Assembly (NCBI RefSeq): GCF_032118995.1
Contig: NC_092648.1
Location: forward strand, 1,813,001 to 1,877,000
From: Asterias amurensis
Lineage: Eukaryota; Echinodermata; Asteroidea; Forcipulatida; Asteriidae
Reading direction: 5' to 3'
DNA: 64,000 nucleotides
Shown here piece by piece: positions 1 to 64,000 of this stretch. The stretch's first letter is position 1. Every line of letters starts with the position of its first letter. A program made the position numbers and the translations under genes. The notes beneath the pieces are model-generated. The model was not told the DNA's origin and ran no database searches. It worked only from the letters and a program-made list of their open reading frames with translations.

Positions 1-1540
1 GCTAATTTAGCTAAGATATCTGTTTTTTAGACAATCTGCAATTATGATGTCACACAATTTGCGCTAGCTTTGCTTTTTCACTTTTGTATTAATTTTTCTT
101 AAAAATGGTATGATTAAGGGATTTTAAGTTAGTGCTTTGTGTAAAAGTATATTCACCCATAAAAATGTCAACAAATGAGATTTAGTAAGTCATAACAAAG
201 TTTTTTTTCCAGATTCTCTGTAAACATTCCTGGTTTTGATTTGTCTAGTAAAATTAATCTTATTTGCAACTACCAAAAATATGCAACACCCATGAAAAGG
301 TCAACATTGGCCCCTAGGGACTAATATTAGATTTCCATGTCACCATAAAGAGCATTCTAATAATGGAGAAATACAGTGAACCTTGTCACTTTCAAAATAA
401 AGTATAAAATTATCATCCTTTAATATTGGGTCAAAGTTCGAGGTTTTACCAGTGGCCAGTCACAAACAAGACCTACTGGCTTGTGAAGGACATATTTTTC
501 ACAAAATGTAAACTTTTGAGTTGATTTTTGTTTTGCTTTAACCTTTCAATTGATTGGTCTTTGTCTGTCAAGAAACCTTAATAGTTGACAATATATGTGA
601 CCCCTTTAAAATTAAACTTGTGGAATAAATTAAGTGCACCATACAGAGTGCTTTTTTAATTAGATACATTTAAAGGCAGTGGACACTATTGGTAATTTTC
701 AAAGACTAGCCTTCACAGTTGGTGTATCTCAACGTATGCATAAAAAAACAAACCTGTGGAAATTTGAGCTCAATCTGTCTTCGAACTTGCACGATAATAA
801 TGAAAGAAAAAACAACCTTGTCACACAAAGTTGTGTACGTTTAGATGGTTGATTTTGAGACCTCAAGTTCTAAATATGAGGTCTCGAAATCAAATTCGTG
901 GAACATTACTTCTTTCTCGAAAACTATGGCACTTCAGAGGGAGCCGTTTTTCACAATGTTTTATACCATCAACCTCTCCCCATTACTTGTCACTAAGAAA
1001 GGTTTTATGCTAATATTCATTTTGAGTAATTACCGATAGTGTCCACTGCCTTTAATTATCCTGGTAAGGATTGTCTAATGTTTATTGATATCCAACTTCA
1101 GGAGTTAAAAATACACACAATGTGTGCTTTGTTTGTAAATGGTGAGCTTACTTTGTACAATAACATTCCTTAATTTAACTGTCTTAAATCTTACAAATGA
1201 AATCAACCAGTATCCAAGATTACTTGATATTTTGAATGCCTTAACGATATTTAATGTTTCCATTATTGATTGCTCCCCTTAAACCTTGAAGCCTTCAAGA
1301 TTGTAATGCTATAAAGTTATTGTGTTTATAAAACGACCTGAGAATTTCAGCAAACTTTCTGGTTCTTCAGCATAATATCTCAATAATATTCATTGCAAAC
1401 TATATAATTAGTGTTACACAAAACTGTGAATACTTTATTTAACATTAACATCTTAAACTGATCTAAAAAACATCCATATCTGTACCATACAACCAACTTT
1501 TGATAATTCACCATAGGCGGTATGCTTTAAGGAAGGGGTG
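1..1540. other. No gene seen; AT-rich DNA with one hairpin MITE
   Basis: I see no exon with convincing splice sites and conserved protein content here. The only clear structure is the inverted-repeat element at 670-1055. The short open frames inside that element (around 831-1039) come from the repeat itself and recur in its other copies. Confidence 0.6.
670..1055. mobile_element. Hairpin MITE, family P (GGCAGTGGACACTATTGG ends)
   Basis: Terminal inverted repeats begin TTAAAGGCAGTGGACACTAT and end with the reverse complement. The interior carries the family marks: a 'gagacctcaagttctaaatat' type hairpin centre, 'acaaccttgtcacacaaag', and 'aggttttatgctaatattca'. No coding capacity. Further copies in this window lie at 9204-9552, 52492-52802, 53858-54223, 59975-60339, 60943-61325 and, degraded, 32936-33281 and 23326-23858. 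TTAA at both ends suggests a TTAA or TA target site. Confidence 0.85.
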
Positions 1541-1744
1541 TTAATCAAAAACATGTTTACTATTTTTTAAATCTGTAATCAATCTGTAGGGACCAGCCAC
1601 GCAAAATGGGTTGGACTGGCGTCCGCATAATTTCCCCATTAATGTTGTGGCATGTGAGAAGATATTATGTTGTATAAGTGCTGCAAAAACAGACCACTTT
1701 TTGATGTTAGTGAAAACCATCCACAGGGATTTTACATATACCTC

Positions 1745-1828
1745 TGTTCGGTTGAAAGTCACTTGATGAGCACTTGCAGGTCTCAAGAATCGACAGGTAG
1801 ATATCACCTGCAGATGGCGCACCTTCAA
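1745..1828 (-). repeat. Diverged module copy at the left end of the array
   Basis: On the minus strand the segment after a TTTTGAAG or CTGCAG acceptor-like site reads APSAGDIYLSILETCK in one frame and RHLQVISTCRFLRPASAHQV in another. Both frames resemble the modules at 2362, 2823 and 8833-10306. No donor was identified. It is probably a further decayed copy; a terminal exon cannot be excluded. Confidence 0.25.
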
Positions 1829-2361
1829 AATAAAAACAAATTACATCAATTACATATTAAGTCAAACAAAATCTTACTCTATCAAGTAATAAACTACAAG
1901 AAAAACTGACTGGGTAAATTTGTAATGATTTTGGGTTGAGCAAAGAAAAGTTTACTAAAGCAGAACTTGAAAATGTTGGTGCTACACCAACTGAGCGATA
2001 GCCCTATATTGGTGCTCCTACTAATCACTCTTGCCGATGTGTTTGATTCAGTGGAAATCAGATATTCAAATCATTTCTTTGCCTCTCAGTTGCCCTTTCC
2101 CAACCCCCAAATATTTGAGTCTGGCACCAAGGCCAGTCTGGAGACTCCTTTTTTAACAAGGTGTTTTAAGGAAATTGCAATTCCCTTCAAGCATGGCTGA
2201 AAAGGAAATTATTCCTTGAGAATTTCAGCCAAAACCTGCTCTTCATTGAGATTTCATTGTGATTTCACAGCAGAGAATTTTCATCCCTAGAACAAGAAAT
2301 ACTTGAATTCATGCTCAAAATCTCATGATCCATTTCAAATTGATGGTTTTCATAAATTTAC

Positions 2362-2458
2362 CTGTTAATGGAGAAGACATCGTTGAATCCTAAGCTGGGT
2401 TGTATTCCCATCATGCATCTACTTCTGGAGAGGTAGACTTCATCTGACAATGGCGTGT
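2362..2458 (-). repeat. Exon-like module A, copy 1
   Basis: The minus-strand acceptor is GCCGCAG and the donor is CAG|GTAAAT. One frame is open throughout and contains TPLSDEVYLSRSRCMMGIQP. Another contains a stop and then an ATG encoding MSSPLT, which joins in phase to the acidic exon (MSSPLT|ETKPYQQ). The second reading would make this a 5' UTR plus start exon. Nucleotide identity with copies 2 and 3 is high across the exon and both splice sites. Confidence 0.45.
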
Positions 2459-5400
2459 CTGCGGCTAGCCTATAATGGGAATAAAATATGAACAACATTT
2501 TGTGAAAGGGAAACTACTGACTAGGTCTTTAACGGAACTTGAACAAAGAGAACTTGCTGCCAAACCATACCAGAAACACAGGAACAAGCCCCTCACTTTC
2601 ACTGGGAGTGTTCTGGGTTCTTTTACATGTTTACAAACAAACAAGACCTACAGCTGTATGCACCTTCCAGAGGATGAGGCAAAAGTGCCTTGCTCATCAA
2701 AATTACACGCAACAACCGGGATTTGAACCCAGTTGGAAGGGTTAGTACATGTTTACTATTTTTCCCAAAGCCTAGCATCATCAAACTGTCTAAAATGTCA
2801 AATAAAAGGTTCATAAATTTACCTTCTGTTGGAGAAGACATCGTTGAATCTTAAGCTGGGCTGCACTTGCTCACATCAAGCACCTACTTCTGGAGAGGTA
2901 GACTCCATCTGACAATGGCGTTTCTGCGGCTAGCCTAAATGGGAATAAAATAAAAACAACATTCTGTGAAAGAGGTGTGTCTTGGCCGAGGAGATAAGAG
3001 CACCGGACTCAAGCTCTGGTGCTTCTGTTCAGCAGAGTTTGGGTTTGAGTCTCGGTCGTGACACTTGTGTCCTTAAGCAAGACACTTAACTATAATTGCT
3101 TCTCTCCACCCAGGGGTAAATGGGTACCTGTGAGGGCAGAGATGGTTCTTGTGATTGAGTTAACTTAGTGCCCTTTATGTTTCACATTGTTCGTATTATG
3201 TGCTTTGCAGTTATTTGATATACATAAGTCACTGGCACAAGCCAATTAACTTTTTATTGTATAAAAAACAAACTGTATGTAAACACAAGATGTTTTTTTT
3301 TTTGGGGGGGGGGGGGTAAAGTTCAACATATCTATTTTTATAAATCTCTGTATTTTAAACTCAATTCAGCCTTTGGCTGCAATGTTTGAATGTTTTTAAT
3401 AAACCATTAATGTTAATAATATTTGTTGCACAGGCTGCATACTCCCCAGGGATCTAAGATGGTTTAAAGAAAGAACTAAATGACCCAGTGATCACGGGTT
3501 ATAATGTTGGAGCGCTTTGAGAAGCCCTTACCGTGTGAAAAGCGTGATATAAAAACCAATTATTAATTACATTCAAAATGTGATTTATGAGAACACTGAG
3601 TTCAATTCATAATGGAACTTGTTTGTCAACGTACTTGTTTCTGGATGAAGGTGGGGTCTCAGGAGAAAGTCTGTTAGCCTTCTCAATCTCATCATCTTCT
3701 TCATCATCGGATGAACCATCCTCGTCTTCTTCCTCATCGTCTCCCAGACCATCCAGATCTTTAAGCTTAGCCGACCCCTGAGAGCTCTGCATCATCTGCT
3801 GGTAGGGCTTGGTTTCTGTAAGAGAAACAAGTTTTTTTTATTGGAGTTGCCAGAGTGAGGTGATTCTCAACGAGTGGGAGATACAGCAGAAAATAATGCT
3901 ATGGGAGTCAAATGTAAACAATATTGTGAAAGGAGTGTGTCTTGGCCGAGGAGATAAGAGCACCAGAGTCGAGCTCTGGTGCTTCTGTTCAGCAAAATAT
4001 GGGTTCGAATTCCAGTTTTGAAACTTGTGTCCGTAAGCAAGACACTAAACTATAATTGCTTTTATCCACCCAGGGGTAAATGAGTACCTGTGAGGGCAGA
4101 GATGGTTCTTGTGATTGATTTAGCGCAGTAGCGCATCTTTGTAGCGCAGGCTGCATAGTATATATATAAGTCACTGGCCAATTTACTTTTTAATGTATAA
4201 AAACAAATTGTATGTAAAAACTAAAGTTTTTGGGGATACATTTTAACATATCTGTTTTTATAAATCTCTGTATTTTAAACTCAATTCAGCCTTTAGCTGC
4301 AATGTTTAAATGTTTTTAATAAACCAGTAATGATAATAGTATTTGGCAGGACAGGCTGCATACTCCCTTTGAGAAGCCCTTCCCATGTGAAAAGCGTGAT
4401 ATAAAAACCAATTATTAATTACATTCAATATGTGATTTATGGGAACACTAAGTTCAATTCATAAGGGTATTGGTTCATCAACGTACTTGTTTCTGGATGA
4501 AGGTGGGGTCTCAGAAATGGTAGCCTCATCGTCTTCTTCATCATTGGATGAACCATCATCTTCATCTTCCTCACTGTCTCCCAGACCATCCAGATCTTTA
4601 AGCTTAGCCGACCCCTGAGAGCTCTGCATCATCTGCTGGTAGGGCTTGGTTTCTGTAAGAGAAACAAGTTTTTTTTATTGGAGTTGCCAGAGTTAGGTGA
4701 TTCTCAACGAGTGGGAGATACAGCAGAAAATAATGCTTAGCAAATTCTTTCGCAAAGGAAAATAAATAAACGGTGCACTAGTCTTAACAGTGCAAACTTT
4801 AAACTATGGAATTTGAACTGGTAACCCGTTTCTGCTAAGCAAGGTTTTCGTGTGCTTAGCAAGCTTTTTGTGCCTAGTTTCTGTTCGCCTACTGGATCAT
4901 TTTAGAGCATAAATCAGAACTCAAAATTTTGCCAACATTTGACAAAATGCCTGGACTTACCCCTTGGCGTTTTACAATTTGGGGCCCTTTTTCAAGTTTC
5001 AATTTGTCCCTAAATAAAGCTTATATCTAGGTTCAAGTTGCATAAGTTTTTTTTTTTTTACATGTTTACAAACAAGCAAGACCTACAGCTGTGTGAACCT
5101 TCCAGAGGATGAAGCAAAAGTGACTTGCTCATCAAAAGGAAATGCCACAACCGGGATTTGAACCCAGTGGTAAGAGGTTACTTAAAATATTTTTCTCAAA
5201 GCCTAGTATCATCAACCTGCCCTCAAATCTCTTCTACATTTCAACTTAAAGTTTTATAATTTACCTGTTGATGGAGAAGACATTGTTGAATCTTGAAGCT
5301 GGGCTGCATTCCAATCATGCATCTACTTCTGGAGAGGTAGACTTCATCTGCAATCGGTGTGTCCTGTAGCTATCTTAAATGGGAGTCAAATGTAAACAAT

Positions 5401-8400
5401 ATTCTGTGAAAGGGGTGTGTCTTGGCCGAGCAGATAAGAGCACCAGAGTCGAGCTCTGGTGCTTCTGTTCAGCAGAGTGTTGGTGCAAATCCCAGTTTTG
5501 AAACTTGTGTCCGTAAGCAAGACACTAAACTATAATTGCATACACCCAGTGGTAAATGGGTACCTGTGAGGGCAGAGATGGTTCTTGTGATTGATTTAGC
5601 GCAGTAGCGCATCTTTGTTGCACAGGCTGCATACTCCCCAGGGAGCTGAGATAGTTCAAAGAATGACTTTATTGGCCCAGTGACCAGGGTTTGTTGGAGT
5701 GCTTTAAGAAGCCCATCCTGCTTGAAAAGTGTTATATGAAAACCAATTAATATCATTCAAAATAGAGTTAAGGGAACACTAAGTTCAAATCATAAGGGAG
5801 TTGGTTCATCAACGTACTTGTTTCTAGATGAAGGTGGAGTCTCAGGAAAATGTCTGGTAGCCTTATCACCTTCTTCATCATGTATGAACCATCCTCGTCA
5901 CCTTCCTCACTGTCTCCCAGACCATCCAGGTCTTTAAGCTTAGCCGACCCCGGAGAGCTCTGCATCGTCTGCTGGTAGGTCTTGGTTTCTGTAAGAGAAG
6001 CAAATTTTTTTTATTGGAGTTGCCAGAGTGAGGTGATTCTAAACAAGTGGGGGATACAGCAGAAAATAATGCTTAGCAAATTCTTTCGCAAAGGAAAATA
6101 ATTAAACGGTGCACTAGTCTTAACATTGTAAACTTTAAACTATGCAATTTGGACTGGTAACCCGTTTCTGCTAAGCAAGGTTTTCCTGTGCTTAGCAAGT
6201 TTTTTGTGCCAGGTTTCTATTTGAGGACAATTTTTGTTGTTGGAGTTGCCAGAGCTGAGATTATTATCAACAAGTATGGGGTACAGCCACTCCTTTGACA
6301 CCATGGCCCAATTTCATTAAGCTGCTAAGCAGAAACTCTTTCTAAGCAGAAACTCTTTCTGCTAAGCAAGTATTTTTTTTATTTTAAGCAAGCTTGTTTG
6401 TACCTACAGGATTTATAAATAATGGCCCTGTTGTGAGTGTGGGGAACAAAGCCACGGAACACCAAGGCTTGATTTCATGAATTTGCTTAAGCACAAAAAG
6501 TTGCTAATATTTATAACAATAACACAAAGCTTACAAGAATTAGATTACCAGCTAAAATACCATTGACATGTACCACACATGTCACTGGTATCCTACTTAA
6601 TGTTATATAGGATTTGAGGCATTGCATGGTGAGGTATCAATGTATATTTGATTTGCGGTAACACCATGTGTGTATCTACTTGCCAGGTAGAGTTTGTTCT
6701 AAGAGAACTGCCTTGCTTTATTCTACTGCCGCAGAGTAGATAATCGGAGGTTCGGGAGACTTCTCAGTTCAGAAAAGAACTGTCCTGCTTTTTAACTATT
6801 ACCAGGGCGGATGGTATAGAAAACAAACTGGACTACTACTTTAGCTTATAGGATCGTAATTAACTGTACTGCCGCGGAGTCAGTTCTGAAATGGTCTCAC
6901 TGTTTCGACTAGCTTACTTTATAACACCCCTTGCAAGTATTGTGCCTGCTCATTGGTTTAGAGCGCGTCACATGACATGTCTTAGTTTTGCTAGACGACG
7001 GCCGTGTGATAGAGCGTTGGTTTGCCATGCGCTAGTCCGAAGACTAGCACATGGCGCCGTGCGCTAGTCCGACAGACTAGCACACGGCGTGCAGTACCCA
7101 GACGTCCGTTGCGTGTACGAGGATGATAAATTAATAGTCTGTAACCATTTCGGATTGTCCGACACTACATGCAACACAGTAGGTAAAAGTGTTTGCAATC
7201 TGTGTTCGCGTCGTCCGTGGATTGTAGCATTCAGGTCTGTAACTTAATAATAATAATACAGGTTTTAGAAATGTTTGGGGTGTTATAAAACAAATATTGA
7301 CTGCTTTTACTCGTGCAATGGTTAAAAACTATGACTCCCTCGGTGATCCCCGGAGCGTTCTATTTTCCCTCGGCTTCGACTCGGGAAAATAGAACGCTCC
7401 GTGGATCACCTCGGGAGTCATAGTTTTAACCATAGCACTCGAAGCAGTCAATATTTGTATACTAGTCATCATCAGAAGACTACTTAATGTTGCTAGCAGA
7501 AAATGTTCAGCAAAAGTTCTGCTTAAACAGCTCTATGAAATTAGGCCGTGTTTAGACATCTAGTGTCTAAGCAATATAAAAGAAATTGTCACAGACATTG
7601 TTTTATGGAGCTATAGTTAGTTACCTGTTAATGGAACGGAAAGACCCATCAAAGAAACTGTCGTGACTAACTCAGTCAGTTTCAATCGCTGGAGTTTCAT
7701 TGTCACCAGTCCCTCTGAGATCTAGGCGTGGAACTGAAAATTCAAGGAATAGAAGAAAAGGAAGTTTAGACTCGGCTATATACAAATGGAACCATTCAAT
7801 ATGGCTGTCATGTCTGAATTGATGTCTGTGCTACGGTTGTTGCTTTGCTTTGGTTAAAGGTAGGGTTAGAGATTAGTAAATTGGTTTAAAACAATTTATG
7901 CCCCAAACACTTACTTGGTATTCCCTTCCAAGTAATATGGTTTGGATACCCCCCAAAAAAACATTAGAATCTGAGAACCGATTCATGCGTGATTCATTTC
8001 TCAGATTTGTGAGGACGGGTGTCCCTTGTTTACAAATGCTGGAGCCAGAGATGCAGTTGATGCCTGCTGTCACCTCACTAAACGTGGATTGATTCAACGT
8101 TTTTGATGAAATTAATGCAAAATGTTATTTTTGTCAATTTTTGTTTCAACTAGTAGTAGACACTGTAGGTTTCACTGGTGACTTGAATTGCGTCCTTTTA
8201 ACTTTTCCTATATAAGAATTACATTGACAAAACCCCAAGGGTTCTAACTGCCTCTAGCTACCGGGCAATCTCGGTAGTCTAGTTGGTAAGACACTGCTCT
8301 CGAATTGCAAGGGTCATGAGTTCGAATCCCACCCGAGTTATTATGCCTGAGATATTTGTTCACAGGACTCGGGAAAGTACTGAGTATACAGTGCTAACGC

Positions 8401-11400
8401 ACAGCGGTGTATGGGTAAAAACCAAAATTAATCTTCTTTATCCCCAATGCAAATTTAACATCTATTAAAACCAAATCTATGACCCTATTATGAAGGAGCC
8501 TATATGGCAGAGGGGGTTAATTTACCAGAAATTGTACACAGGTACAAACACCCTACAGTGGCACTTTCTAAAACTGGGCAAAAGGTTGTTTTCTTTTCTT
8601 TTTGCTGTGCCCGATTATTCTCCATTCTTTTAACTGATTTCGGAAGGACAGTTTCCCCACCCCCTAAGGGCAAATGCGTGTGTCTTAAACAATGTATTTG
8701 CATCTCACTTGCCCCTCCTTCTTGTCCCACATGAAATCAATATTTAGCAGCTGGAACTACCTAAAGAAGGTAATGCTTAATTTGATAGAAGAAAACTAAC
8801 AACTGTTTCCATGTTCAAAAGTTTTCCTTTACCTTTTATCAAGGAGAGAGCAGTTCATTTATCGGACTCTTTGTACATTGTTAGGAAGCTCATCAACTGC
8901 AGTTCTCAGACATCTTCTTGGTTGATGAGTAGATCTCTGTGGAGATGACTAACCTCCCTGTATCATGCGAACAAAGAACACAATAAAGGTTTACTTTGAC
9001 ATTAATAAGTAATGAAACACAAGGGTAGTTGACATTCCAGCAAAATTGTCAAGGAACGAAGGGCAAAGTTTAATCATTGACAATTTTAATAAAAGACTCT
9101 AATTGGGTAAGGGGGTCACAAAATCAGAGGGTTTGTAGTTCAAGGTTCATTTTGTTTCCACAGTTTCAACAATTTAAAGACATTATCTCTCAAGAGCAAT
9201 CAGTTTAAAGGCATTGGACACTATTGGTATTTACTCAATGGTATTTAAAACATTGTGAGAAACGGCTCCTCTGAAGTAACATTGTTTTTGAGAAAGACGT
9301 AATTTTCCACTCAAATAATTATTTGCATTTGATTTCAAGACCTCCAAATTAGATTTTGAGGTCCCAAAATCAAGCGTCTGAACCCACACAACTTGTGCAA
9401 CAAGGGTGTTTTTTCTTCCATTATTCTCTCGCTACTTCGTTGACCAATTGAGTTCAAACTTTCACAGGTTTGTTATCTAATGCACAGGTTGAGATAGACC
9501 AAGTGAGAAGACTGGTCTTTGACAACTACCAAAGGTGTCCAGTGCGTTTAAATGGTTGCAAAACAACACATAGACATATTTACTGTTTAATTTCTTGAGA
9601 ACCCAATTTGAGACTGGGTGAAAATAAAAGATTTCCTTTTTGAGGACTTTACCTTTCAAGGGTGGTTTCATTATCACTGGCCAGTCTTAGTCATCTAGGG
9701 CCTACTTGTTGATGGGTAGACATCTTTAGAGATGGAAACCTGATGACTGAAACACAAACAGAAATGTAGTGTTTGTAAGATGAGCGATTGAATAATTACA
9801 AATCATTCAAACAGTTCAGTTTTAAGAGTAACTATAAATATAAATATGAATAGTAGACTTGCGGGTACAACCATGTGTGAAATCTCTTTGAGGGAGTGTT
9901 GGCTATGAAAGAGCCGGTTAGGTCTCAACGTTTTGAACAGTACACTCTGCTCGTCTTCAGGAGAATCAGTTTTAAGTAGTTACTTATCTCATCAGGAGTT
10001 TGTAATTACTTCCAATCAAAAATACTTGCAGAACACCAACAATGAAAACAGGAAAACTAGTATCCAGAGGTTTTTTTGCATATTTTTCAAGATAAATTAA
10101 GGTAATTTGCAGTTGGAGAGAAGGTGATGCTCAATTTGAATGAAGGAAACTAACCGTTTTAATGTTCAAAGGTCTTCCTTACCTTTTATCAAGGAGAGAG
10201 CAGTTCATTTATCAGACTCTTGGTACATTGTTAGGAAGCTCATCAACTGCAGGTCTCAGACATCTACTTGGTTGGTGAGTAGATTCTGTGGAGATGACTA
10301 TCCTCACTGTATCATGCAAACAAAAAACACAATTAATGCTTGACTTTAGCTTTGATATTAATAGATATTCATAATACCTCAGACAGTTTCGCTATGGTGG
10401 AAAGCGCGTCACGTGGGTGCAGTGCTGCGTGGGTGTGTATAAACCTTTGTTTATGACCAGTGAAAGTGTTAAAACATGGGCGTGACACGCGAGCTTGCAC
10501 CTGTGCTTATAAGACAGTTTCTTCATTCCTATTGGTCGAGAGAAACGGCCGGGACAGTTGTGCCACATCACGCGATACGCGCACAGCAATCCCTCCTTGT
10601 TGTACAAAATAGTGTGTTTTCAGAAAGGAATAAAAGGCTTCTGGCCAGAAGTCTTTTATATTTTAGTGAGAAATTACTAAATTAGATTGTGGCAATCAAA
10701 ATCAGTCCTCAGAAATTGAGTCCTCAGAATGCAAAAAATCTATCAAATGTCATGCAGTATATTTATGACCTAAATCCCATTTCAAACCCAAGGAATTTAC
10801 CAGTTACTTGAGAGTAGAGGTCCTTTATTATGGTTGGTCTTGGACATCTACTTGTTGACGGGTCAATGTCTTTGAAGATGGTAAGCTGGTGACTGAACAG
10901 TGACTGCAACACAAAACAAAATCCAATATTTACAGATTCATAATTTGTTTTTGCATCATGACCAAAGTGTGTTTTAGATCAGTTATTTTTACCTATTAAT
11001 AATATACAGTAAACCAACATTGAACATGGCAATTGATATTTTGGAGAAACTTGTGAATATTAGGATTAAATGTGAGTGTTGCAATCATAAGTAACTGGAA
11101 TTTTACAACACAACAAACACTTGAAACAGTTCTCTTGACAATTGGTGCTGGTATGACCATAATTATCAGTAAGCTCTCAGAATAAAACCAATCTAGCAAA
11201 GACAGGAAATGCAAAATTTCTGTCTTGATAAGCGTTCAGCATAAAGCGTTTTAAAAGGACTGTCCCAAATTCGCAATCCAGCACGTCAACTCTGAAACGA
11301 TTACCACACAAGATAAGACATCTTTAAATGATCTTAAACACATTGTAATGCCTTCAGAACACGACTGATACTAACTTTGTGTTTAAAGGGTGGCTGCAGT

Positions 11401-12857
11401 GGTTTTTTTTTAAATTTAAACGATTAAACGTGACTTTTTAAACCTGAAATTTTATTTTTTATTTTTTATTAAATGCGCAAGTATTTTAAAAATGGTTTTC
11501 AAGAGATTAGGGGAATCCACCTCGCCCCTAAAAAGGAGCATAAACGTGACGTCATGTCGGGAACCCGAGCCGTCGGGCCCCCTGGCTGCGTGCATATAGA
11601 GACGTGTGCACTGTGTGGCCTGGTACCTAGGCGTGTAGTTATGGACCAGACTCTTTTTGCCAACGATATGTTTTAATTCCCGACGTGACGTCGATGGTAG
11701 GGGGCGGTAACAATCCACCAAAGGGGGGGCATGACTTATTCGCTAATTACGCAAGTGAGATATGTCGGGGGGAAAACAAAACACATTTTATTGAGGTTCA
11801 ATACATTATCAGAAATAAATGACAGCAAAATTAACTGTTTTATTTTAATTCACTGCAGCATCCCTTTAAAACAGATCAGAACTTGACATTCTCCACAATT
11901 GCTAGAGAACTAAACTCTTGAATCTACATGAATGATAAGATAAGAGTGTTATTACCTGTGTCCTATTTTAGGAAACTACCCAAATGCAGCTCATTTACTG
12001 AAAATCTACTTGGTGGCGGGTAGATTTCTTTGGAGATTCTAAGCCTGGCAACAACAAAAATACAGTTTGCATCATTAGTGATAACAAACAATTGGATTTT
12101 GTGTATACTTTCAATCAAAATTAAATGAAGAAACCAAACACTGATAACAGCAAAACACAATTGCGGGGACTTTATCTTAATCAATATTGTTAGTCTTGTT
12201 GGAATCTCAATTTTGTTTGAGGGGGACTACCAAACACCAGAAACAGTTCTCTTGGGGATTGGTGCTGGTCTGAACTTTATTATAACCTTATTTGTGGTGT
12301 GTTGAGGCCGAGTGGTTTAGGACACTGGACCCAAGCTCTGGTGTTGTCAGCAGCAGAGTGCGGGTTCGAATCTCGGTCATAACACTCATGCCCTTGAGCA
12401 AGGTACAACCATAATTTATTCATAAAAAGTTGGGAATGTGTGAAAATCTGTTCTACCAGCCAGGCACCTACGGATGATATGTGTACGTCCTTACGGACTG
12501 TGAAGGCGGTTACCCAGGCTATTTCCGCCCCAGGAGTAGGTCGCAACATGCCCTTGGGGCAGTGAGGTATCTCTCAGAATGAATCTAATCTGCAAATGGC
12601 TTACAAATTTGAATTACCAAAAGGTGAAAACACCAAAAAAGCAAGACAAACACATGGTAGAAGAAATCTTACTGTCATTTGAAGACAACCAATTGCTGGG
12701 TTGTTCGGTCATGGTCCACAGATGAACAGCCATCGTCTTGATGCCATTATTGACGTTGTTATACATGTTGCTCTCCTTTATACTATGTAGCCTTCAGCAA
12801 CGTCAGTAGAGGTGACTCCCTGCACTTGATTTCGAGGAACAGTTTATAGCTGAATCT
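2362..12857 (-). CDS. Unrecognised multi-exon gene with tandemly duplicated exons (acidic protein)
   Basis: I do not recognise this gene. On the minus strand there is a candidate first coding exon (12673-12857, ATG at 12766). It is followed by a series of short exon-like modules with acceptor and donor consensus: 11956-12044, 10801-10903, 10183-10306, 9653-9746, 8833-8957, 7625-7733, 5265-5363, 2823-2923 and 2362-2458. Three copies of an acidic exon lie at 5818-5988, 4487-4652 and 3635-3815. The acidic exon starts with ETKPYQQMMQSSQGSAKLKD, continues with a Glu/Asp/Ser tract, then ETPPSSRNK. The ATG exon and the modules at 10801, 7625, 5265 and 2362 all end in a phase that joins the acidic exon in frame. 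The exon after the acidic one is not identifiable, and the 3' end may lie left of the window. Several modules carry in-frame stops, so this may be a mix of live exons, alternative first exons and dead copies. RNA evidence would settle the structure. Confidence 0.35.
2622..2742. repeat. Dispersed repeat linked to module A (copy 1)
   Basis: This block contains 'acaagacctacagctgt', 'ccttccagaggatga' and 'aaccgggatttgaaccc'. It recurs at 5058-5175, in each case just below a module A copy, so it was carried along by the segmental duplication. The last motif resembles a B box on the minus strand, suggesting a tRNA-derived origin. Confidence 0.6.
2823..2923 (-). repeat. Exon-like module A, copy 2
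   Basis: The acceptor is TGCGGCAG-like (CTGCAG reading GCCGCAG) and the donor is GAAG|GTAAAT. The DEVYLSRSR-type frame is interrupted by a stop. The downstream ATG frame reads MSSPTE. It is closely similar to copies at 2362 and 5265, with small indels. Confidence 0.4.
2973..3563 (+). mobile_element. tRNA-Leu-like SINE (family 1) with internal insertion
   Basis: The head matches a tRNA: A box-like TGGCCGAGGAGATAAGAGCA, anticodon-arm region 'ggactcaagctctggtgc', and B box-like GGGTTTGAGTCTCGG. A conserved body follows (CTCTCCACCCAGGGGTAAAT, 'ggctgcatactcccc', 'gaagccctt', 'gtgaaaagcgtgatataaaa'). About 250 bp of unrelated sequence, including a T/G homopolymer at 3294-3315, splits the body. The same SINE sits at the same place in the neighbouring units at 3933 and 5413. 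Confidence 0.8.
3635..3815 (-). CDS. Acidic exon, copy B1 (open)
   Basis: The acceptor is TCTTACAG and the donor is ACAA|GTACGT. The exon is 181 nt and open in the frame that starts one base into a codon. It encodes ETKPYQQ, MMQSSQGSAKLKDLDGLGD, a 23-residue Glu/Asp/Ser tract, IEKANRLSPETPPSSRNK. The composition suggests a disordered acidic segment. I know of no family match. Copies B2 (4487-4652) and B3 (5818-5988) share both splice sites. Confidence 0.5.
3933..4415 (+). mobile_element. tRNA-Leu-like SINE (family 1), duplicated with its unit
   Basis: Same head and body as the copy at 2973, with the same flank 'gtgaaaggagtgtgtcttgg'. Shared flanks show that it was copied by segmental duplication rather than by an independent insertion. 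Confidence 0.8.
4487..4652 (-). CDS. Acidic exon, copy B2 (open)
   Basis: The acceptor is TCTTACAG and the donor is ACAA|GTACGT. It encodes ETKPYQQMMQSSQGSAKLKD, LDGLGDSEEDEDDGSSNDEE, DDEATISETPPSSRNK. It differs from B1 mainly by in-frame indels in the acidic tract, as expected for a coding copy under frame constraint. Module A3 at 5265-5363 lies upstream and joins in phase, giving MSSPST|ETKPYQQ. Confidence 0.5.
5058..5175. repeat. Dispersed repeat linked to module A (copy 2)
   Basis: Second copy of the block at 2622-2742 ('cttccagaggatgaagcaaa', 'caaccgggatttgaaccc'), again adjacent to a module A copy. Confidence 0.6.
5265..5363 (-). repeat. Exon-like module A, copy 3 (open)
   Basis: The acceptor is GCTACAG and the donor is AACAG|GTAAAT. 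The exon is fully open in one frame (DTPIADEVYLSRSRC, then a shifted tail). An ATG near its end gives MSSPST, which joins the acidic exon in phase. A one-base difference from copy 1 after 'cccagctt' changes the frame of the last third. Confidence 0.45.
5413..5748 (+). mobile_element. tRNA-Leu-like SINE (family 1), third copy in the array
   Basis: Head with GCCGAGCAGATAAGAGCACC, then the usual body to 'gtgttatatgaaaaccaatt'. Same flank as the copies at 2973 and 3933. Confidence 0.8.
5818..5988 (-). pseudogene. Acidic exon, copy B3 (frame disrupted)
   Basis: The splice sites match B1 and B2. The start reads QSSPGSAKLKDLDGLGDSEE, but the frame is lost within the acidic tract, and the frame that continues reads unrelated residues (SYMMKKVIRLPDIFL). 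The 'ETPPSSRNK' nucleotides survive in another frame. This looks like a dead copy. Confidence 0.45.
6007..6215. repeat. Flank of the duplicated unit
   Basis: The stretch starting 'tttattggagttgccagagt' and ending near 'gtgcttagcaagttttttgt' matches 4669-4880, and its first part matches 3838-3900. It marks the right edge of the repeated segment. Confidence 0.6.
6604..6760. mobile_element. Fragment of the TTTGCGGTAACACCATGTG inverted-repeat element
   Basis: Shares 'tgaggtatcaatgtatattt', 'gcggtaacaccatgtg' and 'cttgccaggtagagtt' with the fuller element at 51606-51965. Confidence 0.6.
6918..7289. mobile_element. Nonautonomous DNA element with TTTATAACACCCC ends
   Basis: The ends are TTTATAACACCCC and its reverse complement GGGGTGTTATAAA. 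The interior is unusually CpG-rich for the window. It holds two adjacent small hairpins at about 7026-7053 and 7058-7087, each with the core GCGCTAGTC...GACTAGCAC. No coding capacity was seen. Confidence 0.65.
7290..7459. repeat. Near-perfect palindrome abutting the previous element
   Basis: The left arm starts 'acaaatattgactgctt' and the right arm ends 'aagcagtcaatatttgt'. The arms also pair through 'atgactccctcggtgatc' and 'gagcgttctattttccc'. The centre is 'tcggcttcga'. This is a hairpin MITE or an extruding palindrome. Confidence 0.8.
7625..7733 (-). CDS. Possible coding or first exon C of the unrecognised gene
   Basis: The acceptor is TTTTCAG and the donor is AACAG|GTAACT. From the ATG at 7700 the frame reads MKLQRLKLTELVTTVSLMGL, then SVPLT, ending in the phase that continues into the acidic exon (VPLT|ETKPYQQ). 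The donor side resembles module A (CCATTAACAG|GTAA). The exon is supported only by splice consensus and phase. Confidence 0.3.
8237..8465 (+). mobile_element. tRNA-derived SINE, family 2
   Basis: The head 'tctagttggtaagacactgc', B box GAGTTCGAATCCCACCCGAG, then a body with 'ctcgggaaagtactgagtat' and 'tgtatgggtaaaaacc'. Other copies lie at 54779-54966, 57172-57345, 17588-17668 (partial) and, on the minus strand, 42800-42900. It is treated as a SINE rather than a tRNA gene because the same body follows each head. Confidence 0.8.
8833..8957 (-). repeat. Exon-like module E, copy a
   Basis: The acceptor is GATACAG and the donor is AAAAG|GTAAAG. One frame reads SPQRSTHQPRRCLRTAVDEL, then PNNVQRVR and a stop. 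It is about 90 percent similar by eye to 10183-10306, including 60 bp of flank on the donor side. It shares the core 'ctacttg(g)ttg(a)tgagtaga' with the modules at 9653, 10801 and 11956. Confidence 0.5.
9204..9552. mobile_element. Hairpin MITE, family P
   Basis: The ends are TTTAAAGGCATTGGACACTA and GTGTCCAGTGCGTTTAAA. The interior is colinear with the copy at 670. Confidence 0.85.
9653..9746 (-). repeat. Exon-like module E, copy b
   Basis: The acceptor is GTGTTTCAG and the donor is GAAAG|GTAAAG. One frame gives VSISKDVYPSTSRP then a stop; another gives FPSLKMSTHQQVGPR then a stop. No frame is open across it, so it is a non-coding exon or a dead copy. Confidence 0.4.
9848..9985. repeat. Copy of the 'gggtacaaccatgtgt...gctcgtcttcag' repeat
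   Basis: Shares 'acttgcgggtacaaccatgt', 'gtgttggct' and 'actctgctcgtcttcag' with 46181-46380, 45120-45255 and 60520-60640. Family not identified. Confidence 0.5.
10183..10306 (-). repeat. Exon-like module E, copy c
   Basis: A duplicate of 8833-8957 with flanks (10110-10340 versus about 8767-8995). A one-base deletion in the core shifts one frame. One frame then reads VISTESTHQPSRCLRPAVDE, LPNNVPRV and a stop. The splice sites are retained (GATACAG; AAAAG|GTAAGG-type). Confidence 0.5.
10801..10903 (-). CDS. Exon-like module E, copy d (fully open)
   Basis: It has an excellent acceptor (TTTTGTGTTGCAG) and donor ACTG|GTAAAT. It is open from end to end for 34 codons: SLFSHQLTIFKDIDPSTSRC, PRPTIIKDLYSQVT. 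It ends one base into a codon, the phase needed for the acidic exon (QVT|ETKPYQQ). This is the best candidate among the modules for a translated internal exon. Confidence 0.4.
11382..11870. mobile_element. Nonautonomous DNA element, TTTAAAGGGTGGCTGCAGTG ends
   Basis: The left end TTTAAAGGGTGGCTGCAGTG pairs with the right end CACTGCAGCATCCCTTTAAA. Subterminal arms also pair, for example 'acgtgacgtcatgtcggga' with 'ttcccgacgtgacgtcgat'. The centre is GC-rich (about 11520-11660). No coding capacity was seen. Confidence 0.75.
11956..12044 (-). repeat. Exon-like module E, copy e
   Basis: The acceptor is TTGTTGCCAG and the donor is CACAG|GTAATA. Joined to the ATG exon at 12673 it would read NDSLESPKKSTRHQVDFQ then a stop, giving a 46-residue protein. 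The other plausible frame reads RISKEIYPPPSRFSVNELHL before its own stop. Confidence 0.4.
12296..12580 (+). mobile_element. tRNA-Leu-like SINE, variant tail
   Basis: The head is GAGGCCGAGTGGTTTAGGAC with B box GGGTTCGAATCTCGG. Its tail differs from the copies at 2973-5748 and includes 'ttccgccccaggagtaggt', seen again near 30520-30620. Confidence 0.75.
12673..12857 (-). CDS. Candidate first coding exon of the unrecognised gene
   Basis: The acceptor is CCTCTTTCAG and the donor is TGACA|GTAAGA. About 90 nt of leader precedes an ATG at 12766 in the context AGCAACATGT. The frame gives MYNNVNNGIKTMAVHLWTMT, then EQPSNWLSSND, ending one base into a codon. That phase fits both the module at 11956 and the acidic exon. 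No family is recognised. Confidence 0.4.
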
Positions 12858-12859
12858 CT

Positions 12860-14845
12860 GAAAGAGGTTTACATATAAAACAAATCAGTATGCATTGATG
12901 GGTGGTTACAAATGCTGGTGGTGACCCCCCTGCCCCCCCCCCCTTCCCCACAGAGTGTCAGATTGTATATTTTTGTTGAAAATTAAGCTTATTTCCGCTA
13001 ATGAGAATATTAATTGAAAATTAAACATGACCCCACTAGAGAATGATTAAAAAAAGGGAAGGAAAGTTCGACTGCGATTTAAGATGAGAGAGGAGACAGG
13101 ATGGAGGACAGAAAGGGGAGAGTTGGGTGGGGGAGAAAAAAATTAAAAATTCTCAACATATTTTACATCTAATTTTTTTTTAAACTGCATGGTCCTCTTT
13201 ATCTTATGATTATGAAAATTATTTTACACTTTTCAACTTTTCCCTTATATTTTACCCAATCGATTGAATTGAATGTATATTCTAACAAACGAGTAAACAA
13301 AAATATCGTTGAGGAAATTATTGCATCGAGCGCAAAATTTTACATGATATAGCAAATAATGAGTCTAAATATTCCTTTAGTTAGGTAAAAAACAAACTAA
13401 AAGAATTACAAACTTCCCCCATTTTGAAATTTTAATCATTTTGACTTATTACGAACATCACTATTTATTCACTTTCAGGGGAAATGCAATTTTTAGGATG
13501 ATGTTTCTGTGGTGGAGGTTAAAATATTCAGGACAACGTAAAATCAAAGTCAATAAATGTAACGTACACTAACATAACACAACCAACATAACACTGCCAA
13601 CACTAACACTAACCATGCTAAACAGTGATTTTGGCTTTGCTGGGGGGGGGGGGACACCAATCCAATGTCAATGACCAACAAATTATCTGTTCAATTTGCA
13701 TCCAAACAAGGTGGACTAGACATTGGCCAAAATGCACCATCATTGCTATTGCTGTTGTCGTTGAGGAGACAACTTATTTGGCAAAGAAGGTTCTGTGTCT
13801 AAACTGAATTCTGTGTCTAAACGGATTCTTATGAGTTGGTTCAACTGTACTGCTGTATGTACAAATGGGATGCGGTTTTTAATCTTTGCATTTTGTGCCG
13901 AAAACACCCCTAAATTTCTCAAAGTTTCACCGATGAAAAATCGTTCTGACATCTTACTTTAATAAACAAGAACATTATCAACTCACCAACGCACGTTTTT
14001 CAGTAGTTTACCCTCGGAACTCCTGTGAAAACCTTGTTTTTTGAGCAAAAGTCATGACGTCTAAAGAAAAAATAGAAGAGTCTTCCAAATTTTCGCGGCA
14101 CCTCGTTTGTTTGCATTTAAAAGCCCCACATGATACGGGTGAGACTATTATTTTGAAGGGGGTTAATAAATCGTTTCATTATTAAACTAATTTTTAACCG
14201 TCAATATTTGTATTGACTGGCAACATAATTGCTTCCTGGGGATTAAGAACAGTATCTTTTGAAGAAAAAAGAAGACAATTTGAAATAAATAAATCAAAAT
14301 GTTTGTCTTGTCTTGAAAATGTAATCACCACCACTACCCATTTAATAATTCCCAAGTCTAACATGTGACTGAGAAAGCTGTCTTTGTGGAGGGGGTACAT
14401 GAGCCAATAACAATTGGTCAAACTGTATAATTTCTGATGTTTTTATGTTTAAACTCTGACTAAAACTTTCAAAAGGTCCTTGAGAACAAATGTTTTGAAA
14501 CGAAGTGTTGGGTTCATCAATTTCTTACAAAATATGTTATAAAAGGCGTGCCCAACCCACCTTTGCCCCGCCCACCCACATTATGTACGTGGTTAACTCT
14601 TGAGGGCGGTACATAGTATTTTATTTTTTACAAAATGTAGTCTGTGCACTTTTTGTGCAGACTTTGATTACGTTGAACTAATGTTAGAGAAGTCTGGGGA
14701 GATGAACATTGAATGTTATTGTTTTTGTTGATTTTATTTTACACACGTGTCTGACCTGCTGACTGCTGTACTACACAACACCCACCACTCAGCATCACGA
14801 TCAAAATATCGCCCTCTGCTATAGAACGTTAGAAAGGGCTTAGAA
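12860..14845. other. Intergenic; probable promoter region between divergent loci
   Basis: Contains C and G homopolymers (12929-12950, 13642-13652), an AT-rich stretch, and short minisatellite-like 'aacataacac' repeats at 13565-13615. The unrecognised gene runs left and ALKBH6 runs right, so the segment could serve both promoters. No TATA box was assigned. Confidence 0.4.
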
Positions 14846-18926
<4,081 letters not shown>

Positions 18927-18967
18927 TCAAGAGCAGGATAACTGCATCACAGTTTATTTGTAATTAC

Positions 18968-18973
18968 AATAAA
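18968..18973 (+). terminator. Polyadenylation signal candidate for ALKBH6
   Basis: AATAAA 42 bp after the stop codon. A second AATAAA lies at 19074-19079. Either could direct 3' end formation. Confidence 0.5.
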
Positions 18974-19109
18974 ACCATCATTGAAACGGCCACTATGAAA
19001 GTTTTAGAAAAGTCTCTTCTACATTTTGTTTCAATTCATTTTAATTATTCTGGTTGTGAAGCCAAAGACTCCCAATAAAGTGAACTTATTCACTGTACTA
19101 GCCAAGAAA

Positions 19110-19302
19110 CCAATGGAGAAAAGACATGGAAGGAAGTTTCAGTTTAAGATGTGGAAGGAAAACCACAAACAAATTATTCAAGGGGAAACCAACGAAGTCG
19201 GGTACGGACTGAAAACCCAATCCACGTAGTGCCCCTGGCGTGATTCGAACCGGGTCCTAGAGGTGGAAGGCAAAAGATACCACTACGCCAACTCGACTAC
19301 AT
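19110..19302 (-). mobile_element. tRNA-derived SINE, family 3 (minus)
   Basis: The minus strand carries a B box in 'ggcgtgattcgaaccgggtc' followed by a body with 'gggtacggactgaaaaccca'. Related copies lie at 34768-34880 (-), 41447-41545 (+) and 54297-54441 (-). Confidence 0.65.
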
Positions 19303-20750
19303 AAAGTTAATCATTTTGTTTAAAGGTGGGGGTCGGGACCGGGACCTGGCCGTAGCAACCCATTTCTAACCAAAACAAAATAATCGGACAGTTATCAAAC
19401 TCAACTTTGCAATCACTCTATTTTTTTCCATTTTTATTTTCAATTTTTCCAAACTTTTAAACATCAAATGTCAACTTTCTTGTCCGTTCGGACAATTTTT
19501 AAGAAGACTGTTGCAAAAACTAGTGTTTCTCATTAATATTAGTTATAATATTATAATCTAAACCAAATCCCAGCATGGAGTCATTGTACATTATCTACAG
19601 ATAGTTCCATACTTTAATAATATCTTTTAGAGCTGACAGCAGCACAACGCTTTCTTTAGAAAACCACAAATTTGTTTCTAAAAAGCTTTTGCTAAATGTT
19701 TTTTTATAAGGACAGAATGTTATAAGTTGTTTACAGCAGAATAAAGTATGATTTGGAACTCACACAAGATAAAATGATTCATTTTTATATGTCAATATTT
19801 TTGCCAGAGCTTAATGTACACAAACAATAATGACCTTCGCTCTTCACATAACGGCACTAAAAGGAAAAATTTATTTAATGAAAGAACAAATTTCAGAGAT
19901 TAGGGACACCCTTATACTATACTTATTTTATACCAGAAGTCTGAACCTTCAAAGCATATAACCTCAAACATAATGGTGTTAGAAGTTTTACTGTACGATT
20001 CAATATTTTCATTGATTCATACTCTGGCCTGATACTGCACGGAGGCAACAAAGCAAAATTTTGCCTCCATGCCCCCCTAGTCATTGCCTTGGTGCCCTTG
20101 AAATGCTCATGTAAAAATTTACAACTTCCTCATACATGTACACGCCATTGGGTGCCTTTTACCTAGGAGAAAATGCTTAGGTGCAATTGGCCTTTAAAAA
20201 CGAGGCCTGCATACATAAGTTTGCAGTTAGTTTCATTTTTTAACTTTCTGATTTCATAATAATAATTTGTGGTTTCCCTCGCTGGATAAAATTCTATTAA
20301 AAAGTGAACTGTGAACTTTTTCATTAATGGGTGCAAGAATGAAACTCGACCCTGAGTAAACACAGGAAAGAACAAGGGGGGGTCTTCCGAGGAACAAGGC
20401 CACACAAATATTACTTGAACTTTGATATCATTTAGTCTTTGGAACTCCATGGACAACAACACCAGCTGCATATGACTTTGCATTGATCAATAATTACAAT
20501 GAAAACGTTTCATTTCTAGCTACTTTTTTCCCCGTTTACAATAAATTTCTCCAACCCCCCCACAAGAACCTTTTGCTACAATCAGATTGCTATACAACCT
20601 ACAATATAGACAACTATAATAATCGTAAAATAAGTAGAAAAAAAATCAATCGTGAAAAAACCACACGTCAAATTATAGCTCAGCTGAAAGAGCGATGAAC
20701 TTATCAATTGATAGTCAATGTAAGGTTCCTCTTCAAAAACCTGATTACCA

Positions 20751-20915
20751 GGGCCCAATTTCATAGTGCTGCTTAAGCAGCTTAAAAAAATGCTTAACAG
20801 TTTTCTGCTTAGCATAACTGAGCAGGATACCAGTCACAAATTGTACAAGTGACATGGTAGTTTGGCTGGCAACGTTATTCTGGCAAGCGTAATTTTGTTG
20901 TGCGTGACTCTATAC
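20751..20915 (+). mobile_element. Left part of the GGGCCCAATTTCATAG / GCTTAAGCAG MITE
   Basis: 'cagggcccaatttcatagtg' and 'gtgctgcttaagcagctt' match one end of the element at 49878-50052. The opposite end was not found. Confidence 0.55.
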
Positions 20916-21006
20916 AATTATAGATGAAGGGTTATGCTACTTGGACTTTGTCAGTTTGTCTTCTTCATATTTTCAGTAAATCTGCAGAAACAAAAAAGTG
21001 AAGCCA

Positions 21007-21480
21007 GATGCACTAGACTCAAGCTCTGTTGTTTCTGATCAGCAGAGTGTGGGTTCGAGTCCTGGTCTTGACACCTGTGTCATTAAAAGCAAGACACTTG
21101 AATCTGGTCAAGGGCACCAGACTCAAGCTCTGGTTTTTCTGACCAGCAGAGTGTGGGTTCGAGTCCTGGTCTTGACACCTGTGTCATTAAAAGCAAGACA
21201 CTTAACTCTGGTCAAGGGCACCAGACTCAAGCTCTGGTTTTTCTGATCAGCAGAGTGTGGGTTCCAGCTCCAGAAAAGCTGTAGGTCCTGTGTGTTATAA
21301 TGCACATAAAAGAACCTGTGTACACTTATCGCTAAGACAAGTGGTTTGCCCAAGAAATTCTACTAATGGCTGCAGAATGCGCTGCAGCACCCTATAATTC
21401 ATTACCAGTGCTATATAAGATGGGTCTCCTAATTCATAACAAAGCTCTGCTTATCATGTTGAAAAACAAATAACGAGCCC
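21007..21480 (+). mobile_element. SINE with its tRNA-like head repeated three times in tandem
   Basis: The unit 'ccagactcaagctctgg'...'gagtgtgggttcgagtcctg'...'agcaagacactt' (about 106 bp) occurs at about 21009, 21116 and 21222. A normal family 1 body follows, ending in 'gtgctatataagatggg'. The first two units have complete B boxes. Confidence 0.75.
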
Positions 21481-22204
21481 TTCGATACGCCCCTAGGGGT
21501 GTGATAAACCGCTTAATAATAAGAACTCGGTAATATTATCATTATTATTCATGAATAATGTTTGTTTTGGGGGACCTTGACCTTGCAGCCAGACACATTA
21601 ATTCATATGGGACTGATAACTGATAATGCTGCTATATACACAATGACGTCTACCATTATTATTCCATTTCAATCAAATATACAGGTATCAAAAAACTCAA
21701 AATTTCTTGTCAACAGTTTCAGTATAATTATATTCACTCACTTTTAAAAGGCATTTTTTTCTTCTTAAAAGATACGGCATTTTGAACAAATTCACACAAA
21801 TCGTTTTAACTTTATATACAATAGATTTGACCTTGTTTACAGAATAGATGACCTTTAACCCTCCTACATGTACGTCCCCTAAGATTACTCGTCAATTAAA
21901 GTAACATCCCTACTCATTTTTAAGGAACATTACAGAATTGGTAAGAAAAATAAATTGTCTAAGATCACAGTTTTACATAAAACTTACACTGTTAAAGTTA
22001 TGTTGGACCGAGGCCTGTTCTAGTAAACCCGGTTATGTTTTTCATGGGATCAGGCATACCCTCCATATTCAGAGTCCAACAGTTTTGGTGTTGAGTTAGT
22101 GAATGGTGTCGGACTGAGGACTGCGCTAGTAAACTAAGTATGCTTTACATGGGATCAGGCAAACCACTCTAATTTTTGTGCTAACTATAGCAGAAATTTT
22201 TTCC

Positions 22205-22544
22205 TTTAAGGGATTTGGGTACCTTTTCAAAATGTCCATAGATTTACATTAAACTTATAGGGTTTGAAGATAATGATAGTGGAAAGCTTCCCTTCAAATT
22301 TTACTTACTGAGGTGCTGTAGTTTTTGAGAAATGAGTAAAATAATGTCATGAAAATACATTCTCATGAGACAAAAATTATTTTCATGACATTGTTTTACT
22401 CATTTCCCAAAAACTACAGCACCTCAGCACGTAATATTTTCAGGGAAGCTTTCTACTATCATTATCTTCAAACTGTGTAAGTTTAGTGTAAACCTGTGGA
22501 CATTGTGTTTTTTGTCCTACAAAAGTTACATAGACCCTTTAAAG
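22205..22544. repeat. 340-bp palindromic hairpin element
   Basis: The arms pair almost throughout, for example 'gtgctgtagtttttgagaaa' with 'ttcccaaaaactacagcac' and 'tgtcatgaaaatacattct' at the centre. The ends are CTTTAAGGGATTTGGGTACC-like and GACCCTTTAAAG. It is a MITE related in layout to the copies at 34073 and 61702. Confidence 0.8.
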
Positions 22545-23325
22545 CTTCTTCTTTTGCTTCTTGAATTAACATTGTTACGTCAATCATTTTCATACAGTCA
22601 TGACAGTAAGCACCGTACATGTCGTAAGGTTAGCATGCCTTTAAGCTTACCATTAACAGGGCTATGAAATGGAAATTGCACAGTAAGCACAAAATCAATC
22701 GTTAAGCAGCTCTATGAAAATTAAGCCCTGATGATCTCCGTCCGATTGTTTATCCATTTTCTTGTTACCATGGAGGAATCCATAGCAACTTAATTGTTGT
22801 TGCAATTAACTTGGAGGACACTGGAGGGAAGCATTTCAAGGGTAGGTTTTATAACTATACATTCAGGAAATTAGATTTCCTTCACCAATGTAATAAATTG
22901 TCACATCAGTAAATAAAAGTCACAAATATTGTCACTGAAGAAAATATGAAATAAATTCCCTGAATCAATTTTTGGGGGTAATAAGTATTCTTATTATTAT
23001 TAGTATGGTTTTTTTTTTAAGGCAAAATGATAAACAAATAAACGCATCTGTAAACAAGACAAATTCCTCTCTAAATCTGGGGGAAAAAAATGAGAAAAAA
23101 AAACAGACAAATCTTGAAGATTCTATACACTGTGATTTAGCTACAGTAGCTGTACATTGGCTATGACATGCCTTCAATTCTACACACGCAATGTGTGGCT
23201 CACTCTTAAAAACATTTTAAATTCTGTTCAGATTTCAAACAAAGGTATTTGCCAACTCTATTCACACGTGATCTTTACTCCAATCATTTCTCTTAGCAGG
23301 TGATTTACACACGGCATACCGGGGT

Positions 23326-23858
23326 TTTAAAGGCAGGGTTTACCTTTGGTAATTACTCAAAAAATTAAAGACCATAAAAACTCGCTGAAGGGCATCGTAA
23401 AGGTGTGTATGCTTCGTTTTTTGAATAGGCCAAGGGCACCGAGGCGTTTTCTTCTTGGTAAAGGGCAACCTACTGTAGCATTTCAAGGGCACCAAGGCAT
23501 GGAGGCAAACACCTTCATTCCCTCTGTTAATGTAAGTATCAGGGCTGTTGGTGGTGCATGTAGATATAAAACACTGTCAGAAACAACCCACTTTGAAGTA
23601 GTGTAGCTTCAGAGAAATACATGACGTAGGTAGTTTTTATACCAACAAATGTGCACCTGAGAAAGGCTTCAGGCTTGAAGCCTTTCTGAATGCACCTGAT
23701 TCTATGCAACAAGGATGTTTTGTCTGTCATTATTTTCTTGAAACGATGACCAGTCAAGCCAAAATTTTCACAGGTTTATTATTTTATCTTTTGTTGGGAT
23801 GCAACAAATGGGGGACACTGGTCTTTGACAATTACCAAAAGTATACACTGTCTTTATA
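23326..23858. mobile_element. Family P MITE interrupted by another repeat
   Basis: The ends are 'ttttaaaggcagggtttacc' and 'acactgtctttata'. The interior at about 23420-23520 contains a block with 'gggcaccgaggcgttt' and 'caagggcaccaaggcatgg' that belongs to a different family, so this is a nested structure. Confidence 0.6.
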
Positions 23859-23882
23859 GGCAGCATTTCCACATCGCTGTAC

Positions 23883-24030
23883 TAATGGGAGACTTTGAAA
23901 CGCTAGGTGGCAGCAGACTTGCCAGGTAAATTTTCATTGTTTCTTTAGCTCTGGGCATGCGCACATTACCGAAAACACTGGGAGTTTACCTAGTAGGTCT
24001 GCTGCCACTAAGCGTCTAATAAGTCCCCTA
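23883..24030. mobile_element. MITE, 'gggagactttgaaacgctaggtggcagcag' type
   Basis: The arms are 'gctaggtggcagcagactt' and 'aggtctgctgccactaagcg'. A second copy lies at 57823-57967 and a half copy at 42905-42967. Confidence 0.75.
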
Positions 24031-24218
24031 TTGATCCCTTGTAGAGAACTAAAAAGCAGTTTTGGCTCACCACATAAAACTGAATATTATGTACAAGTTC
24101 TCGTCCACCTAGAGCATCCATCATTGGCGACAGTGGGATATTTTGTCCACGATTAATTCTGGCGGAGACGAAGTCGCTGAATTACAAGCATCCAGTGTAC
24201 TTCTTGACAATGTTCATA

Positions 24219-24752
24219 AGCCTTTTTGAGGTATGGTGGACGTAATAAAGGCCGGTTTATACTCTCTGCGACACTTCGACTTATCATTACGCACTGCGCT
24301 TCCGTTTTACTGAGCTTAAGACCCTGATGCTGAACCGGAATGCCATCAGAGTTTCCCGAGAAGGTGTCAGCTGAAGACAACCATCTCGCTCAACTGAGCT
24401 TCCGGTTAAGCACTGCGGACTTTGAGAAAGGGTTCCGCGCGCTGCATCAAAGTGAAAACGCAGCGAGAGTACACCGGTTTGGGTGTATTCAGACAAATTT
24501 ACTCAACCAAATCGCGCCCTATATGGACTGTATCGAATAACCCATTTCCCTTTGTTGCTATGAAAGTGGCCATATTGTATGGCAGGCCGTATGAGCGTTT
24601 AAACCCGTATGTCAATGAAGCATGCAGTGTTCCTGGTTTGATTTATATGGCGCATGCATACACACCCACATGGGGAAGCTCACAGACCAATTTTGTTTTG
24701 TCGGATTGGTCTATTGAGTAAGCCACATGTGTCCACCATACCTTAAAAAGCC
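24219..24752. mobile_element. Inverted-repeat element in the PPM1A 3' region
   Basis: The ends are AAGCCTTTTTGAGGTATGGT and CCATACCTTAAAAAGCCT. The interior is CpG-rich at 24290-24480. It lies 115 bp beyond the PPM1A stop codon, so it is probably within the 3' UTR or just past the gene. Confidence 0.7.
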
Positions 24753-24866
24753 TAATTGCATGAGATCTCCGCAGTGGTTTCCCATCAGGGCGACATAGTC
24801 GAGAAGATCGTCAGACAACCCCGCAGATACACAACATCCTCAGGCCACACCACGGATCAAGGAAAC

Positions 24867-25148
24867 TTACCAGGCATCGTCCGACGCTTCCTAGGGGGAC
24901 AAAGAAGAGCGTGAATCAAGACATGCTACCAGAGGGAATGGGATGATGGGTTGGAAGGTGGGTTGTAGTGGATGAAGTGGAAGGTGGATGGTTGACATCA
25001 ATGTCTGCAGTCACTGATGACCATTCAACTAAAATCGGTCTTAGATTTGTCTTCACTTGTGAATTCTTGCCAGACTTGAGCAATGATTAGCCGCATCTCT
25101 GTTGAGAAGTAGGAAACTCATTGAAAACCAACCATCATAAAAACAACA

Positions 25149-25189
<41 letters not shown>

Positions 25190-28100
25190 TTTTTTACTAT
25201 ATACATAGCATAATCTTGTTTTTTTAAATAGATACAATGTATCTGGTGAGGTACTTGTTGCCAAAAAATTATACAATTTAGTTTTTTAACCTGTTATCGA
25301 AGTACTCTATTATTGTTTTCCGGATCAATGCAATGTACATGTAAGCAAGTTATTTGAGATGCATAATTTCATACTAAGCCAAGTACAAAATGCTTACTGA
25401 AAGACATTTTTTTAATGTCCGTGCTTAATAAATATTTAGGTTAATCCTATCGACTTACCTCATCTTGTTTCTGATCTGAATTTAATCTGTTGACGATGGA
25501 TTCAATGGTAGATTTCCTGTTGAGACAAACCACCAGTGGATTAGGCTACAGTAGATTACTCCAGGTATTGCTGTAACTTTTACACACTAACACTTTTTGG
25601 CCAAGTTAGGGCGGTGTGCTCTTGGCTGAGTGCACTGTTCGCACGCCCAAAGGATGAGAACAATACACTCGGAACAAGATCACACAACACCTTTCAGCAG
25701 GGATCAGTTGAGAACAAAATGCGTTATCATCATCATCATTCGGATGGGAAGATTGAAAAACAATTCTGCGTGTTCTTCAGCAGCCAAGAACACACAGACC
25801 GAACTCGATCATTCTGCGTGTTCTTCAGCAGCCAAGAACACACCGACCGAACTCGACCATTGATTTTTAGGCAAGTCATCCATTAGGACTACTGAATATC
25901 AGCAATATTTCTGCTTCTAAGGCAGTTCTATGAAATTGGGGCCAGGTCAGTGCATGTCTTTTGATTTTCTTAAATGTACAACCCTCGTAAAGGGAAAGAG
26001 TGACAATGACCAAAAGATCAAAGTAAATATTTTCAAATTAAAGTTAATACACTTTGACCCTCCTAGTATAGGCCTAATGCCTTGTTTTTGAAAGGGCACT
26101 AAGGTTCTTTCTCTTTGGTTAAGAGCACCTCTACATGTATGAGGACATTTTAAATTTCTATTTGAGCAATTGAAGGGGCACAAAGGCAATGGAAGCAACT
26201 GCCTCTGTTGCCTCCATAGAGTACCAGGCCCACTGGTAATATTCCAAGAAAGGTGACCAATAAGTTTTAAATATTTCAGGCCTGTGCACATGTGGTGATG
26301 GAGGCACAACTAGGCCTGTGACGGTTACCGAATTAACTGACCGATCGTCCGAACGCGCAATACATTGTTCAGCTCAGATGAACTGTAAAACTCTTCGCTC
26401 GAAACTGTCGAGAAACACCGATCACGATTGCATGCGACACACAACAGCACTCATATCATTCCGACAAATTACAGGCTGGTAGTCTTTGTTACCGCGCTAC
26501 TTTGCCTGCTAAAGGCAAGACACATTTAACACAAAGGGATCACAGTAGCGATTTGTTTTAGTTAATCAATTTAGCACGGCGGTCAGTTACATAAAATGTA
26601 CATGTACATGTAGTTTAAATTAAAATAAGCGACCAATTTCTTTAGTAGGGTGGACTGAAATTTTAAGAGGGCGACCAAAAGCCCACAGGTGGAGAACAGC
26701 AAGGCTGGCAATTTGCATCTTTACTTCAACACCACAGTGGATGATATTGAATGGTCAAACAGTAGGAGGGTTAAGAGTTGCTTTCATTACTTGGTTGATT
26801 TAAGATAACCAAAAGAACATGCACTTACTTTGCTTGTATTCCTCCACCGGGTGGTAAACCTTCAATCTCAGTGGTTGTCATTACATGCATGACCAGATCA
26901 ATGCCCACTCGCTCACCAAAACTATCCATTATCTCTATAAATATAGTCCACAAAATAAATAAATTATCACTTATCAGTCCAATCATTCCGGTTAACAAAT
27001 TTTAAATTATCTACTCTCAAAATAACCCACGGCACCCACAGCAATTGCCATGGTGCCCCATGCTTCTGCTGTGATGCCCTTTGCAAAGTTCCAATACAAA
27101 TTGACATTTTCCTCAAAGCGTGCCCCTTCTTGGTAAAACCATACTCCTGTACGATCTGTACGATCTCTTCCATCTATCTTGTAATGCTTGTGTTCCTTGA
27201 GTAGGAAATCATGGGGTGATAGGTCATTTATGCCGGACCAACACTCACGGCATACATTGTACTCTCTCCATTTCAAACAAGTACATTCACTACCATGGGC
27301 AGTGCACCGTATCAATACCTCTCATCACTTAAACAAGGGATAAGAAGCACTGAATAACATGCATAACATTGCATGTTCCTTTGCAGCAACTTCAGAACCT
27401 TGTTTTGTTATAAATTTGTTGGGCAAGTTGGGATCAAAATTGATCAAATGTACATGAAACCTTGCAAATGTTCTGCAAACCTCAATAAATTTCTCATAAG
27501 AAAATGAATACAAGACTATTGAGCAGAATGTTCAACCCGATACAGGCCCCATACATGTAGACACTGCCATCAGTTGATCAACAGCAATGAAAACCCTCAT
27601 GCATTCATTCACCATTGGCAATCCACACTCCATCATTCCCACAACACTCGCAACTTTACACCACTTTCACTGCAAGATCAGTCACGTTTGGATGGACACC
27701 AGCCAAACTGTCCCTATCTGAAACTCTAGAGGGCGCTCTACAAAGATCGCTTGCAGGCCTGTATGCTTTGTTTTTGAAAGGGCAGGTGGCACCAAGGCAT
27801 TTCTCTTAAATAAATGGCACCCTATGAGGAAATTGTACATTTCTACTGTAGCATTTCAAGGGTACTTTAGGCAATGACCAGGGGGCATAATGGCAATCGC
27901 CTTTGTTGAATCCGTGAAGTATCACACCTGGCTTGCCAATAGACTGATCCATTAAGCTCCGCCTCATTGCATATTGACCAATCACAACGCAACGAAGGTC
28001 CGACACTAAGGTCCGACATGCGTGCGCGTATGCTTGGCGCACGCGGCAGAGTTGTGCAGAAAGGCATTGTAGAGCCCCAAGTGTTCTTGCTCACACGTGC

Positions 28101-31100
28101 GTCGTGGGCGGAGCCTACTGGATCGGTCTATACTCAATCCAAGTGGAAGATACAACTTGCTACAGGAAGTTGGTAATGGACAAAAGTACACTTGACCCCT
28201 TTCACACCCGACATGTGCTATGCAGGCAAGAGATATTCATACAGTGTCAAACCTATTCTGACATGGCATCATGGGAGTGCACAGTGTGATTAAAATCCCA
28301 TTCAGGTCAGGTGCTGCAACATGAACAACCTTGAACATGAATTGTCAACGCCTCAATGTTTTTTCTGCGATTCTGTCCAAGGAATTGATGCGCATGCAAT
28401 GGAATGTGCTGAACTGGCACTTTACTTGCAGAAAGCATTTAAATTGAGGCAGATACTGTAGACTCTTTGCTAAATGGTAAGCATACATGTATAGCCATAT
28501 TGTTTAGCTGGTGCCCCACTCATGTTTTGCTTAGCAAAGAAATTTGTCAAGCAGACTTTTTCTGCTTAACAGCTTCATGAAATCGGGGCCTGATGAAAGG
28601 ACCAGAAGTACATCACACACAACAAGAACATGTACTGTACATACATGTAGAGGTTCCATGATAAAGATATGGTGCTTGATAATGACCGATCAAACATACT
28701 CCCTCAAGGCATCTGAACAGCATAGACCTATAACTGTCACAATGACTTCACCTCACCTCTTATACACATAGATCGCAATAAGATTACAAACACATGTTTG
28801 TACCAGCCTACTATTACATTAGTTTTTTCTCCTGCCATGCATGGCTCGCAATCTGATCAAATTAAAGTACACATGGCCACGGCAGCCATGGCCTCTTGCC
28901 CTGATCTTGGCCTTGGTGCCCCTCCAAAAGTTTCCCATAGAAGGCCTGAAATTTCATCATTTAACACGTTGAAAGGGAAAGGCCATTTTCAATGGGAAAC
29001 TTTTAACAGTTTAAAGCGCTCTATTGCCTGCATGTAGTTTTCCAGGCCTGCCATAGGCTTTAAGATTTTCTGATTGAAGTGCCTTTTTTCAAAATGAAAA
29101 TGGCCTTGCCCTTTCAAAGATGAAATTCCAGGCCTGGTACTACATATATGCAGGCTTGTATGCTCATTTTTCGAAAGGGCAAGGGCACCAAGCCACTTTC
29201 TCCTTCAGGGCACCCTACATGTATGAGGAAATTGTAAGCATTTCAAGGGCACAAAGGCAATGACCAGGGAGCATGGAGGTGATTGCCTTCGTTGCCTTCA
29301 TGAAATATCAGGCCTGGTACATTTTACAGGGAGATTTGAATCCTCTAAACTCCTACCTTTGGTTTTAGCTTCCAGGGTTTTGTCTAACTCCGCTTCCTTG
29401 GCCATGGCGTCCTCGCTAATCTTAGGCGCATTCTCAAATGTGATGATAATGATGCTCATGTTATCGCGACTTCCCTGAGGACGAAATGAACAGAGTCACA
29501 TTTATCAGTCACATTCATTGCTGGATAATATATGCAAAATAACCGGGGGCTCTCCCCCATGCACAAGCTAGCGTATCAGGCCGATACCCCGATCGGAGTG
29601 CTGATATGCTCACATTTCAGCCAAACACCAAATTCACAGAAAACATCAAGATAAAATGCTCCAGGTTGCACAGTACAGCTTTTAAAACCAAGATAAACAC
29701 CAAGTAAGTAATCAATCACGTACCCTCACCTAAACAGCTTTTTTATTTAACATTTGTTTTATTTTTGTAAAACAAATATAAACACATTCCAGAAACAAAA
29801 GTGAAAACATCATTGTCATCAGTAGCAAGACACAAGCCAATGTATTTGAGTATCATGGCAAAATCTACACTGTACAATCAAACTAAGATAAAACACCTGC
29901 CACTGTTTAATAACAAGCTTTTTGCTGGTATATTTTTTATGGTGTTACATTGATAGATTCTAAGAATCTATTCTCAAAAGTACTTAGGGTCATGGATTGG
30001 TTTTTGTTCAGTATTAACACCATAAAAGTCACCTGTTAACGTTTCAGCTGAAAGTAAAGTGTCAATTTGTTGAGTAAAATCACAACAAAAAAAGGATCTG
30101 TATTCTCATCTAAAGTGTTGAATCCATACTCGTATAGAGAGGTAACAGCGAGTACCAACCACATCTCTGGTCGCAGCATTCCCGAACAGAAACCACAGAA
30201 ATTTTAATCTTCAAACAATCCTCAGAAATCTGACAAATGACTCATGCCTGAATCGTTTCTCAGATTCAAATGTTATTGGGTGAAAACTTATTCAAAGGAA
30301 ATTCTTCCACAAAATAGTTTCAGGCCTTGAACTTCGGTCTTGAAGGGGCACAGCATTTTCCCCCCGGTTAAGGGGCACTCAGCATGTATGAGGAAAATGT
30401 ATGTTTGTATTAGAAACTTGCAGAGGGCGCACAGCAAAAGCACAGGGCACCACGACAATTACTGTAGGTTATGAGGCTGCATTGCTTCCAACCAAGTTTT
30501 TGGACTGTAAAGGGGGTAACCCTGTTTCAGCCCTAGGAGTAGGTGGCAACAACCACTTGACAAAACAAATTATAGCCCACACCTTGAAGTGGCCTTTGGG
30601 CCTTGTGTGTCTGGTGAATTTCATAAAAGAAAAATTAAAAAAAAAGTTTTTAATTTTTTTTATGGCCATTAATTTTTGGAGTAATTACCAATCCACATTT
30701 AGTGACTACAAATTTAGTATAAAATTCTCCACTCTGTGGAATACAAACCTTGCATAGACACGTGTCCACCACCATGTTACAGACTTCCTTCAGGTTATCC
30801 GTCAACTCAAGACGTGACCGCACAAAGTGACAGACCTCCTCGTTGCTCATCACATCCCAGATCCCGTCGCAAGCTAGCACAATAAATTCATCATCCCTAC
30901 TCCGCTGTATCGCCTTCACATCCGGCTCTGGGGACACAAGTTGCTCCGTCGAGCCCATTCCTACGTTATTTTTATATTCAAAGTCTCCTAGGGCCCTCGA
31001 TACGGCCAACGATCCATTGACTCGCTGGATCATGACAGTTCCACCAGCCTTCTCGATACGATTCTTCTCATTCTGCTTGCTCGGTTTATGATCCTCTGTT

Positions 31101-31588
31101 GAGAAGCACACTCCACCGGCACGACTCAAGACAGCGCGAGAATCCCCACAATTCGCAAAGAAAATACTTTTCGGCGACAACATCGCGCCAACGGCCGTCG
31201 ACCCGCTCTTGTCGTTATCCCGCGCCAAGATATCGCGCATCTTCTTATCAATACTGAGAAAGCCAGTCCGCAATCCTGTTTTCACACTCTCGTCGGTTGG
31301 CTGAAAGTTCGGGCCGGGTTTTTCGTTCCCTTTGAAGTCCTTATTCGAGGTAACCTCCTCCAGTAAGTTTTTGGCGCAATACTTAGCAACTTTAGAACCC
31401 GCATGGCCGTCGTAGACGGCGAAGAAAGACCAGTCTTTGAGGCCGAAAGGCAAACCTATGACAGCTGTGTGTGCGTCTTCCATCTCGACCCGCCAGCCTT
31501 GCATGCTACACAGAGCAAATCTTAATCCGTTTCCGCATCCTACTTCGTTCTCCTTCTCCATCTTGGGCTTGTCTAGAAATGCCCCCAT
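24867..31588 (-). CDS. PPM1A: PPM1A-type PP2C serine/threonine phosphatase (complete)
   Basis: The five coding exons, in transcription order, are 31588-30749, 29474-29357, 26934-26829, 25516-25459 and 24890-24867. The 381-residue product compares with 382 in human PPM1A. The first exon carries most of the PP2C domain. The N terminus [12 protein letters not shown] has Gly2 in a myristoylation context. Metal and phosphate residues are visible: Arg33, Glu37 and Asp38 in [10 protein letters not shown]; Asp60 and Gly61 in VYDGHAGS; Asp241 in [15 protein letters not shown]; Asp284 in [11 protein letters not shown]. The C-terminal helical region follows ([33 protein letters not shown]), ending EASDDAW, like human TDDMW. 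In mammals PPM1A/B dephosphorylate stress-kinase, SMAD and IKK-pathway targets; that role is known for the family, not shown here. It is PPM1A rather than PPM1B by its C-terminal tail, though an invertebrate single orthologue of both is likely. Confidence 0.95.
25151..25187 (+). repeat. (ATTG)n microsatellite
   Basis: About nine tandem tetranucleotides, in the last PPM1A intron. Confidence 0.9.
25763..25858 (+). repeat. Two tandem copies of a 48-bp unit
   Basis: The unit starts 'ttctgcgtgttcttcagcag' and ends 'ccgaactcga(t/c)ca'. The copies differ at about two bases. Each copy contains an inverted pair 'tgttctt / aagaaca'. Located in PPM1A intron 3. Confidence 0.85.
26070..26320. mobile_element. 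'ggcaccaaggcaatgg...ccaggcc' repeat fragment
   Basis: Shares 'gaaagggcactaagg', 'ttgaaggggcacaaaggcaa' and 'ctgcctctgttgcctcca' with segments near 20030, 23430, 27755-27930, 29150-29320 and 30310-30470. It is a common noncoding dispersed family in the PPM1A introns. Confidence 0.5.
27007..27315 (-). pseudogene. Cys-rich open frame, possible ZZ-like finger remnant
   Basis: The minus-strand frame reads [40 protein letters not shown]. Its spacing of CxC, CxxC and two later histidines is like the second half of a ZZ zinc finger. The frame then runs into a known dispersed repeat (27010-27110), no splice sites or start are evident, and it sits inside PPM1A intron 2. It could be a captured exon fragment or chance. 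Confidence 0.15.
27939..28131. mobile_element. MITE with ATAGACTGATCCATTAAGCT ends
   Basis: The left ATAGACTGATCC...AGCTCCGCC pairs with the right GGGCGGAGCCTACTGGATCG...TCTAT. The interior is CpG-rich, with a direct repeat 'aaggtccgaca' at about 27994-28019. Located in PPM1A intron 2. Confidence 0.75.
28900..29140. mobile_element. 'ggccttgcccttt / aaagggaaaggccattttcaatggga' inverted repeat
   Basis: 'gaaagggaaaggccattttc' pairs with 'gaaaatggccttgccctttc'. The outer ends carry 'ggcctgaaatttcat' and 'gatgaaattccaggcctgg'. Related copies lie at 31947-32095, 45293-45468 and 51395-51535. Located in PPM1A intron 2. Confidence 0.6.
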
Positions 31589-31946
31589 GCTTACACCTTC
31601 TCCTCTATTCTTACTCTAACTGTTTCTACAGCATCAATCTCGTCTCCACAACCACTGAAGCAATCCGTGGTGAGTTTTTAGAGCCACGACGTATTCATTG
31701 TGACCAAACTGATGCAGAATCCATTACTCACACTTTACGTGATTTCTAATACACTTTAACACTCCACGCCAGATGAGGTCATTGGTCTTAAACGTTCACA
31801 CATGGATCTGCAACAGGAAGAACAATATCAAACAATTAAAAACAGAATAATGCCACTGCTTAATACAAATGAAGATCTCACACACTGATCTTACGTCATT
31901 TCCTATTGTAAGAGGCTGCACAAGGTCGCATCTTACAATCAAAATC

Positions 31947-32095
31947 AGGCATGGAATTTTATCTTTGAGAGGGCAAGGACGTTTTGCAAAGGGCACTTCC
32001 ATTGGAAAATCTTCAAGTCTCTGGGAAAGTTTTTAAAGGGCACCCAGGCCAAGACCAAGGGCAACAAAGGCCATGACCTCCATGACATTCCAGGC
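31947..32095. mobile_element. Copy of the 'aggcctggaat / attccaggcct' repeat
   Basis: 'aggcatggaattttatcttt' at the left and 'catgacattccaggcct' at the right, with 'gcacttccattggaaaatct' inside. Same family as 45293-45468. Confidence 0.6.
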
Positions 32096-32219
32096 CTCCA
32101 AAATAACAAAAATTAATATGACAATCAAAATGATCAATATCAAAAACAAATTTGATTCACCCAACCCACCCACTTAAAAACTTTGAATGTTAAATATTAT
32201 CTAAATATTTAAAATATGA

Positions 32220-32921
32220 TTGTTAACTTCTCCCAATGCAGGACTTTTTAATAGCTTTTTCAATAACGAATTTGAGGAATTATTTGAATATCCGGTTAAT
32301 GGCGAAAAGGTATACCTGTCCGTAACCGCGAATGCCTTTTTTATCTTAACCTCAATGGTTATCCACAATGGGCGCAAATACCTATTTATAAACCGGATAG
32401 TCCTGTAATTACAACCAAGTAACCGCATATTCTTTAATATCCGAATATCCGTGAACGTCGGGCGACAACTGATAGGAATGTTTTGTCTGAATCCTTATGA
32501 AACTTCTATCAAGACAGCATAAAACAGCATAAATTAAGAATTTAACTTTGCTCACCTCCGTGAAGAGTTGAAACAGTGACATTTCTGACGTAATTTGTTC
32601 AAAGATTACGAAAGTTTTTCTTCACGTACATGTAGAGTCAATCACGATCAAAAGAAAAAGCAAATCGCCATCTTTAAATTAGACCCGGTTATTTTTATGA
32701 ATGAACTGAGTGACACTGTCTAAAACTAATATCAATCCGCCCATAAGATCTCATTCACAATGAACAGCGCCCTCTAGCGGCAAAAAAATATTTTTAAGTT
32801 AAAAAAAAAAAATTATAGCGCCCTCTAGCGGCGAAAAAACTATTCGAATATCCGATTAATTTCGGATAGTTGGCCAGCGGTAACCGAATACCAAAATTTC
32901 ACTATTCGCCCAGCACTAGTT
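32220..32921. mobile_element. hAT-like noncoding debris
   Basis: Repeated 'gaatatccg' and 'cgaatatccgattaat' motifs, two tandem copies of 'agcgccctctagcggc' (32765-32840), and a right end 'cactattcgcccagcactag', whose reverse complement resembles hAT ends. No transposase frame was seen. The candidate PPM1A UTR exon lies inside this span, so at least two insertions may be involved. Confidence 0.35.
32556..32650 (-). promoter_or_regulatory. Possible PPM1A first (5' UTR) exon and CRE-like promoter
   Basis: On the minus strand a strong donor CGGAG|GTGAGC ends at 32556. A CRE-like TGACGTAA lies at 32586-32593, about 1 kb upstream of the coding start. No TATA box was seen. The PPM1A start exon has AG sites a little upstream of its ATG that could accept the splice. 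This is inferred from sequence signals only. Confidence 0.3.
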
Positions 32922-32935
32922 AGTAACTAAATGTA

Positions 32936-33281
32936 CATTACTCAAAATAATTGTTAGCATAAAACCTTACTTGGTAACGAGTAATGGGGAGCTGTTGAGC
33001 ATAAAACATTGTGAGAAACGGCTCCCTCTGAAGTACAATGTACAATAACATAGTTTTCGAGAAAGAAGTAATTTTCAACAAATTTGATTTCAACAGAAAT
33101 CAAGCATCTGAAAGCACACAACTTTGTGACAAGGGTGTTTTGTTCTTTCATTATTATCTCGCAACTTCAACGACCAATTGAGCTCAAATTTTCAAAGATT
33201 TATTTTATCCTATATGTTGAGATTCACCAAGTGAAAAGACTAGTCTTTGACAATATAACCAAAAGTGCCCATTGTCTTGAA
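32936..33281. mobile_element. Family P MITE, left end lost
   Basis: Starts inside the family at 'ctcaaaataattgttagc' and ends 'accaaaagtgcccattgtct'. The interior is colinear with the copy at 52492. Confidence 0.75.
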
Positions 33282-34072
33282 CATCAACTGTACCATAAGT
33301 ATGTACAGGTGTATCTATTCTGAAATCTGAATGGCCCCAATATATCAAAATAAGTGTTTATCACAACTATTATCCAAAATTCAAGCTTCACCACGCGAAC
33401 AATAAGTAATCAAATATTACAGATAAAAAAGGAAACCCAAGTACCTTTTAAACCTCAAGGTGCAAATAATCCAGGGTGTTGTCTGTTTAGTTTGATAGTT
33501 TCTTGGCTTGGGTTTAAACGTACCTTACAAAAACAAACAAAGATATTGCGTTTGAGTGGGTTACAAAGTTGAATTTGTCTATGACACTGCCCACATGATT
33601 AGTCTTCTGTCACTCTTTACACTAGAACCCAGGGGCTAAAAATGGATACTTATCCAGCTGGGCTGTTAACAAAACTTGTTTTTCCTTTGATGTCAATTGA
33701 TTTTAAGTGTAAAGGAACTGAGTCGGATTTCATTTACAATGTACAAAATATACAGGATTGCTTTTTTTTCAGTCCAGACATTTTAGACACTGACCACAAG
33801 AAAGAACATTTAATACAATAATAGTTGTCACTAGAATAAGTTACACCAGAACATTATTTCAACAACAAGTTTTGTGTGAAAAACAATTAATTAATAATTG
33901 TTGTTGTCAAGAAAATTGGTAATGGCCTAAAATGCTTTGGCCACAGCTGGGTTCTTTCTCAAGCCCAGTTCTTTCTCAAATGCTACTTACATGTATATGT
34001 TTTTCGGTTGCAGCATTTTCTTCATGGTTCAGTTTCTTGTGAACTTGATTTACACAATTTTAAATCGTTCAA

Positions 34073-34388
34073 CTTAAAGCCATTGGACACTTTCGGTAAA
34101 CAGTATTGTCCATCACAACTTATATATATAAAATAACAAACCTGTGAACATTTAGGTTCAATCGGTCATCGGAGTCAGGAGAAAATAACGAGAAAACCAA
34201 CCCTTGTTTCCCCACGTTTCACCGTGTCATGACATGTGTTTACTATAAATCCGTAATTCTCAATGTCGAGAATTGATAATTGTTTTAATGTTTTCTCAAA
34301 AAGTAAAGCATTTCATGGAATAATATTTCAAGAGAAGTCTTTTACCATTACCTTCTGTAAACCCTGTAAGTTATTTGTAAATCTGTGA
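34073..34388. mobile_element. Hairpin MITE, family Q, truncated
   Basis: The left end is TTAAAGCCATTGGACACTTT, with the interior hairpin centre 'ctcaatgtcgagaatt'. It stops after 'acagggt'-like sequence; the complete copy is at 61702-62085 in the opposite orientation. Confidence 0.75.
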
Positions 34389-34767
34389 TTTTTTTTTTCT
34401 TTTCTGTTCCATAAGTGTATAATGGCTTTAAAATCTCACTATCTATCAAGGCCTTTTTTAGTATCCAACGAACACTTTGGGGGAAAATTCCATAAAATGT
34501 GTTCACAGCATCATAATTTGTTGCTTTATTTTAGCAAAAACTGTTGCGCTATTAGAGATGCATCCAATGACCCGATGGGAAGGATGATTCGCATGCTAGA
34601 AAAACAGGACGAGGTCATTTTGAGTTGAATGTCAGTTTAAAACACACTTTTTCAAACAAAACTGAAGTAAAACTCTTATTTTGTAACATTTATTTTGTTG
34701 CACATCCAACATGTCCAACCCTACAGCGCAAGCATCAATAACAGGATGGTTATATTATTAATATTAG

Positions 34768-34880
34768 GAAGGGAAAACCCCCAATGGGGGAAATCCATGC
34801 AATCGGGTAGGGACTGAAAACCAAATCCACATGCAAGACTCCTGTCTGACTCTGAGGTGGGATTCGATTCAAACCAGGGT
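34768..34880 (-). mobile_element. tRNA-derived SINE, family 3 (minus)
   Basis: 'gggaaaacccccaatggggg', 'gggtagggactgaaaacca' and a B box-like 'gggattcgattcaaacc'. It abuts the nested element at 34881. Confidence 0.6.
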
Positions 34881-35119
34881 CTAGTTGCAAGAACGTAACC
34901 CTCCTCCCGAGCCGAGGGCCATACACCTCCGGCCTACAGCCCTTGGGAGGAGGGTTAGTGATCACGGAAAAGTTTCCGTATGGCGCCACCACTTTTTCAT
35001 TCGACATGAAATAATACAGTAGGCCCTATCTAATTTACCTCAATGAGGTATCTCTTTTTGTAAATATAAGAGTGAAAAAGTGGTGGCGCCATACAGAAAG
35101 TTATCCGTTATCGCAACTA
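34881..35119. mobile_element. Nested MITEs: CTAGTTGC outer element carrying a GGAAAGTTTCCGTATGGCGC inner element
   Basis: The outer element starts CTAGTTGCAAGAACGTAACC and ends TTATCGCAACTA. The inner element (about 34965-35107) has arms 'tatggcgccaccactttttc' and 'aaaaagtggtggcgccata'. The inner element interrupts the right end of the outer one after 'gggaggagggttagt'. A solo inner element is at 41088-41188. Confidence 0.75.
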
Positions 35120-38100
35120 ACCAGAGACCACACAGACCGAGAGGTGAAGGGGGAGGGGGGCAACAATAGTTATAGTTATACAACATTTTTAAAAACACTC
35201 TTCATTTATGTCCTTTCAATCATTTCAGTTTTTCCTTTGAAAAATACTATTTTATAAAAAAAAATTTAAAATAAGAAAAGGATAAACAATAAAGCAATGG
35301 GTTTTGTTTTTTTAATGAAAGAGAAGTTTCACCTTACTTCTTGATTGAGTTAGCTGAGGAGTTTGACTCAATGACTGGTAACATAAAACGGTGTTAGTTG
35401 AGTTTTTGAATCATGGGAATTCAAGTGCATTTTTGCATAGACTAGAGAGGCTAGATTTTATTTTTAGAGGGGCGTTTTGAATCGAGTAGTTTGGACAAGG
35501 AGGGAGTTAATAATCGAACAAATGACCAAACATTGTTAAAATGTTATGTAGCCCCAGGAAGACAGTACGATTTTAACACCTCGGCTGGTCCCTAAATAGC
35601 TCGGCTTGACCAGAAAATGAATTTTTGCTGGATAAAATGCCATGCACTGCATGCACAAAAACGCATTGATTGGCACCCATGCTCTAACGCTATGATTTTC
35701 CCCAGTTCTTGCCCTACATCTTAAAAATGGCTTATTCGTGCAACCGAAAATCTAACTAATAAAGGTAATAAAGCTAAACAAATCCAACTCCTTGTATGAC
35801 TAGGTAGTCATCATCATGCACGTGTTTTCCCCCCAACAATTGAATGACACTTATGACAAAAATGTGTAATAATTACCAAGCTTGTAGGTCGGGACCGTCG
35901 AACACAAATCTACACATAAATAACGACATGAAACGATCGTTTCGATGTACAACTGCCTAAAACCGTTTTCTATTGGTTGTTGTTATTCTCTCAGACGTCG
36001 CGATTGGCTCATATTAATCACGTGATATGGATAGTGAGCATTACGTCATGTTCTATTTTAAGGACCTGAAATTATTATTGGATCGGAAAGGGCAGGTTTA
36101 AGCCGGTGCGCTTTTTAGTGTACGTGGTGTAAATGAAGGGATGGACAACTCCCTTTTGTAGTATTTGGACATTTTTTAATTTCCTTCTTCCTCGTCAGAG
36201 TGTGGTACTGTGCGAAATTTTATGATGACATCATGACACTTCGTATAAACAATTAACTACGCGGAGAAAACACCCCCCCCCCTCCCATAAAAAAAAAAAA
36301 AAAAAAAAAAAAAGAGAAGAGAAAAAAACGGGGCCCAATTTGGCATAAAGTTCATTGCCATCCATACTTATTTTTGCGGGTCAGGTTTTTAATTCTAATT
36401 TTTAAACTATGTCATAGCCAAAGCCGTAGACGACGCAGATAGACACATACTCACTCATAGCTAAGAGATAACATCCCACATGACCTGACCGACCGATTTG
36501 TCAGAGCATACTAACTGGTCCCCCCCCCCCCCGCCCCCAATTATGTTTTTAATTAGAAAATAATCATAAGAATAAACAATTAAAACAACAACAACAAACA
36601 AACAAACAAACAAATATTCCCTTCCTGTATTACACCCTTTTCCACTTTTTTCTCTTGTACAGAAGTAACCCAACCCACTATATATCGTTTCTGAGATTCA
36701 CAGATAAAGGGGGGGGGGTACAAGCGCAATTTAATGCTGAGCAAAGAGTGGTGTCACAATAAAAATCGAGTCACTCAATTAAGGCTACGGGGATGGGGCT
36801 TCTATAAAAAAGGGAATTTTGAAATTCAACACAGGCTTTGGATCCAAGTGTCAGTAAGGTCTCATGGCTATCTAGCTATAATTGCTAGCGGTAACTCCCA
36901 AATGATGGGCCCGGTGTTGTGGTGTAGGAATGGGGTGGGGGTTAAGAAAAACAGTAATACTGGGTAATACACGAACCACAAGAGGGCGATGTTGCAGATA
37001 AACCAGCCTAGTTAGTGTCACAAAAAAAGTAGTACAAAACTTAAGTAGCGGACTTTAGCACCAACTGATATTGGAATTCAATTCGAGTCGACGTATTAAG
37101 CTATATAATTAAACTGCATGATGCATTGAGTTCGAGAAGATAAACAAAGTACCCTGCACACAATTCAAATTCCAATTTCTCTACCTACCAAGCCGCGTAG
37201 CAAAGTGGATGGCAGATTTATTATTTGTTTACTGGCAAAATTTCTCAAAACAGGACTTTCCATACACTCTTAGCCAAGGGCTAGCTAACGTCATTCGTGC
37301 CAGGTTGAAATCAAACTCTTAACCTTGATGGCTTAAAATGTATTTTACTGTAGTCTGAGGTGTTTTTATACCCGATGGGTAATAATACCTTCTTAAATAA
37401 CAGACTTACCCCAAAAGTACTCATTGATGGCAAAGAACAATTTGGCCATCTGCTGTCAGAAGAAGTTTGGACTTCACAGTTCACCGTATGAGGGACAGAC
37501 TCTAAGTGTGGTGGTGGGGGGGGGGGGGGGATCTCCTACTACAAAATTGCTGCCAAAGTGAGGCAGTATAGCGATGTGACGTGACATCACATGTTTACAA
37601 AAGAGCCACCTGGACCTCCTGCAGGCATGATTTGTACACAGAGCTCAATGTAAGAAAACATCAAATCTTATATTTTATGGAGATTGCACTGTCTTATTCA
37701 TATCAACTTTTGATATGATGATACTTGTCCAACTTTTACTTTCATAACTCTAGGTTTTATGCGGAAATTATGACACAAATGTCAACTTTCCCCTAGAACC
37801 ATGCAGTGTAGTATCTTGCCTGCCAGAATACTCAAAGAATGTACCAGGTCACAATAATCGTAAACAGAGTTCCCATGGTCTAAAGGGATCAGGTTGACGA
37901 AGGGGCAATCGAAAAGCTGAGTGCCGAATACCCGAGGCCGATGCCCCCCATGTCCTTAGTCTTGAAATCAAGTCGGCAATTTTATTGTTAAGCGCAGTAG
38001 ACGGTCACGAGAACGGTACACTCGATTCCAGTCTGTGTGTGTAATCGCACCGTGACTGTTGCATGAACGGCAAAACGTGTGTTATAAACAAACAGGCAGC

Positions 38101-38879
38101 GCCGAACGACTTGTCACCAAGTCTACCTTATCCTAAGGCTGCCGATGTGAAGCAGGAGATTCTGTGATATATCTCTTCAAGACGGTGCACATTGTGTTCA
38201 GTCTTGATTTTACTCCCGCAACGCAAAGTTTAAAATAGGCATTGCTAGACATGTTTCGGAGGGGGGGGGGGGGGGGGGGAGGGGGGGGGGGGGCTATTAT
38301 GTATTCATATTCAATTATGTGCCTTTTCAATCTCATTGATGGGGGGGGGGGGGGGGCAAGGAAAGAGCAAGGGTTCTTAGATTCTAGCCGCGACCCCCCC
38401 CCCCCCTCCGCGGTTATACGCCACTGCAAAATACCACTCTTTTTGATAAGACAGGTTGTCTTCTTCAAGAAAAAGAGGCCGACAAAACAGAAGATGGAGA
38501 GATGAACTAAGAACATACTGGGGGTTTTGCTTGGCATCAGACAGCGCAGGATGGAGTGAAGAGGCTTTCCTTCTGCAGTGGAGTGAAATAGGCTAGAAAG
38601 ACAGGTTGTCTTCAAGCCTTCATTTGAATGTAGATTTTTCATCCATCATCTCCCCACCAATATAATCACATCTTCATTCGACTATGAACAAAATTATAAT
38701 TGCATAATCACAAGTGTACGAACCCAACGTGGTCAGATATGTTAATTGATTAGATATGCACGGTGGTTGTGTGCGCAGGTCCAATGCCCCCTTTTGTCTG
38801 TGAAGATCACTGCGTGACGGTAGCACGCATCGTTGAAGCAGCCATATGCCAACCTACTCCACTCACTTCAAGATCAAGG

Positions 38880-39490
38880 CATCCTTCTTAAATATACAGC
38901 ATCAATATTTGACTGCACATTCCATATTTTCTCGAGATATCCTTTTCATCATCAAGACAGTAAGTAGCAGTGTTTATTATTCATCATAAAATAGATGTAT
39001 TAATTGTGGTTTTGCCATAGTGGTTGTCAGTGGTTACCATTATAAGATGCGGAAGGGTCAACAATACTGCATCCAGCTGTACTCAACTCTCTTTTTCCTG
39101 TCAATACATTTATGATTTAGCTGTATACGTTTTATATTTTCTCGATAATATCCTTTTCATCACCTCATCACAGGGTAAGTATAGCCGTACTGTTCTTAAC
39201 ATGTTAATCATCTATAGATGGTCTTAATTGAGTTTTTGCCATGCGGTTGTCAGTGGTTACCATTTATTGTAAGATGATGTGGAAAGGTCAATATAACAGG
39301 ATCCAACTGAAGTCCATTATGTTTTTACTCGTGTTGTACATTCCATATTTTCTCGAAATATCCCTGTCTGTACCAGGAAAGTAGCAGTGTTTCACAATGT
39401 TGAATCATCTAATAATATGATATTAATTGTGTTTTGCCACAGTGGTTATCTTTAGAAGATGATGCGAAAAAGGTCAACCTTTTTGCGTCA
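38880..39490. repeat. Three tandem copies of a ~210-bp unit
   Basis: The landmark 'tccatattttctcga' recurs at 38921, 39131 and 39342. Other landmarks (tggttgtcagtggttacca, 'agtagcagtgtt', 'gatggtcttaattg') recur in the same order. The copies differ by perhaps 15-20 percent by eye. Confidence 0.8.
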
Positions 39491-40149
39491 AAATTGATGA
39501 GCTCAATTTATGTTTTTTTACCCGTTTATATTTTTTTTTGATTTAATGTTATTGAGAAATGGTTAATTAAAAACAAAGACCATCGCAGCCAACGGTTGAG
39601 TTTCAGTCACATTACAAAGAGAAAACAAATATACAAGATTCAAAATGTTTGAGTCTTTATTTTAGTAACTAAGGCTATTGGTTCCATAGATCGTTCACTG
39701 TAAATTGAGGTAAGCAGCTGCTAATTATTCCCTATGCTGTCGGCTTGCCATCGCGATGCAATCACATCGCCTTCTGGTCATTAACGGTGTATGCAAATTA
39801 TGTTTTTTTTTTAAATCTCCATTAGGGATGCAGAAGTCTAGAATGGTTGAGGTATACAAAACCTTTTAGGGTCTGACAAATATAATGATGTGACCAAGTG
39901 TACGTTTTATTTGTACATTTTTAAAGCATATTATTTGGTTCATGAGTTAAGAGATGCGTTTTACAAATCCTAATATATGTTTTTGTTTTCTATCCGATAA
40001 TAGTATAAGGATAATACTGTTACTATGATGAAGCCTAGTGTCAATTTTGCTGACGGGGGATGCCCATCACCTTCAATAAAAAAAAACCCCAAAACAAAAC
40101 AAAAACACCAACAAAAACATGAAAAACAACCCCCATCCCCCTCGAAAAA

Positions 40150-40215
40150 ATAATAATAACCCAGAGGTCGATGGTTCAAATCCCGCTCTAGTCAATTTTT
40201 CATTGTTCAACCCAA
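40150..40215 (+). mobile_element. SINE family 4 fragment
   Basis: B box 'gatggttcaaatcccgctct' followed by 'cattgttcaacccaaaatc'. Other copies lie at 44387-44480 (+) and 60750-60826 (-). Confidence 0.6.
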
Positions 40216-40774
40216 AATCATTTATAAAAGTCAGTTTCCCTTGTGGTTTATTATTTGATAAATAAATAAATAAACAAAATAAAATAAACAAGATCAAAAT
40301 ACCACCCAAACAAACGCAGACTACAAAACAAACAGAAACTCTTATCACCCACAACAAAACGAACAAACAAACAAACGAACGAACTATCCAGATAGACTTG
40401 TTTTTCAAAAAGCAGACGTCTGTGTATTTCATTTAAAATAAAATAAATAAACAAAACACAGACAGAAATAATTATGTCAGCCCCGGAAGCCCTTATCTTA
40501 TCAAAAACATCAATATAATCCTTGCTCTATGATATAATATACGTTTTAAGGGTCAGACAAACTGAGCAATTACTACAGTTACGTACATATAAACACTCAA
40601 ATGCCTATCTATTATTTGTACAAAACCTCACTAGACCTACGAGGATAACTCTAGACAGTAAACAAAAATGTCCAGACTCTAAAACACACATCTTGTTAAT
40701 AATCATATTTTATTTGTAAAGCGTTTTAGACCACCGACCTTTTTATTATCAGCAAATAAACTCGAGGAAATTAG

Positions 40775-40782
40775 TATATAAA
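40775..40782 (+). promoter_or_regulatory. TATA box of the MCFD2-like gene
   Basis: TATATAAA lies 78 bp before the ATG, which would place the start site near 40805 and give a leader of about 55 nt. Confidence 0.55.
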
Positions 40783-40860
40783 CTAGTTTGGTTGTTGTAA
40801 ATAAACAGTCTATCGAGTGTTCGCATTTTTTCCCCAGAGTGCTATCTTCACTGCCAAACG

Positions 40861-42537
40861 ATGTCTACAAAAGACCACCCTCTATGCTGCTGTAATGTGT
40901 ACCAAGTTTTACTACTAACTGTTGCAGCCATCTTGTTCTCGTGTACATTCGTTGCCTCTTCACCAGACGGTGCCAAATCAAAATCGAAATTCCACGATCC
41001 GGATGTAGTCAGAAATAAAGAGTAGGTATTTTCATTCAAAATCCTTCGTCACCAAAAAAGAAATAAGAAGAACAAAAAATCCGTATTCTTTTTCATTCGA
41101 TTTGAAATAATTTATAATCAAATTACCTCAAAATGAGATATTCCTTTTGGTAAAGAATGAGTGAACAAGTGGTGGCAGGATACGGTAATCTTAAAAAAAA
41201 AATGATGATAATTAAAAATGTTTGCTTAATCTCTACTTAACAAAGTAAATATTTAATTCTTTAATTATTTAATTGACCTGTTGATAACTTTCAGTCACGT
41301 AAAGGAACATCTTGATGAGTTGACAGGATCCAGTAAACAAGAAAAGGACATGAACGACGAAGAACTAGAATTTCATTATTTCAAGTAAGTCTGGAGTTTT
41401 TATAAAAGTACCCCGTATTTCTTCCCTGCCTTTTTAACCTCTCTAGAACTCGGTTCGAATCCCGCCAAAGACCGGAGCGTTTTGTGTGGCTTGAGTTTTC
41501 AGTCCCTACTCAATTGCCTGTTATCCCCCCCTTTGGGGTTTTCCTCACACATCTATAAAACTGACGTTTCTTCAACATCTTCTTTAAACATGTATCTTCG
41601 GGCATGTAGGTATACCTATAGGTTTCATTCCTAGAAAGATGAATAATACATTTCACAATTCTTTTGCAATGCACAATGCATTTGAAAGCGTACTAGTTTC
41701 ATTAACACACTTAAAAAGGAAACAAATATTAATTTTAGGACGAAATATTATCTTGATTTGTGTGCAGGTTGCACGATTTTGATAACAACACTAAGTTAGA
41801 TGGTTTGGAGATACTGGCCGCTATTTCTCACGCCATGGGTTACGAAGCAGACAAGAGTAAAAACGCAGAAGCCGCTGCCGAAGACCGGAATATATATTAC
41901 GCAGGTAAACATTTTTCTTTATGTCAATATAACAAATTGACAATTTGTTGTCATGTAGAAAACCATTAATAAGATAATGGTATAATACGTGGAAACTAAC
42001 ATGTGAACATTTCGTTTCAAAAGGTGGTTTAGGCCTATAGCGTTTTTGAGTTATTGTCGAAGAACTGGAGCGGTTTTTTTTTCAAGCAGAAACAATAATC
42101 TACATTTTGGAGTAAACCACCTTAAAAAACGTTGTCAGTAACGATTATCAGATTCAATTTGTTTTAGAATAAAACGTGATATTTTTTGTTTATAAAGATT
42201 ATGCAGAACGAAAACTATAGTTTTAAGTCACTAGAAGTGCATTTAAAAGTGGTCCATTTCCCCTGACCTTTTACACTTTCTTCTCCGACATTTATTTTAA
42301 TAAAATGAAATTGTTTTCTTAAAATGAATCTATCACCCTTGCGTATATACACAAGATCGGAAATTCATTAACAGTTCTATTGTTTTGGGGGACTTGTTTT
42401 GTTTTGCAGCAATGATTGACCAAGTTTTATCTGAAGATGATTTCAACAATGACGGTTATCTGACGTATCTTGAGTACGTACTGGCAAGAAGACGAGAGCA
42501 ACGAAACACAGCAGAAGAAACACCAAGTAAAAAATAA
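40861..42537 (+). CDS. mcfd2: MCFD2-like secretory-pathway EF-hand protein (complete)
   Basis: The four exons are 40861-41021, 41295-41384, 41768-41904 and 42410-42537, with GT-AG introns and closed frames; the product is 171 aa. The N terminus has a hydrophobic segment (VYQVLLLTVAAILFSCTF) that fits a signal peptide or anchor. The region HVKEHLDEL and DEELEFHYFKLHDFD aligns with human MCFD2 (HIMEHLEGV, LQLHYFKMHDYD). Two EF-hand loops are intact: DFDNNTKLDGLE (residues 87-98) and DFNNDGYLTYLE (140-151). Human MCFD2 (146 aa) binds the lectin LMAN1 through Ca-dependent folding to export factors V and VIII from the ER. A cargo-receptor role here is inferred by homology. The charged tail ending PSKK and the longer N terminus differ from human, and the related CGREF1 or other MCFD2-like paralogues are possible. 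The first donor is read as GA|GTAGGT because continuing one codon further meets a stop. Confidence 0.85.
41088..41188. mobile_element. Solo copy of the inner MITE seen at 34965
   Basis: 'atccgtattctttttcattc' and 'agtggtggcaggatacgg' are the ends. Located in MCFD2-like intron 1. Confidence 0.6.
41447..41545 (+). mobile_element. tRNA-derived SINE, family 3 (plus)
   Basis: B box 'cggttcgaatcccgcc', then 'gagttttcagtccctactca' and 'ccccctttggggttttcctc'. Located in MCFD2-like intron 2. Confidence 0.65.
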
Positions 42538-44386
42538 TAATTGCACTTTCTTTGTTTTTTGAACTCGCAGTATTTTTGACCCTTGCTAAATTGGTCTCGT
42601 GTGAAAGGGGCTAAAGGTGCAATAGGAGATTGCTGAGGAATCTTGGTGCGGCAGTAAACTTGACAATTAAATCCATTGTTCTTGAAAATATAAACAATTC
42701 AATTTTCAATTCAATATTGGTTTATTCCCCAAAAGATGAAAACAATGAAAACTTATCTTTAAATAGATGGAAATTTGCATTAGGAATAAAAAAATATTGA
42801 TTTTGATTCATACCCATAAACACCGATGTGTGTTAGCACTACTCAGTACTTTCCCGAGCTCTGTGAATAAATTGTACAGGCATATTACTCACGTGGAATT
42901 CGCACCAACAACCTGCGCGTCTACCTGTTAAGTCTACTGCCACCTAGCGTTCAAAAGTTTCCTATTGTAATGCAAGGAAAGCTTTCCCATGCGGTCAAAA
43001 ATATGGTCAATATTGTTTGTTTTGTTGTGTTAATCCCTCCTCTGTCATTTTGTTTGTGGTGTCTTTCCCCATTTGTTTGTCCTTTAGTAGTTGTTTTTTG
43101 TTTTTCTGTTTGCAGTCACTTGTTCAAGATTCTCCCTACACTGCATGTTTCTTGATACCGCCAAAGCTGAAAGTCTTATCCAGGACCTACACAAGACAAC
43201 TGTGTTACAAAACATTTAAACTCTGAAATAATATTCTGAAAAGTTTAACAATTATATTTTGTAACTTGACTTTGAAGCAAAGCAGTTTATTTGATAGCAA
43301 ATAATATGGAAAGTGTACACTATTTTCTTGCAAGAAATAATGTGATAATTTACAAAACCAAGTTTTAAGATACCTATCGTTTTTTGGCACTTAACTTTAT
43401 ATATTTTCTCACAGCATACAATACTAGAGTGTAAAGACAAAGTAAAGGTTTTCCCGGCCAATTACAGCAAACAAAAATAATTAAATTTCATCAGAACACA
43501 TTCAAATACGTAGATATAGATATATGACATTTTGTATTAATGTAAACAATTTCCAGAAACACAATAAAGGGGGAAAATTTTTACAATTAACATCCATAAC
43601 AATACCAGTTACACCAATGTTGAATGATATGTTTTGAAAGTACCCCCAAAACAACAGGGGAATGGACAAGCAGGCTTCTTCTTAAAACTTGAGTCAATTA
43701 TTATCATTTTGATTTATTAGAATTTCAAAGAAATATTCTCCAGGCTCACTTGGCTATTGCATGTATTAGTGATCTAAAATAAGGCAACTTTTCCTGTGTA
43801 TGTTCAATAAAAACACAATGAGATTAAAAACAGAAGGGACTTTATATGCAACAACCTTTCCCTTGATCCTTTCCCGCTAATTCTGTTTTTTGTGTCTAGT
43901 TATGGTTCACAAATGACTGTAACAAAGAATACCTTGATTGGTACTTAACGTTGAGCACTGTACATATTATGCATTGACTGTGAAGAAATGACACAATGAC
44001 ACTTTTAATATAGCAACAACAAAACTCTGGTCTGATGGAACCCCATTGAAATGTTCTTAATTCCTCTTTTTGTTTGTTTGTTTGTTTGTTTGTTTGTTGT
44101 TGTGTCTGTTTTATAAAGAATGAGAAAGTTGAAAATGATTAGAGAAGTAAAAACCTTACTCAGCTCATGTCCACGCTGTGTTTAAATGTCAAAGGAACAT
44201 CATAAAAAAACCTGTGCTTAGTTGTTAAAAACCCGGCCAGAGCTCTTCAGGGTCCCACTGTTATTTACGCACCTGTAAAAGGTCCCAGCCTTTCTCCTTA
44301 ACTTCTTTGACGACAATTACAGGTGGAATGGCTTCTGACTGGCAACACCGAGCAAAGATATTGACAGAGTAGGGAGACTGCCAACA

Positions 44387-44480
44387 TAGGGCTAGATTGC
44401 TAAGTCGGTAGAGTGCCGGCATGTTGACCTAGTTTTAAATCCCACTCTTGTCAGTTGTTCTTTGTTCAACCCAAAATTAA
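44387..44480 (+). mobile_element. SINE family 4, tRNA-like head
   Basis: A box-like 'gattgctaagtcggtagagt', then 'ttttaaatcccactcttgtc' and 'gttctttgttcaacccaaaa'. Confidence 0.65.
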
Positions 44481-44752
44481 AGTACTCAATTATTAATTAT
44501 GATACTTAAATAATCATTTCTGTAAATACTTATGACAAGTAAACAGCACTTTTTGCTTTGTTTTGCAAGAACAAAAAGTACAAGTTTGACTGTTTTATGT
44601 TTGCTTGATGTGTAGCTAAAAATAGATTGTAAATGTCCAAGAATAGTTCAAGTTAGACACTATAAATAGAAATTTGCTTCTACTAGCCTGCTACGTAAAG
44701 GATGTACATTGGTAAGTATCAAAGTATAATCATTTATTGGGTAGGATAATAA

Positions 44753-45106
44753 GACATTTGCAAGTTAGATTTAAATAATGTCTGGTACAATGACTTGCTT
44801 GGTCACAAGTTACCGCTTACATTTGAATTCCTCAGACTATAGAGATAGTTACTATGTCAATTGCTTCGTGGCAAGCCTTAGCATAGCAACCTCCAGATGA
44901 GCAAACCCTGGTACTATTGTGCCATACACATTCATTCAAAATTGTGGATGGGTGTTCACCGTCTCTTACAGAACTATGCAAAGTCTGCACCTTATCATGC
45001 GACATAGCAACTGTCTTGATATTCTGAGGAATTCAAATTTAAGTGGTAACTTGTGATTATACACGTCATTGTACCAGACAATATTCAAATCTAACGTGCA
45101 AATGGC
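44753..45106. mobile_element. Inverted-repeat element, 350 bp
   Basis: 'gacatttgcaagttagattt' pairs with 'caaatctaacgtgcaaatgg', and 'ctggtacaatgac' with 'gtcattgtaccag'. The pairing continues inward through 'acaagttaccgcttac' and 'gtggtaacttgtg', and 'gaattcctcag' with 'ctgaggaattc'. Confidence 0.75.
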
Positions 45107-45292
45107 TTAATGGGTAGGATTGGATGTCAATTAGGTGAAGTTTGCAGCGGCACAATGTGTAAATCTCTTTTGAGTAGTATTGGCTCTAAAAAAAAACCTG
45201 TGGTTGAAAACTCAACATTTCGATCAGTATGCTCTGATTGTCTTCAGGAGATTGGCACAGGGTGCTTCTGCAAACCTTACCTACAATTAAAT

Positions 45293-45468
45293 TGCAGGCC
45301 AGGAATTTCGTTTTTTAACATGTTTCAAAGGGCAAGGCCATTTTCACTTTGAAAAGGGTACTTCCATAGGAAAATCTTAAAGTCAGTGGGTAACTTTTGA
45401 AGGGGCACCAAGGCCAAGACCAGAGCAACCAGGCCCATGACCTTCGTGTAATTCCAGGCCTGTAATTG
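45293..45468. mobile_element. 'aggccaggaatttc...aattccaggcctg' element
   Basis: Ends as stated, with the interior 'tttcaaagggcaaggccatt' and 'tttgaaggggcaccaaggcc'. Near-identical layout to 51395-51535. Confidence 0.65.
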
Positions 45469-45566
45469 TTTAAATGGCGTAAAAAGAAAAAGGAAATAAA
45501 AAGAGCAACTCATGTCTTCCCTTCCACTCTATTAATATTATAATTAATATAATTATGAATTTAACT

Positions 45567-58437
<12,871 letters not shown>

Positions 58438-58689
58438 CTAAAATAAAACCATAAAAAATAATAATAAAATATCAGCTGCACAATATCATAAAAAGATTAT
58501 ATAAATTTAGATTCATTCATCCAGCTCCCAGGAATGGACCTTTCCTGCAGTCAATGGTGCCTCCTGAACACCACGCTAATGTGGGGTATTTCCGCAGCAG
58601 TGTAGCGCCATCCTTCCTTCCCCTAAGCACAAACAAAATGGACAGGCTGCCACCATTGTTGTTAACATTCTTGTTACATTGATGGTGGG

Positions 58690-59128
58690 TAAAGCCCGGT
58701 TCATACTTCCTGGGAATTCAAAGTGAATTTAGACGTCACATGGCTGTTTATGGAGGGAACGTTGTGCAGAAGTTGAATATAGCTCAACTGTTACAAATTA
58801 AGCCCCACTCATACTTCAGGCGATACAAATTTTGCCGTCACATGGTTGTTTTTGCAGCGAATGTTTCCCTGAACACAGACTTTCTGCGAATGCGAATCAA
58901 ATATTGACGGCACATGGCTACTTTGCAGTGAACATTTCTCAGGAGTTGACCATAGTTCAACTGTTGTGAATTAAACCAGCTGTTCATACATGTCATTCTG
59001 CAAATGCGAATCAAATTTTGACGGCACATGGCAGTTTTCAGTTCACTTATTACAAACTATTCGTTGCCAATTTGTGACGTCAAAATTTGTATCGCATTTG
59101 CATTCGCATGAAGTATGAACCGGGCTTA
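58690..59128. mobile_element. MITE, TAAAGCCCGGTTCATACTTC family, with internal repeats
   Basis: The ends are as at 52144. The interior block 'gcgaatcaaat(t/a)ttgacggcacatggc' is repeated at about 58891 and 59003, and 'gtcacatggttgtttttgc' at 58838, so the element has expanded internally to 440 bp. Confidence 0.75.
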
Positions 59129-59235
59129 AGTCAGAACATTCCAAGATGCCAGCATACAGTGGCACATTTCGGCTTTGACTCATGATCAAGGCTCTGCAAA
59201 TAAATTTTCTCTGCTCAATTTTCTCACTCGACAAC

Positions 59236-59446
59236 CAGGGCCCAATATCATGGCTCTGCTTACCGTAAGCACAGAATCGACGCTTACCGAAGCAAGGAAT
59301 TTTGGCTTCTGCGCGTGCGTACTTCACGTTACTAAGCATTCTACGCTTACGAGGCTAGCGCAGATTCGGCACTTGCACCTAAAGTGGGGAATCGTGATCG
59401 TAAGTGCAAGAAAACAGCGGTAAGCAGAGCCATGAAATTGGGCCCA
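59236..59446. mobile_element. MITE, CAGGGCCCAATATCATGGCT ends
   Basis: The right end GCCATGAAATTGGGCCC pairs with the left. Interior as at 48603. Confidence 0.8.
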
Positions 59447-59974
59447 GATAACTTCAAATACCAGTGCTAATTATGAGATTTTTGCTTGTTGTCTTTCCTT
59501 GTTCATTTAGCCTTCGAGAAAGACTCTGCTAGGGTCGAAACATCAGGCCATTAACTATTTTTTGCATTTATACCATCGCTCCATTTGGTTGGTAAGTTGT
59601 TTGCAATCAGCTAATTCTATGTTCTTTCCTTTATCAAGTCTGGGTTTTGTTGTTGCAACGATATATTCAAAGAAAAAAAAACCCAAGAAGCTTTAAAAAT
59701 TTCCCCAAAATAATAATGTGGGTACTGGGTACGCACAGATATTTAAAATAATAATGTCAAAATAAACTACAAATCCATCGCTAGTTTTAAAATTTAATTT
59801 GAACTCAAAATTTAAATTAACAATCTGAAAAGTAATATAGATGTAAATGGGTTGAAACCAGTTTATTTCACTTCAAAAAACCTATCATGTATTTACAAGC
59901 TGCAAAGGGCAAAACAAATGACAATGCTGTTGAACTTTCTATTTTACAAGTGAAACTAATTTACATAAAAATTG

Positions 59975-60339
59975 TTTAAGGCACTGGACACTATGGGTAA
60001 TTACTCAAAATCATTTTTGCATAAAAACTTACTCGGTAACGAGCTGTTGATAGTAGGCCTATAGAATATTGTGAGAAGCGGCTCCCCTCTGCAGTAACAT
60101 AGATTTTGAGAAAGAGGTAAGTTCTCATCTAAAAAACTTCAGACCTGAAGCCTTTTTAAGGCATCTGAAGGCACACAAATTTGTGCAAATGGGTGTTTCT
60201 TCTTTCCTTATTTTCGTGCAACATCCTTGACCAATTTAGTAAAAATTCCACAGATTTGCTCTTGTATGCATACATGTTGGGATACACCAAGTGACAACAC
60301 TGGTATTTGACATTTACTAAGGGTTTCCAGTGCCTCTAA
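59975..60339. mobile_element. Hairpin MITE, family P (diverged)
   Basis: The ends are 'tttaaggcactggacactat' and 'tttccagtgcctctaa'. Confidence 0.75.
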
Positions 60340-60519
60340 GCCAAACATACATGTACATGTTTATTTATCAAACCAAACATTAATTTAGTAATCTAGCTTT
60401 GATTTAATTTGACAACAAACAAAAATTACTGAACTTCTGTAAGAAATGCATGCATAGGGTCTTCAATATTAAATGGTGTTTGAAGCTTTGCATGGTGTGG
60501 AGAATAAGAGCAACTATAA

Positions 60520-60640
60520 ATATTAATAGTAAACTTGCGGGTACAACCATGGGTAAAAACTCTTTTGAAGGAGTGGTGGCTCTTTTGAAGGAGTGGTTGT
60601 ACCTGCAAGTTTACTATTAATATTTATATTTATAGTTGCT
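60520..60640. repeat. Inverted repeat, 'tattaatagtaaacttgcgggtacaacca' arms
   Basis: The left arm 'aatagtaaacttgcgggtac' pairs with the right arm 'tgtacctgcaagtttactat'. The loop contains a direct repeat of 'ctcttttgaaggagtggt'. Confidence 0.75.
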
Positions 60641-60749
60641 CGTCTTCAGTATTCTTCAGTATTCTTGCAAACTTCGTTACAATTTTTTTTCCAAGTAATT
60701 TAAACCAAAGGGAAACTGATCTGCTAAGTTTGAAATAGTAAGTGTTTGA

Positions 60750-60826
60750 ACAAAGAACAATTGACTGGGGCAGGACTTGAACCGTTGATCAGTACTCTAC
60801 CAACTGAGCTATCCAGCCCTCTGTAA
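60750..60826 (-). mobile_element. SINE family 4 head, minus strand
   Basis: 'ggcaggacttgaaccgttga' and 'tctaccaactgagctatcca' are the reverse of a tRNA-like B and A box. 'gaacaaagaacaatt' matches the family 4 body. Confidence 0.65.
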
Positions 60827-60942
60827 CAAATTAGTCATCATTTGTTTTCAGGGTGCCAGTCAGAAGTCATAAAACCGTTAGCTGCATGCAGTGTGGCCTA
60901 GTGGCCATGGATCTCATCCAAGTTTATTTGTTTAACTATCCA

Positions 60943-61325
60943 CTTAAAGGCAGTGGACATTACTGGTAATTACTCAAAATAATTATTAGCATAAAACCTT
61001 ACTTGGTGACGAGTAATGGGGAGAGGTTGATGGTATAAAACATTGTGAGAAACAGCACCCTCTAAAGTGCCATAGTTTTCGAGAAAGTAATTTTCCACGA
61101 ATTTGATTTCGAGACCTCAGATTTAGAACTTGAGGTCTCAAAATCAACCATCTTAACGCCAGAACTTTGTGTGACAAGGGTGTTTTTTCTTTCATTATTA
61201 TCTCGCAAGTTCGATGACCGATTGAACTCAAATTTGCACAGGTTTGTTATTTTATGCATATGTTGAGATACACCAACTGTGAAGGCTAGTCTTTGACAAT
61301 TACCAATAGTGTCCACTGCCTTTAA
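60943..61325. mobile_element. Hairpin MITE, family P, full length
   Basis: The ends are CTTAAAGGCAGTGGACATTA and AGTGTCCACTGCCTTTAA. The central hairpin 'cgagacctcagatttagaac' / 'ttgaggtctcaaaatc' is intact. Confidence 0.85.
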
Positions 61326-61701
61326 TATAAAAAAAACCCTCAAAAAACCCACTGTGCTGTAATTTAGTAAAGGAAACAAAATTGCTGAAATTCAAACAAA
61401 GTGAAATAGATAGAGATCCGTCACTATTATCCCAAATTACGATTAAAATGAATTTAGCTACAATCTCATAAACATGCCCTTAACTTATTTAACAAACCAA
61501 CTGTTTATTTAAAATTTTAATAAAGTGGGATGTATTTACAAGCTTTCTCTAACTTTATCTTGTGACAAGTCCTGTGGGATTGTAAGCTGTGAATTTTACT
61601 ATTAACAGTCACTGTATTGAAAACAAATAAAATAGCTGAACAATGAGAAACTGGAAATATCTTTTTGAAGTTTTGCGTTAAAACGATGTGTAAAGTGAAC
61701 A

Positions 61702-62085
61702 ATTTAAAGCCATTGGACCCTTTCGGTACAGAAAAAAAGAAAAAAGTTCACAGATTTACAAATAACTTACAGGGTTTACAGAAGGTAGTGGTGAAATACT
61801 TCTCTTGAAATATTATTCCATGAAATGCTTTACTTTTTGAGAAAACAGTAAAACAATATAAATTCTCGTTAACGAGAATTACAGATTTATTTTAAACACA
61901 GGTCATGACACGGCGAAACGCACGGATACAAGGGTGGGTTTTCCCGTTACAATGTATTTTCTCCCGACTCCGATGACCGATTAAGCCCAAATTTTCACAG
62001 GTTTGTTAATTGATATAGAAGTTTTGATACACGAAGTGTGGGCCTTGGACAATACTGTTTACCGAAAGGGTCCAATGGCTTAAAG
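61702..62085. mobile_element. Hairpin MITE, family Q, full length
   Basis: The ends are TTTAAAGCCATTGGACCCTT and AAGGGTCCAATGGCTTAA. The centre is 'attctcgttaacgagaat', a perfect small palindrome. Confidence 0.85.
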
Positions 62086-62518
62086 TGAAAAATTTTACTT
62101 TATGACTTGAGCTGCTTCTAAAAAGAAATGCTTTATCTAATAACTCAACACTTCAATCAGTATGGTCTGATTGTCTTCCGGATTCAGGGTTTTTCTCTCC
62201 AGGATTTTTCAAAACTGTGGGGTATTCTGGACCCAAATTTGGGAAGCTTGGCCAAAGGACGCAGAATTGAAACAAGGTCTTCATAATGTCTTCTACTTGA
62301 TATTTATCTTGGTTTTAAATACCGTAATTTGCATTCTCAACTATTAAAAATGGTTTTGTCTTGAATTTTTTTTTGTGAAATTAGTGATTTGTGATTTCAT
62401 TTTTGCCTGAAGGCCTTTAAGTTTCAAATCCTGCTCATGAACATTATAATAAATGGCCAACATTCTTTGATGATGCAACAAACCTAGTTGCACTCGTGAT
62501 AAACTGACAGAAATCTAA

Positions 62519-64000
62519 CTACTTGCAATGAGGGCAGAGAAACACACTGTCCCGCCGCACAACTGATGTGTTTGTACAAAAGGACAGATGCGTCCAGTGT
62601 TCACACTTATCACATTGGGCCCAATTGACCACGGCGAGGCTTCTGGAGTTCTTCATGGCTGGTGGAGAGAATCTGTCGCAAACACAGCAGTTGGCTTCAT
62701 CCTCCTCCTCCGATGAGCTGCTGCTTGTGTCGCTAACTGAATCATCATCTGAAGAGTCAGGAGATGGTGAGATGGTAGCAGACTTCAGGAATGGGGCTTC
62801 TGCACTACCAGAGTCATCAGGGAAACCTTTGCAGGATTTTTTACTGGTGGTTGGACCTGCATCTGATGAGCTGCTGCTTGTGTCACTGACTGAATCATCA
62901 TCTGAAGAATTATCATCTGAAGAGTCAGACCGAGGAGATGATGAGATGGTAGCAGACTTCAGGAATGGGGCTTCTGCGCCACCACAGTCATCAGAGAGAC
63001 CTTTGCAGGATTTTTTACGGGTTGGACCTGCATCTGACGAAGTTGTTGATCTTTTTTTCTTTGTTGGCTTATTCATAACCCTCTTTGAACTTCTCGTACC
63101 GGCTGGGGATGGTGTGGTGGTGATACCAGCATTACGGAATACATCTTTGAGGTTTGATGGCGACATTGACTTCAGGTAGGGTTTGGCCGACAGTTTGCCA
63201 ACTTCAAACTTTGTAATCTGGATGCCTGGGTAGAGGAGTTGGCGTTCATCGGAATACATGGACCTGAACGAACCCAACAACCCAGCATCCTGTGGCCAAG
63301 ACGCATGACTTCCCTTAGGTGGTAACGGAAAGAGAATCACCTGATTCTTCTTGGCCCAGTCTGCCATAAACAGAGAGAGGTGGTACTTGTTGCCATCATA
63401 CAGGACCAATGTCTTAAGACCCTTGCGTTTTGAGTCTGCTAGGTGAGCATACTTGGCGAAATGCTTCTGAAGATAGTTCTTGAGGATAGCGGAGTTCAAC
63501 CAGCTGTTGTCGGACATCACGCCCGCCGATTCGGGGGGAGAGCCCTCGATGAGCATAGGATTCCATTTCTTGCCCGGAAACACAAAGTAAGGTGGGATGT
63601 AATAACCGGTGGCATTGCCTCCAGCAATGATTGATATCGCCTGAGCTTCATCTGCTTCTGGTTTAGTGCTAAAATCATCAATGATATAGATACAGCCGGG
63701 AGATTCAAGCAAATCGTTCAGGGTGAGGATATCAGCCAACTCCTTGAAGTAGTTGTCAGAAGCGTCTTGGGCAGCACGTCTGGCTTCGGACGCTTTGCTG
63801 GGCTTTAAGATCAACTGTAAGTCTGGCCAACGCTTTATAAAACCAAGATCATACCAATTGCTGCTGAGTGGTTTTTGCCCTTTCAATTTTTTCCCGCAGG
63901 CATTTGCATAGTCTCCAGCGAGAAGTCTGATGTTACATCTTGCAAACCGATATCCAATACGCGCCATGTGCTTGATGTGGTCAATCAGCGTCTGTTCTTG
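62519..64000 (-). mobile_element. pogo/Tigger-type DNA transposase with C-terminal PHD finger (5' part outside window)
   Basis: One uninterrupted frame runs from the window edge to a stop at 62519. Its first residues here, QEQTLIDHIKHMARIGY, fit the end of a CENP-B-type DNA-binding domain, so the true start is beyond 64000. Numbered from the Met at 63967, the DDE_1 catalytic core spans about 90-240, with candidate acidic triad Asp97 (YIIDDFSTKP), Asp191 (LVLYDGNKYH) and Asp227 (PQDAGLLGSF), a 36-residue last spacing typical of pogo. PPYFVFPGKKWNP is the usual conserved strand. Residues 295-310 are basic. Residues about 310-420 hold two copies of an acidic Ser/Asp linker. The tail has C4HC3 spacing (Cys427/430, 452/455, His460, Cys464, Cys478/481) and fits a PHD finger. 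An intact frame suggests a young or domesticated copy. Terminal repeats were not found on the left side. Confidence 0.85.

Follow-up and report, generated by a model that had tools for sequence, protein, structure and literature searches.

The nine related exon-like modules that occupy the minus strand in the first 16 kb of the window (the whole stretch of 64,000 nucleotides analysed, C1:1813001-1877000) are best interpreted, with a probability that we would place at roughly three in four, as exons of one member of a multicopy family of mRNA-like long noncoding RNAs in Asterias amurensis, the only species covered by the genome searches (491,506,623 bases in 23 contigs). A recurring architecture, a lack of coding constraint, a retained donor site, a strongly constrained mini-intron and 3' element, and an RNA helix are all evident in the DNA itself, and it is from these features that transcription and splicing of the family loci are predicted. 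Confidence was set no higher because the constraint on the B-type exons is modest and the order of the modules differs. The open-licence PMC text searched contained nothing on a starfish family of this kind.

As deduced from the best-preserved loci, the full plan would comprise a 5' promoter-like block containing a short first exon, a variable number of duplicated noncoding exons of about 90-125 nt belonging to two types, B and A, a last module-like exon, an intron of about 60 nt, and a terminal exon bearing a conserved stem-loop and often a poly(A) signal. On this plan the modules would be brought together by splicing as a tandem-repeat array that precedes a structured 3' domain, and the predicted product is a polyadenylated, spliced noncoding RNA whose body is a tandem repeat and whose end is structured.

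The module array in the window

The nine related minus-strand modules are present at the places where the original prediction had put them, and consist of five A-type modules, three B-type modules and a last exon (a slash marks each splice boundary):

11956..12044, minus strand: A-type module; acceptor TTGCCAG/, donor ACAG/GTAATA
10801..10903, minus strand: A-type module; acceptor at 10903 or at either of two AGs no more than 18 nt further in
10183..10306, minus strand: A-type module; donor AAAAG/GTAAGG; splice-site scoring and profile match
9653..9746, minus strand: A-type module; splice-site scoring and profile match
8833..8957, minus strand: A-type module with relatives genome-wide; genome search with the best 40 of 55 candidates scored
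5265..5363, minus strand: B-type module; splice-site scoring, genome search, alignment and profile match
2823..2934, minus strand: B-type module; splice-site scoring, genome search, alignment and profile match
2362..2469, minus strand: B-type module; splice-site scoring, genome search, alignment and profile match
1742..1822, minus strand: last module-like exon, preceding the mini-intron; the A profile matches 1771-1843 (E 0.002)

Eight of the nine coordinates given earlier proved to be exact final exon bases; the ninth module also exists (1822-1742), but the 1745 assigned to it is 3 bases off the true donor. The accompanying claim that splice-like sites had been kept was upheld, with an acceptor-like and a donor-like site recorded at each of the nine modules. 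When 15.5 kb of the minus strand was scored, the exon-final bases 11956, 10801, 10183, 9653, 8833, 5265, 2823 and 2362 fell within the 60 top donor-like sites, and the acceptor-like sites 12044, 10903, 10306, 9746, 8957, 5363, 2934, 2469 and 1822 within the top 80. The donor of the ninth module, GAG/GTATAT, lay outside the 60-best list and starts a 61-nt intron kept family-wide.

Profile searches of the first 16 kb, using A and B profiles built partly from the window's own eight modules, recovered on the minus strand all five A and all three B modules, with E values from 1e-15 to 4e-54, and matched the ninth module, which was not among the profile sequences, weakly (E 0.002 with A; 0.026 with B); the same A and B profiles gave no module match on the plus strand of these 16 kb. 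An exon-like segment at 12671-12857 gave weak matches only and was kept out of the parts list. Absent from the original prediction were a probable first exon (end 13987), a structured last exon (from 1680), and membership of a family of at least 45 loci.

Neighbouring and inserted sequences

Head to head with the array lies an ALKBH6 gene (15550-17520, plus strand), the joined exons of which match the solved ALKBH6 chain 7vjs (E 6e-55). Within the array itself the following exons appear to have been captured:

7625..7733, minus strand: apparently captured exon with a stop (by eye); copy of an exon also at C1:3.713 Mb
5818..5988, minus strand: apparently captured acidic-repeat exon, copy 3, frame-shifted; second site at C1:3.713 Mb
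4487..4652, minus strand: apparently captured acidic-repeat exon, copy 2; second site at C1:3.713 Mb
3635..3815, minus strand: apparently captured acidic-repeat exon, copy 1; second site at C1:3.713 Mb

The acidic exon, present in the window (three copies) and in the related arrays c136, c264 and c430, and its neighbour, present in the window, c264 and c430, are apparently exons of a protein gene captured inside the array. Protein searches with the acidic exon gave no convincing PDB or Pfam match.

A 45-bp inverted repeat at 7325-7427, with arms 93% complementary and 13 nt between them, is perhaps a small inverted-repeat element, and a tRNA-like sequence at 8268-8340 on the plus strand, which scored above the Rfam gathering score, is possibly the head of a SINE.

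Host genes of small RNAs are characterised by tandem noncoding exons with drifting introns, a likeness that counts in favour of reading the array as a host gene for intronic snoRNA or microRNA arrays with the exons as by-products, as does a hairpin at 7318-7433 that matches a microRNA family (E 7e-6), albeit far under the gathering score of that family. However, an Rfam search of window 1-15500 revealed no snoRNA or microRNA family at gathering score, the tRNA at 8268-8340, outside the modules, being the only feature to pass, and no intronic island was found to recur at a fixed distance from the B modules; a host gene of this type is considered highly improbable.

Related arrays elsewhere in the genome

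A genome search with the module at 2362 placed all of the best 40 of 125 candidates in ten clusters, eight of them on C1 and the other two on C8, each being a same-strand array of modules. B copies at the nine loci other than the window exhibited 85-92% identity, far above chance, and their alignment defined an exon of about 107 nt with a common core. Six clusters (C8_6890, C8_7156, c821, c1043, c1190 and c2072) consist of B modules followed by one or two A modules and then the last exon, and three (c136, c264 and c430) of B modules plus the last exon without A; the window copy is atypical in order, with five A modules upstream and the B modules after them.

The modules were consistently accompanied by the 3' element described below. 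Each of the best 40 of 55 A candidates was followed on the same strand by a copy of that element within 8.9 kb, and each of the best 40 of 125 B candidates within 12.2 kb, the A hits belonging to 23 different element copies and the B hits to 10; lone or divergent copies could escape such searches, in which the best 40 candidates only were scored. For any one hit, the chance of a same-strand element in the 20 kb downstream is about 0.0009. Genome-wide occurrence as an ordinary dispersed repeat, which the original prediction had named as evidence that would count against it, was borne out in so far as modules were found at many loci, but not in that every scored A or B match lay upstream of a common 3' element on the same strand.

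As a check on prediction, two loci chosen for their possession of the block and the element (L055 and L056) were each found to contain three full or nearly full B modules followed by A, the order typical of the six clusters with B before A; their last exons gave weak matches (E 2e-4 to 0.24), yet had already been aligned earlier in 600-base stretches.

At the L042-type loci on C8 (4.70, 5.48 and 6.07 Mb) the region preceding the element is duplicated 1.2-2.2 kb upstream, and exon duplication may also have occurred in this subfamily, where no B module scored. A first-exon-like match (L003, C1:1783555-1783708, E 1e-6) and two A-like modules (L002, C1:1796111 and C1:1796851), all on the plus strand, probably represent a decayed family member facing the window's copy from the opposite strand; no element copy was found in L001-L003.

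Promoter-like block and first exon

A common block precedes the first B module in seven clusters; within it GCCGCCATTTTT, which we take to be a YY1-like motif, was present in all seven cases, ATGCAAA in five and CCAAT in four (counted by eye). The first exon ends ATG/GTGAGT in six clusters and ATG/GTAAGT in one. A genome search with the block yielded 15 hits, 13 of which had a same-strand element downstream, at 12 of the 45 element loci; no element lay downstream of the hits at C6:23765077 and C1:505622, and 33 of the 45 element loci gave no block match in this DNA search. By profile, a first-exon match was gained at c821 and, weakly, in the window:

13974..14055, minus strand: probable first exon, 3' part and donor; exon end at 13987, GTTG/GTGAGTTG

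The window first exon scored 19.2 bits (E 5e-6) against a profile of the seven others, compared with 8.2 bits for the best of 30 shuffled strands, and is weak in that the promoter-like upstream part was not recognised and TTG stands where the seven have ATG. The window copy extends from this first exon (end 13987) to the AATAAA at 1439-1434. That the modules are alternative first exons, as had been suggested, is unlikely, since they carry acceptors and 12 of the 45 loci have a separate first-exon block upstream of them.

Coding potential and constraint on the modules

Counts for the B exons were made on 58 copies from ten loci, two of the 60 rows, which were not B modules, having been left out. 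In the 66-nt core of these 58 copies distinct synonymous changes occurred at chance level in all three frames, and when all related changes were counted, synonymous changes stood 1.6 sd above expectation in frame 0 and 3.9 sd below it in frame 1. Indels that were not multiples of three made up 63 of the 76 recorded, the 46 exons in which acceptor and donor both occupied the consensus position had lengths distributed 19:18:9 among the three classes modulo 3, and no surplus of synonymous changes was detected in the terminal exon. The earlier observation that reading frames differ and stops are present was confirmed, with 20 of the 46 B exons (43%) open in some frame compared with 39% of shuffled ones.

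A protein-coding family with mutually exclusive or cassette exons, of which the window copy would be a partly decayed representative, could draw on the open frames of 51 and 99 codons that contain the module at 2362 and the last exon respectively (the module at 5265 being in a shorter one, by eye), on the ATG that ends the first exon at 7 of 7 aligned loci (TTG in the window), on acidic exons that are open in six of seven places, and on a slightly raised third-position divergence. The corresponding B divergences climb with codon position (0.072, 0.099 and 0.125). These points are countered by synonymous changes at chance level, by exon lengths in the ratio 19:18:9 and by indels out of register with codons, the terminal exon behaving likewise; moreover, the first-exon ATG joined to a typical B exon would yield about ten codons (by eye), and the acidic exons appear to have been captured from elsewhere. 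A coding family is very unlikely in our estimation. The single phase class and open frame of a mutually exclusive coding cluster were not found among the B exons, and the proposal of mutually exclusive coding exons in decay was contradicted by the lack of any frame with a synonymous excess, by lengths in all classes modulo 3 and by a donor that was the best kept of the GT and AG sites of the module.

Donor GT was present in 57 of the 58 B copies, compared with 29-53 of 58 for the other consensus GT or AG sites, and the acceptor AG occupied its consensus position in 47 of 58, which is not above the level of internal AGs. The comparison of substitutions at splice sites with those inside the modules, put forward with the original prediction as a check, came out positive for the donor but not for the acceptor. 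Relative to the B consensus, divergence rose from 0.06-0.18 in the exon to 0.20 in the polypyrimidine stretch and to 0.26-0.29 in the flanks, and farther from the exons introns aligned in 7-33% of pairs. Because the copies had been found by their exon, a control was conducted with 50 cross-locus B pairs, not independent of one another, in which the introns aligned on both sides: divergence was 10.6% for exons and 14.2% for introns, and in 36 of the 50 pairs the exon was the slower. The module at 2362 differs from its counterparts in three close relatives by 8-14%, and the intron by 10-17%. Constraint on the B exons is therefore no more than modest, in contrast to that on the donor and the 3' element.

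As regards the earlier interpretation as a whole, these data fit a set of duplicated, UTR-like noncoding exons that have retained their splice sites and do not fit decaying coding exons; the finding in the window stands, though with another meaning, probably that of the exon array of one gene in a large noncoding RNA family.

A candidate RNA hairpin in the module core (TCTAC..GTAGA) was rejected, being broken by substitutions in the B alignment (by eye). The heptamer CTACCTC, presumably a let-7 seed match, occurs in 34 of the 58 B copies and is absent by eye from the A modules.

The mini-intron and the 3' element

An element of about 200 nt (window 1538-1747) directly follows the last exon in each of the ten clusters. 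Copies were recorded at 45 loci (22 on C1, 16 on C8, five on C6, and one each on C16 and C20; 22 on one strand and 23 on the other), a lower bound given that the searches scored the best 40 of 46 and the best 40 of 50 candidates. In this part of the window the following features were assigned:

1681..1741, minus strand: 61-nt mini-intron; GTATAT, branch-point-like CACTAAC, TTTTTGCAG
1676..1699, minus strand: short hairpin straddling the mini-intron 3' splice site; outer pair with few supporting events
1596..1651, minus strand: conserved stem-loop with compensatory changes; alignment of element copies
1434..1680, minus strand: terminal exon, running to AATAAA at 1439-1434

The splice signals of the mini-intron are close to invariant: AG/GT followed by A or G is located 46-71 nt ahead of the acceptor in 38 of 40 copies (the exceptions being GAA/GTACGT and one copy cut by the locus edge), CTAAC occurs in 38 of 39 rows (the remaining row being cut), and GCAG/CAC in 39 of 39. 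When the window is compared with c264, c136 and c430, its three close relatives, the mini-intron and element show 0-1 substitutions per 197 aligned bases plus a 3-base gap, while three intron stretches just upstream are 10-17% different, the last exon 4-8% and the 200 bases past the element 3-5%. For C8_6890 against the window the equivalent values are 7% in the mini-intron, 10% in the element, 23% in the last exon and 24% in the nearest intron stretch, the figure for the part containing the module at 2362 not being meaningful as the sequences there do not correspond. AATAAA (ATTAAA in one instance) is found 99-126 nt past the element in 6 of the 10 loci, ahead of a GTTTTGTG stretch; in c821, c1190 and c1043 AATAAA is present only at +311, and in c2072 the nearest signal is ATTAAA at +287.

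A mobile element, for example a retrotransposon with a structured 3' tail and internal repeats resembling exons, would likewise account for at least 45 similar copies, on both strands and with a conserved 3' structure, and for the occurrence of SINE-like and minisatellite repeats within the same units. It would fit less well with the restriction of the copies found to parts of five chromosomes, with C1 gaps of at least 63 kb, with a distance of 4-16 kb from block to element, with the retention of donor, branch point and 3' splice site, and with an element that is conserved where the intron has drifted; a mobile element is judged unlikely.

A block of about 485 nt with tRNA-like parts, situated beside a minisatellite, is present 3' of each of the ten arrays (L001 7344-7827 and equivalents); the C1 copies are 83-86% identical to that of C8_6890, and the block looks like SINE material.

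RNA structure of the element

For structural alignment 40 of the 45 element loci were fetched and L048 was left out, giving 39 rows of which 35 were distinct. In the resultant 17-pair structure 98.4% of pair cells were paired across the 39 copies. The covariation score was 0.214 compared with 0.105 in shuffles, none of 500 of which reached 0.214, and it fell to 0.150 or less when the structure was slid along the alignment, a comparison that favours the true register in that the structure was drawn from the very sequences scored. Six pairs had changed on both sides, a number reached by 9 of 500 shuffles, and further pair types were not exceptional, 494 of 500 shuffles reaching them.

The main helix takes the forms AAUGG/CCAUU, UUUGG/CCGAA, CUGG/CCAG, UUGG/CCAA, CUUG/CAAG and UUGA/UCAA (here the slash separates the two arms), and mismatches occur in it at one locus (L024). 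An outer helix with G-C, G-U and A-U forms was added by RNAalifold; eight changes among these three forms were traced for one of its pairs on a tree built from unpaired columns. On the same tree three changes fell to the outer pair of the splice-site hairpin and one to the inner helix, so that both of the latter are thinly supported. Tree counts for the helix arms (13 states, 12 changes) include 4 of 39 mis-parsed rows, and the table of arm forms is the reliable one. No Rfam family matches the element, the sole match (E 2.6) being on the opposite strand.

Recent segmental duplication plus gene conversion could by themselves have produced the observed conservation, with nothing functional now remaining. 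Large alignable stretches around several loci, an element almost identical among the window, c264, c136 and c430, and B exons just modestly slower than their introns are all in keeping with such a history, but compensatory pair changes between diverged subfamilies and the near-invariant donor, branch point and 3' splice site are not. These two latter observations point to selection at the RNA level over the history of the family; duplication without function is regarded as quite unlikely.

Spacing along chromosomes

The copies found lie along two chromosome ends. On C1 the 22 copies are distributed over the first 5.5 Mb, neighbours being 63-519 kb apart with a mean of 255 kb and a coefficient of variation of 0.48, and on C8 gaps of 213-1160 kb (mean 449 kb, coefficient of variation 0.59) extend over the first 7.2 Mb. 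Uniform random placement was as even in 0.00015 (C1) and 0.018 (C8) of trials, an evenness that was noticed post hoc and that undetected copies could alter. The median Hi-C domain in Asterias amurensis is given as 190 kb in PMC13317027, a value that makes one copy per domain a testable idea and nothing beyond that. It is conceivable, though doubtful, that the loci constitute a chromosome-segment long noncoding RNA system with approximately one copy per chromatin domain, acting in cis via the repeated exons and the stem-loop; were this so, each RNA would be a large-scale regulator of its own chromosome segment.

Implications and comparison with known systems

If transcribed, these loci, at least 45 in number, would represent a large long noncoding RNA family whose members have a covarying structure in common, and that shared structure would render function testable by conservation. 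Such a family, in which exons are free to vary in number and length and the donor and 3' element are held, would also offer a natural experiment on selection in noncoding exons. The stem-loop may, in a further and uncertain step, serve as the invariant functional domain, and module number and length might be free to drift because neither frame nor exact number would matter.

SNHG14-type snoRNA host genes likewise possess short noncoding exons that have been duplicated in tandem and have retained their splice sites, and it is the introns of these genes that carry the product. In the present arrays, by contrast, no intronic product was found and the conserved part is the terminal element. Rfam families possess covarying structure as does that terminal element, yet none of them matches it.

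In the long noncoding RNA gene Firre, as described in the portion of PMC4820808 consulted, a local repeat termed RRD is carried by 7 of 13 human and 11 of 23 mouse exons, and acts as a nuclear-retention signal that binds hnRNPU. By analogy with these RRD exons, the repeated exons of the starfish RNAs might, with due uncertainty, provide a multivalent binding platform. As in that description of Firre, a noncoding gene with an exon-borne repeat would give rise to a repeat array in the spliced RNA (PMC4820808). Unlike the Firre repeats, which the same portion of the source describes as local to one locus, the layout reported here is common to at least 45 loci, and the common last exon bearing a stem-loop is a feature of the starfish family that forms no part of the Firre description in that text (PMC4820808). 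Firre would appear to be the nearest described case, the proposed likeness being one of layout rather than of homology.
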